Translations under genes and position numbers: made by a program
The notes under the pieces: model-generated
The model's database searches: none
What the model saw: only the letters and a program-made list of their open reading frames with translations
Told to the model about the DNA's origin: nothing
Assembly: GCA_014138725.1 (NCBI GenBank)
Contig: JACJID010000003.1
Coordinates: 930,001-994,000, forward strand
DNA: 64,000 nt
From: Kutzneria viridogrisea
GTDB lineage: Bacteria > Actinomycetota > Actinomycetes > Mycobacteriales > Pseudonocardiaceae
Direction: 5' to 3'
Part shown: piece by piece, positions 1 to 64,000 of the stretch
Numbering within the stretch: the stretch's first letter is position 1
Layout: each line of letters starts with the position of its first letter

Positions 1-815
1 CTCGCACCTCGCTGTTTGGCAACGGCCAGCGCCTCACCGTGGGCGGCTGCAATCCAAGCTCGCAACAACCTGGGAGCTGACCGGTCAGCACGAGCGCGCG
101 CATCGGCAAGGATCTCGACAGCCTCACTCGACTTGCCGATTTCGAGGAGGACGAACGCCTGCTCTGCTGCTGAATGCGCCTCGAACGGGACGGCGCCCGA
201 TTCGACAGCTGCTGCCTTCGCGCGCTCGTAGTGCTGCCATGACTCGGTAGCACTACCAATGTCCAACGCTTGCCACCCGGCCAAGGTGTGCAGTTCGGAC
301 AGCAGTCCAGCGAGCTTGCTCCGGACACCGGGCAACAGGCTGTGCGCCAGCAGGCGCGCCACCTGCTCGGCCTTCGACTTCACCTCATCGTGCGCGACGA
401 TCGCACCCAACTGGCGATCAAGGCGGCGAACGGCATCGAGCTGCTCATTCAGCAGTGCGATTACGCCCGCGTCGACCCGTTCAGACGCACCGAGCATCCG
501 GCGAAGCTCCTCAGCGGACTCGTCAGCGACTCCGTTCCCGCCAGGGGCAGAGAGCAGCTCGCCAATCGACGTGCTGAAGATTCGTTCGAGCAGTCGTGCA
601 GTCGCAGGGCGCACCGAACCGAGCGGGCTGCCGTCCGGCCGTCGCCCGGCAGTGAGCCGTTGCAGATGGCGGACGCTGAGCGTGCCGGGCTCGCGGTGCT
701 CACGCGCGAAGGTCTCGGCGAACTCAACGAACTCCTCGAACGTCTGCCGCCGTTCCCTGATCCGCTGCTCAAGCACCGTGCGCGGGGACTGAGTCGCCCC
801 GTTCCCAAGTCCCAT
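1..815 (-). CDS. Helix-turn-helix/TPR-like regulator, 3' end cut by the window edge
   Basis: An open frame runs leftward from ATG at 815 and leaves the window without a stop (271 codons visible). The N-terminal 90 residues look like a Cro/XRE-type DNA-binding segment (RQTFEEFVEFAETFAREH... then a second basic helix). The rest is an all-helical, Ala-rich repeat region with LAGW, HYERAKAAA, AAEQAFVL and LLRAWIAAAHGEAL. These same blocks occur in the same order in the protein at 8283-9419, so the two are paralogues in one element. Such XRE/TPR proteins are abundant in Pseudonocardiaceae and their ligands are mostly unknown. The start is the best ATG in frame; no strong ribosome binding site is seen. 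Confidence 0.7.
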   Translation of the reverse strand, partial: MGLGNGATQSPRTVLEQRIRERRQTFEEFVEFAETFAREHREPGTLSVRHLQRLTAGRRPDGSPLGSVRPATARLLERIFSTSIGELLSAPGGNGVADESAEELRRMLGASERVDAGVIALLNEQLDAVRRLDRQLGAIVAHDEVKSKAEQVARLLAHSLLPGVRSKLAGLLSELHTLAGWQALDIGSATESWQHYERAKAAAVESGAVPFEAHSAAEQAFVLLEIGKSSEAVEILADARARADRSAPRLLRAWIAAAHGEALAVAKQRGA

Positions 816-1034
816 CCCACCGTCCCGAAATGTCGTGCTCGCGTCGTGCTCACGTCGTGTACCGAGCCGAGAGCCAACGCGAAGCTGATATCAGTCTCGC
901 ACGGCCACCCCAACGTGGTCAGCAGGCTGTCCGGTGGGTTCCTCCTGTTGTTCCGCCTCCCGCCGGACCACTGCCGCTGCTGGGTCAGTTCCCCGACGCT
1001 GGCCCAGCAGCGGCCCGACTACCGGAGGGCACTG

Positions 1035-1334
1035 GTGGCTGAAGACAATGCCGCGACGGCCGTCAGGATCCGGGCATCGTGGGTGACGAGCCTCAGCGAG
1101 GATGCCGACCACGCTGTCACCGACGAAGCGATGGTCAGGGGCATGAGGACCGGCGAGTACGTCGGACTCTGCGGCACACAGTTCGTGCCTGCCGCGATGG
1201 TCGAGCCGTCCCGACCACCGTGCAGTGGTTGTGTCGCGCGCCTGCACCCACGGGCCGATTCCGGGCGGCGCTTGGCACATCGACACCGCAAGGCGAGTTG
1301 GTTGAGCCGCCTACTTCGGCGGTCTGCGTCATGA
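1035..1334 (+). CDS. Small Cys-containing protein of unknown function
   Basis: 99 aa, starting at GTG 1035, chosen because GGAGGG sits 5 nt upstream (1024-1029). The centre reads HAVTDEAMVRGMRTGEYVGL followed by CGT...PCSGC, giving one Cys and then a CxxC about 15 residues later, which could bind zinc. The C-terminal tail is Arg-rich. The stop TGA overlaps the ATG of the next gene (ATGA at 1331-1334), so the two are probably translated together. I do not recognise a named family. It is divergent from the regulator at 1-815; the 220 bp between them (816-1034) should hold both promoters, but no clear motif was picked out. Confidence 0.6.
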   Translation: MAEDNAATAVRIRASWVTSLSEDADHAVTDEAMVRGMRTGEYVGLCGTQFVPAAMVEPSRPPCSGCVARLHPRADSGRRLAHRHRKASWLSRLLRRSAS

Positions 1335-1642
1335 TCGACCCCAGCGCCATCGCCGCTCAGGTGCCAGAGCTACGTCCGTTGATCGAACAACAGGACCCGC
1401 CTTGGGCATTCTACAGGTCGGCCAATCTCGCCATGCCCATCACGGTGACGTGCGCGCGTTTCTACTTCACCAATGGAGCTTGGTACGCCGACGCGCTCCA
1501 TGTTGGGCTACGTGAAGTCGGTGCGTGCCGCACTCGGTGGCGCGGTCCCGGCTCCCTGGTGGAGCCCATGTGGACCTTCACGGGCGAACTCGCCGAGGCG
1601 GTCAACCGCGTGATGCAGCGGCCCAACGCAGAGGACCCCTGA
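1331..1642 (+). CDS. Hypothetical protein, translationally coupled to the gene before it
   Basis: 103 aa from ATG 1331, which overlaps the previous stop in an ATGA. The sequence (PELRPLIEQQDPPWAFYRSA ... FYFTNGAWYADALHVGLREV ... PMWTFTGELAEAVNRVMQ) has the amino-acid balance of a folded soluble protein and no signal peptide or membrane segment. I do not recognise the family. The gene lies between two small Cys-containing proteins (1035-1334 and 1690-1845) in a rightward group of accessory genes, so a shared function is possible but unproven. Confidence 0.55.
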   Translation: MIDPSAIAAQVPELRPLIEQQDPPWAFYRSANLAMPITVTCARFYFTNGAWYADALHVGLREVGACRTRWRGPGSLVEPMWTFTGELAEAVNRVMQRPNAEDP

Positions 1643-1689
1643 AGCGCCAAGCCGCGCGCTCCGCAGGAAGGCCGAAGCGTGGAGTCGGG

Positions 1690-1845
1690 GTGTTCCGTCC
1701 ATTCATTCACGCGATCGACGTGCGCACGCCCTCGATCGAGTTCCGAGGGCTGACGTTGTGGTTCGGCCGTTGCGGCGCGGCGGTCATCGAGGTGACCGGG
1801 CCGGTCCCACGAGGAAGGCAACCCTGTCCGATGTGTTGGAACTGA
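1690..1845 (+). CDS. 51-aa protein with a C-terminal CxxC
   Basis: Short frame starting at GTG 1690 with GGAG at 1681-1684, 5 nt upstream. The product begins FRPFIHAIDVRTPSIEFRGL and ends PRGRQPCPMCWN. With the Cys in FGRCGAAV, the C-terminal CPMC could form a small metal site. It resembles 1035-1334 in layout (Cys, gap, CxxC) though not in clear sequence. No family is recognised. It sits 47 bp after the stop of the preceding gene and 16 bp before the next start, so it is likely part of the same transcript. Confidence 0.45.
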   Translation: MFRPFIHAIDVRTPSIEFRGLTLWFGRCGAAVIEVTGPVPRGRQPCPMCWN

Positions 1846-1861
1846 TCATGGAGTCCGCGCA

Positions 1862-2746
1862 GTGCCAAACCATACAAGCCTGACTCGCCGATTGGCCGCG
1901 ATGCGGCGCTTCTACACAGGAGAGCCGCAGAGCGCGGTCATGCGTCCCATCATTCAGGCACGCGACACGATGGATACCGACGACCGCCGTTGGCTCCTGG
2001 ATGTCCTCCACGGCCACGAGAGCACACCACGGCCACGTGTTCGGGACATGCTGCTGCCGGATGCCTGTGATGCCTCCCAGCGGCATCTGGAGGCCGAGGT
2101 TCTCGCCGCTGTGGCTGACCTCAGCGCGGTGTCGGTGTTCCGGATGGTGCGCCCGGAACCAGACGCGTTGTGGCTTCACGTGAACACGGACGTACTGCCC
2201 GCTCTGCTCGCCCGTGTGCTGCCGCGTGTCACCGCTGACGGAGTGGCGGGTATCGCTGGTGTGCGGATGCGGCAGCACCGCAGGCACATCGAGTTGTACG
2301 AGCCTCTCGGGTCCGCCCGTGTCCTGCTGGCGGGCGTCAGCCAAGGGCAGCAGACCTACGCACTGTCCTACCCCAGGAGTCTTCCAGGGGAACCCTTGTG
2401 GGACAGGAAGGACACGACTCCCGAGGAGACCGCCGTGTGTCCGCGTACGCACGCGTGGCCGGTGGCGCTGGCCAGTGGGGTGCTGCGGCGGGTCTGGCTG
2501 TTCACCGAGCTGCCCCGAGTCGTGTGGTCGGCTGGCACGTGTGCTGTGGAGTGGTTGGGCGGCTGGCCCGTCCCTCAGATGGTGACGGCGCTGCGGCATC
2601 CGGTGTTCGGGCTGGCGGGTGTGACCGTGGTCGAGTGCTACTCGGCTGACCGCAGGGTCATCGTCTTCGTACCGGCAATTGTCCCATTCGGCGGCACAAG
2701 TCAGGTGCGCCGTAGCCAGGACCACCGAGCGGCAGTGCGCTCGTAG
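1862..2746 (+). CDS. Hypothetical protein of the AICE accessory region
   Basis: 294 aa from GTG 1862, with GGAG about 9 nt upstream. The N-terminus (TRRLAAMRRFYTGEP, then RRWLLDVLHG and RPRVRDMLLPDA) is Arg-rich and helical. The middle (FRMVRPEPDALWLHVNTDVL, LARVLPRVTADGV, RHIELYEPLGSARVLLAGV) alternates strands and helices like a globular enzyme or binding protein. No signal peptide or membrane segment is present. I do not recognise a characterised family. The frame is much longer than expected by chance on this strand and has normal protein composition, so I take it as real. Confidence 0.6.
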   Translation: MPNHTSLTRRLAAMRRFYTGEPQSAVMRPIIQARDTMDTDDRRWLLDVLHGHESTPRPRVRDMLLPDACDASQRHLEAEVLAAVADLSAVSVFRMVRPEPDALWLHVNTDVLPALLARVLPRVTADGVAGIAGVRMRQHRRHIELYEPLGSARVLLAGVSQGQQTYALSYPRSLPGEPLWDRKDTTPEETAVCPRTHAWPVALASGVLRRVWLFTELPRVVWSAGTCAVEWLGGWPVPQMVTALRHPVFGLAGVTVVECYSADRRVIVFVPAIVPFGGTSQVRRSQDHRAAVRS

Positions 2747-2776
2747 CTGTCGGTGGGACCAACCAGCGCCGAGGGG

Positions 2777-3409
2777 TCACCAGAGCTTGTCGATCTCTCC
2801 CGGATACAGCTCGATGCGTGCGTTGTGGAACGACGTCTCTGCCTGCTTGCTTCCGGTCGAGAAGAAGGCCCCCATGGTGACCTTGTCGAAGCCTGGCTGG
2901 TCGCTGGGGAACGGATTGCGTGGAGTCCCTCCGACGAGCACCGTTCCAGGCAGCAAGTGCCAGCCTGCGCTCTCATAGAACGCCTGAAGCGGACGGTCAC
3001 AGGTGAACAGACCCAGGTCCAAGCTCCGAGTCGACATCAACTCACGCGCGGCCGACACCAGGTACCGGCCATGCCCGCGACCACGTGCCTCCTGACGCGT
3101 CACCACGGTACTCAGCCCGCCCACGGCATAGCTCCGGCCAGCGTGGACGATCTCCTTGCAGAGGACATCCAGGGCTGCCAGTACAGTTCCGTCGTTCACC
3201 AGGAGCACCGACTGTGGCCGCAGCGCAGGATCATGGGTCAGCCCGTCCTCAGAGCCATCCGAGGCGTTGTCCGGTGGCCATGCCTGACGCTGAAGCTCCA
3301 ACACTTGGGTCCGCAACTCCAACGGAGTGGCTTCTTCGGGAAACACCATGACCTGCATGTAGCGATTCTGTCCACCCACCGCAAAGGCGCAAGTGGTTTT
3401 GAACCCCAC
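2777..3409 (-). CDS. GNAT-family N-acetyltransferase
   Basis: About 210 aa if read from GTG 3409. ATG 3358 (MQVMVFPEEATPLELR) gives a 193-aa form that looks more like the family's usual start, and neither has a strong ribosome binding site. The acetyl-CoA pyrophosphate loop is QEARGRGHGRYLV, preceded by the strand SYAVGGLSTVVT and followed by LGLFTCDRPLQAFYESAGW, the standard GNAT order. The substrate cannot be read from sequence. It is convergent with the gene at 1862-2746. Between its 5' end and the transfer gene lies the GTGACGG repeat cluster. Confidence 0.75.
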   Translation of the reverse strand: MGFKTTCAFAVGGQNRYMQVMVFPEEATPLELRTQVLELQRQAWPPDNASDGSEDGLTHDPALRPQSVLLVNDGTVLAALDVLCKEIVHAGRSYAVGGLSTVVTRQEARGRGHGRYLVSAARELMSTRSLDLGLFTCDRPLQAFYESAGWHLLPGTVLVGGTPRNPFPSDQPGFDKVTMGAFFSTGSKQAETSFHNARIELYPGEIDKLW

Positions 3410-3454
3410 TCGGCAGACGATCCTGACTACATCAGGTGAGGCGGGACGGACTCT

Positions 3455-3636
3455 GTGACGGCTGACCAGGAGGTGACTCGGTCAAGGGAGTTCGGCGACA
3501 TAGGTGACGGGTGGGACGGGGCCACCATGGTCCCGTCCCACCCGTCACAGTCACGGTTTACGCAGGTGGCAGGGCGTATCGGCCCGTCACGGCGGCGGTG
3601 ACGGGCGACAGACGCTGTGACGCCTGCCGTGACAGG
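3455..3636. repeat. Cluster of GTGACGG motifs, candidate clt/transfer recognition locus
   Basis: GTGACGG occurs at 3455-3461, 3504-3510 and 3598-3604 on the plus strand and at 3542-3548 and 3584-3590 on the minus strand, with near copies GTGACGC (3617) and GTGACAG (3630). They form two nested inverted repeats: a 17-bp perfect pair (3504-3520 / 3532-3548) and a 9-bp perfect pair (3582-3590 / 3598-3606). The cluster starts just beyond the 3' end of the FtsK/TraB-like gene. In Streptomyces plasmids, TraB recognises short plasmid-specific repeats (clt) near tra through its C-terminal winged helix. The assignment to clt is inference from position and repeat structure. Confidence 0.45.
3504..3548. 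other. 45-nt near-perfect hairpin downstream of the transfer gene
   Basis: Arms 3504-3520 and 3532-3548 are exact reverse complements (17 bp). The stem can continue with a G-T pair and three more pairs around the loop. It could end transcription of the leftward transfer operon, although there is no T-run. It could equally be a protein-binding or nicking site, since both arms begin with the GTGACGG motif that recurs nearby. Confidence 0.7.
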
Positions 3637-3644
3637 CAAGGCAG

Positions 3645-5780
3645 TCAGTTCCGGCCATCACCGTCTGCCGCTCTGCCCTCGACCTGTGCCACAGCCGCGC
3701 GGATATCAGCAATGAAGTAGCCACGCACCTGACGCAGGCTGCCGTCCGTGGTCGGTATCCGCTCCCGCTTGGACCGGCAGCCGAGGTCGGCCATCTGCTT
3801 GCCGAACGCGGTCGGTTCGATGTCGAGCGCCTCGACCAGTTCGGCCGTGGGCACGAACGCGCGGCCGTCGTGCTCGGCGAGATCGTCACCGATGTAGTCC
3901 ACAACGGACGCGAGCGGCTCAGGCAGCTCCACCAAATCAGCGTCAGGCACGGCGGTTGTGCTCCCGCCGATGGCCTTGGCCACGGCGGCCCGGTCGAGCA
4001 TGTGCACCGAGTCGGCTCCGATCGCGTGGCCGGTCAACGTCCCCGCTTCCTCCCGCAGCATCCGACCTCGTTCGCAGATGGTCTTCCAGTCGGTGTTGGG
4101 CATGTAGTAGGTGCGTACCGTCATCGCGAGCACATCGGCCCCGGCCTCGGTGTCCCCATCGGGTCGGAGGATGCCGACTCCCTTGTGTGAGGCGAACAGC
4201 TTGGAGGAGTCGTAGCCTCGGGTGTTCATCTGCTCGCCGAGAATGATGTTGGAATCGCGCCAGTCCATCACCCGCAGCGCGAACCGTGACCCCAGCACCG
4301 CCCGCAGCGCGGTCGGCAGGCTGGTCGCGTCCGGGCGCTGGGTGGCCAGGATGACCACGATCCCTGCGGCTGGTCCCTTCTTTGCCAGCCAGGTGAGCAG
4401 CTCGCCGAGGTACTTGCCCAGCGGCACTTTCTGCCCCTCGACCTCGATCGGGATGCGGGACTCCAACGGGATGTGCGCCTCGTCCACGATCACTGCCGTG
4501 ATCGGCATGTTCAACGTCGTGTCGCGGGAGATGGCAGGGGTGATCTTGGATTCCGGGCAGGTCTCGTCATCGAGTTCCCGCATCCGCCCGTACCGGCCTT
4601 GGGTCTCCGACACCAACTCCTCAAGCCACGTCTTGAACGCGAACAGGTGCGCGTCGTCGTCCCCGGAGAAGAATCGGTGTGCGCACGGCTGGCAGGCATC
4701 CCAGTCCTTGCCGCCCTTGAAGTCCGCCACGTACAACCGGGTGTAGGGATCCAAGATCAAGCCCGCGGCTGCCAAGCGTTCGGCGAACGTCTTGCCCTGC
4801 CGCGGAATAGCCCCGATCAGCAGCGAGGTCCACACCAGGGGCAGGGACACCTTGCGGCCTCGGGCGTCGTGTCCAAACGGGACCGGACGCCACGCGTCCC
4901 AGTGCCGCACACCCAGCAGCGGTGTCCGCAGGGGAGGCCCCGCGTACGGGTCCTCATCAGCCACCCACAGGGCCACGCGGCCCGCGTGACCTCCGTTGCC
5001 CCTGACCCGCTCGGCGATGAGCTGCACCTCGTCCACCGCCAGCGCCGAGGCGAGCGCCTCCCGATTCTTCACCACGTCGGCGGCCTTCCGGGTCGCGGGC
5101 AGATCAACCGTGATCGCCCACCCCTCCCCCTGGCGGTGTGCGCGTTCCACCAGCCGCAGCGTCTCGTCCTTACCGATCAGCTTCGTGTCCCGAAACGCGT
5201 CCACCAACACCTGGGGGTCCATCGTCCAGGTCAGCGAGCGCGGACCGGACAGCACCGGCTTACGACCGGGGCTGCCGTCCTTGCGACGGCCCAGAACCGC
5301 CAGCGCCACACCAACGGCACCACCGACACTCCACCACACCACCGACCCGCACAGTACGTACGCCACCCACACCACCACGGCCGTCGTGACGGTGGCCGCT
5401 GCGGTGACCTTCCACCGGAACAAGGTCAGCGCGCGGATCTCGGTGAACTTGTCGGCGAGCTTCTCGGACTGCTCGGCCGCGTCGCGGTAGTCGTGAACGG
5501 TGACCCACTTGCGCCACCACCGGACAGCCGCCAGCAGGCCGCGCGCCACGGCACTGACAAATCGGAACGGTGAACGCAGCACCTGAACAACGAAGTCCTT
5601 CAGTGCCTGCGTGAACGCCTGCCGGTTCTTCAGCGCCACCGGTACCCGTGATGAACGCTGCCACCACGACCCGACCGCCTCACGGACGGCCCGCCGACTC
5701 GACCGAGGAGCGGCGTCATCAACCAACTCGCCATCGAACACCGGCGGAGCCTTCTCGATCTCCGAACGTGAGGAAGTCAT
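3645..5780 (-). CDS. FtsK/SpoIIIE-like conjugative DNA translocase (TraB-type)
   Basis: 711 aa. The Walker A loop is GAIPRQGKT (about 323-331) and Walker B is ITAVIVDEAH (about 427-436), as in FtsK/SpoIIIE motors. Two hydrophobic segments (about 124-145 and 147-163) anchor it to the membrane, and a basic C-terminal region (about 620-700) looks like a winged helix. In actinomycetes such a single protein moves double-stranded plasmid or AICE DNA between mycelia. Its start overlaps the stop of the upstream membrane-protein gene in an ATGA (5777-5780), making it the last gene of the transfer operon. The GTGACGG cluster lies directly after its stop, matching the tra-clt layout of Streptomyces plasmids. 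Named TraB-type by architecture; sequence identity to characterised TraB not tested. Confidence 0.85.
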   Translation of the reverse strand: MTSSRSEIEKAPPVFDGELVDDAAPRSSRRAVREAVGSWWQRSSRVPVALKNRQAFTQALKDFVVQVLRSPFRFVSAVARGLLAAVRWWRKWVTVHDYRDAAEQSEKLADKFTEIRALTLFRWKVTAAATVTTAVVVWVAYVLCGSVVWWSVGGAVGVALAVLGRRKDGSPGRKPVLSGPRSLTWTMDPQVLVDAFRDTKLIGKDETLRLVERAHRQGEGWAITVDLPATRKAADVVKNREALASALAVDEVQLIAERVRGNGGHAGRVALWVADEDPYAGPPLRTPLLGVRHWDAWRPVPFGHDARGRKVSLPLVWTSLLIGAIPRQGKTFAERLAAAGLILDPYTRLYVADFKGGKDWDACQPCAHRFFSGDDDAHLFAFKTWLEELVSETQGRYGRMRELDDETCPESKITPAISRDTTLNMPITAVIVDEAHIPLESRIPIEVEGQKVPLGKYLGELLTWLAKKGPAAGIVVILATQRPDATSLPTALRAVLGSRFALRVMDWRDSNIILGEQMNTRGYDSSKLFASHKGVGILRPDGDTEAGADVLAMTVRTYYMPNTDWKTICERGRMLREEAGTLTGHAIGADSVHMLDRAAVAKAIGGSTTAVPDADLVELPEPLASVVDYIGDDLAEHDGRAFVPTAELVEALDIEPTAFGKQMADLGCRSKRERIPTTDGSLRQVRGYFIADIRAAVAQVEGRAADGDGRN

Positions 5781-6619
5781 TGCCGCACCTCACTTTCCCG
5801 CGTGGCATCGTTCGCAACAGAGGCAGCAGTACGCTCCACTTCGGACCGAAACGTTGCCGCCAACCGGGGCGACAGGCCCCGCGCGCAATCAGTGACCGAC
5901 CGGACCCACGCGGGGGTGACCTTCGTGTCGGGCGACCACGCGGCGCGCGCCTCAGCGAGGTAGTCACCGAACAGCTTCCGACGCCCCTTGGTCCTGACTT
6001 GGTGAACGCTCGGAGGAGGATTCACCACCGAGGCGGTGGTGACCGCCTCGGTCAGCTTGTCCCGCAGATCGGTGACCGCCTCGGCGGCCACGAACACCAC
6101 CAGCGGAGGCACCGAGTGCAGCACGACCCCCGACAACGAACCGGCCGCGTACGCCGCCCAGGTGTTCATCACGTACGTGGCACCCAAGGTGAGCCACTTC
6201 GCCCACCGCACCCACGGGCCGGTCCGCACCTGGTAGCGGGAAGTGATCTGCTCGGCCCGCAGGATCGCCAGCAGCACCAGCGACACCGTGGGGTCCAGCA
6301 GCCACGCAGCCAGCCACGGCAGCGACCACACCGTGGTGCCCGCTGCGGCGAAGGCTTGCACGTTGGTCATCGTGAAGCCAAGCCCAAGCGTGATGCCCGC
6401 CCAGCACAACCGGTCGACCTGTGTGCGCACCTGCTCGATCCGCAGGGCAACCACGTCCGGGTGTGTCTGGTAGGCCCGCCGCTTCGCTGCCTCGGCGGCA
6501 TCCTCGGCGAGTTGCTCGACGCGACTAGGCCGAAGCCAGCGGGTGAGGGGGCCGGGTAGCCGCCCGCAGGCGGCCACCGCTCCCCTCTCCTCTCGATGAG
6601 ACATGGCAGGAGTGCTCAT
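5777..6619 (-). CDS. Multi-pass membrane protein of the transfer operon (DUF2637-like/spread protein candidate)
   Basis: 280 aa. After a cytoplasmic N-terminus there are about four hydrophobic segments (LCWAGITLGLGFTMTNVQAF; LAAWLLDPTVSLVLLAIL; WLTLGATYVMNTWAAYAAG; SGVVLHSVPPLVVFVAAEAV), then a soluble Arg-rich C-terminus of about 100 residues. The layout resembles the DUF2637-type membrane proteins often found beside tra genes in AICEs and may correspond functionally to Spd spread proteins, which help plasmid DNA move along hyphae. Start and stop overlap both neighbours by 4 nt, so its product is probably needed together with the translocase. The function is inferred from context. Confidence 0.65.
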   Translation of the reverse strand: MSTPAMSHREERGAVAACGRLPGPLTRWLRPSRVEQLAEDAAEAAKRRAYQTHPDVVALRIEQVRTQVDRLCWAGITLGLGFTMTNVQAFAAAGTTVWSLPWLAAWLLDPTVSLVLLAILRAEQITSRYQVRTGPWVRWAKWLTLGATYVMNTWAAYAAGSLSGVVLHSVPPLVVFVAAEAVTDLRDKLTEAVTTASVVNPPPSVHQVRTKGRRKLFGDYLAEARAAWSPDTKVTPAWVRSVTDCARGLSPRLAATFRSEVERTAASVANDATRESEVRQ

Positions 6620-6948
6620 CGCCTGTCACCCCTGCGGCGTGCCGGACCTTCGAGCGTGCTCACCGTCAATGCCTTGGTGAGCACATAGGCGGCGAACAGG
6701 TCCGGCAGGGCGAGCACCACCAGGAGCAGCGTCGTGTTGTCCGGGTGGGTGATCACGACACACTGCACCCCGAGAATCACACCGCCACCGAGCAGCACCC
6801 GACCGGCCAGCGACACCAGCCGTGCCCCGGTGCGTGCTGCCTCGGCTGCGGCCTTCGCTCGGCGGCGTCCAGCGCGCCACACCACGAACAACCCGAGCAG
6901 CACGCCCATCCCGGCGAGGAGAGGAAGCACCGGCACGTCCACGCTCAT
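6616..6948 (-). CDS. Small membrane protein of the transfer operon
   Basis: 110 aa from ATG 6948, chosen because this ATG overlaps the stop of the WhiB-like gene (ATGA, 6945-6948); an upstream in-frame start at 6981 lacks that coupling. Hydrophobic segments are VPVLPLLAGMGVLLGLFVVW near the N-terminus and two in the second half (VLLGGGVILGVQCVVI; TLLLVVLALPDLFAAYVLT), separated by an Ala/Arg-rich linker. No family is recognised. Small membrane proteins of this type (Spd-like) commonly lie beside tra in conjugative elements of this phylum. Confidence 0.6.
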   Translation of the reverse strand: MSVDVPVLPLLAGMGVLLGLFVVWRAGRRRAKAAAEAARTGARLVSLAGRVLLGGGVILGVQCVVITHPDNTTLLLVVLALPDLFAAYVLTKALTVSTLEGPARRRGDRR

Positions 6949-7283
6949 GACGACCGCCCTCCCCTGCGCCGAGCGCGCCACGCGGCGTAAGCGGCTCGCC
7001 TGTCCTCTTCGGACAGCGCACCCCAGACGCCGACTGTCTCGTCACCGGCAGTGCGGAACTCCAGTTCCAAGCACTGCCGACGCACCGTGCAGCCCTCGCA
7101 GATCCGGGCTGCGGCCTCCCGGTCGGTGAGGTCGTCACCGGTCCACTCGGGCTCCTCATCGGTGGCGACCAGCCACATGCAGGCCCCGTCAGCGGTCACG
7201 ATCTCCAACAGCACGTTGTCGGGTGCCTCGGCGAACCGGTCGAGATCGGCCGCGATCACCTCGAAGTAGTCATCGGGGTTCAC
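6945..7283 (-). CDS. WhiB-like iron-sulfur regulator carried by the AICE
   Basis: About 112 aa. The four Cys of the Wbl family are seen as GACMW, then CEGC-x5-C, followed by the GVWGALSEEDRR turn and a basic C-terminal tail (ARRRGGRSS). Wbl proteins bind a [4Fe-4S] cluster and act with the primary sigma factor. GTG 7283 overlaps the upstream stop as GTGA (7280-7283); GTG 7286 is an alternative one codon earlier. It sits between the excisionase-like gene and the membrane proteins in the transfer operon, so it may tune expression of the element. Wbl genes are known on actinomycete plasmids and phages. Confidence 0.85.
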   Translation of the reverse strand: MNPDDYFEVIAADLDRFAEAPDNVLLEIVTADGACMWLVATDEEPEWTGDDLTDREAAARICEGCTVRRQCLELEFRTAGDETVGVWGALSEEDRRAAYAAWRARRRGGRSS

Positions 7284-7561
7284 CACGACGCACCCCCGGT
7301 CAGCCGAGCAACCTCACGAGCCGTCCGGCGCTCGGTTGCAATCCGGGCCACGTCAACGCATCCGCCCGACTCGGCGGCTTCAGTGATCAGCTGGTCGAGC
7401 GCGATCGCAGGCACGACGTAGCGGGTACGAACGCGGACGGCAGGGAACGCGTCTTCCCTGATCGCCCGGTAGAGCGTGGCGGGATCAACGCGCAGGATTC
7501 GCGCTGCTTCCCGCACCGTGTAGAACGCCGGTCGACCGGCGCCAGGCATGGCTGTACTCAT
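7280..7561 (-). CDS. xis: Excisionase-like helix-turn-helix protein
   Basis: 93 aa from ATG 7561, chosen for the GGGGA ribosome binding site 8 nt upstream; a longer TTG start at 7576 would lie inside that site. The core YTVREAARILRVDPATLYRA followed by a basic wing (FPAVRVRTRYVVPAIALDQL) is the MerR-like HTH_17 fold of AICE excisionases (RDFs). Such proteins direct the integrase to excise the element. Unlike pSAM2, the gene is not next to int here: regulators and cargo genes lie between. It is first in the leftward transfer operon, so excision and transfer would be co-expressed. The gene symbol is by family, not by tested function. Confidence 0.7.
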   Translation of the reverse strand: MSTAMPGAGRPAFYTVREAARILRVDPATLYRAIREDAFPAVRVRTRYVVPAIALDQLITEAAESGGCVDVARIATERRTAREVARLTGGASW

Positions 7562-7604
7562 TGAATATTTCCCCAAGTGGAGAGAAAGAATAATATCAGC
7601 TCGA

Positions 7605-7624
7605 TAGAGCCAATTACGGCTCTA
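7605..7624. promoter_or_regulatory. Palindromic operator candidate in a divergent AT-rich promoter region
   Basis: TAGAGCC (7605-7611) and GGCTCTA (7618-7624) are exact inverted repeats separated by AATTAC. The site lies in the AT-rich gap (7562-7728) between the leftward xis-tra operon and the rightward regulator at 7729, a natural place for a repressor controlling excision and transfer. The neighbouring regulator at 7729-8106 is the first candidate to bind it. Confidence 0.5.
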
Positions 7625-7728
7625 GAGCAGGCAGAATGCGGCCAATCGCGCGGGCACAAGCTCGGCGTCGCCCCGTGAAATGCACAGTCCGGCTAATCTC
7701 GGCGCTGAGGCGGAGCGCGGAGGAATAC

Positions 7729-8106
7729 GTGTCGGAGGACTGGGCGGCGGTCGCGAAGGCCATCAACGAGCGCGTTCAAGAGCTCGGGCTGCTGCAACGT
7801 GCGGTCGCGGAACGCGCGGACGTCTCGCAGGCGATCGTCCGCGAGTTGCAGTACAACACCGTTGAACGGCGCCGCAGCGCGCGAACGCTCGAAGCGCTCT
7901 CCGTCGCCCTGGAGTGGCACCCCCAGCACCTCACCGCGGTGCTCCGCGGCCGTCGCCCACCAGCACCTGGTGAGGAAGCCGAGGAGGAGCTGTCGGCTCG
8001 TCTGGCCGCGATCGAGGACCGGCTGACCGAGATCACGCAGCGGCTCGATGAGATCAGCAGCCACCTGGCTGCGGCCACCGGCGATGGCGACCGACGCCGC
8101 CAATAG
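7729..8106 (+). CDS. XRE-like helix-turn-helix regulator with C-terminal coiled coil
   Basis: 125 aa from GTG 7729, which has a strong GGAGGA site 5 nt upstream; in-frame starts further upstream lack one. The N-terminal 65 residues (MSEDWAAVAKAINERVQELG, then LLQRAVAERADVSQAIVREL, RSARTLEALSVALEWHPQHL) are a Cro/C1-type helix-turn-helix. The C-terminal 40 residues (EEELSARLAAIEDRLTEITQ...) form a heptad-rich helix suited to dimerisation. Divergent from the xis-whiB-tra operon across an AT-rich, palindrome-bearing gap, it is the best local candidate for the element's maintenance repressor. This role is inferred. Confidence 0.75.
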   Translation: MSEDWAAVAKAINERVQELGLLQRAVAERADVSQAIVRELQYNTVERRRSARTLEALSVALEWHPQHLTAVLRGRRPPAPGEEAEEELSARLAAIEDRLTEITQRLDEISSHLAAATGDGDRRRQ

Positions 8107-8180
8107 CGGCGATGCCGCTCGTGGTGTCCGGCCCTTCGGTCCGGTCACCCGGGAGGCGCTGTTCCTGTTCATGTCTACAG

Positions 8181-8204
8181 AGAACGGCAGTTCAGCGCCG
8201 TTCT
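8181..8204. promoter_or_regulatory. Inverted repeat between two regulator genes
   Basis: AGAACGGC (8181-8188) and GCCGTTCT (8197-8204) are an exact 8-bp inverted repeat with an 8-nt spacer, followed by three TTAACC-type units (GTTAACCC, ATTAACCCC, ATTAACTT; 8219-8250). The hairpin could end the 7729-8106 transcript; the A/T-rich repeats could be the promoter/operator of the gene at 8283. Confidence 0.4.
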
Positions 8205-8282
8205 ACAGTTGGCACCGGTTAACCCGACCCCCATTAACCCCAATTAACTTCGCAGGTCAGGGCGGTTATTCGGTCGGGGGCG

Positions 8283-9419
8283 ATGATGGCGAGGACCAAG
8301 CTTCGCGAGGTACGAGACCAGCTCGGCTACTCCGCCGCCGAGGTGATCAGGATGCTTCTACGACGGGCTTCCATGCTCGGCATTGGCGTGATGTCTGCGA
8401 CCAGCCTGAAGACGAAGCTGTCCGTCTGGGAGAACGGGCACGAGTCGGTCAGTGAGCCGTATCAGCGGCTGTTCAGGGACATCTACGGCCGGACCAACGA
8501 AGAGCTGGGGTTTCCACCTGAGCAGCAGGACTCCGAGGCGTTCGAGCTGCGCTCACGGCTAGCGGTGGCCCGGACCGTGGATGCTGGCACGGTCGAGCTC
8601 TTCCGGCGACAGGTCAACGACGCACGGCACGCTGACCAACGGTTCGGCGGCATCACGCTGCTCGACCAACTTCGCAGCAGCACCAAGCAAGTCGAAGACG
8701 TGCTGGCCTACGGCGCTGGTCGCGGCTGGCGACAACAGCTTGCTGCGGTACTCACGGAAGCGTCCACCCTCGCAGGCTGGCTAGCGCTCGACCGGAACGC
8801 GGTTGGGCAGGCTTGGACGCACTACGAACGCGCGAAGGCCGCAGCACGCGAGGCAGACTCCACGGCACTGCTCGCGCACGCGACCGCCGAGCAGGCTTTC
8901 GTCCTGGTCGACATCGGCGAGACCTCGCACGCCACCGAGCAGTTCGCCGAGGCCCGCAGGCTTGCCGAGCACACTGCCCCACCGCTTCTCCGGGCATGGT
9001 TGGCCGCAGCACACGGCGAAGGCCTCGCCGCTGCCAACCAACGCGAGGAGGCGCTACGCGCCTTCGATGCCGCTGACGCGCTGCTGCCGTCCAACCCTGT
9101 GGACCCAGCGCTGCCGTTCGTGTTCCTCGCTGGTGTGCACCTCGACCGGTGGCGCGGCAACGCTGCCGCCCAACTCGGCGAACCCGAGGCCGTTGCTCAA
9201 CTGGCCGCCGCGCTGCCCCGGCTACCGCCCACCTTCGTTCGCGCGAAGACCAGGATGCTGGTCGACCTCGCATTCGCTTACGCCGCTGCTGGCGACCGAG
9301 ACGCCGCGCTGGAGCACTCTCGACAGGCACGGCGGCTCGGCTCACAGATCAAGTCAGACCGGCAACTACGCCGACTCGGTGGCCTCATCCTGCCCGGCAG
9401 CGCCTCCGGCGTTGCGTGA
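8283..9419 (+). CDS. XRE/TPR-type transcriptional regulator
   Basis: 378 aa from ATG 8283 (a second ATG follows at 8286), with a G-rich site just upstream. Residues 1-75 form a Cro-like DNA-binding region with the signature SLKTKLSVWENGHESVSEPY typical of these Pseudonocardiaceae regulators. The remainder is a helical repeat domain (LAGWLALDRN, HYERAKAAAREA, AAEQAFVLVDIG, LLRAWLAAAHGEG), likely a TPR-like ligand or partner domain. It is paralogous to the cut gene at 1-815. Its 3' end overlaps the convergent Nudix gene by 54 nt, so antisense interplay is possible. The specific signal is unknown. Confidence 0.75.
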   Translation: MMARTKLREVRDQLGYSAAEVIRMLLRRASMLGIGVMSATSLKTKLSVWENGHESVSEPYQRLFRDIYGRTNEELGFPPEQQDSEAFELRSRLAVARTVDAGTVELFRRQVNDARHADQRFGGITLLDQLRSSTKQVEDVLAYGAGRGWRQQLAAVLTEASTLAGWLALDRNAVGQAWTHYERAKAAAREADSTALLAHATAEQAFVLVDIGETSHATEQFAEARRLAEHTAPPLLRAWLAAAHGEGLAAANQREEALRAFDAADALLPSNPVDPALPFVFLAGVHLDRWRGNAAAQLGEPEAVAQLAAALPRLPPTFVRAKTRMLVDLAFAYAAAGDRDAALEHSRQARRLGSQIKSDRQLRRLGGLILPGSASGVA

Positions 9420-9953
9420 CGCGAGGTAGTACAGCAGCGCCACGAGCGTGCCCGCGCCAAGCAGTTCCTTGCGCTGTGCCAACTCCTGAACCCGACTCAG
9501 CGGCACCCACTCGACACGCCCTTGCTCCTCCGTGTCGGTCGGCTCCCCGATGTGCTCAGCGTTGCGCCACAGGTAGATGTCCATCGGCGCCGTCGTCTGC
9601 CCCGGCAACGGCTCGAAGCTGATCAGGTGCTCAGGTTCCCCAACCGGCTGCCACCCGCTCTCCTCGGCGGCTTCACGCGCAGCCGTAACCGCCGCTTCCT
9701 CCCCGTCGTCCACCAACCCACCGAGCAGCTCGTAGCCCCACTGGTCAGTGGCGAACCGGTAGCGCCACAGCATCAGCGCCCGGTCCTGGTCATCCACGAT
9801 CAGGGCGATGGCGATCCTGCCGAGGTGGACAACGTGGTACTCCCACCGCTCACCGTTCGGGGCCTCGACGTCCGCAAGCCCCAGCTTCACCCACCGGTTG
9901 TCGTAGATCAGCCGCTCACCGTAGGTCTTCCACGCTCCGCGCTCCTCCGTCAC
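9366..9953 (-). CDS. Nudix hydrolase, possible Pif-like exclusion factor
   Basis: 195 aa from GTG 9953. The Nudix box is complete: GGLVDDGEEAAVTAAREAAE followed by ESGW, matching Gx5Ex7REUxEExGU. An N-terminal WEYHVVHLGRIAIALIVDD strand region and a C-terminal helical tail complete a typical small Nudix protein. Family members hydrolyse nucleoside diphosphate derivatives. In the AICE pSAM2, the Pif protein that blocks transfer into cells already carrying the element contains a Nudix motif, so a similar exclusion role is plausible here. A housekeeping ADP-ribose-type hydrolase is the alternative. It overlaps the convergent regulator gene by 54 nt. Confidence 0.85.
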   Translation of the reverse strand: MTEERGAWKTYGERLIYDNRWVKLGLADVEAPNGERWEYHVVHLGRIAIALIVDDQDRALMLWRYRFATDQWGYELLGGLVDDGEEAAVTAAREAAEESGWQPVGEPEHLISFEPLPGQTTAPMDIYLWRNAEHIGEPTDTEEQGRVEWVPLSRVQELAQRKELLGAGTLVALLYYLASRNAGGAAGQDEATESA

Positions 9954-10145
9954 GTCAGCAGCCTACGTGCAAGATCAGCGTCGCCAGAAGTGACGGTTTC
10001 CATCGAGTACGAGAAACCTCGGCATCCTGCGGTCATTACGCATATCAAGATCACCGCACAAGCGCTAAAAAGATGAGTATAGTTCACTTTTTGCAAGTCG
10101 ACGGCCAAAGACGACAGGCCCAAGTCGATCCGCTAGCTTGCAGAC

Positions 10146-10820
10146 ATGACATCAAGCACCGAGAGATCGCCCTCGCGCCCGCCTAAAAATCAGCGAGCAC
10201 AGTTGGCAATCGGCTTACTGGCAATACTCGCAATCCTAGGAATACTCGGATATGCAAGCTATGCGATGATCACCGTTTTTCTTGGCCTTCAAAAAGAGGT
10301 TGCCGCAGCAATCCTCGTGGCGTCCGGAACCGTAATATCAGCCACGGTCACCGTGGTAGCAGGAAGACTTATCGAACGTCGCAACATAGCCGATCGCGCG
10401 CAGCAAGAGAAACGAATTCCAATTTATGAGGAATTTGTAAGCGGACTTTTTCAGATGCTCGGCATAGGAAAGCCCCGCAAAGATAGGGTGGAACCAGCGG
10501 AATCGGACGGGGCTCGAGTATTTGGAGACTTCACCACCAAAGCGATCGTTTGGGGCTCAGATAGCGTCCTACAGGCTTGGACTGAAGTCAGGGATCACTT
10601 CAACAGCCTAAACCCGACCGAAGAACGCACTCCGATTGAAAACTACAACGGCCTAATTAAACTCGAAAAGCTCTTGCTAGCAATGCGGAAAGACCTAGGC
10701 TTGCCGGTCAAGAAAATACAGGAAGGAATGCTGCTGGGAACGATAGTTGACGACCTCCGTGCGGCGGCCCAAAATGCCCACACAGCGCAGCAACAAAAAC
10801 TTGCAAAAGAAAGCGAGTAA
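10146..10820 (+). CDS. AT-rich cargo gene: membrane protein of unknown function
   Basis: 224 aa from ATG 10146. Two hydrophobic segments near the N-terminus (LAIGLLAILAILGILGYASY and AAAILVASGTVISATVTVVA) are followed by about 150 soluble residues (IYEEFVSGLFQML, DFTTKAIVWGSDSVLQAWTE, NYNGLIKLEKLLLAMRKDLG). The gene is conspicuously richer in A and T than everything around it (runs such as aaaaag, codons ata, aaa, att), which points to recent acquisition. It lies immediately before the integrase gene, a common site for cargo. Proteins of this build are sometimes annotated in phage-resistance islands, but no defence family is recognised. Confidence 0.7.
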   Translation: MTSSTERSPSRPPKNQRAQLAIGLLAILAILGILGYASYAMITVFLGLQKEVAAAILVASGTVISATVTVVAGRLIERRNIADRAQQEKRIPIYEEFVSGLFQMLGIGKPRKDRVEPAESDGARVFGDFTTKAIVWGSDSVLQAWTEVRDHFNSLNPTEERTPIENYNGLIKLEKLLLAMRKDLGLPVKKIQEGMLLGTIVDDLRAAAQNAHTAQQQKLAKESE

Positions 10821-10841
10821 CAGCCCTCCGGTCTGGTCGGG

Positions 10842-12107
10842 TTATCTAACGCCTCGCTTAGGCATCCTGGATCCAAGAATCTCGGCGGCTTTGCGGTCGG
10901 AGGCGGCTACCCATGCGGCGTAGACGCGCAGCGTGGTGGCGCCTCCGCCGCCGTGGCCGAGGCGACCGGCGACGGTGCGGAGGTCGATTCCGGCGGTGAG
11001 CAGCTCGGTGGCGGAGTAGTGGCGCAGGGCGTGAATGTGGGTGTCAATGCCGAGGCGCTCAGCCATGTCCTTGTAGCGGCTGGACACGGCGTGTGGGGAG
11101 TAGGGCTGCGTTGGGTCGACGTTGCGGACGCCAGAGAACACGTACATGTCCTCGCTGAACTCGGCGCCGTGCTCGGTGAGCCGCTGAGCGCATCTCTCCT
11201 TGTGCTCGCGGAGCAGAACGACGGTCTCGGTGTCGAGCGCGATGCGGCGCATCTGGTGGGTCTTGGTGTCCTTCATGCGGCCGACGCCTTTGCGGAGGAC
11301 ATAGCTGCTGCGGACCTCAATGATTCCTTCGTCAAGGTCGATCCGAGACCACGTCAGCGCGCAGACCTCGCCGCGCCGGATACCGGTCGTCATGACGAGC
11401 CAGACGAGCGTTCCCCAGTCGTTGTCGGCCTCGTAAGCAGCATCGAATAGGCGGGCAGCTTCAGCGGGTGACGGCGGGGTGGGCTGTGGCTGCGGCTGCT
11501 TGGGGCGCTTGGCGATGCGGGCGGGGTTGGTGTCGATCCACTCCCAGCGCACGGCAGCGCTGAGTGCGCCGCTCATGATCGAGTGGAGCTGCCGGACGGT
11601 CGAGGCGGCCAGAGGCTTGCACGTGTGCGGCTTGCACTTCTCGTCCTTGCAGTCGTGCTCGCCCTCAGCACGGTGCTCAACGAACGGCTTGCCGTCACAG
11701 CGGGCTCGGCAGCGGCGAAGTTCGGCGTAGAGGGCTTCGAGCATCCGCGTGGAGACCTTGCGTACGGGCTCGACACCGAGCACGGGCCGGATGTTGCGCT
11801 TGACGTAGCCCCGGTACATCTCGCGCGTGCCCTCGTCCAGCTCAGCAGTGCGCAGCCACTCGTCCAGCACGTAACCGAACGAGACCGAGGAAGTAGCAGA
11901 GCGCTGCTGGTCAACCTGGCTCAGCAGCCGCGTCATGACCTTGTCGGCAGCGCGCTGCGCAGCCTTGTCGGCGCCCTTGACCGTCTCGGTCAGGTACACG
12001 TCCTTGCCGGTCACGGGGTCGACGCCGGAGAACACCCGGACCTGGAGCGAGTTGCCCCGCTGACGGACGCTGCCACGCCTGCGACGCTGGTCTGCTGACT
12101 CGGCCAT
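10842..12107 (-). CDS. int: Tyrosine site-specific integrase of the AICE
   Basis: 421 aa from ATG 12107 (GTG 12125 would add six residues). The catalytic set is complete: Arg244 in TTGIRRGE, His359 and Arg362 in HALRH, His385 in GRLGHGG and Tyr396 in TLRVYAAW. An N-terminal SAM-like core-binding domain spans about 75-190. Within it is an unusual Cys/His cluster (C133, C137, H145, H151, C153, C158, H161, C163) that could hold zinc. The gene ends 22 bp after the AT-rich cargo gene and starts 93 bp from the tRNA 3' end, the standard arrangement for AICE integrases that recombine at a tRNA 3' end. Confidence 0.93.
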   Translation of the reverse strand: MAESADQRRRRGSVRQRGNSLQVRVFSGVDPVTGKDVYLTETVKGADKAAQRAADKVMTRLLSQVDQQRSATSSVSFGYVLDEWLRTAELDEGTREMYRGYVKRNIRPVLGVEPVRKVSTRMLEALYAELRRCRARCDGKPFVEHRAEGEHDCKDEKCKPHTCKPLAASTVRQLHSIMSGALSAAVRWEWIDTNPARIAKRPKQPQPQPTPPSPAEAARLFDAAYEADNDWGTLVWLVMTTGIRRGEVCALTWSRIDLDEGIIEVRSSYVLRKGVGRMKDTKTHQMRRIALDTETVVLLREHKERCAQRLTEHGAEFSEDMYVFSGVRNVDPTQPYSPHAVSSRYKDMAERLGIDTHIHALRHYSATELLTAGIDLRTVAGRLGHGGGGATTLRVYAAWVAASDRKAAEILGSRMPKRGVR

Positions 12108-12150
12108 ACGGCCCAGCGTAAGCACCAGTTCAAGGACAGAAACATGGACA

Positions 12151-12171
12151 AAGATCCGCTCTGCGGATCTT
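12151..12171 (-). terminator. Short palindrome between integrase and tRNA
   Basis: AAGATCCGC and GCGGATCTT form a perfect 9-bp stem with a 3-nt loop. Read on the minus strand, the downstream side is TTTG, so it may end the tRNA transcript. Because it lies in the element's att region, it could instead be an arm site for Int or Xis. Confidence 0.45.
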
Positions 12172-12200
12172 GAACGGCCCGTCTACGCTGGTAGATGCGG

Positions 12201-12235
12201 TAGGGCGGGTCGGGCTCGAACCGACGACCTGACAG
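12201..12235 (-). other. Inferred attachment site (att) overlapping the tRNA 3' end
   Basis: AICE integrases recombine in the 3' part of tRNA genes, so the core should lie in the T-arm and acceptor 3' strand of this tRNA. No second copy of this sequence was seen in 1-12200, so the partner att site must lie left of the window. The exact core cannot be set without it. Confidence 0.4.
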
Positions 12236-12275
12236 ATTATGAGTCTGCTGCTCTGACCAGCTGAGCTACCGCCCC
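12201..12275 (-). tRNA. tRNA-Met (anticodon CAT), AICE integration site
   Basis: The cloverleaf folds: acceptor GGGGCGG / CCGCCCT (first pair G-U), D-arm GCTCAGCTGGTCAGAGC, anticodon loop CTCATAA with CAT, T-arm GTCGGTTCGAGCCCGAC. The discriminator is A and CCA is not encoded. The sequence is elongator-like rather than initiator-like; tRNA-Ile2 (CAT with lysidine) is the alternative. The integrase lies next to the 3' end. A G-U first pair, where a G-C is usual, may come from the element rebuilding the 3' end on integration. Confidence 0.92.
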
Positions 12276-12490
12276 GTGGCGACGGCGTGCCGTCGCGTGG
12301 TGGGCAGACTACCGGCGGCGTCGAGGCGGCCGGGAGGCGGACCCCTACCCCCGCCGTCTTGCCGATCGGTGAAATCTTGACGGTTGACCGGTTTCCCTCG
12401 TACTTCAAAGATCAAACCGACTCGTCAGCGATACTTGACACGAGTGAGGACCACGGTCAGCTGACACACCCCCACCGGCTGACCTCTCCC

Positions 12491-12524
12491 AGCGGGCGTG
12501 GCGCCGCCAGGTGCCACGCCCGCT
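12491..12524 (+). promoter_or_regulatory. Strong hairpin in the leader of the IclR gene
   Basis: AGCGGGCGTGGC (12491-12502) and GCCACGCCCGCT (12513-12524) pair perfectly over 12 bp around a 10-nt loop. The hairpin ends 14 nt before the GGAGG site of the IclR gene. There is no T-run, so it may be a DNA operator or an mRNA structure rather than a terminator. Upstream, TTGACGG and TTGACC at 12376-12390 could be -35 boxes. The rest of 12276-12490 shows no gene. Confidence 0.4.
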
Positions 12525-12549
12525 CCAGCTGTGAGGACCCGGAGGCCAG

Positions 12550-13320
12550 GTGCAGTCGGAGAGACCGCCGAGCGGGCTGATCGGCTCCGTGCAGCGAGCA
12601 CTGCGGGTCCTGGAAGTGGTGGCGGAGGCGGGCGACGGGGTCACGGCGAAGGCGGTGGCCCGCCGCACGGGGTTCAAGCTGTCGACGACGTACCACCTGC
12701 TGAACACGCTGGTGTACGAGGGCTACCTGGTGCGACTGGGCAACGCGCGCGGGTTCGGGTTGGGCTACCAGTTGCCGAGGCTGAGCAACCGGCTGATCTC
12801 GGAGTTGTCGATCACGCCGGGGATCTCGCAGACGCTGCGCGAGCTGCACGCACGTGCGCGGGCGGCGATGTACTACGCGGTGATCCGCGACGACGAGCTG
12901 GTGGTCGCGGAGGTGGCGGACTCCGAGCAGCACCGCCGGGCGCAGCCCCTGGACCTGGGGTTCCACGAGTCGGCGCACGCGACCTCGTTCGGCAAGGTGC
13001 TGCTGGCGGCGATGTCCCCGGCGGCGCGTCGGCGGTATCTGTCGGGCGCGGGCCTGCCGAGGCTGACCGAGCGCACGATCACACGGCTGCCGGACCTGGA
13101 CGACGAGCTGGCCGACATCAGGCAGACCGGCATCGCCAAGGAGGTGGAGGAGTTCCAGCCGGGGCTGGCCTGCCTCTCGGTGCCGGTGCGCAACGCGGGC
13201 GGCCGGGTGGTGGGCGCACTGGCCCTGTCCACGCCGACGAGCGACTTCGACGCGCGGCGCCGACTGCTGGAGTCGATCATCAAACGCGGCGGCGAGGAGT
13301 TGTCCCGCATTCTGCCGTGA
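12550..13320 (+). CDS. IclR-family transcriptional regulator
   Basis: 256 aa from GTG 12550, with GGAGG 6 nt upstream. The N-terminal winged helix is clear (SVQRALRVLEVVAEAGDGVT, AVARRTGFKLSTTYHLLNTL, VYEGYLVRL), followed by the IclR ligand-binding domain (LHARARAAMYYAVIRDDEL, SFGKVLLAAMSPAARRRYL, FQPGLACLSVPVRNAGGRVV, DARRRLLESIIKRGGEELS). Members respond to small metabolites such as glyoxylate, aromatic acids or glycerol-3-phosphate; the effector here cannot be read. No catabolic operon is adjacent, so its targets are probably elsewhere or include itself. Confidence 0.92.
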   Translation: MQSERPPSGLIGSVQRALRVLEVVAEAGDGVTAKAVARRTGFKLSTTYHLLNTLVYEGYLVRLGNARGFGLGYQLPRLSNRLISELSITPGISQTLRELHARARAAMYYAVIRDDELVVAEVADSEQHRRAQPLDLGFHESAHATSFGKVLLAAMSPAARRRYLSGAGLPRLTERTITRLPDLDDELADIRQTGIAKEVEEFQPGLACLSVPVRNAGGRVVGALALSTPTSDFDARRRLLESIIKRGGEELSRILP

Positions 13321-13369
13321 GCGGCGTGGCGTTCACCCGCGGGCAAGGCACCCCGGCTAGACAACATGA

Positions 13370-14410
13370 ATGAAATTCATCATGGCGTTGGCGCTGGCCG
13401 CGGCGACCGTGTCACCGGCCACCGCCCCGACGACCGTCTCGGTGCTGGCCTGGAACGTCAACCTGGCCACGAAGATCACCACGGGCGCGGTGGACAACCA
13501 GGCCGACCGCAGGCAGCCCGTCGTGCGCGAGATCATCGCCGAGAACGACGCCGACGTGGTGGTGATCAGCGAGGCGTTCCACGAGACGCTGGTGCCCAAG
13601 CTGCTCGACGAGCTGGCGGCCAAGTACCCGTACCACAGCGACAACGTGGGCCGGACCTGCTCGGCTGGCGGCTACCGGGACGGCAGCGGCTGGGACGCCA
13701 CGGACGGCAACTGCTCGAGCTCGCCGGTGGTCGTGCGCGGCGGGGTGCAGGTGCTGAGCAGGTACCCGATCGACCGGGCCTACCAGCTGGTGTACCGCAA
13801 CAGCCACGCGAACACCTGGGACTACCTGTCCAACAAGGGCGCGGCGCTGGTGCGCGTCACCAAGGACGGCCGGCACTTCTGGGTGGCGGGCACGCACCTG
13901 CAGGCCGACCAGACCAGCGGCAGCTGGCCGAAGACCGGCGCACCGGTCGCGGAGACCCAGCAGGTGCGCTACGCACAACTGGGCGAACTCCGGAGCTGGG
14001 TGGACCAGAAGGTCGGTGCGGACGGTCCGGTGCTGTTCGACGGCGACCTGAACATCGAGTACTTCGCGGGACAGGTCGGCAGGCAACCCGGGGACAGCGA
14101 GGTGGACCGGGCCACGGCCGCGGTGCACGGGGTGCTGCGCACGGCCCCGGCCGACAGTGCGTACCGGACCTTCGACTGCTCGGTGAACGCCTGGTGCCGC
14201 CACAACGCGAGCTACCAGCAGTACCCGGTGGACTACCGCGACGACCTGGACTACCTCGGTTACCTCGAAGGTGTGAACCGGCCGGTGCCGAGCCGTTTCG
14301 ACCAGGTGCGGGTGGTGCTCAACCCACAGCAGGGCTGGCAGCCCGGTCAACTGGACACCCGGGCCCCCTCGGACCACTACCCGGTGCGCACCACGGCGAC
14401 CATCGGCTAG
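13370..14410 (+). CDS. Secreted endonuclease/exonuclease/phosphatase-fold protein, sphingomyelinase-like
   Basis: 346 aa. A short N-terminal signal (MKFIMALALAAATVSPATA) precedes the EEP fold. Metal and catalytic motifs are in order: LAWNVN, VVISEAFHE (metal Glu), VAGTHLQAD (catalytic His), LFDGDLNIEY (Asp and Asn) and APSDHYPV (Asp-His). SNKGAAL and the THLQ/DLN/SDHYP set are typical of bacterial neutral sphingomyelinases and related secreted phosphodiesterases; a secreted DNase-like or inositol phosphatase activity cannot be excluded. Start ATG 13370 lacks a clear ribosome binding site; ATG 13382 would shorten the signal. A terminator follows 6 bp after the stop. Confidence 0.8.
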   Translation: MKFIMALALAAATVSPATAPTTVSVLAWNVNLATKITTGAVDNQADRRQPVVREIIAENDADVVVISEAFHETLVPKLLDELAAKYPYHSDNVGRTCSAGGYRDGSGWDATDGNCSSSPVVVRGGVQVLSRYPIDRAYQLVYRNSHANTWDYLSNKGAALVRVTKDGRHFWVAGTHLQADQTSGSWPKTGAPVAETQQVRYAQLGELRSWVDQKVGADGPVLFDGDLNIEYFAGQVGRQPGDSEVDRATAAVHGVLRTAPADSAYRTFDCSVNAWCRHNASYQQYPVDYRDDLDYLGYLEGVNRPVPSRFDQVRVVLNPQQGWQPGQLDTRAPSDHYPVRTTATIG

Positions 14411-14416
14411 GACGAA

Positions 14417-14449
14417 CTCAGGCCCCGTCCACAGGGGATGGGGCCTGAG
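14417..14449 (+). terminator. Terminator after the sphingomyelinase-like gene
   Basis: CTCAGGCCCC (14417-14426) and GGGGCCTGAG (14440-14449) form a perfect 10-bp stem with a 13-nt loop, starting 6 bp after the stop. There is no T-run, as is usual in high-GC actinomycetes. The core CAGGCCCCGT recurs in the terminator at 15774-15810. Confidence 0.7.
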
Positions 14450-14622
14450 CTGGAAGAATGCTCCACCAGTTGGCGGCTGTCACTGGTGGTTGTTTGCCAC
14501 CGAATCCATGGTGTCGATCTTCACTGATTCAGTGCGGACTGGTGGTAGCGATAGTTTGCCGGCGACTTTTCAGGGAAGAGCGAGGAACGCGGACGAGCGG
14601 CCGAGAGGTGAGACCTCCCCAG

Positions 14623-15144
14623 CTACTCACTCCCGGAGCGCGGAGCACAGTAGAAGGAGCTGTCGGGAATACCTCGGACGTAGACTCCCGAGTGGCAGAA
14701 TCCCGGGGGAATGTTCGCCTTGTCGATCACTTCACCAGTCGCCGACTGCAGGGCCAGGACGAACGGAGGGTCCAACGGGTGGGTGAAATACTGGTTAGGA
14801 GGCACCAGGCCGCTGTAGCCGATGCTGGCGAGCAGGTAGGACTTCTTGGGGTCGAGCACAGTGCCCGCCGGGATCGTGGCCAGGTCAATGAGGAACGTTG
14901 AGCCGGCCGCGTACTGCACCGTGAGGTTGCCAATGTCCTGCTGGGCGTCGCTGATGTTCGTGATCCTGATGGACTGGTCGAGCAACCCGGCGGGCCCGTG
15001 GGTGCGGACCTGATCGATCACGACGGTGGCAGACGTGGGCGGTACGGCAGCGCGCGGCTGCATCGCATTCGCCACGGCGCCACCTGCGAGCAACGAGAGA
15101 ATCGTGACAGCCGCCATCAACGTGGCAGCAAGGGAACGTTTCAT
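14623..15144 (-). CDS. Secreted protein with a lamin-tail-like (LTD) domain
   Basis: 173 aa from ATG 15144, chosen because AGGAGAAG lies 5 nt upstream (a GTG/ATG at 15165 would place that site inside the gene). A classical signal peptide (MKRSLAATLMAAVTILSLL, AGGAVANA) precedes a beta-rich body: VVIDQVRTHGPAGLLDQSIR, ITNISDAQQDIGNLTVQY, YLLASIGYSGLVPPNQYF, ATGEVIDKANIP. The order INEV-like strand, NxS turn, GxxLx strand and late A-Y/L strand resembles secreted LTD domains. Two Cys near the C-terminus may form a disulfide. No enzymatic motif is present; a role in surface or envelope binding is inferred. Confidence 0.7.
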   Translation of the reverse strand: MKRSLAATLMAAVTILSLLAGGAVANAMQPRAAVPPTSATVVIDQVRTHGPAGLLDQSIRITNISDAQQDIGNLTVQYAAGSTFLIDLATIPAGTVLDPKKSYLLASIGYSGLVPPNQYFTHPLDPPFVLALQSATGEVIDKANIPPGFCHSGVYVRGIPDSSFYCAPRSGSE

Positions 15145-15611
15145 GAGTCTTCTCCTAGTCGACATGGAGAACGCGATAGTGACACTCCAGACATGTGCAC
15201 GATTCGTGACAAACCATAGTCCGCGAACCGGTTAGGCTTGATGTCGGCGGGACTTGCTGAACCTGACCCATTTTCTCCAGTCAAGAAAACGACCCGACCG
15301 CGTCTCCAACGCAGTCTCCAATGAGACGTCCAACCTGCCCTGGCAGTAAGGGCATGGTCTCAGAGTCGAGCGTGTCAGGTGTCCGTCACAAGGGGCTATT
15401 CACGCGGCCTCGCCTGGCGCAATATCAGGATGTTCCCACGGTTCCAAAACCGGCGACGAGCATCGTTGGCGCTCATCCTGTTGATCTGCCTGTCCGGCGA
15501 GGGCACGGTGTTGGGCTTGCGCGAAGCACGCGGCGTTCTGGCAGGCACACTGCCGCTGGTAGTCCATGGCCCACCGCGCGCGCCCTGCCCCGGCCGGAGC
15601 GGCGCCCGGCG
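15145..15611. other. 467 bp without a convincing gene
   Basis: The first 100 bp should hold the promoter of the leftward LTD-like gene. The rest has only short, poorly composed frames on both strands. Since integrase remains begin at about 15624, this stretch may be the decayed body of the same mobile element. I see no RNA gene or clear repeat. Confidence 0.4.
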
Positions 15612-15623
15612 GGGGCCGCCTTG

Positions 15624-15807
15624 ATGGACAAGACGGGGCTGTCTGAGCGGACCAGCCCAGCCCCACGCCGAGGTGCCCATGACCCAGGACAGGTACGTGG
15701 GCCGGAAGATCGCCCGAACGGGTGCCGCCGCGCTCCTGGAGCAGTTCGGGCAGGGGATGGGGAGCCCTGGAACAGGTCAGGCCCCGTACACTGTGTACGG
15801 GGCCTGA
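15624..15807 (+). pseudogene. Remnant of a second tyrosine integrase (C-terminal part) beside tRNA-Asn
   Basis: In one frame from 15624 the text reads MDKTGLSERTSPA. A shift into another frame near 15655 continues AQPHAEVPMTQDRYVGRKIA then RTGAAALLEQFG, ending at TGA 15807. This matches the C-terminus of actinobacterial AICE/phage integrases, where an AGLS-type helix is followed by LGHA.xSMTQDxYMGRK and A.LLE. The box I helices and the catalytic His-x-x-Arg segment are not recognisable, and the join needs a frameshift or deletion. The remnant ends 14 bp from the 3' end of tRNA-Asn, the expected site of an integrated element. Confidence 0.65.
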
Positions 15808-15810
15808 CCT
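15774..15810. terminator. Near-perfect 37-nt palindrome, bidirectional terminator
   Basis: 18-nt arms (15774-15791 and 15793-15810) are exact reverse complements about a single base; in RNA a 3-5 nt loop would open. It lies 10 bp past the 3' end of the leftward tRNA-Asn and overlaps the last codons of the integrase remnant, so it can end transcripts from both sides. It shares CAGGCCCCGT with the terminator at 14417. Confidence 0.75.
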
Positions 15811-15820
15811 GGGGTTACTG

Positions 15821-15893
15821 CTCCTCCAGTTGGACTCGAACCAACAACCCTGCGATTAACAGTCGCATGCTCTGCCAATTGAGCTATGGAGGA
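15821..15893 (-). tRNA. tRNA-Asn (anticodon GTT)
   Basis: Acceptor TCCTCCA / TGGAGGA with discriminator G, D-arm GCTCAATTGGCAGAGC, anticodon loop CTGTTAA with GTT, T-arm GTTGGTTCGAGTCCAAC. CCA is not encoded. The sequence closely follows the bacterial tRNA-Asn pattern. An integrase remnant abuts the 3' side. Confidence 0.95.
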
Positions 15894-16047
15894 ATGTTCT
15901 GTTGTTGCCGGCCGGTGGTGTTCCGCTCGACTGAGGAGAACTTTACCCCATGCCGCGAAGGGGGTTTCACGGACCCCCCTGAAGCGGGTAGGGGTAGGGC
16001 AGGATGGGTCCCGGCCGGACACCCGGCCAGCGATGCGGAGGGTGAGC

Positions 16048-16218
16048 ATGAGGGGTTTTCTGCTCGGCGTGGCCGTGGGGTACGTACTGGGAACTCGTGC
16101 AGGTCGGGAGCGGTACGAGCAGTTGGCCCGGGCCTACCGCAGGGCGGTTGACCACCCGCTGGTGCAGGGCATGGCGGGCATCGTCCGCGCGAAGCTGGGG
16201 GCCCGCAACGGCGCGTGA
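16048..16218 (+). CDS. 56-aa YtxH-like protein
   Basis: Starts at ATG 16048 with GGAGGG 6 nt upstream. The N-terminus MRGFLLGVAVGYVLGTRAGR contains a short hydrophobic stretch with the GxxxGxxxGxRAGR pattern of YtxH-like small actinobacterial proteins, followed by an amphipathic helix (ERYEQLARAYRRAVDHPLVQ). Probably membrane-associated; function unknown. Its stop directly abuts the stop of the convergent methyltransferase. Confidence 0.75.
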   Translation: MRGFLLGVAVGYVLGTRAGRERYEQLARAYRRAVDHPLVQGMAGIVRAKLGARNGA

Positions 16219-16986
16219 TCAAGATCGCACGCGGGCCACGACGAACACCCGGCGGAACGGGAACCACGTGGTGCCGTCGGGCCGCGGCGGGTACGCCTCA
16301 CGCAGGCTGACGGCCAGCTCGGCGCGGAAGCGCTGCCAGGAGGGCTCGTCCAGGGCCGCACGGATCGGCCGCAGCGCGGTGCCGCTGACCCACTCCAGCA
16401 CCGGGTCAGGCCCGGACAACCGCTGCAGGTAGGTCGTCTCCCAGGCGTCCACCTCGCAGCCCGCGTCAAGCAGCAGGTCGGCGTACGCCTCCGGCTCGAG
16501 CACGGTGAGCACCTCGCGCAGCGGCACCTGCGCGAGCGCCGCACGCCACTGCGGCGCCGCGAGCAGCTCACGGATGCGCACGTGCGAGGGCGCGGCGAAG
16601 TTGCCGGGCACCTGCATGGCGATCCACGCGCCCGCGGGCAGTTCCTCGGCCCAGCGGCGCAGCAGCGCGGTGTGCCCGGTGACCCACTGCAACACGGCGT
16701 TGCACACCACGAGGTCGGTGTCCGGCTTGGGGTGCCAATCGGCCACATCGGCGACTTCGGCCGCAATGCCCCGCTCCCGCGCCGCCGCGACCATCTCCGC
16801 CGAGGAGTCCGAGGCCTCCAGCACGGCCCCGGGCCAGCGCTGGGCCAGCGTCTCGGTGAGGTTGCCCGGCCCGCAGCCGAGGTCGACCACCCGCCGGGGT
16901 GAGGTGGCGCCCACCCGGGACATCAGCTCGTGGAACGGCCGCGACCGGTGGTCGGTGAAGGACAGGTACTTGGCGGGGTCCCACAT
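16219..16986 (-). CDS. tam: Trans-aconitate 2-methyltransferase
   Basis: 255 aa from ATG 16986, chosen because GGAGG lies 6 nt upstream; the ATG at 16998 precedes that site. Motif I of class I SAM methyltransferases is VVDLGCGPGNLTETLAQRWP, followed by LEASDSSAEMVAAAR and DTDLVVCNAVLQWV. MWDPAKYLSF at the N-terminus, the aromatic WETTYLQRL and the ending YPPRPDGTTWFPFRRVFVVA are characteristic of Tam, which methylates trans-aconitate and relieves aconitase inhibition. The upstream region has a CGTACGTACG palindrome (about 17006-17015) that may be regulatory. Confidence 0.9.
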   Translation of the reverse strand: MWDPAKYLSFTDHRSRPFHELMSRVGATSPRRVVDLGCGPGNLTETLAQRWPGAVLEASDSSAEMVAAARERGIAAEVADVADWHPKPDTDLVVCNAVLQWVTGHTALLRRWAEELPAGAWIAMQVPGNFAAPSHVRIRELLAAPQWRAALAQVPLREVLTVLEPEAYADLLLDAGCEVDAWETTYLQRLSGPDPVLEWVSGTALRPIRAALDEPSWQRFRAELAVSLREAYPPRPDGTTWFPFRRVFVVARVRS

Positions 16987-17061
16987 GTCAGCCTCCATAA
17001 AAACCGTACGTACGTCTTTTATAGCGGACAGACCGCTGCCGCACCAGGGTCCTGCCCGGGA

Positions 17062-17559
17062 TCAGCTCAGCGGCAGCTTGGCCGACACGCGGGCCGCCAG
17101 CTCGGCGACGGCCTGGGCGTCGGTACCGGGGTCGGCGCGGACCTGCAGCACCACCCCGTCCCGGCCGGGCACCCTGCGCTGCACGAACCACGCCGCACCA
17201 CCGGGCAGCTCGTGCCGGTGCCGGGCGGTGATCGACCCGGTCACCTTGCGGTGCACGGCCTCGGGCAGCCGGCCCGGCCGCTCCAGCGGGTACCGGCGGG
17301 GCGACTGGTCGGTGAGCAGCACGGCTTGACCGGCCTGACCGGTCTGCTCGGCGACGACCACGGTGAGCACGCCGTTGCCCCAGGTGGCCTTGCTGATCAG
17401 GTGCCAGCCGACCCGGCCCAGCCCGGGCAGCCACAGCCCGGCCGTGGTGGCGACCAGCTCGCCGCCGACCGCGAGCACGTGCTCCTCGGCGTCGAGCTCA
17501 CCGGTGAAGCCCTCGGGCAGCTCCGCGGCACCGGTCAACCGCCGCCACAGGCCCCTCAC
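17062..17559 (-). CDS. Conserved hypothetical protein downstream of dnaG
   Basis: 165 aa, starting at a GTG that overlaps the dnaG stop as GTGA (17556-17559), so translation is coupled. Beta-rich sequence: AAELPEGFTGELDAEEHVLA, GGELVATTAGLWLPGLGRVG, WHLISKATWGNGVLTVVVAE, then a conserved PRRYPLERPGRLPEAVHRKV and VTGSI segment. Actinobacterial genomes often carry a protein of this type after primase. No catalytic motif or membrane segment is seen; role unknown. Confidence 0.8.
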   Translation of the reverse strand: MRGLWRRLTGAAELPEGFTGELDAEEHVLAVGGELVATTAGLWLPGLGRVGWHLISKATWGNGVLTVVVAEQTGQAGQAVLLTDQSPRRYPLERPGRLPEAVHRKVTGSITARHRHELPGGAAWFVQRRVPGRDGVVLQVRADPGTDAQAVAELAARVSAKLPLS

Positions 17560-19451
17560 CCGACGGCCTGTTCGCGCAGCGCCTTGCGGTACTGCTCCAG
17601 GGCGACCAGGTCACCGAACAGGGCGTGGTACTCCTCCGCGTCGGAGATCGGGGACAGCCGCTGCAACCGGGACTTCAGCTCGGTCACCTGCGTGGCGACC
17701 AGCCCTTCCTGCAACACGGCGATGATGCTCTCCACGTACCGGAAGTCGACCTCGGACTTGACCTGCAACGGCTCCACCGACAGCTCGGTGAGCAGGCTGC
17801 GCACGCTCTGGTGGCTGATGTGCCCGCTGACCGTGTCGACCAGCGCGGGGCCGGACACCCCGCAGGAGGCACCGCCCGCGGCCACGATCGCCTCGTGCAG
17901 CGCGCGGTAGGCCGGGTGCGTGAACACGTCAGCGGGCAGCGAGTCGTAGTACGGCCCGGCCAGCGCGGACACCTGTAGCGCGATCTTGAGCGCCTCGCGC
18001 TGGGTCACCAACGCGGGATCCTTGGGCGAGGGCCGCTGTGGCCCGCTGACCTCCACGGCCAGCGCGCCCTGGTTCGGGTCCACCGCGGCCCTGCGCGGCT
18101 TGCGCTCCGCGGGCTGCGCGCCGCGCGCCATCTCCCGCACCCTGGTCACCACCGAGGCCTCGTACGGCCCACCGACCAGACCGGCCAGCATGGTGGCGTA
18201 CCGGTCACGGCGCGAGGTGTCCTTGAGCTGGGCGACGAAGGGCACCGTGCGCTCCAGCGCGGCGACCTGCCCGTCCACCGAGTCGAGGTCGTACTCCCTG
18301 AGCAGGCTGCGGATGGCGAACTCCACCAGGGACTGGCGGCGGGCCACCAGGTCCTTCACCGCGGCGTCCCCCTTGGCCTGCCGCAGCTCGCAGGGGTCCA
18401 TGCCCTCCGGGGCGACCGCCACGTAGGTCTGGCCGACGAACTGCTGCTCGTCCTCGAACGCCTTGAGCGCCGCCTTCTGCCCCGCCGCGTCCCCGTCGAA
18501 GGTGAAGATCACCTCGCCGCGGTAGAACTTGTCGTCCATCAGCAGCCTGCGCAGCACGGCCATGTGGTCGCCGCCGAAGGCGGTGCCGCAGGAGGCCACG
18601 GCGGTGGGCACCCCGGACAGGTGCATGGCCATCACGTCGGTGTAGCCCTCGACCACGACCACCTGGTGGCGCTTGGCGATCTCCCGCTTGGCCAGGTCCA
18701 GCCCGAACAGCACCTGGGACTTCTTGAAGATCGGGGTCTCGGCGGTGTTGACGTACTTGGCCTCGATCGCGTCGTCCTCGAACAGCCTGCGCGCGCCGAA
18801 ACCGACCACGTCCCCGCCCAGTTCCTTGAGCGGCCACAGCAGCCGCCGGTGGAACCGGTCGATCGGACCGCGCCTGCCCTCCTTGGACAGTCCCGCCTTG
18901 TAGAGCTCGGCGAGCTCGAAGCCGCGACCAAGCAGGTGCTTGGTCAGCAGGTCCCAGCCCGCCGGCGCGAAGCCGCAGCCGAAGGTGGCCGCGGCGGACT
19001 CGTCGAAACCACGCTGCGCCAGGAACTCCCGCGCGGGCATGGCCTCCGGGGTGCGCAGCTGCTCGGCGTAGAACTCGGCGGCGGCGCGGTGCGCGTCGAG
19101 CATCCGGCTGCGGGTGCCCCGGTCACGCTGGACGCTGGCCCCGCCGCCCTCGTAGGTCAGCTGGATGCCGACCCGCTCGGCCAGCCGCTCCACCGACTCG
19201 ATGAAGCTGAGGTGGTCGATCTTCATCACGAAGGCGATGACGTCCCCGCCCTCGCCGCAGCCGAAGCAGTGGAAGGTGCCGTGTGAGGGCCGGACGTTGA
19301 AGGAGGGGGTCTTCTCGTCGTGGAACGGGCACAGCCCCTTGAGCGCACCACCACCGGCACCGCGCAGCGCGACGTAGTCGCCGACGACCTCGTCGATCCG
19401 GTTGCGGTCGCGGACCTCTGCGATGTCGCTGTCCCGGATGCGTCCTGCCAC
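17556..19451 (-). CDS. dnaG: DNA primase
   Basis: 631 aa from GTG 19451 (MAGRIRDSDIAEVRDRNRID). The CHC2 zinc ribbon is CPFHDEKTPSF...FHCFGCGEGGD, followed by the RNA-polymerase/TOPRIM core (VVVEGYTDVMAMH, FTFDGDAAGQKAA) and a helical C-terminal domain that binds DnaB helicase. It makes RNA primers for replication. An open frame continues upstream of 19451 but it lies antisense to the sigma factor gene and is not part of the protein. Coupled to the downstream hypothetical gene by a GTGA overlap. Confidence 0.97.
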   Translation of the reverse strand: MAGRIRDSDIAEVRDRNRIDEVVGDYVALRGAGGGALKGLCPFHDEKTPSFNVRPSHGTFHCFGCGEGGDVIAFVMKIDHLSFIESVERLAERVGIQLTYEGGGASVQRDRGTRSRMLDAHRAAAEFYAEQLRTPEAMPAREFLAQRGFDESAAATFGCGFAPAGWDLLTKHLLGRGFELAELYKAGLSKEGRRGPIDRFHRRLLWPLKELGGDVVGFGARRLFEDDAIEAKYVNTAETPIFKKSQVLFGLDLAKREIAKRHQVVVVEGYTDVMAMHLSGVPTAVASCGTAFGGDHMAVLRRLLMDDKFYRGEVIFTFDGDAAGQKAALKAFEDEQQFVGQTYVAVAPEGMDPCELRQAKGDAAVKDLVARRQSLVEFAIRSLLREYDLDSVDGQVAALERTVPFVAQLKDTSRRDRYATMLAGLVGGPYEASVVTRVREMARGAQPAERKPRRAAVDPNQGALAVEVSGPQRPSPKDPALVTQREALKIALQVSALAGPYYDSLPADVFTHPAYRALHEAIVAAGGASCGVSGPALVDTVSGHISHQSVRSLLTELSVEPLQVKSEVDFRYVESIIAVLQEGLVATQVTELKSRLQRLSPISDAEEYHALFGDLVALEQYRKALREQAVG

Positions 19452-19508
19452 GCCACGAGTGTAGGCGCCCGGGTGTCGGCGCCCAGGCGATGGTGCAGGA
19501 TCAGTGCC

Positions 19509-20417
19509 ATGTCCCTGGCCGAGGAGGAGTTGGCCCAGCGCTTCACCGAGCACCGGGCCCACCTGGTGGGTGTGGCCTACCGCCTGACCGGGCGGCTGGG
19601 CGAGGCCGAGGACGCGGTGCAGGAGGCGTGGCTGCGGCTGGCGGGCCGCGCCGAGTCCGAGCGGGCGGCGATCCTCGACCTGCGCGCGTGGCTGACCACC
19701 GTGGTGGGCCGGATCTGCCTGGACCAGCTCCGCTCGGCGAGGGCACGGCGGGAGCGCTACGTGGGTCCGTGGCTGCCCGAGCCACTGGTCACCCCGATCG
19801 AGGGCGGGGACCCGCTGGACGTGGTCGTGCGCGAGGACGGGGTGCGCATGGCGGCCATGGTGGTGCTGCACGAGCTGACGCCCGAGCAGCGCGTGGCCTT
19901 CGTGCTGCACGACGCGTTCGGCGTGCCGTTCCCGGAGATCGCCGCCACGCTGGGCTGCTCGCCCGCGGCGGCACGCCAGCACGCCTCGCGCGCCCGCAAG
20001 GCCGTCGGCGACGCGGACGCGCCCAGCCGCGTGGACCTGGCCGAGCAGCAGGCCGTCCTGGAGCAGTTCATGCTCGCGCTGGCCGCGGGCGACACCGAGG
20101 CGGTGCTGCGGGTGCTGCACCCGGATGTCGTGGTGGTCGGCGACGGCGGAGGCCTGGCCCGCACCGCGCGCCGGGTCGTCAGCGGAGCGGAGAAGGTGGC
20201 CCGCTTCGCGCTCGGACTGCTGTCCAGCTACGGCGCCGAGGCGCTGTCCGCGTATCGGGTCGTGCTGGTCAACGGGGACCTGGGCATGCTCACAGCGGGG
20301 GTGGACGCGCGGCGCCGGCTCGACCGCCGCGTGTCCTGTTTCGCCCTGCGCGAGGGGAAGATCGTCGGGATCTACGACGTGGCCAACCCGGACAAGCTCA
20401 GCCGCGTTCCGTTCTGA
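19509..20417 (+). CDS. ECF41-type sigma factor with SnoaL-like C-terminal domain
   Basis: 302 aa from ATG 19509. Sigma region 2 (FTEHRAHLVGVAYRLTGRLG, EAEDAVQEAWLRL) and region 4 (LHELTPEQRVAFVLHDAFGV, AATLGCSPAAARQHASRARK) are followed by an NTF2/SnoaL-like extension of about 120 residues containing VGDGGG and ending NPDKLSRVPF (about 293-302). DGGG and NPDKL are the signature motifs of ECF41 sigma factors, whose C-terminal domain replaces an anti-sigma factor. The convergent gene encodes the usual ECF41 target, a carboxymuconolactone-decarboxylase-like protein, and its promoter matches the ECF41 consensus. The trigger is unknown. Confidence 0.93.
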   Translation: MSLAEEELAQRFTEHRAHLVGVAYRLTGRLGEAEDAVQEAWLRLAGRAESERAAILDLRAWLTTVVGRICLDQLRSARARRERYVGPWLPEPLVTPIEGGDPLDVVVREDGVRMAAMVVLHELTPEQRVAFVLHDAFGVPFPEIAATLGCSPAAARQHASRARKAVGDADAPSRVDLAEQQAVLEQFMLALAAGDTEAVLRVLHPDVVVVGDGGGLARTARRVVSGAEKVARFALGLLSSYGAEALSAYRVVLVNGDLGMLTAGVDARRRLDRRVSCFALREGKIVGIYDVANPDKLSRVPF

Positions 20418-20970
20418 CCGGGACCCGGCAGGCCTCGCCGGAGGTGAAGCCCTGGTCCACGATGCCCAGCGCGCTGTTCATCCTGGCGCGCATGTTCTCC
20501 AGTGCGATCAGGTAGGTCAGCTCCAGCACACCCGCGTGCCCGAGTTCGGCGGCCAGCACCGCGACCTGCTCGTCGGTCACGGCCACCGGCGAGGCGGTCA
20601 TCGCGTCGGCGTAGGCCAGCGCCCTGCGCTCCAGTTCGGTGTAGCGGGGTGAGGTGGCGTAGGCGTCGATCTCACGGAGCCGATCCACGTCCAGACCGCT
20701 CAACCGCTGGAGCATCGTGCCGAAGTCCACGCACCAGGAGCAGCTCAGGTGCGCCGCCACCCGGTACACGACCAGCTGGCGCAGGCTCTCCGGCAGCACC
20801 TTGGCACCGCGCTGCACGGCCAGTTCGTGCCGTGCGGCGGCCATCATCAGCCTGGGGTGGTTGGCCGCCACGGCGACCGGCTCCGGCACAGCCCCGTACC
20901 GCCCTCGGGCGATGCGGAACAGCACCTTGGTCAGCAGGGACGTGCGCGTTGCCGCCGGAATTCTCGTCAT
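20398..20970 (-). CDS. Carboxymuconolactone decarboxylase/AhpD-family protein, ECF41 target
   Basis: 190 aa from ATG 20970. The AhpD-type active-site motif is AHLSCSWCVDFGTMLQRLSG (CxxC plus downstream Asp/His region), with the flanking helices RRALAYADAMTASPVAVTDE and ELGHAGVLELTYLIALENMR. Such proteins act as peroxidase-linked disulfide oxidoreductases or decarboxylases. It is the classic COE partner of ECF41 sigma factors, overlaps the sigma gene's 3' end by 20 nt, and has an ECF41-consensus promoter 9-35 bp upstream of the start codon. With the -10 so close to the ATG, the transcript is probably leaderless or nearly so. Confidence 0.9.
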   Translation of the reverse strand: MTRIPAATRTSLLTKVLFRIARGRYGAVPEPVAVAANHPRLMMAAARHELAVQRGAKVLPESLRQLVVYRVAAHLSCSWCVDFGTMLQRLSGLDVDRLREIDAYATSPRYTELERRALAYADAMTASPVAVTDEQVAVLAAELGHAGVLELTYLIALENMRARMNSALGIVDQGFTSGEACRVPVRTERG

Positions 20971-20978
20971 ACCCCTGG

Positions 20979-21005
20979 GACGAGACAGCCCGTGCTGGTG
21001 TGACA
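20979..21005 (-). promoter_or_regulatory. ECF41-dependent promoter
   Basis: On the minus strand, TGTCACA (21005-20999) is followed after exactly 16 nt by CGTC (20982-20979), the published consensus for ECF41 promoters. It points at the carboxymuconolactone-decarboxylase-like gene starting at 20970. The serpin gene's stop (21007) lies just upstream, so the promoter fills the 36-bp gap. Confidence 0.85.
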
Positions 21006-21006
21006 G

Positions 21007-22113
21007 CTACTGCGGGTGCACCACCCTGGCCACGAAGTACGGCACCCCGGTCTCCCGGTGGCGGATCACGAGCAGGAACGGCCGGTCCACGTCCACGACC
21101 ACCGGGTCGCTGGGCGCCGCCATGGACATCATGCGCATGGTCACGGCGGTGGCCGCGGCGCCCTCCAGCCCCTTCTCGTCGATCTTGAGCACCGACTCGT
21201 GCAGCACGTCGTCCACGTACAACCGAGGGTCCGGGCACAGTCGTGTCAGACCGGCCTCGCCGCGCCGGAACATGCCCTGCACGCCCATCTCGACCAGGGG
21301 CCGCTTGAGGCTGGCCCGGGTGCTGGCGCTGAGTTTGGGCAGCGACAACTGGATCCGCACCGAGCTGGGCGCGGCCACCAGTGCGCTCAGCGCAGCGGCG
21401 TCCAACGCGGGTTCGGCCTCGATGAGCGGGGCGTCGGGCAGCAGCACAACCGCCTCGACCCCGCCCGCCGCGGGCAGGGTCACGACCTGCCAGCCCCGCT
21501 CGTGGGCGTAGCCGAGTCGTTGGGTCAACCGCATGGTCGGCGTGTAGTAGGTGCCGGTCGGCGCGCGGAACGGCCTGTCCTCGGTCTCCTGCTCGGCGAA
21601 CTCGTGCTGCCACGCCGCCTTCAGGTACAGCGCGTTGACCAGTGCGGCCACCGTGTCGGGCAGGATGGCCTGCGGGGGGATCAGCTCCGGAATCAGGCCC
21701 CTGGTCGTCTCGGCCACATCGGTGTTGATCAGCTTGCGGGCGTCCTCGGGCGCGTCGGTGAACGGCGCACCCCGGACCGCCCCGCCCGGCCAGCGCGCCA
21801 GCTCCCCGGCGAACTCCCGGCGGATCGGCAGGTCCTCCACGGCCCACAGCGTGTTGGACGCCACCAGCACCGGCTGCTCACCGCGGTGCCATTCGTCCAG
21901 CTCCGAGGCGGCCGTCAGCAACGCCGCGTGCGCACCGAGATCGCCATCGGCCGCACCGAGCAGCGCGGTCACCAACTCGGTGCGTGTCGCTCCCTCGGCA
22001 CCGGTCGCGGTCAGCCCCAACGCACTGGCCACCGAGTACGGCGACCAACACAGATCGTTGTCGGGGTCGGGATCGACAGCGCGGTGCAACGCGAGGGTGA
22101 ACGCCAGGTCCAC
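21007..22113 (-). CDS. Serpin-family serine protease inhibitor
   Basis: 368 aa from ATG 22113, without a signal peptide. Serpin hallmarks: NDLCWSPYSVASALGLTATG at the N-terminus, LVNALYLKAAWQHEF, and a C-terminal end FLLVIRHRETGVPYFVARVV. The reactive-centre loop starts with the hinge VLKIDEKGLEGAAATAV, with small residues at the P12-P9 positions as in inhibitory serpins. Counting 17 residues from the hinge Glu as in alpha-1-antitrypsin puts Met at P1 and Ser at P1' (about residues 329-330). Likely targets are elastase- or subtilisin-like proteases, probably intracellular. Bacterial serpins are known but sporadic. Confidence 0.92.
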   Translation of the reverse strand: MDLAFTLALHRAVDPDPDNDLCWSPYSVASALGLTATGAEGATRTELVTALLGAADGDLGAHAALLTAASELDEWHRGEQPVLVASNTLWAVEDLPIRREFAGELARWPGGAVRGAPFTDAPEDARKLINTDVAETTRGLIPELIPPQAILPDTVAALVNALYLKAAWQHEFAEQETEDRPFRAPTGTYYTPTMRLTQRLGYAHERGWQVVTLPAAGGVEAVVLLPDAPLIEAEPALDAAALSALVAAPSSVRIQLSLPKLSASTRASLKRPLVEMGVQGMFRRGEAGLTRLCPDPRLYVDDVLHESVLKIDEKGLEGAAATAVTMRMMSMAAPSDPVVVDVDRPFLLVIRHRETGVPYFVARVVHPQ

Positions 22114-22161
22114 GGCACCTCCACGGCTCGGGGTGACCGCGAGTCTGCCACCAGCGGCGGG

Positions 22162-22392
22162 CTAGCGCCGTGGGTCGCGCAATTTGACACTCGTAGGTTG
22201 CACCGGATGGGGTTTGCTTGCCACGTTCGGGTGTGGGCCACGCGACTGTGGTCCCCCCGGCACCGGGGTACGCGGCTCGCGCACCCCCGCCGTGCCACCG
22301 CCCTCCGAACCGCCCCGGCGTCCGCCGCCCACCGGCACCCTGCGGCGCAGCAGGCGCCGCAGCCCTGTTCTGATCGCTCGCATCACACCCAT
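22162..22392 (-). CDS. Small basic protein of unknown function
   Basis: About 76 aa from ATG 22392. ATG 22383 gives 73 aa, and GTG 22437, which overlaps the dgt stop as GTGA, gives 91 aa. The N-terminus MRAIRTGLRRLLRRR is a strongly basic amphipathic helix; the rest is Gly/Pro-rich and low complexity (GGGRRGGSEGGGTAGVREPR). Short proteins with a GLRRLLRRR start and REPRxP turn occur in Pseudonocardiaceae. No function is recognised, and chance coding in GC-rich DNA remains possible. Confidence 0.4.
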   Translation of the reverse strand: MGVMRAIRTGLRRLLRRRVPVGGGRRGGSEGGGTAGVREPRTPVPGGPQSRGPHPNVASKPHPVQPTSVKLRDPRR

Positions 22393-22433
22393 GAGGCCAC
22401 GGTCCCACCGACAGGTCACGGTGGGCTGGACGT

Positions 22434-23693
22434 TCACCGCAGGCAGAACCGGTCGTACCAGGCGACGGCCTGCGCGTCGGTCAGCGAGGCCACTTGGTCC
22501 ACGACCACGCGCAGCCGCTCCGCGTCCCCGGAAGCGGCCAACCAGGCGGGCCGGAACGCCGGGTCCAGCGCCTCGGGCGCCCGCTCGACCAGAGCCGCGG
22601 ACAGCTCGGTGAGCTGCTCGCGCTGCACGGTCTGTAACGCGAGCCGGTGCGGGTCGCTCATCACGTAGCGCAGGGCCACCGCCTTGAGCAGCGCCACCTC
22701 GGCCGCCACCAGCGCGGGCACCTCCAGGTCGGCGGCATAGCGGCAGAGCTGCCCGTCCCCGTGCACCAGCCGGGTCTCGGTGATCGCCGCCGCCGCGAAC
22801 CGACCGACCAGTTCGCTGGTCAGCACCTTGAGCGCGACCTGGGCCCCGAGCGAACCGTCGTACTCGGCCTCGGCCAGCGCGGCCACTGCGGGCAGCCGCA
22901 GCAGCTCCACGGCGGCGTCCTCCAGCGCGGCCACCGGTTCCTCGGAGAAGTGCTTGGCGGCCAGCTCCGCGACGGCGGCCCGCTCCAGCGGACTGGCCAG
23001 TTCGCTGAGCGAGATGCGACCGGACAGCACCCCGTCCTCCACGTCGTGCACCGAGTAGGCCACGTCGTCGGCCCAGTCCATGACCTGGGCCTCCAGGCAG
23101 CGCCGCCGGTCCGGGGCGTCCAGGCGGATCCAGTCGAAGACCTCGCGGTCGTCCTCGTACACCCCGAACTTCACCCTGCCGGGCAGCCTCGGCCAGGGGT
23201 ACTTCGTGGCCGCGTCCAGGGTCGCCCTGGTCAGGTTCAGCCCGCTCGCCCTGCCGTCCCCGGCGAGCACCTTGGGCTCCAGCCTGGTCAGGATGCGCAG
23301 GGTCTGCGCGTTGCCCTCGAACCCACCGCACCCGGCCGCGACCTGGTTCAGCGCGCGTTCCCCGTTGTGCCCGAACGGCGGGTGGCCGATGTCGTGCGCC
23401 AGCCCCGCGGTGTCCACCACATCCGGGTCGCAGCCCAGCTCCGCGCCGATGCCCCGGCCGATCTGCGCGACCTCCAGCGAATGGGTGAGCCGGGTGCGCG
23501 GCACATCGCCCTCGCCGGGACCGACCACCTGGGTCTTGCCCGCCAGCCTGCGCAGCGCTGCGGAGTGCAGCACCCTGGCCCGGTCGCGGGAGAAGGCGGT
23601 GCGCTGCTCGGCGAGCGATCCCGGCAGCGCCGCCCGCTTGGGGTCCTCCGGCAGCAGCCGCTCGGTGTCGTGTCCGCCGTAGGTCGCGCTCAA
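22434..23693 (-). CDS. dgt: Deoxyguanosinetriphosphate triphosphohydrolase-like protein
   Basis: 419 aa. The start is TTG 23693, overlapping the previous stop as TTGA (23690-23693); the product then begins [20 protein letters not shown], the usual N-terminus. HD-domain metal motifs are [34 protein letters not shown] and [17 protein letters not shown]. The enzyme removes triphosphate from dNTPs, limiting dNTP pools. Its length fits the family. An open frame continues upstream but belongs to the antisense of the DUF218 gene. In many actinomycetes dgt precedes dnaG, and here both are close. Confidence 0.93.
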
Positions 23694-24334
23694 CTGATGC
23701 TCGCCCCGAGTTCGTCGGCCGGTGACTTGGACAGCCGGTAGAACAGCAGCGCGCCGGTCTCCCGGACGATCTGCTGGAACTGGGTCTGCCTGGTCTGCAC
23801 CATGGGGCCGGAGTGAGTGGGCGAGACGCCCGCGCTGATCCCGGTGTCGTGCGCCATCGTCTGCGAGCGCAGCGAGTGCCAGGGATCGCTCACCACCACA
23901 GCCGACTCCCAGCCGCGTTCGCGGTACACCGGGGCGACCGCGCGCAGGCTCGCCAGCGTGTCGCTGCCCTGCCCCACCGCGACGATCTTGTCGGCGGGCA
24001 CGCCGTTGGCGGTCAACCACATCTGCCCGGCCTGCGCCTCGGTGTAGTTGTCCCCGGCCTGCCGACCGCCCACGGTCAGCAGGTTCTTGGCCACCCCGTC
24101 GTCGTAGAGGGTCTTGGCGTGCTCCAACCGGGCCCGGAAGGCGTCCGAAGGCCGCCCGTCGTACTGGGCAGTACCGAGCACGATGGCCACATCCACCTGG
24201 GTGCGGTCGTCGATCCGCGCCACCTGCCAGACCCGGAAGGCCGTGCCACCGATCACCAGGGCCACGACCAGGACCGCTCCCAGCACGCCACGCAACAGGA
24301 ATCGACGCACTGTCACACCACTCACGAAGGCCAT
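23690..24334 (-). CDS. DUF218 (SanA/YdcF-like) membrane-anchored protein
   Basis: 214 aa. One N-terminal transmembrane helix ([20 protein letters not shown]) precedes the DUF218 core: [60 protein letters not shown] and [20 protein letters not shown]. SanA-type members in other bacteria affect envelope barrier function and vancomycin tolerance; the substrate is unknown. The stop overlaps the TTG start of dgt. The domain most likely faces the outside of the membrane. Confidence 0.85.
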
Positions 24335-24380
24335 GGTTTCACAGCGCCCGATCTGGCTGGGGTGAACTCCGGGCGAGCAC

Positions 24381-24986
24381 TCACAGCCACCCCCTGTCCT
24401 CGGCGATGCGCGCCGCCTCCGCCCTGGTCCGCGCGCCGGTCTTGCCGATGGCCGAGGACAGGTGGTTGCGCACCGTGCCCTCGGACAGGTGCAGGGCCTT
24501 GGCCACGTCGGAGACCGTGCCCCCGTCGCTGGCCGTCAGCAGCACCTCGCGCTCGCGGTCGGTCAGCGGGCTGGCGCCGCTGGCCAGCGACTCGGCGGCC
24601 AGCGCGGGATCCACCACCCGCAGCCCGGCGTGCACCCTGCGCACCGCCTCCACCAACTGCTCGGGCGGCGCGTCCTTGACCACGAACCCGGCCGCGCCCG
24701 CGGACATGGCCCTGGCCAGGTAACCGGGCCGCCCGAAGGTCGTGCACACCACCACCCGGCAGGCGGGCAGGGCCTTGCGCAGCTCCGCGGCGGCGGTCAG
24801 CCCGTCCTTGCCCGGCATCTGCACGTCCAGCAGCGCCACGTCCGGGCTGGTGCGCTGCGCGGCGGCGACCACCTCGTCCCCGGAACCGACCTCGGCCACC
24901 ACCTCGATGTCGGCCTCGATGCTGAGCATGGCGGCCAGCGCGCCGCGCACCAGCGCCTGGTCGTCGGCCAACAGGACCCGGATCAC
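24381..24986 (-). CDS. NarL/LuxR-family response regulator
   Basis: 201 aa. Receiver domain: MIRVLLADDQALVRGALAAM with acidic pocket DD and phosphorylation Asp in DVALLDVQMPGKDG, then CTTFGRPGYLARAMSAGAAG and the Lys in FVVKD. Output domain: LTDREREVLLTASDGGTVSD followed by KALHLSEGTVRNHLSSAIGK, a LuxR helix-turn-helix. The start overlaps the preceding kinase-like gene's stop (ATGA, 24983-24986). It is the only regulator in a cluster with three kinase-like genes, so it probably integrates signals from more than one of them. Confidence 0.95.
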   Translation of the reverse strand: MIRVLLADDQALVRGALAAMLSIEADIEVVAEVGSGDEVVAAAQRTSPDVALLDVQMPGKDGLTAAAELRKALPACRVVVCTTFGRPGYLARAMSAGAAGFVVKDAPPEQLVEAVRRVHAGLRVVDPALAAESLASGASPLTDREREVLLTASDGGTVSDVAKALHLSEGTVRNHLSSAIGKTGARTRAEAARIAEDRGWL

Positions 24987-26044
24987 GAAGCCACCGCCAC
25001 TCTGAGCAGGAATCCGCCGCCGGCGACCGGGCCGACGGCGATCTGGCCGCCGATGCCCGCGATGCGCTCGGCGACCTGGGAGTTCACCTCGGGCACGGTA
25101 GCCGTGCCGTCATCGCACACCTCAAGCCAGGACTGGCCCAGCCGCACCTCGCACCGCGTCGCCCCGTGCTCGCGGCTCAGCAATGAGGTCACCCCGTCGC
25201 GTAGCACGTGTGCGAACGCCTCGCGGTAGGCGGGCGCCACCGCGTCCACGCTGGCGGGCAGGGTCACGGCGATGCCCGCGGCCTCCAGCGCGGCCCTGGC
25301 GCCGACCAACTCGGCGGCCAGCGAGGCGGTGCGATAGCCGGACACCGCGGCGCGCACCTCGGTCACGGCCTGCCTGGCCAGGTCCTCCACCGCACGGACC
25401 TGTTCGATGGCGGCGGCCCGATCGGTCCCGCCGCGCACCTCGGCGGCGGCGAGTCCGGCCCGCTCGGTGATCGCGGCCAGCACCTGCCCGAGCCGTTCCT
25501 GCAACTCGGCGGCCAGCCTCGCGCGCTCCTCGCCGGTGGCCAGCAGGGCGATCTCGTCCTGGGCGGCCGCGAGCTGGTAGTTCGCCCGGATCAGCCGCCC
25601 CATGAGCCAGGTGGCCACGGCGACCGCGAGCAGCACGATCCAGTCGGTGGCCAGCGAGTCGAGCCCCCGGCCGGCGCTGAGTAACACACCGGCGCCGGTC
25701 AGCACGCAGAGCAGCACGGCCAGCTCGACGGCACTGGGCAGGGCCAGCGCGGCCACGGACACGGCGTAGACGTACAGCCAGGTGCTGTCCGGCCCGAGCA
25801 GGAGGACCACCACGGTGGCCAGCACGAGCAGGCCGGCCAGCATGAGCAGTCGCCGGGTCAGGCTCCAGCCCCACATCAAGGCGAGGGCCACCACGCAGCC
25901 CGTCCCGTAGCCGAGGAACGCGATCGCCAACACGGCGGCCAGCCACGGGTTGTCCTGCCGCGCCATGCCGATGACCACGCTGGGCACGGCGAACAGCAGG
26001 AACATGAAGATGGGTACCCACCTCCACTTCCGGTCGCCGGTCAC
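24983..26044 (-). CDS. Degenerate histidine-kinase-like protein (pseudokinase)
   Basis: 353 aa from GTG 26044, overlapping the upstream stop as GTGA. Six or so membrane helices occupy the first 190 residues. The following region aligns with the HisKA_3 and ATPase domains of its two neighbours, but the phospho-accepting motif DLHD/DIHD reads ELQE (in ARLAAELQERLGQVLAAI), so the His is Gln. The N-box VTNVLRHSG has become VTSLLSREHG, and the G-box seen in the neighbours (GGGTGLAGL) is missing. It should be unable to autophosphorylate or bind ATP normally. The frame is intact and coupled in the operon, so a role as a sensor or modulator partner is inferred. Confidence 0.85.
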   Translation of the reverse strand: MTGDRKWRWVPIFMFLLFAVPSVVIGMARQDNPWLAAVLAIAFLGYGTGCVVALALMWGWSLTRRLLMLAGLLVLATVVVLLLGPDSTWLYVYAVSVAALALPSAVELAVLLCVLTGAGVLLSAGRGLDSLATDWIVLLAVAVATWLMGRLIRANYQLAAAQDEIALLATGEERARLAAELQERLGQVLAAITERAGLAAAEVRGGTDRAAAIEQVRAVEDLARQAVTEVRAAVSGYRTASLAAELVGARAALEAAGIAVTLPASVDAVAPAYREAFAHVLRDGVTSLLSREHGATRCEVRLGQSWLEVCDDGTATVPEVNSQVAERIAGIGGQIAVGPVAGGGFLLRVAVAS

Positions 26045-27135
26045 ACCGCCACCTCCCCCGCACTGACCCGCAGCCGGAACCCGCGCGCGGGCAGCGGACC
26101 CGCCTCCAGGTGCGCGCCCACCCCGTCCAGGCGGGTGGACAGCCCCGTCAGCCCGTGCCCGCCTCCGGAACCACGCGACCCCGCCGCCGTCGCCACCGCG
26201 GCCCCGTCGTCGCGGACCTCCAGCCAAGAGGGCCCCAGCCGCACCTCGCACCGGGTCGCTCCCCCGCTGTGCCGCAGCACGTTGGTCACCGCCTCACGCA
26301 GCGCGTAGGCGAAGGCCTCCTGGTAGACCGGGGCCACGTCGTCCACGGCCAGCGGGAAGTCGGCGACCAGCCCTGCCGAGCGCAGCGCGGACTTGGCGCT
26401 GACCAGCTCGGCGGCCAGCGAGGCATTGCGCTCACCGGTGACCGTCGCGGTGATGTCGGCCAGTGCCTGCCCGGACAGGTGCTCGATCTCCACCAGCTCG
26501 GCCAGCGCGCGGTCGCCTGCCGTGGTGGTCTCCAGCACGCGCCGGGCAAGTCCTGCCTTGACGGTGATCGTGGTCAGGCTGTGCCCCAGCACGTCGTGCA
26601 GGTCGCGGGCCACCCGGCTGCGCTCCTCGGCGACGGCCAGCGCGGCGATCCGGTCCCTGGCCAGTCTCAGCTCCCGGTGGGTGCGCACCATGTGGGCCAG
26701 GGACAGGCACATCGCGGTGACCGAGATCAGCACGACCACGAGCCCCTTGTTGTCCTCCTGCCAGGTGAGCAGGGCCAGCCCGGCGACCAGTCCGCCGTTG
26801 ACCAGGAGGACCAGCCGTACCGGCAGCACGGCAGCGCTCATCACCGCGGCCCAGACCAGGGTGTACGGGGTGGTGATCAGGGCCAGCACACAGCCGAGCG
26901 CGACAACCGGCAGTACACAGCTCAGCTGCCAGGTCAGGGTGCGCGGCCACACCAGCGGCGGCACCGCCACGCACAGCGCGGTGTAGACCAGCTGACCGCA
27001 GAGCACCAGCGCCGTGGCCCACCAGGGCCGGCCCGGGTCGATGCCGCCGACCAGCAGCGGGATCTGCACCAGGCTCAGGCCGACCATCGGGGCCACCCAG
27101 GTCCAGCGGCGGTTGAGCAGCTCGCCGGGACTCAT
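26041..27135 (-). CDS. Sensor histidine kinase (HisKA_3, NarX/DesK type)
   Basis: 364 aa from ATG 27135, overlapping the previous stop (ATGA). About five transmembrane helices lie in residues 15-150. The dimerisation domain has the intact motif RVARDLHDVLGHSLTTITVK with the phospho-accepting His, and the ATPase domain has REAVTNVLRHSG (N-box), VRDDG and SGGGHGLTGLSTRLD (G-box). It should phosphorylate the response regulator at 24381-24986. It is one of two intact kinases in the operon. Confidence 0.95.
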   Translation of the reverse strand: MSPGELLNRRWTWVAPMVGLSLVQIPLLVGGIDPGRPWWATALVLCGQLVYTALCVAVPPLVWPRTLTWQLSCVLPVVALGCVLALITTPYTLVWAAVMSAAVLPVRLVLLVNGGLVAGLALLTWQEDNKGLVVVLISVTAMCLSLAHMVRTHRELRLARDRIAALAVAEERSRVARDLHDVLGHSLTTITVKAGLARRVLETTTAGDRALAELVEIEHLSGQALADITATVTGERNASLAAELVSAKSALRSAGLVADFPLAVDDVAPVYQEAFAYALREAVTNVLRHSGGATRCEVRLGPSWLEVRDDGAAVATAAGSRGSGGGHGLTGLSTRLDGVGAHLEAGPLPARGFRLRVSAGEVAV

Positions 27136-28250
27136 GTGACCGCCTCCTGAGGAACGCTCACACGCAGCAGGAAACCACCGCCGGACAACGGCCCCGCGTC
27201 CAGCTGGCCACCGATCGCGGCCATGCGCTCGGCCAGCCCCGCCAGCCCGGTGCCACCACCGCGCGAGCGGGACTCGGCCGCTGTCGGCGCCGAAACGGTG
27301 CCGTTGTCGCGCACCTCCAGCCAGGACTCGCCGAGCAGGACCTGGCAGCTGGTGGCGCCGCTGTGCCGCAACACGTTGGTGACCCCCTCTCTGAGCGCGT
27401 AGGCGAAGGGCTCCTGGTAGGCGGGGGTCACGTTGTCCACCGCCCTGGGCAGATCGGCGTTGATCCCCGCGGAGGCCAGGGCCACCCGCGCACCCGCCAC
27501 CTCCGCGGTCAGCGTGGCGCTGCGGTGCCCCGACAGGGTCGCACGCACCTCTGACAACGCCTGCCTGGACAGCTGCTCGGCGTCGCTGACCTCGGCCAGC
27601 AGCCGGTCCACCGCGCCCGGGTTGGTCTCCAGCAGCCTGCGCACCAGGCCGAGCTTGACGGTGACCGTGGTCAGGCTGTGCCCCAGCACGTCGTGGATGT
27701 CCCTGGCGACCCTGGCCCGTTCCTCCGCGGCGGCCAGCCTGGCCACCTCGTCGTTCGCCTCACGCAGGGCGGCGTTGCGCTGGGCGAACCGGCTCAACCC
27801 CACGGTGAGCGCGATCATCAGCACGAGCATGCCGTAGCTGGGGCCGCCCTCGGGGCGCAGCGCGCTCACCACGAACGCGACCAGGGTCACCAGCCCGGAC
27901 AGCGAGGTGCCCACCCAGTTGGGGAACAGCACCGCTGCGACAGCGACGAGATAGACCAGCAGATCCGACTGCCCGGGCCCCAACACGGCCACCATCGCAG
28001 CGCCCAGCACGGACATGACCGCCAGCAGGACGGCCCGCAGCGTGGGTGACGACAGGAACGAGGAGGCGACGCCCACCGGGTAGCACAGGGCGTACAGCAG
28101 CAACACCGTGAACCCCGACCAGGCGCCCAACTGGGCCAGCGCCTGGAGTGGCTCGATCAGCCACACCAGGAACACACACGAGAAGACGGCGGTGAACAGC
28201 GCCTTGCCGCCGTTCCGCCGTCGCTCTCGACACCTTCTCCGCACGAGCAC
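27132..28250 (-). CDS. Sensor histidine kinase (HisKA_3, NarX/DesK type), first gene of the operon
   Basis: 372 aa from GTG 28250 (GTG 28244 is possible). Basic N-terminus, then five or six membrane helices (residues about 15-165). Kinase motifs are complete: RVARDIHDVLGHSLTTVTVK with His, REGVTNVLRHSG, VRDNG and RGGGTGLAGLAERMAAIGG. The long open frame continues upstream but lies antisense to the peptidase gene. Promoter of the four-gene operon should lie in 28251-28319, shared with the divergent peptidase gene. The signal is unknown. Confidence 0.93.
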   Translation of the reverse strand: MLVRRRCRERRRNGGKALFTAVFSCVFLVWLIEPLQALAQLGAWSGFTVLLLYALCYPVGVASSFLSSPTLRAVLLAVMSVLGAAMVAVLGPGQSDLLVYLVAVAAVLFPNWVGTSLSGLVTLVAFVVSALRPEGGPSYGMLVLMIALTVGLSRFAQRNAALREANDEVARLAAAEERARVARDIHDVLGHSLTTVTVKLGLVRRLLETNPGAVDRLLAEVSDAEQLSRQALSEVRATLSGHRSATLTAEVAGARVALASAGINADLPRAVDNVTPAYQEPFAYALREGVTNVLRHSGATSCQVLLGESWLEVRDNGTVSAPTAAESRSRGGGTGLAGLAERMAAIGGQLDAGPLSGGGFLLRVSVPQEAVT

Positions 28251-28319
28251 AACGGTAGGACAGGGGTCCGACAAGCACCCATGACAACTGGCCCAGACCT
28301 GGGCTGACAGGATCTCCGC

Positions 28320-29048
28320 ATGGCAGCTGAGCAGCCCACCATCCTGGCCACCTCCGGCGGGTGGCGCCACGGCGAGCGGACCGACATCGAGTTCGGCAAG
28401 TTGATCCACCACGCGCTGGAGCTGTCCGATCCGGGCAGTCGGCCGCGGCTGTGCTACGTCGGCACCGCGGGCGGGGACCAGCGCTGGTTCAACGCGAACG
28501 TCTCCGACGCGGGTCGGGTGGCCGGGGTCGAGGTGTCCCACCTCAACCTGTTCCCGATGCCGCCGAGCACCGACCTGGTGGACTTCGTGCTCGGGCACGA
28601 CGTCGTGTGGGTCAACGGCGGGTCGGTGGCCAACCTGCTGGCGATCTGGCGGGTGCACGACCTGGGCCCGGTGCTGCGCGAGGCGTGGCAGGCGGGTGTC
28701 GTGCTCAGCGGTGTGTCGGCGGGCTCGATCTGCTGGTACGTGGGCGGGCCGACCGACTCCTTCGGGCCCGAGCTGAGGGTGGTCACCGACGGGCTGGGCA
28801 TGCTGCCCTACGGCAACGGCGTGCACTACGACTCGGAGGCCGCGCGCAGGCCGGTCACCCACGAGGCCGTGGCCGCGGGCACCCTGCCGACCACACACTG
28901 CACCGACGACGGCGCTGGCCTCGTCTACCACGGGACCGAGCTGGTGGAGGCCGTCTCCGAGCGCTCGCGGGGCGGGGCGTACGTGGTGGAGCGGGACGCG
29001 GCCACCGGTGAGGTCGTGGAACACGTCCTGCCGGTCCGGCGGCTGTGA
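28320..29048 (+). CDS. Peptidase E-like (family S51) protein
   Basis: 242 aa from ATG 28320. The nucleophile elbow is GVVLSGVSAGSICWYVGG, matching GxSAGS of family S51, with the preceding VWVNGGSVANLLAIWRVHDL oxyanion region and a downstream His in NGVHYDSE. Family members are dipeptidases specific for N-terminal Asp, or cyanophycinase relatives; this one is single-domain and cytoplasmic. It is divergent from the kinase operon with a 70-bp shared promoter region. Confidence 0.88.
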   Translation: MAAEQPTILATSGGWRHGERTDIEFGKLIHHALELSDPGSRPRLCYVGTAGGDQRWFNANVSDAGRVAGVEVSHLNLFPMPPSTDLVDFVLGHDVVWVNGGSVANLLAIWRVHDLGPVLREAWQAGVVLSGVSAGSICWYVGGPTDSFGPELRVVTDGLGMLPYGNGVHYDSEAARRPVTHEAVAAGTLPTTHCTDDGAGLVYHGTELVEAVSERSRGGAYVVERDAATGEVVEHVLPVRRL

Positions 29049-29193
29049 GGCCAATCCCCCAGGCTACGACACGACCCTGACAGACCGCCCTGTTGTCGAT
29101 CTCTGAACGAGCAGTTGTCCACAGGGCGGTCAGCTGTCCACAGATCCGTGGCCGCACCTTCCCGGGCGGATCCGGGCGGGCGAGTGTCGAGGC

Positions 29194-30168
29194 ATGTCCG
29201 ACAGCAGCGCGACGATCGACCTCAACCTCCTCGGCGGCATGTTCGCCAACCGGGTGGCCCGCGCCAGCGACCTGATCGGTCTGGGCCTGTGCGCACGCTC
29301 GATCTACCGCCGGTGCGCGCCCGGCGGCCCCTGGCAGCGGTTGCTCCCCGGTGTGCTCCTGCTGGCCAACGCACCGCCCACCCGAGCCCAGATGGTGCGG
29401 GCGGCGCTGTGCTACGCCGAGGAGGATGCGGTACTCACCGGCTCGCACGCGTTGTTGTTGCACGGCATGCGCGCTGTGCCCGCGCCGGGCTCGGTGCACG
29501 TGCTGGTGCCACACAGGAGGCAGCTGCGCGGCACCCCGCAGGTCTACGTGGAACGCACCACGAACGTGCCCAAACCCATGCTGCGCCAGGGGTTCCTGGT
29601 TGCCCCGCTGGAACGCGCGCTGGTGGATGCGCTGCGGCACAGCAGCCACGCCGAACCCGTGCGCGCGACGATCGCGGAAGCGGTGTGGCGCAAGGGGGTT
29701 CCGGTGGCCGCGATCCAGGCCGAGCTGGCCACGGGCAACCAGCGCGGCACCGCGCTGACCCGCCGGGTCCTGGAGGAGGTCGCCGAGGGCATCCGCACCT
29801 CCGCCGAGGGCCTGGCGGGACAGCTGATCCGGGTGGCCCAGATCCCGCAGCCCCAGTGGAACGTGAACCTGGAGAACGACGAGGTGTTCCTCGGACCGGT
29901 CAGCGGCTGGTGGGCCGAGGTGGGCATGGCCCTGGACATCGACCAGGAGGCGGACACCCCGCGCCGAGCCCCGGCCAGGGCGTTCGCACGGCACGCGGCG
30001 CTACTCGCGGCCGGGGTGATCCTCGTGCAGGTCTCGACGGGCCAGCTCAAGCACGCCCCCAGGGAGGTCATCGCCGAACTGGCCTACGCACACCACCTGG
30101 CCGGTCAGCGGGACCGACCGGCCATCACGGCCAACGCTCAGCAGCCGAGGAGATGCGGTGCCAGGTAG
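29194..30168 (+). CDS. AbiEi-antitoxin-like N-terminal domain protein
   Basis: 324 aa from ATG 29194. The first 100 residues resemble the AbiEi/transcriptional-antitoxin winged helix plus knuckle found across actinobacteria: [40 protein letters not shown] and [16 protein letters not shown], then [13 protein letters not shown]. The C-terminal half ([18 protein letters not shown]...) resembles the DUF559/VSR-like part of these proteins but has no clear nuclease signature. There is no AbiEii-type nucleotidyltransferase next to it, so it is probably not a functional toxin-antitoxin pair. It overlaps convergent glyS by 31 nt. Confidence 0.7.
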
Positions 30169-31535
30169 GACTCCAGCTGGTCCATGGCCACGCGGTGCTG
30201 GGCCATGCTGTCCCGCTCCCGGACCGTCACCGCGTGATCGGTCAGGGTGTCGAAGTCGACCGTCACGCAGAACGGCGTACCGATCTCGTCCTGGCGCCGG
30301 TAGCGGCGACCGATCGCCCCCGCGTCGTCGAAGTCGGTGTTCCAGTTGCGGCGCAGGGCGGCGGCCAGGTCACGGGCCTTCGGCGACAGCTCGGCGTTGC
30401 GCGACAGGGGCAGCACGGCCACCTTGACCGGGGCCAGCCTGCGGTCCAGCCGAAGCACGACGCGCTTGTCGATGCCGCCCTTGGCGTTGGGCGCCTCGTC
30501 CTCGGTGTACGCGTCGAGCAGGAAGGCCATCATCGGCCTGCCGACACCGGCAGCGGGCTCGATGACGAACGGCCGGAACCGGGAGTTGGTGGCCTGGTCG
30601 AAGTAGGACAGGTCCACGCCGGAGTGGTTGGTGTGCGTGGTCAGGTCGAAGTCGGTCCGGTTGGCGATGCCCTCCAGTTCACCCCACTCCTGGCCGGCGA
30701 AGAAGAACCGGTACTCGATGTCGACCGTGCGCTTGGAGTAGTGCGAGAGCTTCTCCACGGGGTGCTCGTAGAGCCGCAGGTTGTCCCGGGACACACCGAG
30801 GTCTGTGTACCAGCGCAGGCGCTCGTCGATCCAGTACTGGTGCCACTCCTCGTCGGTGCCCGGCTCGACGAAGAACTCCATCTCCATCTGCTCGAACTCG
30901 CGGGTCCGGAAGATGAAGTTGCCGGGGGTGATCTCGTTGCGGAAGGACTTGCCGATCTGGCCGATGCCGAAGGGCGGCTTCTTGCGGGAGGTGGTGAGCA
31001 CGTTGAGGAAGTTGACGAAGATGCCCTGCGCGGTCTCCGGGCGCAGGTAGTGGAGCCCCTCAGCGGACTCCACCGGACCGAGGTGGGTCTTGAGCAGCCC
31101 GTTGAACATCTTCGGCTCGGTGTAGGCGCCGCGGGTGCCGCAGTTGGGGCAGGGCACCTCGGACAGGTCGCCCTCGGCGAGGGTCTTGCCCGTGCGCTCG
31201 GCGTACTCCTCGGACAGGTGGTCGGCGCGGAACCTGCGGTGGCAGGAGTTGCACTCCACCAACGGGTCCACGAACGCCTCGATGTGCCCGGAGGCCGCCC
31301 ACACCTCGCGGGGCAGGATCACCGAGGAGTCCAGGCCGACGACGTCGTCGCGGCCCTGCACCATCGCCTTCCACCAGGCCCGCTTGACGTTGTTCTTCAG
31401 CTCCACGCCCAGCGGCCCGTAGTCCCAGGCCGACCGGGTCCCGCCGTAGATCTCGCCACACGGGTAGACGAAGCCACGGCGCTTGCAGAGGCTGACGACG
31501 GCGTCGATGCGGTCCGCGGACAACGAGTGCTCCAT
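30138..31535 (-). CDS. glyS: Glycyl-tRNA synthetase
   Basis: 465 aa from ATG 31535, the usual length of the homodimeric bacterial alpha2 enzyme. Class II motifs: [20 protein letters not shown] near the N-terminus, [39 protein letters not shown] (motif 2) and [20 protein letters not shown] (motif 3). A zinc-binding insertion reads CNSCHRRF...[10 protein letters not shown]. The C-terminal anticodon-binding domain follows ([20 protein letters not shown]). It charges tRNA-Gly and is essential. It appears to be monocistronic, in convergence with the AbiEi-like gene. Confidence 0.97.
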
Positions 31536-31604
31536 CCGAACAAGGGATTCCGAAGGGAAGGCAAGAGTAGTCCGAGATCAGCACCGCACGAAGGGGGGAT
31601 CAGA

Positions 31605-32243
31605 TCACCACGGACGAGTGACGAGCTCAGCGATGGCGAACCTGTTGTCCTGGTAGCCGTCGGCACCGCCGAGGAACTCACCACCACAGGTGGCCAGCAC
31701 CAGTCGATGGGCGCCGGCCTGGCCGTAGAGCTGCTCGGCCCTGGCGGGCAGGTCCCGCTTGCGCACGGTGACCAACTCGGTGATCCGGTAGGTCCAGGTG
31801 CGGCCTTGGGTGTCGACCACGCCGACCTGGTCGCCGGGGTGGTCCCGCCACAGCTCGGCGAACGGCCCGGTGCTGCCCTGCCAGTTCACGTGCCCGGCCA
31901 GCAGGGTCGCGCCCCGCTGGGCGCCGAGCGCGGCGCCCCACCAGGTGGCCCGGTCCAGGCGGTCCGGGATGGGCAGCGTCCCGTCCGCGGTCAGGTCCGA
32001 GCGGATCAGCTGGGCGGTGCCGCCCGCGGGCAACCGCACGGTGCCCACGGGCACGCCGGTGGGCACCGGGATCTCCGGGACCGCGCTGGGCGTGGCGACC
32101 TGGGTCGCCTCGCCCGCCCAGCGCGCCAGCGGCATCGCGGTCGGCACCGGGGAGAGGTCCTCGATCAGGAGGAAGGTGGTGGTGACGAGCAGTGCGGCGA
32201 GCAGGACGACGGCACTGCCGAGGTACAGCGAACGCCTGCTCAT
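31605..32243 (-). CDS. Class F-type sortase
   Basis: 212 aa from ATG 32243. An N-terminal membrane anchor (SLYLGSAVVLLAALLVTTTF) is followed by a Pro-rich linker and the sortase barrel. Catalytic residues are His in TLLAGHVNW, Cys in RLVLATCGGEF and Arg in YQDNRFAIAEL. Class F sortases of actinomycetes are thought to anchor or process surface proteins; no sorting-signal substrate is encoded nearby. It is in the same orientation as the monooxygenase-like gene, 14 bp downstream of it, so the two may share a transcript. Confidence 0.9.
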   Translation of the reverse strand: MSRRSLYLGSAVVLLAALLVTTTFLLIEDLSPVPTAMPLARWAGEATQVATPSAVPEIPVPTGVPVGTVRLPAGGTAQLIRSDLTADGTLPIPDRLDRATWWGAALGAQRGATLLAGHVNWQGSTGPFAELWRDHPGDQVGVVDTQGRTWTYRITELVTVRKRDLPARAEQLYGQAGAHRLVLATCGGEFLGGADGYQDNRFAIAELVTRPW

Positions 32244-32257
32244 GGACCGATGATGAC

Positions 32258-32650
32258 TCAGCCGAGGCCGCCGCGCGGGGTGGCGGGCCCTGCGGCTTCA
32301 CCCAGTCGGACGGTGCCCGCGTCGCTGGCGAGCAGGCTGACGTGCTGCTCGGCGTGGCCGTCGGCGGCCGACAGCGCCAGCTCGTAGGCGGCGGGTTCGT
32401 CGGGCAGGGCCTCGGACAGCAGCGGGATGACGTGCTCGCGCACCGGGAAGGGGGACAGCGAGCGCCTGTAGGCGACAACCGAGTCGAACTCGACGACCAG
32501 CACCCAGCGGCCGTCGAGGTCGGTGGAGCGGGCCAGCCGTCCGCCCCGGCACCCCGGCTGGGCGGTCAGCAGTTCCAGCGCCGTGCGGACCCGCGCGGTG
32601 AAGGTCTCGGTGTCGGACTCGGCGACGGCGAACCGGCAGACCAGGAGCAC
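32258..32650 (-). CDS. Antibiotic biosynthesis monooxygenase (ABM)-domain protein
   Basis: 130 aa from GTG 32650, chosen because GGGA lies 8 nt upstream and the ABM fold starts at once (LLVCRFAVAESDTETFTARV). The ferredoxin-like ABM pattern continues with LELLTAQPGCRGGRLARSTD, RWVLVVEFDSVVAYRRSL and a C-terminal AAYELALSA. ABM proteins range from quinone or heme monooxygenases to simple stress proteins; the substrate is unknown. Confidence 0.8.
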   Translation of the reverse strand: MLLVCRFAVAESDTETFTARVRTALELLTAQPGCRGGRLARSTDLDGRWVLVVEFDSVVAYRRSLSPFPVREHVIPLLSEALPDEPAAYELALSAADGHAEQHVSLLASDAGTVRLGEAAGPATPRGGLG

Positions 32651-32733
32651 GGCGTGGGTCCCTTCGGCGGGAATGGGAGGATGCAGCCCCGCAAGTACAC
32701 CAGCCCCGTGCTGGACCGGGTCGAGGAGGCGTC

Positions 32734-33012
32734 GTGGCACGTCGGGGTCGTTCCCTCAAGGCACCGCTGCTGCCCGGTAGCGGCCCGCTGTCCAAGGTGC
32801 CGCCGGCCGCGGTGTTCCTGCTGGTGCTGGCGCTGTTCATCGCGGGCGTCGTGGTGCGCGGGCCGATCGGCGCTGCCCTGCTGGGCGTGTTGGCGCTGCT
32901 CGTGCTGGGCCTGCTGGGCGCCACCTGGCGAGTGCTCTCGGCGGCGGACCGGGTGCTGCGGGTGGTCGTGTTACTGGTGCTGATCGGCGTCGCCGTCTCC
33001 GTGCTTCGATAA
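32734..33012 (+). CDS. Small membrane protein (DUF6703-like)
   Basis: 92 aa from GTG 32734 with GAGGAGG just upstream. Short basic N-terminus, then about three hydrophobic helices: AAVFLLVLALFIAGVVV, GAALLGVLALLVLGLLGATW and VVVLLVLIGVAVSVL. Similar small proteins precede the smtB/zur locus in related actinomycetes. Its stop codon (33010-33012) lies inside the candidate zinc-regulator operator at 33007-33021. Confidence 0.75.
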   Translation: MARRGRSLKAPLLPGSGPLSKVPPAAVFLLVLALFIAGVVVRGPIGAALLGVLALLVLGLLGATWRVLSAADRVLRVVVLLVLIGVAVSVLR

Positions 33013-33021
33013 CCATTATCA
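33007..33021. promoter_or_regulatory. Candidate Zur/SmtB operator
   Basis: CGATAACCATTATCA is a near-palindrome: GATAA and TTATC flank a CCA centre. Its A/T pattern resembles actinobacterial Zur boxes (TGA.AA..ATT.TCA). It lies 77 bp before the ArsR/SmtB gene, in otherwise GC-rich DNA, and could regulate the smtB-zur operon itself. Confidence 0.55.
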
Positions 33022-33097
33022 GCAGGGGCCGTCTGCGGTGGCCTCGGAGCGCCTACCATGGGTGCACACCGCACCTGAAGCAGGCTTGGAGAGGACG

Positions 33098-33529
33098 ATG
33101 CCCACCGTGAGTCCGGACGCCGCGCCCACCGACACGCAGCGGACCGGTCCCGCGCCCGCGCTCGCGGAGGAGCACGAGCACCTGCCGCGTGCGGTCGACA
33201 CACGACCGGCACCGCCGCGCTCCCCCATCACGCTGACCGCGGCGGGCGACCTCCTGCGAGCGCTGGCCGCTCCGGTGCGCATCGCGATCGTGCTGCAACT
33301 GCGCGAGGGCGAGCGCTGCGTACACGAACTCGTGGACGCGCTCGCGGTGGCGCAGCCGCTGATCAGCCAGCACCTGCGGGTGCTCAAGGCCGCCGGGGTG
33401 GTCTACGGGGAGCGGCACGGGCGCGAGGTCATGTACCGCCTGGTGGACGAGCACCTGGCCCACATCGTGGTGGACGCGGTGACCCACGTGGAAGAGGGCG
33501 GCCGGTTCGAGCACAGGGAGGACGCGTGA
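33098..33529 (+). CDS. smtB: ArsR/SmtB-family metal-sensing repressor
   Basis: 143 aa from ATG 33098 with GGAGAGG 5 nt upstream. After a 45-residue Pro/Thr-rich tail comes the winged helix: LLRALAAPVRIAIVLQLREG, CVHELVDALAVAQPLISQHL, RVLKAAGVVYGERHGREVMY, and a final helix VDEHLAHIVVDAVTHVEEGG. The last helix carries Asp/His residues (D-x-H, then H) at the alpha5 metal site of SmtB-type zinc sensors, and the alpha3 Cys region has ERCVHEL. It overlaps zur by a GTGA, the same pair and order as in mycobacteria (Rv2358-Rv2359). It likely lifts repression when zinc is high. Confidence 0.88.
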   Translation: MPTVSPDAAPTDTQRTGPAPALAEEHEHLPRAVDTRPAPPRSPITLTAAGDLLRALAAPVRIAIVLQLREGERCVHELVDALAVAQPLISQHLRVLKAAGVVYGERHGREVMYRLVDEHLAHIVVDAVTHVEEGGRFEHREDA

Positions 33530-33948
33530 CGACCGACCAGCGCCCTTCGGCCACCGTGCCGGGGCTGCGCGCCACCAAGCAGCGCGCGGCCGTGTCCAAG
33601 CTGCTCGACGAGATCAACGACTTCCGCTCGGCTCAGGAGCTGCACGAGCAGCTGCGGCGCAGGGGCGAGGGCATCGGGCTGACCACCGTCTACCGGACCC
33701 TGCAGTCGCTGGCCGACGCGGGCGAGGTGGACATGCTGCGCACCGACAGCGGCGAGGCGATCTACCGGCGCTGCTCCAGCCACCACCACCATCACCTGGT
33801 GTGCCGCCGCTGCGGGCGCACCGTGGAGGTGGAGGGGCCCGCCGTGGAGAAGTGGGCGGACCGGGTCGCGGCCGAGAACGGCTTCTCCGAGGTCAGCCAC
33901 ACCGTGGAGATCTTCGGCACCTGTGCTTCCTGCACCACGGCGGGCTGA
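33526..33948 (+). CDS. zur: Fur-family zinc uptake regulator (Zur)
   Basis: 140 aa from GTG 33526. Winged helix: GLRATKQRAAVSKLLDEIND, FRSAQELHEQLRRRGEGIGL, TTVYRTLQSLADAGEVDML. The metal domain has the regulatory stretch SSHHHHHLVCRRCGRTVEVE and a C-terminal FGTCASC, giving two CxxC pairs for the structural zinc site. Coupling to an SmtB-type sensor and the neighbouring COG0701/TIGR03943 pair support Zur rather than Fur or PerR. It should repress zinc uptake genes when zinc is sufficient. Confidence 0.92.
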   Translation: MTTDQRPSATVPGLRATKQRAAVSKLLDEINDFRSAQELHEQLRRRGEGIGLTTVYRTLQSLADAGEVDMLRTDSGEAIYRRCSSHHHHHLVCRRCGRTVEVEGPAVEKWADRVAAENGFSEVSHTVEIFGTCASCTTAG

Positions 33949-33951
33949 GCC

Positions 33952-34737
33952 TCAGGTCTCGTACGGGTCGCTGGGGGTGTCCACCCGCTTGAGCCCGGTG
34001 ACGGTGAACGCGGGCACGTAGTTGCTGGCCTGGTCGGCCGAGCCCGGCTTGACCTGGCCGGTGACGGTGATCCACTGGTCGTTGGCGAGGGCACCGAGGT
34101 CCGCACCGAGCAGCTTGGCCTTGACCGGCATCGCGTCGGCCGCACAACAGTTGATCACCAGGCGGGCCACGTAGACCTCGCTGCCCTCGCGCACCACGAA
34201 GCCGGTCAGCTGGAGCGTGCGGCCGTCCAGCGAGTTGGTGGCGTCCCAGGCGGCCCTGGTGGCCACGTCGGCCAGGCGCATGGGCAGCACGTCGCCCGCG
34301 GGCAGCGGCGGGAACGAGGTCTTCACCACCTGGTCCTGGCGCTGCTGGCTGGCCACGGTCAGGTCCCCGGACCGGTTGACCGAGTCCGCGCCCAGCGCTG
34401 GCGGCGCGATCAGGAAGATCGCCAGCACGGGCAGCAGCAGCATCCAGGCGCTGCGGGCACCACCGTGCTGGTGCCCGTGCGCCTCGCAGGCACCGACGGG
34501 TTCGGCCGCACCGTGTTCGTGCCCGGCGGACTCGGCCTCGGCGGCGGCGAGCTGCCGTGCGCGGCGGATGTCCTGCACGATCGACACGGCGGCGAGCGCG
34601 AGCATGACCGCGCCGGAGACGATCAGCAGTGGCTTCAGGTCGGGGCGCACGTAACGCACGAAGGTGCCGTTCAGCGAGATCTTCAGCAGCGCCCCGCCGA
34701 GCAGCACGAGCAGGATGTTCTGGGTTTCCCGCCTCAT
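33952..34737 (-). CDS. TIGR03943-family membrane protein, partner of the permease
   Basis: 261 aa. Two N-terminal helices (NILLVLLGGALLKISL; PLLIVSGAVMLALAAVSIV), then a His-rich loop (HEHGAAEPVGACEAHGHQHG) and a third helix (WMLLLPVLAIFLIAPPALG). The extracytoplasmic C-terminal domain has the conserved FVVREGSEVYVARLVINCCA and an OB-like ITVTGQVKPG strand. It pairs with the COG0701 permease (ATGA overlap), as YcgQ with YcgR in Bacillus, whose genes are Zur-controlled. The His-rich loop and CC motif suggest metal binding. It is convergent with zur. Confidence 0.85.
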   Translation of the reverse strand: MRRETQNILLVLLGGALLKISLNGTFVRYVRPDLKPLLIVSGAVMLALAAVSIVQDIRRARQLAAAEAESAGHEHGAAEPVGACEAHGHQHGGARSAWMLLLPVLAIFLIAPPALGADSVNRSGDLTVASQQRQDQVVKTSFPPLPAGDVLPMRLADVATRAAWDATNSLDGRTLQLTGFVVREGSEVYVARLVINCCAADAMPVKAKLLGADLGALANDQWITVTGQVKPGSADQASNYVPAFTVTGLKRVDTPSDPYET

Positions 34738-35756
34738 CGGGCGCCTCCGAGCACGAGCAGTCCGGACAGCAGGGCGCAGACGATCGCCACGACGAAGGCC
34801 AGCGGCGCGAACCGGGCGGCGAAGGCCCGGCCGAAGGTGCCCGCCTGCAGGGCGATCAGCTTGACGTCCACGGCGGGGCCGACCACCAGGAACACCAGCC
34901 GGGGCAGCAGCGGCAGCCAGGACAGCGAGGCGGCGACGAAGGCGTCGGCCTCACTGCAGATGGCCAGGATCACCGCGAGCAGGGCCATCACCACGATGCC
35001 CAGGACCAGCTGCCCGGACAGGGTCTCCAGCCACTGCCTGGGGACGAGCACCTGGAGCACGGCGGTGGTCAGCCCACCGATGACCAGGAACCCGCCGGAC
35101 TCGACGAGGTCGTGCCGGGTGGTCTCGGCGAACACGGCCCAGCGGGAGCCGCCGGTGGCCTGGGGCAGCTTGCGCAGTGCCCGCTCGGCGATCCACTCGG
35201 CGCGGCCGAAGCGAGCCCACAGCCAGCCGGTGACCACGGCGGTCAGCAGGGAGCCGAGGAAGCGGGCCAGCACCATCTCGGGGGCGCCGGGGAAGGCCAC
35301 GGCGGTGGCGACGAGCACCACGGGGTTGACGGCGGGCGCGGCGAGCAGGAAGGCCAGCGCCACGGCGGGCGCGACCTCCTGCTGCATCAGGCGCCGCGCC
35401 ACCGGAACCGAGGCACACTCACAACCGGGCAGCGCGACCCCGGCCAGCCCGGCGACGGGCACGGCCAGCGCGGCTCTGCGTGGCAGCACCCTGCGCAGCA
35501 GGCTGGCGGGCACGAACGCGGCGATCATCCCGCTGATCAGGGTGCCCAGCACGAGGAAGGGCATGGCCTGCACGGTGACCGCCACGAAGATCGTGGCCCC
35601 GGTCTGCAGCGCGGGCACGTCCAGCACGCCGACCAGCCACTGCTGCCCGACCAGGGCGAGCACGAGCAGGGCGCAGAGCACCTCCAGGGAGGTGATGCGC
35701 CAGCGGCTGGGAGGTCGCTCGTGGACGGTGGCTGCCTGTTCGGCGGTGCTCGTCAC
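34734..35756 (-). CDS. COG0701 (YraQ/ArsP_1-like) permease
   Basis: 340 aa with eight or more membrane helices. Characteristic segments: LGTLISGMIAAFVPASLLRR, GLAGVALPGCECASVPVARR (the conserved PxCECxxVPxxRRL motif), LLAAPAVNPVVLVATAVAFP and AICSEADAFVAASLSWLPLL. The family is annotated as permeases; some members transport organic arsenicals and YcgR-type members are in zinc regulons. The adjacent smtB-zur pair favours zinc or metal-complex traffic. It starts at GTG 35756 with a weak ribosome binding site and is first in a two-gene operon. Confidence 0.88.
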   Translation of the reverse strand: MTSTAEQAATVHERPPSRWRITSLEVLCALLVLALVGQQWLVGVLDVPALQTGATIFVAVTVQAMPFLVLGTLISGMIAAFVPASLLRRVLPRRAALAVPVAGLAGVALPGCECASVPVARRLMQQEVAPAVALAFLLAAPAVNPVVLVATAVAFPGAPEMVLARFLGSLLTAVVTGWLWARFGRAEWIAERALRKLPQATGGSRWAVFAETTRHDLVESGGFLVIGGLTTAVLQVLVPRQWLETLSGQLVLGIVVMALLAVILAICSEADAFVAASLSWLPLLPRLVFLVVGPAVDVKLIALQAGTFGRAFAARFAPLAFVVAIVCALLSGLLVLGGAR

Positions 35757-35790
35757 GAGGCCATGCTGCCAGGTTTCGGCGAACGGTGTC

Positions 35791-36216
35791 TCAGCCCTGT
35801 TCCACGCTTGACAAGAGATCGGCGCGCAGTTGTGAGGCGGTGGACACGACCAGCATCAGGATCGTGGACAGCGGCGCCGGTTCCATGCCCTGCGCGGGGA
35901 AGGCGTAGCGCAGGGTCACGTCCATGCCCCGGTCGGTGTGCACCACGCCGAGCGTGCCGAACAGCCCCTGCCCGGCCCGTTCGGCGGCGGACACGGCCAG
36001 CGCGGGGTCGTCGGGCAGGTCCCAGGCGACCACACAGGTCAGGCTGAGCATGGTCAGCCCCTCGGACAGCTGCATGGCCTGCACCGCGCAGGGCACCTCG
36101 CCGTGCGCGAAGCTCAGCGCGCCGTCGTCGTCCACGTGCACCTCGTGGAAGATCTCCAGCGCCTCGCGGGCGGCGGTGAGCAGCTCCGCGGTGATCTTGG
36201 CCTCGTCGTCGGTCAT
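35791..36216 (-). CDS. YbjN-like (T3SS chaperone-fold) protein
   Basis: 141 aa from ATG 36216, which overlaps the uppS stop as ATGA (36213-36216). The alternating pattern [59 protein letters not shown] and a C-terminal helix fits the YbjN/secretion-chaperone-like fold common downstream of core genes in actinobacteria. No catalytic motif. Function unknown. Confidence 0.7.
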
Positions 36217-37031
36217 GCGGTCACCTCGTTCGACTTGTCCTGCGCCCCGCCGAAGCGGCGGTCGCGCATCGCGTACGCCTCGCAGGCCCGCCACAGGTCC
36301 CTGCGGTCGAAGTCGGGCCACAGGATGTCCTGGAAGACCATCTCGGCGTAGGCGGACTGCCAGAGCAGGTAGTTGGAGATGCGCTGCTCCCCGGAGGGCC
36401 GGATGAACAGGTCCACGTCGGGCATCTCGGGCTGGTACAGGAACTTGGCGACGGTGCGCTCGTCGATCTTGTCGGGATTGAGCTTGCCCTCGGCGACCTG
36501 GCGGGCGATCTCCCTGGCGGCGTCACCGATCTCGGCGCGCCCGCCGTAGTTCACGCACATGGTGAGGTTGAGCACCGTGTTGTCCTTGGTGCGCTCCTCG
36601 GCGACCTGCAACTCGTTGACCACGCTGCGCCACAGCCTGGGCTTGCGGCCGGCCCAGCGCACGCGGACCCCGAGCGAGTCCAGCTCGTCGACCCTGCGGT
36701 GGATGACGTCCCGGTTGAAGCCCATCAGGAAGCGCACCTCCTCGGGGCTGCGCTTCCAGTTCTCCGTGGAGAAGGCGTACAGGGAGATCCACTTCACGCC
36801 GAGCTCGATGGCACCGCGGGCCACGTCGAGCACCACGGCCTCGCCGCGCTTGTGGCCCTCGATGCGGGGCAGCCCCCGTTGGTTGGCCCACCGGCCGTTG
36901 CCGTCCATCACGATCGCGACGTGGCGGGGCACGAACTCCAGCGGGATGTCGGGGGGCGTGGCCCCCGAGGGGTGCGGGTCCGGGGGCCGGACGGGCTTGC
37001 GCTCGGTGGCACGCCGCTGCCTGCGCAGCAT
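36213..37031 (-). CDS. uppS: Isoprenyl (decaprenyl/undecaprenyl) diphosphate synthase
   Basis: 272 aa from ATG 37031. cis-prenyltransferase motifs: [20 protein letters not shown] (catalytic Asp), [28 protein letters not shown], and the late [30 protein letters not shown]. It condenses isopentenyl diphosphate in the cis configuration to make the lipid carrier for peptidoglycan and arabinogalactan precursors. It is in the same order (recO, uppS) as in mycobacteria. Confidence 0.95.
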
Positions 37032-37081
37032 CTGGCGGACTCCTCATCGGGGTGGGGACTGGGTCACCCCATCCTGCCCGA

Positions 37082-37660
37082 CTACTCCCAGCGCAGTCCC
37101 ATCACCACCGACTCGCGGGGTGTGGCCAGCACCTGGAAGCCCAGACTGCGGTAGAACGCCACGGCGTTGGTGTTGGCCTGCGAGGTCTGCAGGTGCACCC
37201 CCGGCGAGCCCTGCGCGCGCATCCGCTCGAACAGCGCGGCGAGCAGCTTGGCGCCCCAACCCTGGCGGCGGGCCCTGGCGAGCAGGTTGATGTGCAGGTG
37301 GGACGGGTACTGGTCGAGTTGCTCGATCAGGAACCGGTCCGGCCGGTGCAGGGCGGTGACGAGCTGGTCGTGGCGGGTGGTCTCGGTGGCGGGCAGCGGG
37401 TAGCGCTCCGCGAAGCGCGGGGTCCACTGCTCACGCCAGCGCCGGTAGAACTCCCGGGTGTCGACGGCGCCCTCGGTGTACCCGGCGACGCCCTGCTCGT
37501 CGGCGATGACGAACACCAGGTCGGGGGCCAGCGCGGTGTAGGGACCGGCGAACACGTGCCCGATCAGGTCCACCTCGTCCAGGTCGCGCTGGGTGGCGGT
37601 GGCCACGCAGATGTCGTGCACGGCCTGGGTGTCGGCCTCGGTGAACTCGCGCAGGATCAT
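37082..37660 (-). CDS. GNAT-family N-acetyltransferase
   Basis: 192 aa from ATG 37660, overlapping the recO stop (ATGA, 37657-37660). Motif A is LHINLLARARRQGWGAKLLA, with the pyrophosphate loop RRQGWGAKL, followed by FERMRAQGSPGVHLQTSQAN and AVAFYRSLGFQVL (motif B). Substrate unknown. It may be co-transcribed with recO. Confidence 0.88.
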   Translation of the reverse strand: MILREFTEADTQAVHDICVATATQRDLDEVDLIGHVFAGPYTALAPDLVFVIADEQGVAGYTEGAVDTREFYRRWREQWTPRFAERYPLPATETTRHDQLVTALHRPDRFLIEQLDQYPSHLHINLLARARRQGWGAKLLAALFERMRAQGSPGVHLQTSQANTNAVAFYRSLGFQVLATPRESVVMGLRWE

Positions 37661-38454
37661 GACTGGCGCTCCGCGAGCACCTCGCGCACCTGCGCGGCCA
37701 ACCGGTCCACGGCACCGGCCGAGGTCCTGCGCTCCACGAGCGGCAGGGAGCGGAGCTGGCGTTCCAGGTGCCACTGCAGGAGCGCGGCGACCAGACCGCT
37801 GGCCTCGCGCCGACTCGCCTGCTGCGTGCGGTCCACCTCCGCCCAGTCACCGTGGGTCAGCGCGTCGAGCAGGACCAGGGTCTCCCGACTCGGGCTGGAG
37901 CAGCCCGCGGGACGGCAGCGCGGGCACACCGAGCCACCGGCCTGCACGCTGAACGACTGGTGCGGGCCAGGTTCGCCGCAGCGGGCGCACTCGGTGACGG
38001 CCGGAGCCCACCCGGCGAAACCCATGGCGCGCAACAGGAAGGCGTCGAGCACGAGGCTGGCGTCGCGCTGCCGGTCGGCCAGGGCCCGCAGTGCGCCGAC
38101 CACCAGCAGGTACAGGCGCAGCACCGGCTCGCCCTCCTCGGCGGTCAACCGGTCGGCGGTCTCCAGCACGGCGCAGGCGGCGGTGTAGCGGGGGTAGTCC
38201 TCGACCAGGCCGACCCCGAAGGCGTCCAGGGTGTCCACCTGGGTAATCACGTCCAGCGTGCGCCCGGTGTAGAGCTGCACGTCCACGTGCCCGAAGGGCT
38301 CCAGCCGGGCGCCGAACCGGGAGGAGGTGCGGCGCACGCCCTTGGCAACGCCGCGGATCTTGCCGTGTCGCTGGGACAGCAGGGTGATGATCCGGTCGGC
38401 CTCACCGAGCTTCTGTACCCGCAGCACGACGCAGGCATCACGGTAGAGGCTCAC
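37657..38454 (-). CDS. recO: DNA repair protein RecO
   Basis: 265 aa. The N-terminal OB fold is clear (MSLYRDACVVLRVQKLGEAD, RIITLLSQRHGKIRGVAKGV, RRTSSRFGARLEPFGHVDVQ). The C-terminal helical part has four zinc ligands in CARCGEPG and CPRCRPAG. RecO loads RecA with RecF and RecR and anneals single strands. Gene order recO-uppS matches mycobacteria. Confidence 0.95.
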   Translation of the reverse strand: MSLYRDACVVLRVQKLGEADRIITLLSQRHGKIRGVAKGVRRTSSRFGARLEPFGHVDVQLYTGRTLDVITQVDTLDAFGVGLVEDYPRYTAACAVLETADRLTAEEGEPVLRLYLLVVGALRALADRQRDASLVLDAFLLRAMGFAGWAPAVTECARCGEPGPHQSFSVQAGGSVCPRCRPAGCSSPSRETLVLLDALTHGDWAEVDRTQQASRREASGLVAALLQWHLERQLRSLPLVERRTSAGAVDRLAAQVREVLAERQS

Positions 38455-38464
38455 AGTGCCATGT

Positions 38465-38848
38465 TTACACGCTCAGCGAATGGAATTGCGGCAGGTCCCG
38501 CAGTACCCACCAGGCCACGGCCAGCACGGCGAGCCCGGCCAGCGCCCAGCGCAGGGTGGTCCACGGCGCGACGGTGCGCCCCAGCTCGCGGCGGCCCAGC
38601 AGCACCAGGCCGATCACCACGGCGGGCAGCAGCACGAGCACGGCGAAGGCGTTGTAGCCCAGGGCCGCGGGCAGGTCCAGCCGCAGCAGTGCGCCCAGGG
38701 CCCTGCTGCCGCCGCAGAACGGGCAGTCCAGGCCGGTGAGCGCGTGGTACCAGCACGGGATGGACAGCGCGCCGGTGCCCAGCGCCACCCCGGCCGCGAC
38801 CGCACCGAGTGCGGCGACCGGGGTGGCGCGGAGCGCGGTGGTGCTCAC
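38465..38848 (-). CDS. DUF2752 small membrane protein
   Basis: 127 aa from GTG 38848, overlapping the RDD gene's stop as GTGA (38845-38848). The conserved DUF2752 motif is CWYHALTGLDCPFCGGSRA, followed by three hydrophobic helices (YNAFAVLVLLPAVVIGLVLL; TLRWALAGLAVLAVAWWVL). The two Cys pairs suggest metal or disulfide chemistry at the membrane surface. Function unknown; RDD-DUF2752 pairs are common in actinobacteria. Confidence 0.8.
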   Translation of the reverse strand: MSTTALRATPVAALGAVAAGVALGTGALSIPCWYHALTGLDCPFCGGSRALGALLRLDLPAALGYNAFAVLVLLPAVVIGLVLLGRRELGRTVAPWTTLRWALAGLAVLAVAWWVLRDLPQFHSLSV

Positions 38849-39594
38849 TTGGTGGCGATGACCAGGGTCTTGGCGACCTTGTCGTGCCAGCCCTGGCGGC
38901 GTCCCACGTTGTCGAAGAACGGCGACAGGTAGCACAGCAGCACGAACAGGCCACCCAGGCAGGGCACGATGCCGGGCGCGAACATGACGCCGAAGCGGCC
39001 GAAGGCGGGGCCCCAGCCGGGGATCTGGCCGTCGTACTCGCGGATGACCTTCACGCCGGCGATCTGCTTGCCGAGGGTCTGGCCGCGGGTGGCGATCAGC
39101 GAGACCTCGTAGAGGACCTCGACCACCAGGATGATCAGCGGGAACAGGAACAGGGTGCCCATGCTGAGCCCGGCGGCCGCGGTGGCGCCGGTGTAGGCCC
39201 CGGTCTCCGGGTCGTACTGCACGGAGCTGACGGTGCTGGAGAACAGCCCGAAGCCCAGCAGGAACATCAGGATGGTCAGCGGGATGCCGACGATCAGGGC
39301 GTCCAGCAGGCGGGCCAGGAAACGCTGGCCCATCGAGGCCAGGCGCACCGTGCCCACGTTGGGCAGCTGGATGTAGTCCAGGCCGCCACCGGCCGAGGGC
39401 GGCGGGCTGTTGTAGCCGCCCTGCTGGCCGTACGGCTGACCGTAGGGCTGTTGCGGCGCACCGTAACCGGGCTGCTGGCCGAAGCCGGGCGGCGGGGTCT
39501 GCGGCTGCTGACCGTAGGGCTGCTGACCGTACGGCGGTTGCTGGCCGTAGGGGTTCTGGCCCTGCGGGTCGAAGCCGGATGGCGGTGTGGTCAC
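38845..39594 (-). CDS. RDD-family membrane protein with Tyr-Gly-Gln-Gln repeats
   Basis: 249 aa from GTG 39594. The first 70 residues are a low-complexity Gly/Gln/Pro/Tyr region with repeated YGQQP and QPYG units, likely disordered and cytoplasmic. The RDD domain follows: ASMGQRFLARLLDALIVGIP, LTILMFLLGFGLF, GTLFLFPLIILVVEVLYEVS, TRGQTLGKQIAGVKVI and a final helix GGLFVLLCYLSPFFDN. RDD proteins are proposed transporters or membrane-shaping factors; function is not settled. Coupled to the DUF2752 gene downstream. Confidence 0.85.
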   Translation of the reverse strand: MTTPPSGFDPQGQNPYGQQPPYGQQPYGQQPQTPPPGFGQQPGYGAPQQPYGQPYGQQGGYNSPPPSAGGGLDYIQLPNVGTVRLASMGQRFLARLLDALIVGIPLTILMFLLGFGLFSSTVSSVQYDPETGAYTGATAAAGLSMGTLFLFPLIILVVEVLYEVSLIATRGQTLGKQIAGVKVIREYDGQIPGWGPAFGRFGVMFAPGIVPCLGGLFVLLCYLSPFFDNVGRRQGWHDKVAKTLVIATK

Positions 39595-39725
39595 GGGTAC
39601 TCCTGGATCTGGTGGCCAGTACGGCGCGAGGAACTATAGGGCTCCGCGCCACGAGATCTGGGGAAATACGCCAACTCGCCGCCCGATCGGTACGGATTCG
39701 CCTCGCCTTGGGGCGTAACGGCAGC

Positions 39726-40628
39726 TCAGAAGCCCAGCCTGCGCAGCTGCTTCGGGTCACGCTGCCAGTCCTTGGCGATCTTGATGTGCAGATCGAGGTA
39801 GATCTTCGAGCCCAGCAGCCGCTCGATCTGCCTGCGGGCGGTGATGCCCACCTGCTTGAGCCGCTCCCCGCGGTGGCCGAGGATGATCGCCTTCTGGCTG
39901 GTCCGCTCCACGAACAGGTTGGCGTGCACGTCGATCAGGTCGTCGCGGCCCTCGCGCGGCAGCATCTCCTCCACGACCACGGCGATGGAGTGCGGCAGCT
40001 CGTCGCGCACACCCTCCAGCGCGGCCTCGCGGATCAGCTCGGCGACCAGGGTGGCCTCCGGCTCGTCGGTCAGCTCCCCGTCCGGGTAGAGCCGGGGCCC
40101 CTCGGGCAGCTTGCCCACCAGCAGGTCGGCGAGCACCTCCAGCTGGTAGCCGTCCTTGGCCGAGACGGGCACCAGCTCGGCGAACTCCATCACCTTCTGC
40201 AGGGCCAGCAGCTGCTCGGCCACCTGCTGCTGGGACACCAGGTCGGTCTTGGTCACGATGCCGATCACCGGGGTCTTGCGGGCGATCTTGGCCAGCTCGT
40301 TGGCGATGAACCGGTCCCCGGGGCCCACCTTCTGGTCGGCGGGCACGCACAGGCCGACCACGTCGACCTCGGCCCAGGTCTCCTTGACCAGGTCGTTGAG
40401 CCGCTGGCCGAGCAGGGTCCGCGGGCGGTGCAGACCGGGGGTGTCCACGATGACCAGCTGGGCCTCGGGGCGGTGCACGATGCCGCGGATGGTGTGCCGG
40501 GTGGTCTGCGGCTTGCTGGAGGTGATCGCCACCTTCGTGCCGACCAGCGCGTTGGTCAGCGTGGACTTGCCCGCGTTGGGCCTGCCCACGAAGCACGCGA
40601 ACCCGGAGCGGTGGCTGTCACTGGTCAT
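39726..40628 (-). CDS. era: GTPase Era
   Basis: 300 aa from ATG 40628. G motifs: GRPNAGKSTLTNALVG (G1), TTRHTIRG (G2), DTPGLHRPR (G3), TKTD (G4) and VSAKDG (G5). The C-terminal KH domain is seen in ERTSQKAIILGHRGERLKQV and GITARRQIERLLGSKIYLDL. Era binds 16S rRNA and helps mature the 30S subunit. In mycobacteria it follows the CBS hemolysin and deaminase-like genes; here those lie about 4 kb away, separated by four other genes. Confidence 0.96.
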   Translation of the reverse strand: MTSDSHRSGFACFVGRPNAGKSTLTNALVGTKVAITSSKPQTTRHTIRGIVHRPEAQLVIVDTPGLHRPRTLLGQRLNDLVKETWAEVDVVGLCVPADQKVGPGDRFIANELAKIARKTPVIGIVTKTDLVSQQQVAEQLLALQKVMEFAELVPVSAKDGYQLEVLADLLVGKLPEGPRLYPDGELTDEPEATLVAELIREAALEGVRDELPHSIAVVVEEMLPREGRDDLIDVHANLFVERTSQKAIILGHRGERLKQVGITARRQIERLLGSKIYLDLHIKIAKDWQRDPKQLRRLGF

Positions 40629-40648
40629 CGGTCCATTGTCGCTGGTAC

Positions 40649-41065
40649 TCAGCCGGCGGGCGCCTCGGGTCCCAGCCACACCCTGCGCGGGGTCAGCCGC
40701 AGCCGCACGGTGTAAAGCTGGTCGGCCTGTTCCACGGTCTGCCCGAGGGCGGCCAGCCCCTCCCGGTACTTGGCCAGGTACTCGGTGTGCGCTGCCACGC
40801 TCACCCCGCGCTCGACCTGGGCGCGGCAGTGCAGCACCACGATTTCGTGGCCCTCGGGGTCGGCGTTGAAGTGGGCGGAGACCAGCGGCTGCCGCTCGAT
40901 GTTGGCGATCTTGCGCGCGTTCGGCTCGCTGTAGACGACCAGGTCCGCCCCCTGGGGCACGAACCAGACCGGGGTCGGCGCGGGCGCCCCGTTCGCGGTG
41001 ATCGTGGTCAGCCAGAGGAACCGTTCCTCGGCGAGTCGGCGTGCGGCTTGCTCAGGCAGGTCCAT
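40649..41065 (-). CDS. PPOX-class F420-dependent enzyme (split-barrel flavin fold)
   Basis: 138 aa from ATG 41065. The split-barrel pattern is RLAEERFLWLTTITANGAPA, PTPVWFVPQGADLVVYSEPN, KIANIERQPLVSAHFNADPE and HEIVVLHCRAQVERG. This fits the actinobacterial TIGR03667 group (Rv3369-like) that uses F420 or FMN. Substrate unknown. The start of the divergent LysE gene is 54 bp away. Confidence 0.82.
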   Translation of the reverse strand: MDLPEQAARRLAEERFLWLTTITANGAPAPTPVWFVPQGADLVVYSEPNARKIANIERQPLVSAHFNADPEGHEIVVLHCRAQVERGVSVAAHTEYLAKYREGLAALGQTVEQADQLYTVRLRLTPRRVWLGPEAPAG

Positions 41066-41119
41066 GCCCCGATCCTGCCGGAAACACAACCGTCACACCG
41101 GAGGATTAGCCTGCCCGCC

Positions 41120-41743
41120 GTGCTGGGGGACGTGCTGGTGCTGGGTGTGCTGCTGGGCGTGGGAGCCGCGCTCTCGGTGGGACCGATCTTCGTGACGATC
41201 CTGCACGAGGCAGCGACCAGGGGGTTCGGCGCGAGCATGCGAGTCGTGCTCGGCTCGGCGGTGGCCGATCTCGTGCTGCTGCTGCCCGCGCTGGCGCTGA
41301 GCCAGGTCATCGCGGCGATCGCCGGGGCGAGCCGGTGGGTGGGCCTGGTCGGCGCGGTGTTCCTGCTCGGGCTCGCGGGGCTGGCCGGGCGCGACGCCCG
41401 CCGCCTGTGGGGCGGTCAGCTGCCGGAGCCCACCTCGGGCTGGGCTTTCTGGAAGGGCGTGCTCGCCAACCTGGTCAACCCGCTGACCTGGACGTTCTGG
41501 CTGGTCACCGGCACGCCGGCGATGCTGGGCGCGCAGCGGGCCGGTGGCGTTGCCGGGCTGGTGCTGTTCACCGTGACCTGGTTCGTGGTGGCCTCAGGCC
41601 TGGAGGGGCTCGTCGCGCTGGGCGTGGCCCGCTCGGGGCGGCGGATCGGGCCACGCGGTCAGGGCGTGCTCTCCGGCCTGTCGGCGCTGGTTTTCCTCGG
41701 GCTGGCCGGGGTCCTGCTGGCCACGACCGTGCTCGCGGCCTAG
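41120..41743 (+). CDS. LysE-family exporter
   Basis: 207 aa from GTG 41120 (later in-frame GTG codons are possible; a GGAGG lies 15 nt upstream, further than usual). Five or six membrane helices: LVLGVLLGVGAALSVGPIFV, VLGSAVADLVLLLPALALSQ, WVGLVGAVFLLGLAGLAG, and so on. The GxxLSxGP motif and WKGVLANLVNPLTWTFWLV, with its NP turn, are typical of LysE/RhtB exporters of amino acids. Its last 150 nt overlap the 3' part of the convergent rhomboid-like gene. Confidence 0.85.
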   Translation: MLGDVLVLGVLLGVGAALSVGPIFVTILHEAATRGFGASMRVVLGSAVADLVLLLPALALSQVIAAIAGASRWVGLVGAVFLLGLAGLAGRDARRLWGGQLPEPTSGWAFWKGVLANLVNPLTWTFWLVTGTPAMLGAQRAGGVAGLVLFTVTWFVVASGLEGLVALGVARSGRRIGPRGQGVLSGLSALVFLGLAGVLLATTVLAA

Positions 41744-42403
41744 CGTGAGCAGGGCCGAGCCGATCAGCCCGCGCCTGCGCAGGAACGGCCACCAGCCCAG
41801 CAGCCCCACGTGCAGCGCCACCAGGTGGCCCACGGTGGTGATCACCGCGTCCTCGTCGGAGTCGGCGCCCAGCACCATCAGCGGGATGAGCGCCAGCAGG
41901 CCCAGCCAGGTGAGGACCCGCACCCGGGTCGGCAGCACCAGCAGCAGGGCGCCCGCGGTGGCGAAGAAGCCGTAGCTGACGCCCACGTCGATCCAGTGGC
42001 CGTCGCTGTGCGGCAGCAGCCGCATCTTGATCGCCACCATCACGGGCAGCTCGGTGACCAGCGTGCCCAGCACGTGCCCGCTGGCGAACACGGCAAAGGT
42101 CCACCACGAGCCGATCCGCCGCTCCAGCGGGGCCACGGCCACCGCGAACACCACCACGTAGCCGATCCAGTTCGGTTCGGCCAGCCACAGCGCGCTGGCG
42201 AACAGCACGCGGATCGGGTGCCGGTGCAGGTTGAAGGCGTCCGTGCTGGACCAGTTCAGCAGGTGCTGGCCGATGCTGTGCGGCACCGCGAGGATCAGCA
42301 CGGTGCTCACCAGCAGCAGCACGAGGTACCAGAAGGTGAACGGAGTGCTCCTCGGGCGCGGCAGTACCCCGTACAACCACTTGGCGAAGCCGCGCACCGT
42401 CAC
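41594..42403 (-). CDS. Rhomboid-like membrane protein
   Basis: 269 aa from GTG 42403 (MTVRGFAKWLYGVLPRPRST). Six or so helices: FWYLVLLLVSTVLILAVPHS, WIGYVVVFAVAVAPLERRIG, WWTFAVFASGHVLGTLVTEL, then DVGVSYGFFATAGALLLVL and TTVGHLVALHVGLLGWW. The GVSYG and later His positions resemble the Ser-His dyad sites of rhomboids (GxSG / H), but the loop is not canonical, so protease activity is uncertain. The last 50 residues are hydrophilic (GREHGRGQQDPGQPEENQ) and lie antisense to the LysE exporter gene; they may be an unneeded read-on. Confidence 0.7.
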   Translation of the reverse strand: MTVRGFAKWLYGVLPRPRSTPFTFWYLVLLLVSTVLILAVPHSIGQHLLNWSSTDAFNLHRHPIRVLFASALWLAEPNWIGYVVVFAVAVAPLERRIGSWWTFAVFASGHVLGTLVTELPVMVAIKMRLLPHSDGHWIDVGVSYGFFATAGALLLVLPTRVRVLTWLGLLALIPLMVLGADSDEDAVITTVGHLVALHVGLLGWWPFLRRRGLIGSALLTLGREHGRGQQDPGQPEENQRRQAGEHALTAWPDPPPRAGHAQRDEPLQA

Positions 42404-42433
42404 CGGGCCAGTGTGGCAAATGCTTCCTGGCAA

Positions 42434-44797
42434 CTAGCTGACGATCACCCGGACGAGCTCGGCAAGGGCGAGTTGGGTGCGCTCCCCCCTCTCCACGTCC
42501 TGGGCGTGCAGCAGCCCGTCGGCCACCTCCAGCGGCCGGACGAGCCTGCGCCGCCACCGCGGTTCCCCGGTGCCGTGCGTCCACCAGGGGCGGCGGAAGG
42601 TCTCGCGTGCGAACTCCACCTGCACGGTGGTGCCCGCCAGCACGGCCTGGGCCAGCGCACGCGAGTCGGCCTCGGACAGCTGCTCGGCCGACTCGCGGAT
42701 CGCGGCCAGCAACCGGTCCAGCTCGGCGCCCTCCCCAGGGGCGGCGAGCAGTTCCTCGGCCAGGGCCACCAACTCCGCGGGTGAGCGCGGCTCGACCCCG
42801 GGCACGAGCTCGTCCTGGGGCACCGGCGCGGCCCTGGCCGCACGCAGCGGCTCGGGGCGTTCCACCGCGATCGCGCCGGTCTCGTCGGTGGCCACCGGGG
42901 CGTACCCGTTGGCCCGCAACAACTCCAGCGTTCTCGCCGCGTCGGTGGAACAGGCCAGCACGGTCGGCGCGAGCAGCCTGCCGTCCAACTCGCGCAACTC
43001 GCTGTGCGCGGCCAGTTCGGCCAGCACAGCGGGATCACGCGCGCTCACGCAACAGCCCACAGTGGACACGAGCAGTTCACCGTGCCGCCGCGCCACATCG
43101 GTGACCAGGTACTCCAGCGGCTGGGGCAGGTCACCGGCGGACACCGCGCGCAGGCGGTCCAGCAGGGACTCGGCGGTCTGCCCGCCGTCCAGCGCGCGGC
43201 GCACGCTGGCCCAGGAGAACCGCCACACCGAGGCGGTGTCCCGGCTTTCCAGTTCGGCGGCCCCGTCGAGCAGGGCGGTCAGTTCTCCCGAAGGCAGGCC
43301 GACGACCACTGCGGTCAGGTCGGCGCCGAACCGGGCCGTGCCCGCCTCACCAGGCAACCAGCCCGCAGGCGGATCGCTGCCCTCGACCAGGCAGCGGGCC
43401 AGGGTCGAGGCGCAGTCGCGGGCGAGCACACCGAGCAGTTCGGCCTCGCGGGCCACCTGCCGGACCCGGTGCAGCAGCACGCTTTCCGCACCGTGCACGA
43501 GGCGGTGCGCCACCGGCCGCCGCCAGCCCAGGTAGCTCGCGACCTCGTCCAGGTCCACGAAGGCGTGCCAGCCCAGGTCGGACAGGCTGCCGACCAGGTC
43601 CGTGCGCAGCGCGGTCTCGGCGTTGTCCTCGTGCAGGAAGGCGGGGCCCTCCTCGGCGCTGGGCGTGGCGGGCATCGTCCACCAGGAGTTCAGCAGGGTG
43701 CCGAGCCGGAAGTCCGCGGGCAGACCCCGCCAGGTGTCGGAGCCCGCGGTGGGCACCAGTTGATCGCCCTCGCGGGTGAGCAGGCCGGTCCTGGCGGCGA
43801 GCGCGGCCCAGAGCCGGATCGCGGGCTCCGCGCAGTCCAGCGCCTTGGCCACCCTGCGCAGCTCGCGCACGCCGAGCCCACCGCTGCGCCGCCAGGTCAG
43901 CGGGCGGCTGCCGGACAGCTCGACGAGCCGGGTGACGGCGTGCAGCGTGGCCGAGGCGGCGACCGAGGCAGCACCGTCCACAACGGACTGACTGATCGGG
44001 ATCATCGTGGGCTCGGGCGGCCGGGGGCGCACCGGCACGCTGAAACCGGGGCCACGCAAGGCGATGCCGACCTCGCGCGGCATCTGCACCCGGTAGCCGG
44101 GCGCGGGCAGCAGCAGGCCGCGTTCCATCAGCCAGCGCTGGTCGGGCTCACCCCAGACGGCGGTCATCGCCTCCCCGGTCGGCGGGGAGGGGAAGTCCGG
44201 CGCGGAGTGCACGAGGAACTCCAGCAGCTCCTCGACCTCGGCGGGGGCCTGCCGCGCAACGGCCCTGATCCGGTCCGCGTCGCCCAGGTGCTCGGCGACC
44301 AGCGCCACGGCATCGGCCTTGTCCAGCGCGGGCCCGAGCCGTAACCGGTCGGCCAGCCCGATCACCTGCGGCCCGGTCAGCCCGGCGAGCAGCCGCGTGG
44401 CGGGCACCCCCAGACCGAGCACCGGGCTGTCCCCGGCGCGGAACGGCTCGGCCAGCTCCCAGTGCGAGCCCTCCGACAGCAGGATCCCGTACTGCCGCAA
44501 GGTGTCCAGGGCGCGCGCCAACTCGGCGGCTGGCAGGTCACCGAACACCGGCGCGATCTCGGTGAGCTGCCCCTGGTCACCGAGCAGCCGCAGGCCGGTG
44601 AGCACGCCGAGACAGGTGGCGTCCAGGTCCGCCAGCGCGAGCTGAACCGACCTGGGGTGGCACAGGCGCACCGCGAGCTGGTCGAGGGACCGGGGCGGAT
44701 CTCGTTCGGGCAACACGTCCGCGCGCAGCCCGAGCAGCAGCGCCAGCTCGGGAACCTCAAGCTGGCGCAGCCAGGTCAGCAGTGCGGAACTAGTCAT
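42434..44797 (-). CDS. Helicase-associated (XPB/Ssl2 N-terminal-like) domain protein
   Basis: 787 aa from ATG 44797. The N-terminus (LLTWLRQLEVPELALLLGLR, SLDQLAVRLCHPRSVQLALA) and the C-terminal segment (YLVTDVARRHGELLVSTVGC, LRANGYAPVATDETGAIAVE) match the large actinobacterial protein encoded next to XPB-like helicase, containing winged-helix units and the helicase-associated domain, without Walker motifs. In mycobacteria the homologous gene lies next to ercc3. Here the helicase gene is not within view. It probably supports DNA repair, but the role is unproven. Confidence 0.82.
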   Translation of the reverse strand: MTSSALLTWLRQLEVPELALLLGLRADVLPERDPPRSLDQLAVRLCHPRSVQLALADLDATCLGVLTGLRLLGDQGQLTEIAPVFGDLPAAELARALDTLRQYGILLSEGSHWELAEPFRAGDSPVLGLGVPATRLLAGLTGPQVIGLADRLRLGPALDKADAVALVAEHLGDADRIRAVARQAPAEVEELLEFLVHSAPDFPSPPTGEAMTAVWGEPDQRWLMERGLLLPAPGYRVQMPREVGIALRGPGFSVPVRPRPPEPTMIPISQSVVDGAASVAASATLHAVTRLVELSGSRPLTWRRSGGLGVRELRRVAKALDCAEPAIRLWAALAARTGLLTREGDQLVPTAGSDTWRGLPADFRLGTLLNSWWTMPATPSAEEGPAFLHEDNAETALRTDLVGSLSDLGWHAFVDLDEVASYLGWRRPVAHRLVHGAESVLLHRVRQVAREAELLGVLARDCASTLARCLVEGSDPPAGWLPGEAGTARFGADLTAVVVGLPSGELTALLDGAAELESRDTASVWRFSWASVRRALDGGQTAESLLDRLRAVSAGDLPQPLEYLVTDVARRHGELLVSTVGCCVSARDPAVLAELAAHSELRELDGRLLAPTVLACSTDAARTLELLRANGYAPVATDETGAIAVERPEPLRAARAAPVPQDELVPGVEPRSPAELVALAEELLAAPGEGAELDRLLAAIRESAEQLSEADSRALAQAVLAGTTVQVEFARETFRRPWWTHGTGEPRWRRRLVRPLEVADGLLHAQDVERGERTQLALAELVRVIVS

Positions 44798-44910
44798 CGC
44801 CGCACCTCGCTGACGCTCGGCGCAGCGCTGCGCGCTGTCCCTGCGCCCAATGGTTCGCTCGCAAGCTCGCTCACAGCACCACGCTACGACGGAGCACCGA
44901 CAAGTCGCGC

Positions 44911-45246
44911 TCAGCGCAGGGTCTGCACAACCTCGCCAGCGGTGTTGGCCAGCAGCACCGGGGCCTGCGCCGCCAGGTCGCGCACGGCCGACAGCGAGTC
45001 GGCGTCCACCACTGGGGACTCGCTGACCACGGCGGCGGCCTCCAGGCCGGGGGCACCGCTGGCGGCGGCCGCGGCCACGGCGGCCTGCAACGCGGTCAGC
45101 CGCAGCGAGGGCAGGGAGACCGTGCACGCGGAGTAGGTGCGCCCGTCGGTGTCCCGGACGGCGGCGCCCTCGGCGGCCCCGATCCTGGCCCGCGCCGACC
45201 TGGCCAGCGTCACGATCTTGGCGTCCTCGGGGTGCAACTCGGTCAT
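44911..45246 (-). CDS. Cytidine deaminase-like protein lacking catalytic residues
   Basis: 111 aa from ATG 45246, overlapping the hemolysin stop (ATGA). The deaminase fold starts are kept ([40 protein letters not shown]), but the zinc and catalytic motif that should read CAE/HAE after the next strand is ALQAA, and the PCxxC motif of the second half is absent. The protein therefore should not deaminate cytidine. Similar degenerate homologues lie beside era and the CBS hemolysin in other actinomycetes (Rv2365c neighbourhood), so it may have a structural or ribosome-linked role. Confidence 0.82.
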
Positions 45247-46529
45247 GCCTCGCCCTTCTTGTCCCGGTCGGGAGCCCGCCAGACCAGCACGGTGCTGATC
45301 CGCATCCGGCCCCTGGGGTCCTTGCCGCCCTCGGCGCGCAGCCGCAGCCCGGCGATCTCCGCCTCCGAGCCGGGCAGCGGCACCCGGCCCAGCCGCTGGG
45401 CGAGCAGCCCGCCGACGGTCTCCACGTCGGAGTCGTCCAGCTCCACGGTGAACAGCTCGGCCAGGTCCTCGACCGGCAGCCGCGCGCTGACCCGGACGGT
45501 GCCCTCGTCCAGCTGCTCCACCGGGGGCCGCTCGTCCTGGTCGTACTCGTCGGTGATCTCCCCGACGATCTCCTCGATGATGTCCTCGATGCTGAGCAGG
45601 CCCGCCGTACCGCCGTACTCGTCCACCGCGATCGCCAGGTGGTTGTGCGTGACCTGCATCTGCTTGAGCAGTTCGTCCAGCCGCTTGGAGTCGGGCACGA
45701 AGCTGGCCGGGCGCATCAGCTCGGCGACCGCCCCGCCCGTGCCGTGCTCCACGGTGGCCCTGGCCAGGTCCTTGATGTTGACCACGCCGAGCACCTCGTC
45801 CACGCTCTCACCGATCACCGGGATGCGGCTGAACCCGGTGCGCAGGCACAGCGCAAGCGCTTGCCGCACGGTCTTGGTCTGCTCGATCCAGATGATCTCG
45901 GTGCGCGGCACCATGACCTCGCGGGCGACGGTGTCGCCCAGCTCGAAGACCGAGTGGATCATCTCCCGCTCGCCCTCGTCCACCACCCCGCGCTCACCGG
46001 CCAGGTCCACCAGCTCGCGCAGCTCGACCTCGGTGGAGAACGGGCCCTCGCGGAAGCCCCGGCCCGGGGTGATCGCGTTGCCGACCAGGATCAGCAGCCT
46101 GCTCAGCGGGCCCAGCACGGTGCCCAGTGCACGCACCGGCCCGGCCGCGAGCAGCATCACCCCGTACGGGTGTTGGCGGCCGACGGTGCGCGGACCGACC
46201 CCGACCAGCACGTAGGACACCACCACCATGCTCAGCCCGGCCACCAGCAGGGCCAGCCAGTCCTGCTCGATCTCCAGCAGGCAGAACGCCGTGATCAGCA
46301 CGGTGGCCGACAGCTCGCAGCCCAGCCGCAGCAACAGCAGCAGGTTGATGTGCCGGGGCCGGTCGGCGATCAGCAGCCGCAGCTGGCGGGCACCGGTGCG
46401 GCGCTGGCGGACCAGCTCCTCCACCCGCGCGGTGGACACCGTGCTCAGCGCGGCGTCCGCGCAGCCGAAGAGCCCGGCGGCCAGCACGAGCGGGACCGCG
46501 ATGACGAACATCGTGGTGGCGGTGGTCAC
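45243..46529 (-). CDS. CBS-pair hemolysin/CorC-family membrane protein
   Basis: 428 aa from GTG 46529. DUF21 membrane domain: [80 protein letters not shown]. Two CBS domains follow ([20 protein letters not shown] and [27 protein letters not shown] and [20 protein letters not shown]), then a CorC_HlyC transporter-associated domain. Proposed roles are Mg2+/Co2+ efflux or sensing. It is in a tight leftward block with ybeY and phoH. Confidence 0.92.
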
Positions 46530-46539
46530 GGGTCCCGGC

Positions 46540-47106
46540 CTATTCGGAGGGCTGCTCGGGCGCGGCCTTGGGCTCCTCCTCGGACAGGCCGACGGCCCCG
46601 AGCACCCGGTCGTCCAGGCTGCGCTGCACGGCGGCACGACCGGCGTCGTCCCGCGCTGCGCGGTAGTCGGTGAGGATGCGGTTCTGCAGCGTGAACATCT
46701 CACGCTCCTCCGCGGGCTCGGCGTGGTCGTAGCCGAGCAGGTGCAGCACCCCGTGCACGGTCAGCAGGTGCAGCTCGTCGAGCAGGCTGTGCCCGGCCTT
46801 GCGGGCCTGGTCCTTGGCGAAGGCGGGGCACAGCACGATGTCGCCCAGCAGGGCGGGCCCGACCCCGGCCGCGTCGGGGCGGCGCGCGGAGTCCAGCTCG
46901 TCCATCGGGAAGGACATGACGTCGGTCGGTCCGGGCAGGTCCATCCAGCGCTCGTGCAGGTCGGCCATCACGTCCAGCTCGACCAGCAGCACCGACAGCT
47001 CGGCCAGCGGGCTCACGCCCATCCGGTCCAGGGCGAACCGGGCCACGGCCACGATGGTCGACTCCTCGACCGTGACCCCCGACTCGTTGGCGATCTCAAT
47101 GCTCAC
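46540..47106 (-). CDS. ybeY: Endoribonuclease YbeY
   Basis: 188 aa from GTG 47106. The zinc-binding motif is [20 protein letters not shown] (H3xHx5H type), and the preceding [17 protein letters not shown] and [16 protein letters not shown] strands are standard. It matures 16S rRNA 3' ends and takes part in ribosome quality control. The C-terminal 30 residues are an acidic extension. It sits between phoH and the CBS hemolysin, as in most actinobacteria. Confidence 0.95.
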
Positions 47107-47111
47107 GGGGC

Positions 47112-48302
47112 CTATCGTCCCCGTCGCCTCGAATCGGCCTGCACCCCGGGGTGCTCGTCCTGCACGGCCTGCCAGCGGTCGTAGGCGTCCACGATGTCCC
47201 CGACCAGCCGGTGGCGCACCACGTCGTGGCTGGTCAGCTGGGAGAAGTGCACGTCGTCCACCCCGGACAGGATCTCCTGCACGACCTTGAGCCCGCTGCG
47301 CTGGCCCCCGGGCAGGTCCACCTGGGTGATGTCCCCGGTGACCACGACCTTGGAGCCGAAGCCGAGCCGGGTCAGGAACATCTTCATCTGCTCGGGCGTG
47401 GTGTTCTGCGCCTCGTCCAGGATGATGAACGCCTCGTTGAGGGTGCGCCCGCGCATGTAGGCCAGCGGGGCAACCTCGATCGTGCCCGCCTGCATCAGCC
47501 GCGGGATCGACTCCGGCTCCACCATGTCGTGCAGCGCGTCGTAGAGCGGGCGCAGGTACGGGTCGATCTTGTCGAACAGGGTGCCAGGCAGGAAGCCCAG
47601 CCGCTCCCCCGCCTCCACTGCGGGCCTGGTCAGGATGATCCGGCTGACCTGCTTGGCCTGCAGGGCCTGCACGGCCTTGGCCATGGCCAGGTAGGTCTTG
47701 CCGGTACCGGCCGGGCCGATGCCGAACACGATGGTGTTGGCGTCGATCGCGTCCACGTAGCGCTTCTGGTTGAGCGTCTTGGGCCGGATCGTGCGCCCGC
47801 GCCGGGACAGGATGTCCAGGCTGAGCACCTCGGCCGGGGACTCCACCGTGCCCGCGGACAGCATGGCCACGGTGCGCCGCACCTCGTTCGGGCCAACCTG
47901 CTGCCCGCCCTTGGCCAGGGTCACCAGCTCGGTGAACACCCGCTCCGCGAAGGCCACGTCGGCGGGGGCCCCGGACAGGGTCACCTCGTTGCCCCGCACG
48001 TGCACGTCGGCGGCGAGCAGGTCCTCGGCCTGGCGCAGGTTCTCGTCCCGCGAGCCCAGCAGGGCCAGCACCGCGAAATCGGGCACGGTGAACCGTGACT
48101 GCGCCTGGTCGGCCACCGCGGGGGCCGCGGTCGTGCCGTTCTTGCCTGTGGTGGCGGTCTCCGACCTCGGTTCCCCGGATCGGGCAGCTCCGCCCTGTGC
48201 GCTACCGGCCACGTGGCCTCGGGCCTGCTTCCTGCGCGGTCGCGCTGGTCGTGGAGTGGTGGTGGATCGGACAGCTCCGATGCTAGTCCCGTGCACCGAC
48301 AA
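47112..48302 (-). CDS. phoH: PhoH-family ATPase
   Basis: The core (about 330 aa) is certain: [20 protein letters not shown] followed by [20 protein letters not shown] (Walker A), [58 protein letters not shown] (Walker B) and [12 protein letters not shown]. An N-terminal KH-like segment ([20 protein letters not shown]) precedes it. The exact start is open: TTG 48302, GTG 48296 and GTG 48116 are all in frame, and the residues before 48116 are a low-complexity Arg/Thr-rich extension. PhoH2/PhoH proteins are RNA-linked ATPases, coupled to ybeY by gene order. Confidence 0.93.
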
Positions 48303-48335
48303 CGCGCACCGGAGTTGGTCCTGACGGGGTGTCGC

Positions 48336-48686
48336 TCAGACCCGGCCGAACAGTCCGAGCTGCTCGCCGCCGAGTACGTGCAGGTGCGCGTGGAACACCG
48401 TGCGCCCGGCGTCCGGGCCGGTGTTGAACACCAGCCGGTAGCCGCTCTCCGTGATGCCCTCGGACTTGGCCACCTCACCCGCCGCGGTGACCAGGTCGTC
48501 GAGCAGGCCGGGCGCGTCGGTGGCCAGGGCGAGCGCGTCCTCGTGGTGCTCGCGGGGCACCACCAGCACGTGCGTGCTGGCCTGCGGCCCGATGTCACGG
48601 AACGCCAGGGTCCGCTCCCCCTCGTGCACCACGGTCGCCGGGATCTCCCCCGCCACGATCTTGCAGAACAGGCAGTCCGCGCTCAT
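48336..48686 (-). CDS. HIT-family hydrolase
   Basis: 116 aa from ATG 48686. CLFCKIVAGEIPATVVHEGE at the N-terminus carries the CxxC zinc pair with a downstream His. The histidine triad is RTVFHAHLHVLGGEQLG, with the nucleophile in HxHxH. These enzymes hydrolyse AMP-NH2-type or adenylated substrates (Hint-like). It is directly upstream (in the direction of transcription) of phoH. Confidence 0.93.
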   Translation of the reverse strand: MSADCLFCKIVAGEIPATVVHEGERTLAFRDIGPQASTHVLVVPREHHEDALALATDAPGLLDDLVTAAGEVAKSEGITESGYRLVFNTGPDAGRTVFHAHLHVLGGEQLGLFGRV

Positions 48687-48720
48687 GGGAGCAGGTTAGT
48701 GGGCGCGCGGGCGGTGTCAG

Positions 48721-48763
48721 GAAGGTGCCCTTGGGGACGGTGAACGACTCAAAGGGCACCTTC
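48721..48763. repeat. Palindromic repeat, copy 1
   Basis: GAAGGTGCCCTT (48721-48732) and AAGGGCACCTTC (48752-48763) form a perfect 12-bp stem around a 19-nt loop containing GACGGTGAACG. It is the first of three related palindromes downstream of the TetR gene and upstream of the HIT gene. Confidence 0.85.
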
Positions 48764-48812
48764 GCGGCACAGCGGCACGTGCCCGGAGCAGGCTCGCCGA
48801 GCCACGTGCGCC

Positions 48813-48867
48813 TGTCACGAAGGCGCCCTTGGCGACGCTGAACGTCCCGAACGGCACCTTCATGACA
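48813..48867. repeat. Palindromic repeat, copy 2
   Basis: TGTCAcGAAGGCGCC...GGCACCTTCaTGACA, a 55-nt imperfect palindrome with terminal TGTCA/TGACA arms; the centre reads GACGCTGAACGTCC. It is followed by CGGGAGGTGGGC, also found after copy 3. Confidence 0.85.
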
Positions 48868-48910
48868 CGGGAGGTGGGCCGGGCGAGCCACCGGCGGGCA
48901 GCCCCGCACC

Positions 48911-48965
48911 GCCAGGAAGGTGCCATTCACGACACTCAACGTCCTGAACGGCACCTTCATGACAC
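48911..48965. repeat. Palindromic repeat, copy 3
   Basis: GAAGGTGCC (48916-48924) pairs with GGCACCTTC (48950-48958); the centre reads GACACTCAACGTCC and the unit ends ATGACA, followed by CAGGAGGTGGGC. Copies 2 and 3 share about 20 bp beyond the stem, so the repeated unit is longer than the hairpin. Confidence 0.85.
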
Positions 48966-48988
48966 AGGAGGTGGGCGAGCCGCCAGGG

Positions 48989-49579
48989 TCACGCATCGAG
49001 CAGGTCGTCGAGGTGTTGGTCGAGGGCGGCGAGCTGGCTGGCGGGGTCGGCCCGTTCGGGGTCGAACAGGGCGGCCATGACCAGGCCGTCGGTCAGGGCG
49101 AGCAGCCGCAGCGACTCTAGTTCGACGTCGCGGGTCGCGGCGAGGGCACCGGTGTCGGCGGCGTGCCGCAGCAGCGAGGTGAACAGCTCGGACATCGCGC
49201 CCCGGGCAGCGCGCTCGGCCTGGCGCAGGGCGGGGTCGACGTGCGCGCGGCTGACCATGGCGAGCCAGACCTCGGCCTCCACCCGCAGCGGCTCGGTCAG
49301 CGGCAGCAGCTCGCAGCAGATCCGCCGCAGCAGCGGGCGCGGCTCCCGCTCGCCCACCTCGGCCACGCGGGCACGGACCCGCTCGGTGAGTAGCTCCATG
49401 GCGAACAGCAGCAGCGCGTCCTGGGTCGGGAAGTAGTGCCGCAGCGAGCCGGTGGACCAGCCCGACTCGGCGGCGACGGCGCGCACCGAGGCGCGGTGCG
49501 GCCCCTCGTTGCTGATCACCCGCCAGACGGCTTCGGCCAGCTCACGGCGGCGGGCCTCGTGGTCGACGATTTTCGGCAC
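48989..49579 (-). CDS. TetR-family repressor
   Basis: 196 aa from GTG 49579. N-terminal HTH: RRRELAEAVWRVISNEGPHR, ASVRAVAAESGWSTGSLRHY, FPTQDALLLFAMELL. The C-terminal ligand domain is helical (WLAMVSRAHVDPALRQAERA), BetI/TetR_C_6-like. It is divergent from a small membrane-protein gene with a palindromic operator between them (49599-49613), so it likely represses that gene and itself. The ligand is unknown. Confidence 0.92.
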   Translation of the reverse strand: MPKIVDHEARRRELAEAVWRVISNEGPHRASVRAVAAESGWSTGSLRHYFPTQDALLLFAMELLTERVRARVAEVGEREPRPLLRRICCELLPLTEPLRVEAEVWLAMVSRAHVDPALRQAERAARGAMSELFTSLLRHAADTGALAATRDVELESLRLLALTDGLVMAALFDPERADPASQLAALDQHLDDLLDA

Positions 49580-49598
49580 CCCAGATTTCTAGCACAAG

Positions 49599-49613
49599 TG
49601 TGTTATAAACACA
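49599..49613. promoter_or_regulatory. TetR operator candidate
   Basis: TGTGTTATAAACACA is a perfect 6-bp inverted repeat around ATA, in the 70-bp gap between the TetR gene (start 49579) and the membrane-protein gene (start 49650). A second A/T-rich motif (GTACTAATAC) follows at 49617-49626. Both lie where -10/-35 boxes should be. Confidence 0.6.
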
Positions 49614-49649
49614 GTCGTACTAATACGGTTGTGTTGACTAGGGGGACGC

Positions 49650-50180
49650 ATGCTGCTCACGCTGGTGATCGCGGCCGAGGTCGGCTTCGCGGTGTTCCTG
49701 ATCGCCGGGCTGCTCGTCCGGTACCTGCTGAAACGCCCCAAGCTGGGTGGGGTGCTGCTGGCGCTGTCCCCGGCGGGCTACGTGGTGGTGCTGGGGGTCG
49801 GTGCGGTGGACCTGGCCCGGGGCGGCACGGCCGAGTTGGCGCACACGATCGGCGCGATCCTGCTCGGCATCGCACTGGTCTCGGGCAGGCACCACCTGCA
49901 CTCGCTGGACGCCTGGGTGCAGCGCAAACTCGCCAAACAGCCCAAGCCACCGCTGGTACCCGCGGAGCACGCCGCACGGCAGCGCCGCGGCTGGGGCCGC
50001 CGGTTCGTGGAGTGGGTGGTGACGATCGCCCTGCTCGGCGGGGGCTACCTGCTCACCGGCATGGACGCGGCGCGCGGGGCCGCGCTGCTGAACGGCATGG
50101 CGTTCTGGACCGTGGTGCTGGTGATCGACTTCCTGATCTCGTTCAGCTACACGATCTGGCCGAAGGCGGCCCGGGCATGA
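49650..50180 (+). CDS. Four-helix membrane protein controlled by the adjacent TetR
   Basis: 176 aa from ATG 49650, with AGGGGGA 4 nt upstream. Hydrophobic segments: LLTLVIAAEVGFAVFLIAGL, LGGVLLALSPAGYVVVLGVG, TIGAILLGIALVSG and VVTIALLGGGYLLTG, WTVVLVIDFLISFSYTIW. A cytoplasmic loop with Lys/Arg (RKLAKQPKPPLVPAEHAARQ) lies in the middle. No transporter family is recognised; small membrane proteins paired with a TetR often serve in stress or drug response. A hairpin terminator follows. Confidence 0.75.
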   Translation: MLLTLVIAAEVGFAVFLIAGLLVRYLLKRPKLGGVLLALSPAGYVVVLGVGAVDLARGGTAELAHTIGAILLGIALVSGRHHLHSLDAWVQRKLAKQPKPPLVPAEHAARQRRGWGRRFVEWVVTIALLGGGYLLTGMDAARGAALLNGMAFWTVVLVIDFLISFSYTIWPKAARA

Positions 50181-50184
50181 AAAG

Positions 50185-50231
50185 AGCCGTGCCGCAGCGG
50201 AGCCTGGGGGTCACTTCGCTGCGGCACGGCT
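50185..50231 (+). terminator. Terminator after the membrane-protein gene
   Basis: AGCCGTGCCGCAGCG (50185-50199) and CGCTGCGGCACGGCT (50217-50231) form a perfect 15-bp stem with a 17-nt loop, beginning 5 bp after the stop. It can also stop leftward transcription from rsmE. Confidence 0.8.
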
Positions 50232-50388
50232 GCCACCGGACCGAGGGGGGAGGTGTCCGGCGGGCACAACCAGTGCCTGAGCACTGAGTTCCTGCCTCCC
50301 ACCCGCAGTTGCACCAGCGTAGCCCGCGTTTGCCGGAGCGCGCTACGGTCCCAAGCTCCTGGATCGTGTCGGTTTCCTGTGAATGAAC

Positions 50389-51123
50389 TCAGCTCCAACG
50401 CTCGGTCAGCGCGCCGATTGCGCCCAGCGCAACCGCGGCCGCCGTGGAGGCCCTCAGCACCGAGGGGCCGAGCCGCACGGCGGTCGCTCCGGCCTCGGTC
50501 AGCACGCCGAGTTCCTGCTCGCTGATGCCGCCCTCGGGGCCGACCACCAGCAGCAGGTCACCCTGCGTTGGCAGCCCGCCGAGCCGTTCACTCGCCGACT
50601 CGTGCAGCACCAGGGCGCGGGCACAGGTACGCACCAGCCCGGCGAGCTGGTTCGTGCTCACCGGCGCGGAGACCTCGGGCACCCAGGCACGGCGGGACTG
50701 CTTGGCGGCCTCCCGCACCGTGCTGCGCCACTTGGCCAGGGCCTTCTCCCCGCGCGGCCCGTCCTCCCACTTCGCCACGCAGCGCGAGGCCCGCCAGGGC
50801 ACGATCGCGTCCACCCCGGCCTCGGTCGCCAGCTCCACGGCCAACTCGCCGCGATCCCCCTTGACCAGGGCCTGGGCCAGCACAACGCGGGGCGCGGGCT
50901 CGGGCACCCGGACCCGCTCCAGCGCGGTGAGCCGCAGCGTGTCCCGCTCCACCGAGTCGATGACGCAGCGCAGCCTGCCGCCCCGGCCGTCACCGAGCAC
51001 CAGTTCCTCACCGACGCGCAGCCTGCGCACGGCGGCGGCGTGGTGGCCCTCCGGCCCGTCCAGCACCGCCGTGTCCCCGGCGGGCAGCTGGTCGACCAGG
51101 AAGACCGGGGTGGTCGTGGCCAC
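50389..51123 (-). CDS. rsmE: 16S rRNA (uracil(1498)-N3)-methyltransferase
   Basis: 244 aa from GTG 51123, overlapping the dnaJ stop by one base. The N-terminal PUA-like domain (LPAGDTAVLDGPEGHHAAAV, RRLRVGEELVLGDGRG) is followed by the SPOUT knot: VVLAQALVKGDRGELAVELA, DAIVPWRASRCVAKWEDGPR, LLLVVGPEGGISEQELGVLT and LGPSVLRASTAAAVALGAI. It methylates U1498 in the 30S decoding centre. Placed in the dnaJ-rsmE order seen across actinobacteria. Confidence 0.94.
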   Translation of the reverse strand: MATTTPVFLVDQLPAGDTAVLDGPEGHHAAAVRRLRVGEELVLGDGRGGRLRCVIDSVERDTLRLTALERVRVPEPAPRVVLAQALVKGDRGELAVELATEAGVDAIVPWRASRCVAKWEDGPRGEKALAKWRSTVREAAKQSRRAWVPEVSAPVSTNQLAGLVRTCARALVLHESASERLGGLPTQGDLLLVVGPEGGISEQELGVLTEAGATAVRLGPSVLRASTAAAVALGAIGALTERWS

Positions 51124-52289
51124 TAGCGCCGGCCGGTGCGCAGGCGGGAGAACAGGCCGCCGTGCCCCCGCCCGTTGGTGGTGGCCAGCTCCGGCTCCTC
51201 CTCGCCGCGCAGCGCGGCCAGCTCACGCAGCAGCTCCGCCTGCTTGGAGTCGATCTTGGTCGGTACCTCGACCTGGAGGTGCACGTGGATGTCACCCCGG
51301 CCGTCCACCCGGCCGGAGGAGCGCAGCTTGGGCATGCCCCGCCCGGTGAGCACCAGCTCGGTGTTCGGCTGGGTGCCCGGCTCCACCCGCAGCTCCTCGG
51401 TGCCGTCCAGGGTCTTCAGCTGGAGCACCGCGCCCAGCGCGGCGGTGGTCATCGGGATGCGCAGCGTGCCGTGCAGGTTGGCGCCCTCCCGCTCGAAGGT
51501 GTCGTGCGGCAGCTCGTCCACCTCCACGTACAGGTCACCGGCCGGGCCGCCACCGGGGCCGACCTCGCCCTGGCTGGCCAGCCGCACCCGCATGCCGTCG
51601 GCCACCCCGGGCGGGATCTGCACGGTGATGGTCCGGCGCGAGCGGACCCGCCCGTCCCCGCCGCACTGCGCGCACGGGCTGGGGATGACCTCGCCGAAGC
51701 CGCGGCAGACCGGGCAGGGGCGGGCCGTGACCACCTGGCCGAGGAAGGAGCGCTGCACCGACTGGATCTCACCGCGGCCGTTGCAGGTGTCACAGGTCTG
51801 CGTGGCGGTGCCCGGGGAGCAGCCGCCGCCCTGGCACTGGTCGCACAGGATCGCGGTGTCCACGGTGAACTCGCGGCTCACCCCGGTCAGGCATTCCTCC
51901 AGGGTCAGCTCCATGCGCAGCAGCGCGTCCGAACCGGGCTGCTGCCTGCTGCGCGGTCCGCGCCCGCCGCCACCACCGGTCGCCGCGCCGAAGAAGGCGT
52001 CCATGATGTCGCCCAGGCCGAAACCGGCGCCGCCGAACGGGTCGCGCATGCCACCGGCACCGCCGCCCCCACCGCCGAGCGGGTCCCCGCCCATGTCGAC
52101 GAGCTTGCGCTTCTGCGGGTCGGACAGCACCTCGTAGACCGCGGTGACCTCGCTGAACCGCTTCTGCGCCGCCTCGTCCGGGTTGACGTCGGGGTGCAGT
52201 TCCCTCGCGAGCTTGCGGTAGGCGCGCTTGATCTCCTCGGGCGTCGCGTCCTGCTTGACCCCGAGCGTGCCGTAGTAGTCCCTGGCCAC
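51123..52289 (-). CDS. dnaJ: Chaperone DnaJ
   Basis: 388 aa from GTG 52289. J domain: [40 protein letters not shown] with the HPD motif. Gly/Phe-type linker ([20 protein letters not shown]). Four CxxCxGxG zinc motifs: [33 protein letters not shown]-terminal substrate domain with [20 protein letters not shown]. It is the second, hrcA-linked copy typical of actinobacteria (dnaJ2). Confidence 0.97.
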
Positions 52290-52375
52290 CGTTTCCAGTC
52301 CTCCTGCCGCGACCCGGCGGGACGCGTCCCCCCGGCCGGTCTCGGCCTGCTTCTTCCTCGCTGCCGCGACGCCAG

Positions 52376-53407
52376 CTAGCGCCCGGTCAAGATGTTGCCC
52401 ACGTAGGTGGCCACCGCGCGCACGGCCGCCATCGTGCCCGCGTAGTCCATCCTCGTCGGACCGACAACGCCCATGCCCCCGAGCAGGGTTCCCCCACCGC
52501 CGTAGCCGATGGACACCACCGAGGTGCTGCGCAGGTCCTCCGCCTCGTTCTCCCCGCCGATGTGCACCGTCACCGTGCTCGGGTCATGTGCCGCGGCCAG
52601 CAGCTTCAGCACCACGACCTGCTCCTCCAGCGCCTCCAGCACGCGGCGCAGCGAGCCGGGGAAGTCGCCGACGTTGCGGGTCAGGTTCGCGGTGCCGCCC
52701 AGCACCAGCCGCTCCTCGGGGTGCTCCACCAGCGACTCGACCAGGGTCGTGGCCACCCGCAGCATCACGTCGCGCAGCTCGCTGGGGGCCTGCTCGGGCA
52801 GCTCGGCCACCTTGGAGGCGGCCACGGTCATGCGCTGCCCGGCCAGCGTGGCGTTGAGCATGGTGCGGATGCGCCCGGTGGCGTCCTCGGTGATCACGTC
52901 GCCCAGGTCGACCATGAGCTGGTCCACCCGGCCGGTGTCGGTGATCAGCACCAGCATCAGCCTGGCCGGGGTGATCTGCACCACTTCCAGGTGGCGCACG
53001 GTGGACCGGGTCAGCGTCGGGTACTGGATGACGGCGACCTGCCTGGTCAGCTGGGCCAGCAGGCGCACGCTGCGGCGCAGCACGTCGTCCAGGTCGATCG
53101 CGCCCTCCAGGAAGCTCTGGATGGCCCTGCGCTCGGCTGGGGACATCGGCTTGAGCTCGCTGAGCCGGTCCACGAACAGCCGGTAGCCCTTGTCCGTGGG
53201 CACCCGCCCCGCGCTGGTGTGCGGCTGGGTGATGTACCCGTCCTCCTCCAGCGCGGCCATGTCGTTGCGCACCGTGGCGCTGGACACACCGAGGTTGTGC
53301 CGCTCCACGATGGCCTTGGAACCGACCGGCTCGTGGTTGGACACGTAGTCGGCGACGATCGCGCGCAGCACTTCGAAGCGGCGCTCATCGGCGTTCACGC
53401 GCGTCAC
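52376..53407 (-). CDS. hrcA: Heat-inducible transcription repressor HrcA
   Basis: 343 aa from GTG 53407. Winged helix at the N-terminus ([60 protein letters not shown]), followed by the GAF-like dimerisation domain and the conserved [20 protein letters not shown]. HrcA represses class I heat-shock genes at CIRCE elements. No CIRCE repeat is visible in the gap upstream of hrcA, so its targets (groEL etc.) lie elsewhere. It is the first gene of hrcA-dnaJ-rsmE. Confidence 0.96.
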
Positions 53408-53476
53408 CTCCGGTCCGACGGGTCGATGCTCACGACAAGTTTACGGAGCCACCCCGACAACTTGATATGGCCTGGC

Positions 53477-54700
53477 TCATGGGAGCAGGCGCCGCACCAC
53501 CCCGTCGGCCAGCAGGCGCCCCCGATCGGTCAGCACGCAACGCCCGCCGACCAGGGCCTCGGGCGCCAGCAGCCCCTCCTCGGCGCAGCGCCGCGCCTGT
53601 TCGCGGCCCGCCTCGTCCAGCACCCGCACCGACATGCCCTCGGCCAGGCGCAGCTCCAGCAGCACGCGCTCCACCCTGCGGTCCTCGGCGCTGAGGGTCT
53701 CCCGGCCCGCCGCGGGCGAGTCGCCCCTGGCCAGCGCCGCCGAGTAGCGCGCGGGATGCTTGACGTTCCACCAGCGCACACCCCCGACGTGGCTGTGCGC
53801 GCCCGGACCGGCACCCCACCAGTCCCCGCCCTGCCAGTAGCCCAGGTTGTGCCGGCAGCGCGCGGCCTCGGAGCTGGCCCAGTTGGACACCTCGTACCAG
53901 TGCAGGCCCGCGCCGCTGAGCGTGCCGTCGACCATCTCGTAGTAGGCGGCCAGCTGGTCGTCGTCGGGTGCGGGCAGCTCGCCGCGGTCGACCTTGCGGG
54001 CCAGGGCCGTACCGTCCTCCACGATCAGCGCGTAGGCGCTCACGTGGTCCACGCCCGCCTCCAGCACGGCCGCCAGCGAGGCGCGCAGGTCCTCGGGCCG
54101 CTCCCCCGGCGTCCCGTAGATCAGGTCCAGGTTGACGTGCTCGAAGCCCGCGTTCCGCGCCTCGTGCGCCGCCGCCACGGGACGGCCCGCGGTGTGCTTG
54201 CGGTCCAGCACCGCCAGCACGTGCTGGGCCGCCGACTGCATGCCCAGCGAGACACGCGTGTACCCGGCGTCCAGGATGCCCGCGAAGAACTGCTCGGAGG
54301 TGGACTCGGGGTTGGACTCGGTGGTGACCTCGGCGCCGGGGGCGAGCCCGAAGGACTGGCGCACCGCGGCCAGCACCGAGCCGAGGCCCTCGGCGCCCAG
54401 CAGGGAGGGCGTGCCGCCGCCGACGAACACCGTGTCGGCCGCGGGCGGGCTGCCCAGCACGTGGGCGGCCAGGTCGAGTTCGCGGCGCAGCCCCTCCAGC
54501 CAGCTCGCCGGGGAGGCGCTGGAGCCGAGCTCACCGGGGGTGTAGGTGTTGAAGTCGCAGTAGCCGCAGCGGACCGCGCAGAACGGCACGTGCACGTACA
54601 CGCCGAAGGGGCGACTGCCCAGCTCGTCGAGCGCGCTGGCGGGCAGCGAGCCGTCGGCGGGAGCGGGGTCGGCTACGGGGAGAGCGGAGGGCACGTCCAC
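53477..54700 (-). CDS. hemW: Radical SAM protein HemW
   Basis: 407 aa from GTG 54700. The [4Fe-4S] motif is VHVPFCAVRCGYCDFNTYTP (CxxxCxxC). SAM-site strands and GGG motif follow (TVFVGGGTPSLLGAEGLGSV), then TTESNPESTSEQFFAGILDA and NLDLIYGTPGERPEDLRASL. HemW is a heme chaperone related to HemN but without the second iron-sulfur ligands required for coproporphyrinogen oxidation. It is placed before hrcA as in many Gram-positives. Confidence 0.93.
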   Translation of the reverse strand: MDVPSALPVADPAPADGSLPASALDELGSRPFGVYVHVPFCAVRCGYCDFNTYTPGELGSSASPASWLEGLRRELDLAAHVLGSPPAADTVFVGGGTPSLLGAEGLGSVLAAVRQSFGLAPGAEVTTESNPESTSEQFFAGILDAGYTRVSLGMQSAAQHVLAVLDRKHTAGRPVAAAHEARNAGFEHVNLDLIYGTPGERPEDLRASLAAVLEAGVDHVSAYALIVEDGTALARKVDRGELPAPDDDQLAAYYEMVDGTLSGAGLHWYEVSNWASSEAARCRHNLGYWQGGDWWGAGPGAHSHVGGVRWWNVKHPARYSAALARGDSPAAGRETLSAEDRRVERVLLELRLAEGMSVRVLDEAGREQARRCAEEGLLAPEALVGGRCVLTDRGRLLADGVVRRLLP

Positions 54701-54857
54701 CAGTGTCGCGCAGAACCCCGCGTGTGGGGTCGGTCACGCCCAGTCATGGTCATATGTCGGAAACCGCCGTATATCACCTCACCAGGGGCTCCGCGAACAG
54801 CGTCTCACCATCCGGTTGGCGGTGGACCACCCCGTGGACGCGTGGCACGCTGGGCTC

Positions 54858-54944
54858 ATGACAGCTCTGGAACTGCGCCTGGTGGTCCGCCGCCACGTGG
54901 ACTTCCAGCGCGTCTCCAGCGCGATCTGCGGCCTCACCCGATAG
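54858..54944 (+). CDS. 28-aa leader peptide of the sulfur-assimilation operon
   Basis: ATG 54858 to TAG 54944. The product contains RLVVRRHVDFQRVSSAICG, the signature of the short 'putative leader peptide' family (R-x-HVDxQRVxSAxC) seen before sulfur-assimilation operons in actinomycetes. It lies 121 bp upstream of the sulfite reductase gene. The single Cys near the end suggests that ribosome progress there reports cysteine supply. No strong ribosome binding site was seen. Codon-by-codon attenuation is inferred. Confidence 0.7.
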   Translation: MTALELRLVVRRHVDFQRVSSAICGLTR

Positions 54945-55064
54945 GCCCGTCGCCGTATTTCTTGATCCTCACCGGCGCGGGGTTCGCCGGCTGAGGTCTC
55001 CCACCACGTAGTACCGGGATCCTGCCCGCGCACCCCGAGCCCACGAGACTCGGAGGACACCAGG

Positions 55065-56747
55065 ATGGTCCCGCCAACAGCAGCCCCCAAACGCGGGCAC
55101 GCGCGCCGCGGCGAAGGCCAGTGGGCGTTGGGCTACCGCGAGCCGCTCAACCCGAACGAGCGCAGCAAGAAGGACGACAACCCGCTGAACGTGCGGGCCC
55201 GCATCGAGTCCATCTACGCGCACGGCGGCTTCGACTCCATCGATCCCGCCGACCTGCGCGGGCGGTTCCGCTGGTACGGGCTGTACACCCAGCGCAAGCC
55301 GGGCATCGACGGCGGGCGCACGGCGGTGCTGGAGCCCGAGGAGCTCGACGACCGCTACTTCATGCTCCGGGTGCGCATCGACGGCGGCGCGCTGAGCACC
55401 GAGCAGTTGCGGGTCCTCGGCGAGATCTCGCAGACCTACGCGCGGGACACGGCGGACATCACCGACCGGCAGAACATCCAGTACCACTGGATCCGGATCG
55501 AGGACGTGCCGACCATCTGGCAGAAGCTGGAGGCGGTGGGCCTGAGCACCACCGAGGCGTGCGGGGACTGCCCGCGCGTGGTGCTGGGCTCCCCGGTGGC
55601 CGGGATCTCCGAGGAGGAGGTCATCGACGGCACCCCGGCGATCGAGGAGATCACCCGGCGCTACATCGGCGACCCGGCGTACTCCAACCTGCCGCGCAAG
55701 TTCAAGACGGCGATCTCCGGGCTGCAGGACGTGGCGCACGAGATCCACGACGTGGCCTTCGTCGGCGTCGTGCACCCCGAGCACGGCCCCGGCTTCGACC
55801 TGTGGGTGGGCGGCGGCCTGTCCACCAATCCCATGCTGGGCAAGAGGTTGGGCGCCTGGGTGCCGCTCGATGAGGTGCCCGACGTGTGGGAGGGCGTGGT
55901 CAGCGTCTTCCGCGACTACGGCTACCGGCGGCTGCGGCACCGCGCCCGGATCAAGTTCCTGGTCGCCGACTGGGGCGTGGCGAAGTTCCGCGAGGTGCTG
56001 GAGAACGAGTACCTCAAGCGCCCGCTGCTGGACGGCCCCGCGCCCGAGGCGCCCGCCGTGCCCTACGACCACATTGGCGTGCACAAGCAGCGCGACGGCA
56101 GGTACTACGTGGGCGCCGCGCCGATCGCGGGGCGGGTCTCCGGCTCGGTCCTGGTGGAGGTCGCCAAGGCCGCAGAGCGGGCCGGTTCCGCGCGGATCCG
56201 GTTGACCCCGCAGCAGAAGCTGGTCGTGCTCGACGTGGCCGAGTCCGATGTGGACGCACTGTCGGCCGACCTGGCCAAGGTGGGCCTGCACAGCAGCCCG
56301 TCCCCGTGGCGGCGGGCCACCATGGCCTGCACCGGCATCGAGTTCTGCAAGCTGGCGATCGTGGAGACCAAGGCGCGCGCGGCAAACCTGGTCGCCACGC
56401 TGGAGGAGCGGCTCGCCGAGGTCAACAAGCAGCTGGACGTGCCGGTGACGGTGCACATCAACGGTTGCCCGAACTCCTGCGCGCGCATCCAGACCGCCGA
56501 CATCGGCCTGAAGGGGCAGATCGTCACCGACGCGGACGGGGTGCAGGGCGAGGGCTTCCAGGTACACCTGGGCGGCGGGCTCGGGCTGGACTCGGGCTTC
56601 GGCCGCAAGCTGCGCGGGCACAAGGTGACCGCCGCGGAGCTGAACGACTACGTGGAGCGCGTGGTGCGCCGGTACGTGGAGCAGCGCACCGAGGGTGAGC
56701 GGTTCGCCCAGTGGGCGGCTCGTGCCGAGGAGGCGGATCTGCGATGA
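55065..56747 (+). CDS. sirA: Ferredoxin-dependent sulfite reductase
   Basis: 560 aa from ATG 55065 (GGAGG 8-12 nt upstream). Two tandem half-repeats of siroheme oxidoreductases: ferredoxin-like half-domain starts at YGLYTQRKPGIDGGRTAVLE; the siroheme/[4Fe-4S] ligands are in MACTGIEFCKLAIVETKARA (C-x5-C) and VTVHINGCPNSCARIQTADI (C-x3-C). NIQYHWIRIEDVP and ACGDCPRVVLGSPVAG are conserved. It reduces sulfite to sulfide by six electrons. Followed without a gap by a zinc-ribbon protein (ATGA) and cysH. Nitrite reductase is the alternative, but the cys neighbours make sulfite the substrate. Confidence 0.95.
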   Translation: MVPPTAAPKRGHARRGEGQWALGYREPLNPNERSKKDDNPLNVRARIESIYAHGGFDSIDPADLRGRFRWYGLYTQRKPGIDGGRTAVLEPEELDDRYFMLRVRIDGGALSTEQLRVLGEISQTYARDTADITDRQNIQYHWIRIEDVPTIWQKLEAVGLSTTEACGDCPRVVLGSPVAGISEEEVIDGTPAIEEITRRYIGDPAYSNLPRKFKTAISGLQDVAHEIHDVAFVGVVHPEHGPGFDLWVGGGLSTNPMLGKRLGAWVPLDEVPDVWEGVVSVFRDYGYRRLRHRARIKFLVADWGVAKFREVLENEYLKRPLLDGPAPEAPAVPYDHIGVHKQRDGRYYVGAAPIAGRVSGSVLVEVAKAAERAGSARIRLTPQQKLVVLDVAESDVDALSADLAKVGLHSSPSPWRRATMACTGIEFCKLAIVETKARAANLVATLEERLAEVNKQLDVPVTVHINGCPNSCARIQTADIGLKGQIVTDADGVQGEGFQVHLGGGLGLDSGFGRKLRGHKVTAAELNDYVERVVRRYVEQRTEGERFAQWAARAEEADLR

Positions 56748-56890
56748 GCGAACGAGCTGTTCCCTTCTACTGCCCGTACTGCGGGGACGAGGACCTGCGT
56801 CCCGAGGAGGAGCCGCACGGCGCCTGGCGCTGCGCGGCGTGCTGCCGGGTGTTCGCGGTGAAGTTCGTCGGACTGGTGGTGAAGCAGTGA
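56744..56890 (+). CDS. 48-aa zinc-ribbon protein between sirA and cysH
   Basis: ATG 56744 overlaps the sirA stop (ATGA, 56744-56747), and its stop TGA 56888-56890 overlaps the cysH start GTG 56887. Cys pairs C10/C13 (FYCPYCGDED) and C30/C33 (WRCAACCRV) form a zinc-ribbon pattern, with a hydrophobic end (VFAVKFVGLVVKQ). Short proteins of this kind sit in the same place in many actinomycete sulfur operons. It may help deliver electrons or assist CysH or SirA assembly; this is inferred. Confidence 0.8.
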   Translation: MSERAVPFYCPYCGDEDLRPEEEPHGAWRCAACCRVFAVKFVGLVVKQ

Positions 56891-57573
56891 GCGCGGACCT
56901 GAAGTCCTTGGCGGAGAAGGCCTCCGCCGAGCTGGCCGATGCCTCGGCCGCCGAGGCGCTGGCCTGGACGGCGCGGACCTTCGGCGAGTCCTGGATCGTG
57001 GCGTCCAACATGCAGGACGCGGTGCTGATCGACCTGGCCACGCAGGCGAAGCCGGACGTGGACGTGCTGTTCCTGGAGACGGGCTACCACTTCCCGGAGA
57101 CGATCGGCACCCGGGACGCGGTGGAGGTGGTGTACCCGAAGGTGCGCATCGTCAACGCCGCGGCCGAGCAGTCGGTCGCCGAGCAGGAGGCGGAGTTCGG
57201 ACTGCTCAACAAGACCGCGCCGGACCGCTGCTGCTTCCTGCGCAAGGTGGTGCCGCTGCGCAACACCCTCGCGCGCTACGACGCGTGGGTGACGGGCGTG
57301 CGCCGGGTGGACGCGCCGACCCGGGCGGACACGCCGATCGTGCAGTGGGACGAGCGCAACGGGCTGGTCAAGGTCAACCCGATCGCGCCGTGGAGCGACG
57401 AGCAGTTCAACGCCTACATCGCCGACCACGGGATCCTGGAGAACCCCTTGGTGTCGGAGGGATACCTGTCCATCGGGTGCGCGCCGTGCACCGCGAAGCC
57501 GTTGCCGGGCCAGGACCCGCGCAGCGGTCGCTGGGCGGGCCAGTCCAAGACGGAGTGTGGTCTGCATGGTTGA
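56887..57573 (+). CDS. cysH: Phosphoadenylyl-/adenylyl-sulfate reductase
   Basis: 228 aa from GTG 56887. PP-loop-type core: SWIVASNMQDAVLIDLATQA, VDVLFLETGYHFPETIGTRD. The iron-sulfur ligands CC (DRCCFLRKV) and CxxC (GCAPCTAKPL) are present, and the catalytic Cys is in the terminal KTECGLHG. The [4Fe-4S] set marks the APS-type reductase, so APS may be reduced directly; the operon has no cysC kinase. Coupled by overlapping starts and stops to the zinc-ribbon gene. Confidence 0.95.
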   Translation: MSADLKSLAEKASAELADASAAEALAWTARTFGESWIVASNMQDAVLIDLATQAKPDVDVLFLETGYHFPETIGTRDAVEVVYPKVRIVNAAAEQSVAEQEAEFGLLNKTAPDRCCFLRKVVPLRNTLARYDAWVTGVRRVDAPTRADTPIVQWDERNGLVKVNPIAPWSDEQFNAYIADHGILENPLVSEGYLSIGCAPCTAKPLPGQDPRSGRWAGQSKTECGLHG

Positions 57574-58474
57574 GTCCGCGGTGGTCTCGTCCAATTTGGA
57601 CGCTCTGGAGTCAGAGGCCGTCCACATCTTCCGGGAGGTGGCGGGCGAGTTCGACCGGCCGGTGATCCTGTTCTCCGGCGGCAAGGACTCCACCCTACTG
57701 CTGCACCTGGCGATCAAGGCGTTCTGGCCCGCACCGGTGCCCTTCGCGCTGCTGCACGTGGACACCGGCCACAACTTCCCGGAGGTCATCGAGTTCCGGG
57801 ACCGGGTGGTGGCCGAGCACGGGCTGCGGCTGGAGGTCGCGGCGGTGCAGGACTGGATCGACGACGGTCGGCTCACCGAGCGTCCGGACGGCACGCGCAA
57901 CCCGCTACAGACCGTGCCGCTGCTGGACTCCATCACCGCGCACCGCTTCGACGCGGTGTTCGGCGGCGGGCGCCGCGACGAGGAGCGGGCCCGTGCCAAG
58001 GAGCGCATCTTCAGCCTGCGCAACGCCTTCGGCCAGTGGGAGCCCCGCCGCCAGCGGCCCGAGCTGTGGAACCTCTACAACGGACGGCACCGGCCCGGTG
58101 AGCACGTGCGGGTGTTCCCGCTGTCGAACTGGACCGAACTGGACGTCTGGCACTACATCGCCCGCGAGGACATCACACTGCCCTCGATCTACTACGCCCA
58201 CGAGCGGGACGTGTACCTGCGCGACGGGATGTGGCTGACCGAGGGGCCCTGGGGCGGTCCGCGCTCCGGGGAGACGGTGCTGCGCAAGACGATCCGCTAC
58301 CGCACGGTCGGCGACGGGTCCTGCACCGGGGCCGTGGAGTCCGCGGCCGTCACGATCGACGAGGTGATCGCCGAGGTCGCCGCCTCCCGGCTCACCGAGC
58401 GCGGGGCGACCCGCGCCGACGACCGGTTGTCCGAGGCCGCGATGGAAGACCGCAAGCGAGAGGGCTACTTCTGA
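57566..58474 (+). CDS. cysD: Sulfate adenylyltransferase, small subunit
   Basis: 302 aa from ATG 57566, overlapping the cysH stop by 8 nt. PP-loop motif PVILFSGGKDSTLLLHLAIK, then FALLHVDTGHNFPEVIEFRD, GGGRRDEERARAKERIFSLR and WTELDVWHYIAREDITLPSI. It forms the ATP sulfurylase complex with CysN, producing APS from sulfate. A GTG at 57557 is an alternative start. Confidence 0.96.
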   Translation: MVESAVVSSNLDALESEAVHIFREVAGEFDRPVILFSGGKDSTLLLHLAIKAFWPAPVPFALLHVDTGHNFPEVIEFRDRVVAEHGLRLEVAAVQDWIDDGRLTERPDGTRNPLQTVPLLDSITAHRFDAVFGGGRRDEERARAKERIFSLRNAFGQWEPRRQRPELWNLYNGRHRPGEHVRVFPLSNWTELDVWHYIAREDITLPSIYYAHERDVYLRDGMWLTEGPWGGPRSGETVLRKTIRYRTVGDGSCTGAVESAAVTIDEVIAEVAASRLTERGATRADDRLSEAAMEDRKREGYF

Positions 58475-59793
58475 TGAGTCAGCTGCTGAGGCTTGCGACA
58501 GCGGGCAGCGTGGACGACGGCAAGTCCACACTGGTCGGTCGTCTGCTCTACGACACCAAGTCGGTGCTGGCCGACACCCTGGAGGCGGTGCACCGGGCCT
58601 CGGCGGACCGGGGCATGAGCACCCCGGACCTGTCGCTGCTGGTGGACGGGCTGCGCTCGGAGCGCGAGCAGGGCATCACCATCGACGTGGCCTACCGCTA
58701 CTTCGCCACGCCCAAGCGGTCCTTCGTGCTGGCCGACACCCCGGGACACGTGCAGTACACCCGCAACACCGTGACCGGCGCGTCCACCGCGCAGCTGGGC
58801 GTGCTGCTGGTGGACGCCCGCAACGGGGTGGTGGAGCAGACCCGCCGGCACGCCGCGGTGCTGGCGCTGCTCGGGGTGCCCCGGGTGGTGCTGGCCGTCA
58901 ACAAGATCGACCTCGTGGACTACGACGAGCCGACCTTCACCCGCATCTCCAAGGAGTTCAGCGCACACGCCACCTCGCTGGGCTACAGCGAGGACGCCGT
59001 GCTGAGCATCCCGGTGTCGGCGCTGGTCGGCGACAACGTGGTGGACCGCTCGGCGCGGACCCCGTGGTACGAGGGGCCAACCCTGTTGCGGCACCTGGAG
59101 GAAGTGCCGGTGCACGCGGACGCCGAGGACTCGCCGTTCCGCTTCCCGGTGCAGTACGTGATCCGCCCGCGCACCGCGGAGCACCCCGACTACCGGGGCT
59201 ACGCCGGGCAGATCGCGGCGGGCGGGGTGTCGGTCGGCGACGAGGTCGTGGTGCTGCCCTCGGGAATCCGTTCCACCGTGACGGGGATCGACACGCCGCA
59301 CGGCCCGCGTAGCTCAGCAGGCTCCGGCGAGTCGGTGACCCTGTTGCTGGCCAACGAGGTGGACATCTCGCGCGGGGACCTGATCGCCACGGCCACGGCG
59401 CCGCCGCGGGTCGTGGACGAGTTCGAGGCGACGCTGTGCTGGTTGGGGGACAAGCCACTTCGCCCCGGAGCCCGGGTACTGGTCAAGCACGGAACACGGA
59501 CCGTGCAGGCACTGGTCACGGAGCTGAACTCCCGCTTCGACGAGCAGAAACTGTCCAGTGTGGACGCTCCGGATTCATTGTCACTAAACGATATCGGTCG
59601 TGTTGTGCTACGTAGCGCGGAGCCGCTGCCGATCGATGATTACACCGACAGCCGCCGCACGGGCGCATTCCTGGTGATCGACCCGGCGGACGGCTCGACA
59701 CTGGCCGGTGGCCTGGTCGGTGCGCCGCTGCCCGTCCTCGATGCCACTGATGCCACCGGGGAGCAGGAAGACCTCGTCTCCCCCGGCCCCTGA
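58474..59793 (+). CDS. cysN: Sulfate adenylyltransferase, large subunit (GTPase)
   Basis: 439 aa from ATG 58474, overlapping the cysD stop as TGATG. GTPase motifs: TAGSVDDGKSTLVGRLLYD (G1), ITIDVAYRYF (G2), LADTPGHVQYTRN (G3), AVNKIDLV (G4). Elongation-factor-like domains 2 and 3 follow. The length shows that no CysC APS-kinase domain is fused, unlike mycobacterial CysNC. GTP hydrolysis drives APS formation with CysD. Confidence 0.96.
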   Translation: MSQLLRLATAGSVDDGKSTLVGRLLYDTKSVLADTLEAVHRASADRGMSTPDLSLLVDGLRSEREQGITIDVAYRYFATPKRSFVLADTPGHVQYTRNTVTGASTAQLGVLLVDARNGVVEQTRRHAAVLALLGVPRVVLAVNKIDLVDYDEPTFTRISKEFSAHATSLGYSEDAVLSIPVSALVGDNVVDRSARTPWYEGPTLLRHLEEVPVHADAEDSPFRFPVQYVIRPRTAEHPDYRGYAGQIAAGGVSVGDEVVVLPSGIRSTVTGIDTPHGPRSSAGSGESVTLLLANEVDISRGDLIATATAPPRVVDEFEATLCWLGDKPLRPGARVLVKHGTRTVQALVTELNSRFDEQKLSSVDAPDSLSLNDIGRVVLRSAEPLPIDDYTDSRRTGAFLVIDPADGSTLAGGLVGAPLPVLDATDATGEQEDLVSPGP

Positions 59794-59825
59794 TCTCCTT
59801 CCCCCAGCACAGAAAGCAGCCCACC

Positions 59826-60905
59826 ATGCATTCCGCGAAGCGCAGATCGATCGCTCTGGTCGCCGCCGTCTCCGCTCTGGTCCTGGCCGCCGCGTGTTCA
59901 CGGGCCGCTTCCGACCCGCAGCCGACACAGGTCGCCGACCAGGGGCCGGCCGCGGAGCTGCACCTGGGCTACTTCCCCAACGTCACGCACGCGGCGGCGC
60001 TGATCGGTCAGGCCAAGGACTTCTTCAGCAAGGAACTGGGCTCCACCAAGCTGGTGAGCCAGCAGTACAACGCGGGACCGGACGAGGTCAGCGCGCTGCT
60101 GGGCAAGTCGCTGGACGCGGCGTTCATCGGCTCCGGCCCGGCGATCAACGCCTTCGCCAAGTCCGACGGGCAGGCGGTGCGGCTGGTCGCGGGCGCCACC
60201 TCGGGCGGGGCGCAGCTGGTGGTCCGCGCGGGCATCAATGGGCCGGCCGACCTCAAGGGCAAGACGGTCAACACCCCGCAGCTGGCCAACACCCAGGACA
60301 TCGCGCTGAAGAAGTGGTTGTCGCAGAACAAACTCACCGAGGGCGCCGGCGCGGACCAGGTGAAGATCAACAACACCGACAACGCGCAGACCCTGGACCT
60401 GTTCAAGCAGGGCAAGATCGACGGGGCCTGGCTGCCCGCGCCCTGGTCCTCCAGGCTGGTGCTGGACGCGGGCGCCAAGGTGCTGCTGGACGAGCGCAGC
60501 CTGTGGCCGGAGGGCAAGTTCCCGACCACCGTGCTGGTGGTGCGCACGGAGTTCCTGCAACAGCACCCGAAGACCGTGGAAGCGCTGCTGCGCGGTGAGC
60601 TGGCGGCCACCGAGTGGGCGCTGGCCAACAAGGGCGACGCCGAAAAGGTGGTCAACGACCAGCTCAAGGCCCTGACCGGCAAGGCGCTGAGCCAGGCCGT
60701 GCTGGACGACTCGTGGAACCAGATCGCACTGACCGTGGACCCGCTGGCGGGGCAGTTCCCGAAGCTGGCAGCCGACCAGGTGACCGCGGGAGTGGTCAAG
60801 ACCGCGCCCGCCGTCAAGGGGTTCGCGGACCTCACCCTGCTGAACAAGGTGTTGCAGTCGGCCAACAAGCCCGCGGTCGACGCCGCGGGCCTGGACAAGA
60901 AGTAA
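59826..60905 (+). CDS. ABC transporter substrate-binding lipoprotein (SsuA/TauA-type)
   Basis: 359 aa from ATG 59826. Lipobox signal: ALVAAVSALVLAAACSRAAS, with the lipidated Cys near residue 24. The NMT1/SsuA-like body includes LHLGYFPNVTHAAALIGQAK, SALLGKSLDAAFIGSGPAIN and VRLVAGATSGGAQLVVRAGI, typical of binding proteins for sulfonates, taurine or nitrate. With the ATPase and permease that follow and the cys genes before, a sulfonate or organosulfur importer is likely. The ligand is not certain. Confidence 0.88.
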   Translation: MHSAKRRSIALVAAVSALVLAAACSRAASDPQPTQVADQGPAAELHLGYFPNVTHAAALIGQAKDFFSKELGSTKLVSQQYNAGPDEVSALLGKSLDAAFIGSGPAINAFAKSDGQAVRLVAGATSGGAQLVVRAGINGPADLKGKTVNTPQLANTQDIALKKWLSQNKLTEGAGADQVKINNTDNAQTLDLFKQGKIDGAWLPAPWSSRLVLDAGAKVLLDERSLWPEGKFPTTVLVVRTEFLQQHPKTVEALLRGELAATEWALANKGDAEKVVNDQLKALTGKALSQAVLDDSWNQIALTVDPLAGQFPKLAADQVTAGVVKTAPAVKGFADLTLLNKVLQSANKPAVDAAGLDKK

Positions 60906-60934
60906 CCAGCGAGCAGACGAAGGCAGGCAGGGAC

Positions 60935-61729
60935 ATGACCGCCATGCTGCACCCGTCCTCCGTGACCTCCCACAACACCGCAGTCCGGCTCGCCGGGGTG
61001 CACAAGCGCTTCGGCGGCTCGCGCGACACCGTGGTCGCGCTGGAGGGGGTCGACCTGCGGGTCGCCCCCGGCGAGTTCGTCTGCCTGCTGGGCGCTTCCG
61101 GCTGCGGCAAGACAACTCTGCTCAACCTCGTCGCGGGGCTGGACAAGCCGAGCGCGGGCGACATCACACTGACCACCTCGCGGCCCGCGGTGATGTTCCA
61201 GGAGGCCGCGCTGATGCCGTGGCTGACCGCGTCGCGCAACGTGGAACTGGCGCTGAGACTGGCCGGGATGCGGCGGTCGGAGCGCAGGGAGCGCACCGCC
61301 GAGCTGCTGGACCTGGTGCGGCTGGGCGGTCTTGGCGACCGTCGGCCGCACGAGCTGTCCGGCGGCATGCGCCAGCGGGTGGCGCTGGCCCGCGCGCTGG
61401 CGTCCACCACGGCGGGTTCCGAGAACGGCACGCCCGCGCTGCTGTTGATGGACGAGCCGTTCTCCGCACTGGACGCGATCACCCGTGACGTGCTGCAGGG
61501 CGAGCTGCTGCGGGTCTGGCGCAGCACCAACACGGCGGTGCTGTTCGTGACCCACGACGTGCGCGAGGCGGTCCGGCTGGGACAGCGCGTGGTGCTGCTG
61601 TCCTCGCGACCGGGCCGGGTCGTGCGCGAGTGGGCCGTGGACGGCCTGTCCGGCGCCGAGGAGGCCGAGATCATCGAGGAGATCAACAGCGGGCTGCGGG
61701 AGGTGATCAGCAGCCATGCCGCAGCCTGA
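60935..61729 (+). CDS. ABC transporter ATP-binding protein (SsuB-type)
   Basis: 264 aa from ATG 60935. Walker A LLGASGCGKTTLLNLVAGLD, Q-loop VMFQEAALMPWLTASRN, signature HELSGGMRQRVALARALAST, Walker B ALLLMDEPFSALDAI and the H-loop VLFVTHDVREAV. Closest in layout to nitrate/sulfonate/taurine (NRT/SSU/TauT) transporters. Its 3' end overlaps the permease gene by 14 nt. Confidence 0.95.
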   Translation: MTAMLHPSSVTSHNTAVRLAGVHKRFGGSRDTVVALEGVDLRVAPGEFVCLLGASGCGKTTLLNLVAGLDKPSAGDITLTTSRPAVMFQEAALMPWLTASRNVELALRLAGMRRSERRERTAELLDLVRLGGLGDRRPHELSGGMRQRVALARALASTTAGSENGTPALLLMDEPFSALDAITRDVLQGELLRVWRSTNTAVLFVTHDVREAVRLGQRVVLLSSRPGRVVREWAVDGLSGAEEAEIIEEINSGLREVISSHAAA

Positions 61730-62588
61730 CGTGGCCGAACTGGCCAGCGTCGAGGCGGGTCTGGACGCGCTGGACGCGCCGACCCGCCAGACCCGGCCCG
61801 GCCTGCGCCGGGCGCTGGCCGCCGTGGTGCCACCGATCTTCGCACTGGTACTGCTGATCGTGGTGTGGCAGGCGCTGTGGGCCGCCGCGTTCTGGCCGGA
61901 GTACCAGCTGCCCGCGCCGAGCGCGGTGTGGCAGGTGATCTGGGACAGCGTGCGCACCGGTGAGGCGGGCGAGGTCCTGTGGAACTCGGTGCACCGCGCG
62001 GTACTGGGCTTCCTGGCCGGTGTGCTGCTGGGTACCCCGCTGGGCCTGGTGGTGGCCAAGATCCGGTACGTGCGGGCGGCGATCGGCCCGCTGCTGTCGG
62101 GCCTGCAGAGCCTGCCCTCGGTGGCCTGGGTGCCCGCGGCGGTGCTGTGGTTCGGGGTCACCCCGTCCACGATCTACTTCGTGGTGCTGATGGGCTCGGT
62201 GCCCTCCATCGCCAACGGACTGGTGGCGGGCATCGACCAGATCCCGCCGATCCTGCCCAGGGTGGGCACCGTGCTCGGCGCGGGCAGGCTGGCCTCGGCG
62301 CGGCACATCCTGCTGCCCGCGGCCCTGCCCGGTTACCTGGCCGGGCTCAAGCAGGGCTGGGCGTTCTCCTGGCGCTCGCTGATGGCCGCCGAGATCATCG
62401 CGATCTCCCCGCAGCTGGGCAAGGGCCTCGGCGCCTTCCTGGAACAGGGCAGGGCCTTCGCGGACATGTCCACGGTGATCGCCGCGATCTTCCTGATCCT
62501 GGTGGTGGGCGTGGGCATCGAACTGCTGGTGTTCCGCCCGCTGGAGCGCTCGGTGCTGCGGGCGCGCGGGCTGAACGGAGCGCTGTGA
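61716..62588 (+). CDS. ABC transporter permease (SsuC-type)
   Basis: 290 aa from ATG 61716. About six membrane helices; the BPD_transp_1 EAA-like region is QGWAFSWRSLMAAEIIAIS and PAVLWFGVTPSTIYFVVLMG. LPAALPGYLAGLKQGWAFSW is the conserved coupling segment. It completes the importer with the lipoprotein and ATPase. Its stop overlaps the next start as TGATG. Confidence 0.93.
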   Translation: MPQPDVAELASVEAGLDALDAPTRQTRPGLRRALAAVVPPIFALVLLIVVWQALWAAAFWPEYQLPAPSAVWQVIWDSVRTGEAGEVLWNSVHRAVLGFLAGVLLGTPLGLVVAKIRYVRAAIGPLLSGLQSLPSVAWVPAAVLWFGVTPSTIYFVVLMGSVPSIANGLVAGIDQIPPILPRVGTVLGAGRLASARHILLPAALPGYLAGLKQGWAFSWRSLMAAEIIAISPQLGKGLGAFLEQGRAFADMSTVIAAIFLILVVGVGIELLVFRPLERSVLRARGLNGAL

Positions 62589-63337
62589 TGATCCCCCTGG
62601 TGGCGGTCGGACACGGCAGCCGGGACCCGAGGTCGGCGGCCACGGTCTCCGAACTGCTCGGCGTGGTGCGGGCGCTGGACCCCGGACTGGACGTGCGGGC
62701 GGCCTTCCTGGACCTGTCCGCCCCGCGCCTGGTGGACGTGCTGGGCGCGGTGTCCGGGGACGGCCACCGCGAGGCCGTGGTCGTGCCGCTGCTGCTGGGC
62801 AGCGCCTTCCACGCCCGCGTGGACGTGCCCAACGCGATCAGCGAGGCGGTGTCGCGCTACCCGAGGCTCTCGGTGCGCATCGCCGAGGTGCTGGGCCCGG
62901 ACCCGCGCCTGGAGTCGGCGGCCCTGCGCAGGCTGGCCGCCGCCGGGGTACGGCTGGACGACCCTTCGGTCGGTGTGGTGCTGGCCGGTGCGGGCTCCTC
63001 ACACGCCCCGGCCAACGCGCTGGTGTCGGCCGTGGCCCGGCGCTGGGCCGGTGGCGCGCGCTGGGCCGGTGCCGTGGAGGCCTTCGCCGCCGCGGCCAAC
63101 CCCACGGTGCCCGCGGCCATCAGCGCGCTGCGGGCCGCCGGGGCGCGGCGCATCGCGGTGGCCTCCTGGTTCCTCGCCCCCGGCCTGCTGCCCGACCGGG
63201 TCGCCGAGCAGGCCCGCGCCGCGGCGGGCGATGTTGTTGTGGCCCAGCCACTCGGCGCCGACATCGACGTGGCCGAGCTGGTCCTGCACCGCTACCAGGC
63301 GGCGCTGTCCTGTCGCGTGGCCGTCAGGTCCGCGTAG
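62588..63337 (+). CDS. Sirohydrochlorin ferrochelatase-like (CbiX/SirB) protein
   Basis: 249 aa from ATG 62588. Two CbiX/SirB half-domains: the first begins PLVAVGHGSRDPRSAATVSE with the catalytic His, then VVVPLLLGSAFHARVDVPNA with a second His; the second half has GAGSSHAPANALVSAVARRW and ASWFLAPGLLPDRVAEQARA. Such enzymes insert iron (or cobalt) into sirohydrochlorin. It is the last gene of a sulfite reductase operon, so making siroheme for SirA is the natural role. A terminator follows. Confidence 0.9.
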   Translation: MIPLVAVGHGSRDPRSAATVSELLGVVRALDPGLDVRAAFLDLSAPRLVDVLGAVSGDGHREAVVVPLLLGSAFHARVDVPNAISEAVSRYPRLSVRIAEVLGPDPRLESAALRRLAAAGVRLDDPSVGVVLAGAGSSHAPANALVSAVARRWAGGARWAGAVEAFAAAANPTVPAAISALRAAGARRIAVASWFLAPGLLPDRVAEQARAAAGDVVVAQPLGADIDVAELVLHRYQAALSCRVAVRSA

Positions 63338-63358
63338 CTGGGAAATCCCGTTCCCCCA

Positions 63359-63392
63359 GCGGTGTGGCCACCCACGGCCACACCGCTTTTTT
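63359..63392 (+). terminator. Strong intrinsic terminator with T6 tail
   Basis: GCGGTGTGGCC (63359-63369) and GGCCACACCGC (63376-63386) form an 11-bp perfect stem with a 6-nt loop, followed by TTTTTT (63387-63392). It ends the sulfur operon 22 bp after the last stop. The next gene's ribosome binding site begins only about 14 nt later, so the hairpin may also regulate what follows. Confidence 0.93.
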
Positions 63393-63416
63393 GTGTCCCC
63401 TGCAGGAGGAATCGGC

Positions 63417-63521
63417 ATGAGCAAGAAGTTCAGCCTGGGCGCCGACTGGGCGTCGGTCATCATCGCGGGGGTGGCCGTGCTGCTGGCCGCGACCCACCTG
63501 CTGCCGACGATCGGCTGGTGA
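63417..63521 (+). CDS. 34-aa single-helix membrane peptide
   Basis: ATG 63417 with a near-ideal GGAGGA site 5-10 nt upstream, ending at TGA 63521. After KKFSLGADWA comes one hydrophobic helix (SVIIAGVAVLLAATHLLPTI). It lies 7 bp before the YeiH-type gene, so it is probably co-translated and may be an accessory subunit of that transporter. No family is recognised. Small frame, but the ribosome binding site and position argue that it is real. Confidence 0.75.
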   Translation: MSKKFSLGADWASVIIAGVAVLLAATHLLPTIGW

Positions 63522-63528
63522 GCAGGAC

Positions 63529-64000
63529 ATGACCACGACGAGCGCGAAGGCCGCACCCGGCGCCCTGCTGCGGTACGTGCCGGGCCTGCTGCTGCTGGCG
63601 GGCATCGGGCTGCTGGGCAAGTGGGCGCAACTGGAGTTGCAGGCCGTCGGTAAGGCCACGCACACCGCGCTGCCGGACATCGAGTACGTGCTGTGGGCGA
63701 TCGTGATCGGCGCGGTGATCAGCAACACCGTGGGGCTGCACCCGGTGTTCCGCGCGGGCGTGGGCACCTACGAGCTGTGGCTGAAGATCGGCATCGTGCT
63801 GCTCGGCGCCCGCTACGTGTTGGGCGACCTGGCCAAGCTGGGCGGGGTGAGCATCGTGCTGGTGTTCATCGACGTGGCCGTTGCCACCGGCATCGTGCTG
63901 CTGCTGGGCAGGGTGTTCAAGCTGGGCGCCAAGTTGAGCTCACTGCTGGCGATCGGCACCGCGATCTGCGGGGTGTCGGCGATCATCGCGGGCAAGGGGG
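63529..64000 (+). CDS. YeiH-family putative sulfate exporter (5' part; runs off window)
   Basis: ATG 63529; 157 codons are visible and the frame is open at the window end. The N-terminal 30 residues are cytoplasmic; helices include LLRYVPGLLLLAGIGLLGKW, DIEYVLWAIVIGAVISNTVG, LWLKIGIVLLGARYVLGDLA, VSIVLVFIDVAVATGIVLLL and the conserved LLAIGTAICGVSAIIAGKG motif of the YeiH/UPF0324 (TC 2.A.98) family. Annotated as putative sulfate exporters; the adjacent sulfur operon supports a role in sulfur-compound traffic. Preceded by the 34-aa peptide. Confidence 0.9.
   Translation, partial: MTTTSAKAAPGALLRYVPGLLLLAGIGLLGKWAQLELQAVGKATHTALPDIEYVLWAIVIGAVISNTVGLHPVFRAGVGTYELWLKIGIVLLGARYVLGDLAKLGGVSIVLVFIDVAVATGIVLLLGRVFKLGAKLSSLLAIGTAICGVSAIIAGKG

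Follow-up and report, generated by a model that had tools for sequence, protein, structure and literature searches.

The locus studied here raises the question of what a dense array of short repeats is doing directly behind the gene of a TraB/FtsK-like DNA translocase, and whether it is the clt, the transfer locus, of the element that carries both. Below we describe the array and its element, follow both through related genomes, and weigh the possible functions of the array.

Repeat array behind the translocase gene

In the window (the whole stretch of 64,000 nucleotides from Kutzneria viridogrisea that was analysed), the gene tra, recognised by sequence matches to FtsK/TraB, encodes a 711-aa protein at 3645–5780 on the minus strand. 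As its 3' end lies at 3645, the array sits behind tra, in a gap of 235 bp (3410–3644) that is followed by a gene for a GNAT acetyltransferase (2777–3409, minus strand). The predicted clt, supported by motif counts, shuffles and a match to the locus model R1 (see below), spans 3443–3637 (minus strand) and consists of ACCCGTCAC-type sites in both orientations.

The initial annotation had described five exact copies of GTGACGG in both orientations behind the FtsK/TraB-like gene, two near matches, a perfect 17-bp inverted repeat and a 9-bp one. All five copies were located within 3455–3604: at 3455 (3455–3461), 3504 and 3598 (3598–3604) on the plus strand, and at 3542 and 3584 on the minus strand. 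Both inverted repeats were found as well, while the near matches had been undercounted: GTGAC occurs nine times within 3455–3633, so that they number at least four (GTGACTC at 3473, CAGTCAC at 3548–3554, GTGACGC at 3617, and GTGACAG at 3629). Variant sites GGGACGG, not listed in the initial annotation, are present at 3443, 3513, and 3533.

In a repeat search, the arms of the 17-bp repeat were placed at 3504–3520 and 3532–3548 (span 3504–3548), with longer arms of 21 nt that are 95% complementary. Each 17-bp arm is composed of two tandem sites, GTGACGG-gt-GGGACGG, and such two-site arms are present too in four related loci (L031, L032, L061, and L068). The other block of inverted sites is the 9-bp repeat GCCCGTCAC/GTGACGGGC (3582–3590 and 3598–3606; span 3582–3606), which is a conserved block in the alignment A3. 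Between the two site blocks, the locus alignment identifies a conserved core, ACCTGCGTAAAC (3556–3567, minus strand), which the initial annotation had not noted either.

A chance cluster was rejected, since none of 20,000 dinucleotide shuffles of 3410–3644 reached five copies of GTGACGG (maximum 4); likewise, the biggest 200-bp cluster over 300 shuffles of the whole window held four. Under a weaker control, which counted clustering of any 7-mer, five copies were reached in 7 of 3,000 shuffles. Over the whole window the motif occurs at the chance level (26 found vs. 23.5 expected), and outside the array there are never more than two copies per 200 bp. Genome-wide motif density was rejected as an explanation by a count of inverted pairs: the pattern CCGTCAC-N0-25-GTGACGG has 8 places in the 10.2-Mb genome vs. 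5 for the reversed control pattern.

The element and its translocase

The ends of the element are a perfect 45-bp repeat of tRNA-Met, whose copies are 14.8 kb apart: the right one at 12200–12244 (minus strand), the left one outside the window, at contig C3:927433–927477. Domain searches identified an excisionase-like HTH protein (7280–7576) and a tyrosine integrase (10842–12125), both on the minus strand; further products include WhiB-like, XRE-like, and NsdA-family regulators and NUDIX, SLATT, and SepF domain proteins, and two proteins of unknown family precede tra. Comparison of 15 element proteins with Pfam and of 10 with NCBIfam revealed no replication initiator. The 14.8-kb element (window 1–12244 plus L111:15433–18000) thereby combines integrase, excisionase, TraB-like tra and flanking repeats, which are traits of AICEs, whereas the replication gene that AICEs as usually defined possess was not recognised among its scanned proteins; an initiator of an unknown type may be present. 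The cargo at its left end (L111:15925–17401) comprises a SLATT/DUF4231 protein beside a SepF-domain protein.

Matches of tra to the FtsK/TraB profiles fall far under the curated cut-offs, and matches to FtsK structures have E about 1e-4. Its plasmid relatives are annotated as FtsK/SpoIIIE (best E 5e-82), and none of the 80 records from the plasmid search covers 80% of tra. Among the matches listed, the closest named relatives come from Kutzneria (82–84% identity). An AlphaFold2 model of the C-terminus, built from the alignment A1, reaches a pLDDT of at least 90 for 65 of 115 residues and places a putative winged helix at codons 3663–3917 (minus strand), with the recognition helix at approximately residues 656–665. 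Structure comparison of the model yielded winged-helix matches; Foldseek, run with the same model, found nothing at E ≤ 0.001, and the VIA matches listed do not include FtsK gamma. We thus predict, from the model, that the tra product is a TraB/FtsK-type motor with a C-terminal winged helix.

Conservation of the array behind tra

To the 30 tra loci from one search we added the best 80 of 148 from another, and the resulting 110 loci were merged into 94 distinct ones, the window included. Searching for GTGACGG clusters beside tra in relatives had been proposed in the initial annotation as a check, and such an array follows tra in 53 of the 94 loci (layout 1) and is absent there in 41 (layout 2). 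The split is based on the number of sites in the interval from −120 to +250 bp relative to the tra end, except that one locus (L085), whose repeats are the variant CCTGTCC, was assigned manually to layout 1; hence 53 of 94 is a count and not an independent test.

In layout 1 the sites follow the consensus ACCCGTCAC(A/G); they occur in either orientation and flank a conserved core, ACCWGCGNAAAC. The 344 layout-1 sites read A (69%), C (77%), CCGTC, A (74%), C, and A (59%) or G (29%), and they carry information at flanking positions that were not used for picking them; the flanks of 411 control matches from other parts of these loci are flat. Two blocks of sites can be distinguished. The first, direct/inverted, begins in many loci at the first base past the stop codon of tra; the second is inverted and has one or two sites per arm. 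The spacer between them holds the core, recognisable in most but not all loci. Natural variants of the site are ACCCGTCAC, GCCGTCAC (as in L048), CCCGTCCC, and CCCGTCTC. Many relatives lack the long hairpin arms and keep the sites and the core. The genes downstream of the array differ from locus to locus, and XRE and WhiB-like regulators are conserved with tra in both layouts. In one locus tra lies in separated pieces, with the array still behind the last of them (L149:4516–7696).

The sites within one element change in concert. Sites of the same locus share the base at position −1 and the variable base beyond shuffles (z = 11.4 and 12.7, respectively) and also the base at position −2 (z = 7.1), with no sharing at +1 (z = −1.9); these shuffles do not preserve relatedness, so shared ancestry of adjacent sites may contribute to the signal. 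No stronger covariation was seen between the −1 base and the winged-helix residues than between that base and other residues of the translocase (p = 0.087 for 69 loci; p = 0.29 for the 53 layout-1 loci alone); independent pairs are few (5). The lack of an array behind tra tracks changes at tra residues 660 and 684, a correlation that is confounded by phylogeny. The argument that winged-helix residues explain the array-less loci was withdrawn, because a wider scan placed the locus elsewhere in many of the 41.

Specificity of the locus model

R1, a model of the locus built from sequence only (21 rows, 111 positions), matches the window at 3510–3613, the window being one of its training rows. Across 120 genomes of the host's family, it identified 43 places at E below 1e-6 (44 rows, two neighbours merged). 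Directly behind tra are 36 of these places (28 of 30 fetched loci by tblastn and 8 of the other 13 by coordinates), including some where tra is cut by a contig end or broken and several from elements that also trained R1. Of the remainder, one belongs to a layout-2 element, where it is 6.3 kb upstream of tra, and for six no tra was found in the stretches fetched, some of these being at contig ends.

Among 394 genomes drawn from the host's class, R1 at E ≤ 1e-5 matches five, three of them in the host's own family. Rows away from tra with E of about 1e-4 to 1e-3 include those in G015, G018, G116, and G066:C23, as well as one in the host's own genome (G000:C1:2212974); the class-wide genome scan also gave a row in G574. 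A convincing array with the core is present in a genome of another family (G414; L229:9864–9946), where the family tra was not found within about 9.5 kb on either side.

Relatives with the locus upstream of tra

Layout-2 elements differ in gene order: a serine recombinase gene, an assignment checked by Pfam for one member, comes right after tra in 35 of 37 long layout-2 loci vs. 0 of 42 long layout-1 loci. The whole-genome R1 scan covered 36 of the 41 layout-2 loci. In 20 of the 36, the match shares a contig with tra, contigs being recognised by their length, and lies upstream of it, at 4.4–11.8 kb in 19 of these and at about 6.6 kb in L090. A targeted scan of 17 stretches (L090 and 16 others) added four loci (L098, L094, L069, and L101) at 5.6–11.6 kb upstream with E below 0.01, for a total of 24/36; L250, which covers one L090 copy, gave no row in it. 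The two scans yielded no confident match for 12 of the 36, and the weak matches in L046 (E = 0.026) and L089 (E = 0.1) were left uncounted.

Most of the 19 upstream loci show the same blocks and core, some in degenerate form only. At position −1, the layout-2 sites have G in 57% and C in 27% of cases, vs. C in 75% and G in 18% in layout 1. When 7-mers were clustered de novo in the flanks of the 41 loci (up to 5 kb, but 1.5 kb for some), CCGTCAC ranked first in L066 alone, at the upstream place that was later confirmed; the other 40 loci had other top words. When the C-terminus is left out of the tra tree, the layouts are interleaved, with at least eight changes, five of them forced by well supported branches. 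These comparisons suggest that in many layout-2 loci the locus has moved and has not been lost. The presence of the same structure upstream of tra fits a cis-acting site, not a tra terminator.

Comparison with described clt loci

The clt repeat of the plasmid pSVH1, GACCCGGA, differs in sequence from the array sites. According to the published descriptions, the pSVH1 clt contains 8-bp repeats (TRS) that are read by the winged helix of TraB (PMC3583192, PMC4170104). The clt of pWTY27, described as a 175-bp region made up of 16 bp of traA and the 159 bp that follow the gene, contains repeats TGACACC and CCCGCCC together with inverted repeats, was footprinted with TraA, and is needed for transfer (PMC3583192). 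Like the array, it is situated at the 3' end of tra, from where it extends for about 160 bp, and it combines 7-bp repeats, one family of which contains the TGAC of the array sites, with inverted repeats (PMC3583192). Its repeat sequences differ from those of the array, pWTY27 is a theta plasmid with replication genes of its own, and the accessible part of its description does not mention a core like that of the array (PMC3583192). The clt loci of pJV1 and pIJ101, reported to act in cis for transfer, share direct and inverted repeats with the array (PMC3583192). However, their repeats (CCGCACA[C/G][C/G] and GC/AAAC) are different, and the pIJ101 clt is close to korB.

The window's element, judged from its genes, resembles AICEs of the pSAM2 type in being integrative and having one TraB-like protein, by which those elements are moved (PMC9513070). 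On the other hand, AICEs are defined in this source with a rep gene, which was not found in the window's element; for their archetype pSAM2, no clt motif has been described (PMC9513070). A described clt for such elements was not found in our literature search, which was thin on subscription journals.

Functional interpretation of the array

We consider it likely that the array is the clt of the element and is read by its TraB-type translocase. Support for this interpretation, already suggested in the initial annotation, is comparative: the array stands behind tra in 53 of 94 loci and upstream of it in 24 of 36 others, and a winged helix is predicted for the translocase. By analogy with the pWTY27 clt and pSVH1 TraB, the most likely role of the array is to load the translocase onto the circle formed by excision; that TraB is the reader, and that loading and DNA transfer take place, we infer. 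After excision, the C-terminal winged helix would recognise the ACCCGTCAC(A/G) sites, and TraB-type hexamers would assemble on the array. Complex formation would be nucleated by the sites of both orientations, in two blocks around the core, and the complex would then pump double-stranded DNA into the neighbouring cell. The conserved core is more than a pure array of binding sites explains, and it may be a structural spacer, the site of a second protein, or an origin. A signature that is conserved across one bacterial family and has natural variants makes TraB specificity and cross-mobilisation directly testable, as well as a search for mobilisable elements.

An origin of replication is an unlikely alternative, in which the excised circle would replicate from the iteron-like sites and the core, using a host protein or an initiator that escaped recognition. 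An origin could likewise contain repeats, inverted repeats and a core that is conserved, pWTY27 is described as having repeat-rich iterons besides its clt (PMC3583192), and the binding sites alone leave the core unexplained. Against it, no initiator turned up among the element proteins scanned with Pfam (15) and NCBIfam (10), nor in a Pfam scan of the four layout-2 proteins from L183.

It is very unlikely that the array is a cluster of operators for the element's own XRE or WhiB-like regulator, conserved along with tra, even though these regulators occur in both layouts and the array precedes the next gene. A simple scan of 2700–4200 detected no promoter-like site, the genes after the array vary between loci, and layout 2 has the array elsewhere. 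Moreover, four tra-less loci discussed below (L232, L233, L227, and L228) carry the array, and the stretches fetched for them contain no match to the tra-linked XRE or WhiB-like proteins, although L233 does have other XRE-type proteins. A conserved XRE or WhiB-like protein may nevertheless be the reader of the array instead of TraB.

A transcription terminator or structured RNA behind tra seems highly improbable. The minus-strand RNA of 3410–3650 does fold better than shuffles (−110.3 kcal/mol; z = −4.65), but many relatives that have retained the sites and the core are without long hairpin arms, and in layout 2 the locus is kilobases from tra. T-tailed terminators and sigma-70 promoter patterns were rejected, as the simple scan of 2700–4200 found none, and an Rfam RNA was rejected for lack of a match at the array. 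Finally, an attachment or accessory site of the integrase is hardly credible: none of the 42 long layout-1 loci has the layout-2 serine recombinase and some arrays directly follow an integrase gene, yet the same array accompanies tyrosine integrases and two distantly related serine recombinases (23–28% identical), and an att site was rejected because the mapped element ends lie about 6.0 and 8.6 kb away.

Arrays behind integrase genes

In 11 genomes of one genus, R1 detected 20 localities (E ≤ 1e-6, merged rows), nine of which are behind the family tra and 11 are not. Three of the latter are on contigs under 7 kb and two are at the ends of one contig, so that tra may be cut off there. Five loci (L232, L233, L227, L228, and L145) have the array directly behind an integrase gene and no tra in the stretch fetched. 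The integrase of L232 is a tyrosine integrase, 71% identical to that of the tra-element family and encoded beside tRNA-Met; in the genome of L232 the family tra is absent at E ≤ 1e-30, and a second att was not found, with only 2.3 kb of contig past the array. L233, L227, and L228 share one family of serine recombinases (74–94% identical to each other), and L145 has a reading frame with a weak match to the recombinase zinc ribbon. By Pfam, catalytic domains are complete in L232 and L227 only. The serine recombinase reading frames of L233, L228, and L145 look incomplete at the N-terminus, and in the first two the resolvase domain lacks its start in the Pfam match; hence, these two are possibly remnants, unless a wrong start codon was chosen.

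We tentatively suggest, as a possibility somewhat less probable than its opposite, that the locus is a transferable address label captured by non-conjugative elements, which would combine an integrase with an array, without tra, and pirate TraB-type transfer of double-stranded DNA. Candidates for such elements are L232 and L227, and possibly also L233, L228, and L145. If true, this would define a class of integrative elements using TraB-type double-stranded DNA transfer with clt alone. The double-stranded TraB mechanism is described in a review of integrative mobilizable elements that, in its accessible part, names no mobilizable element using this mechanism (PMC5704250).

Several other features were observed around the tra-less arrays. 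Behind the single serine recombinase gene of L233 there are two array copies about 330 bp apart, 83% identical (L233:9504–10067). A small protein of about 100 aa recurs nearby (L232:1095–1406, L233:6399–6740, and L146:3663–3959), the first two copies being 65% identical and the third similar by eye. A fragment of a DUF222-type protein precedes the serine recombinase in both L227 (7922–8467) and L233 (11585–12094), with 68.5% identity between the two.
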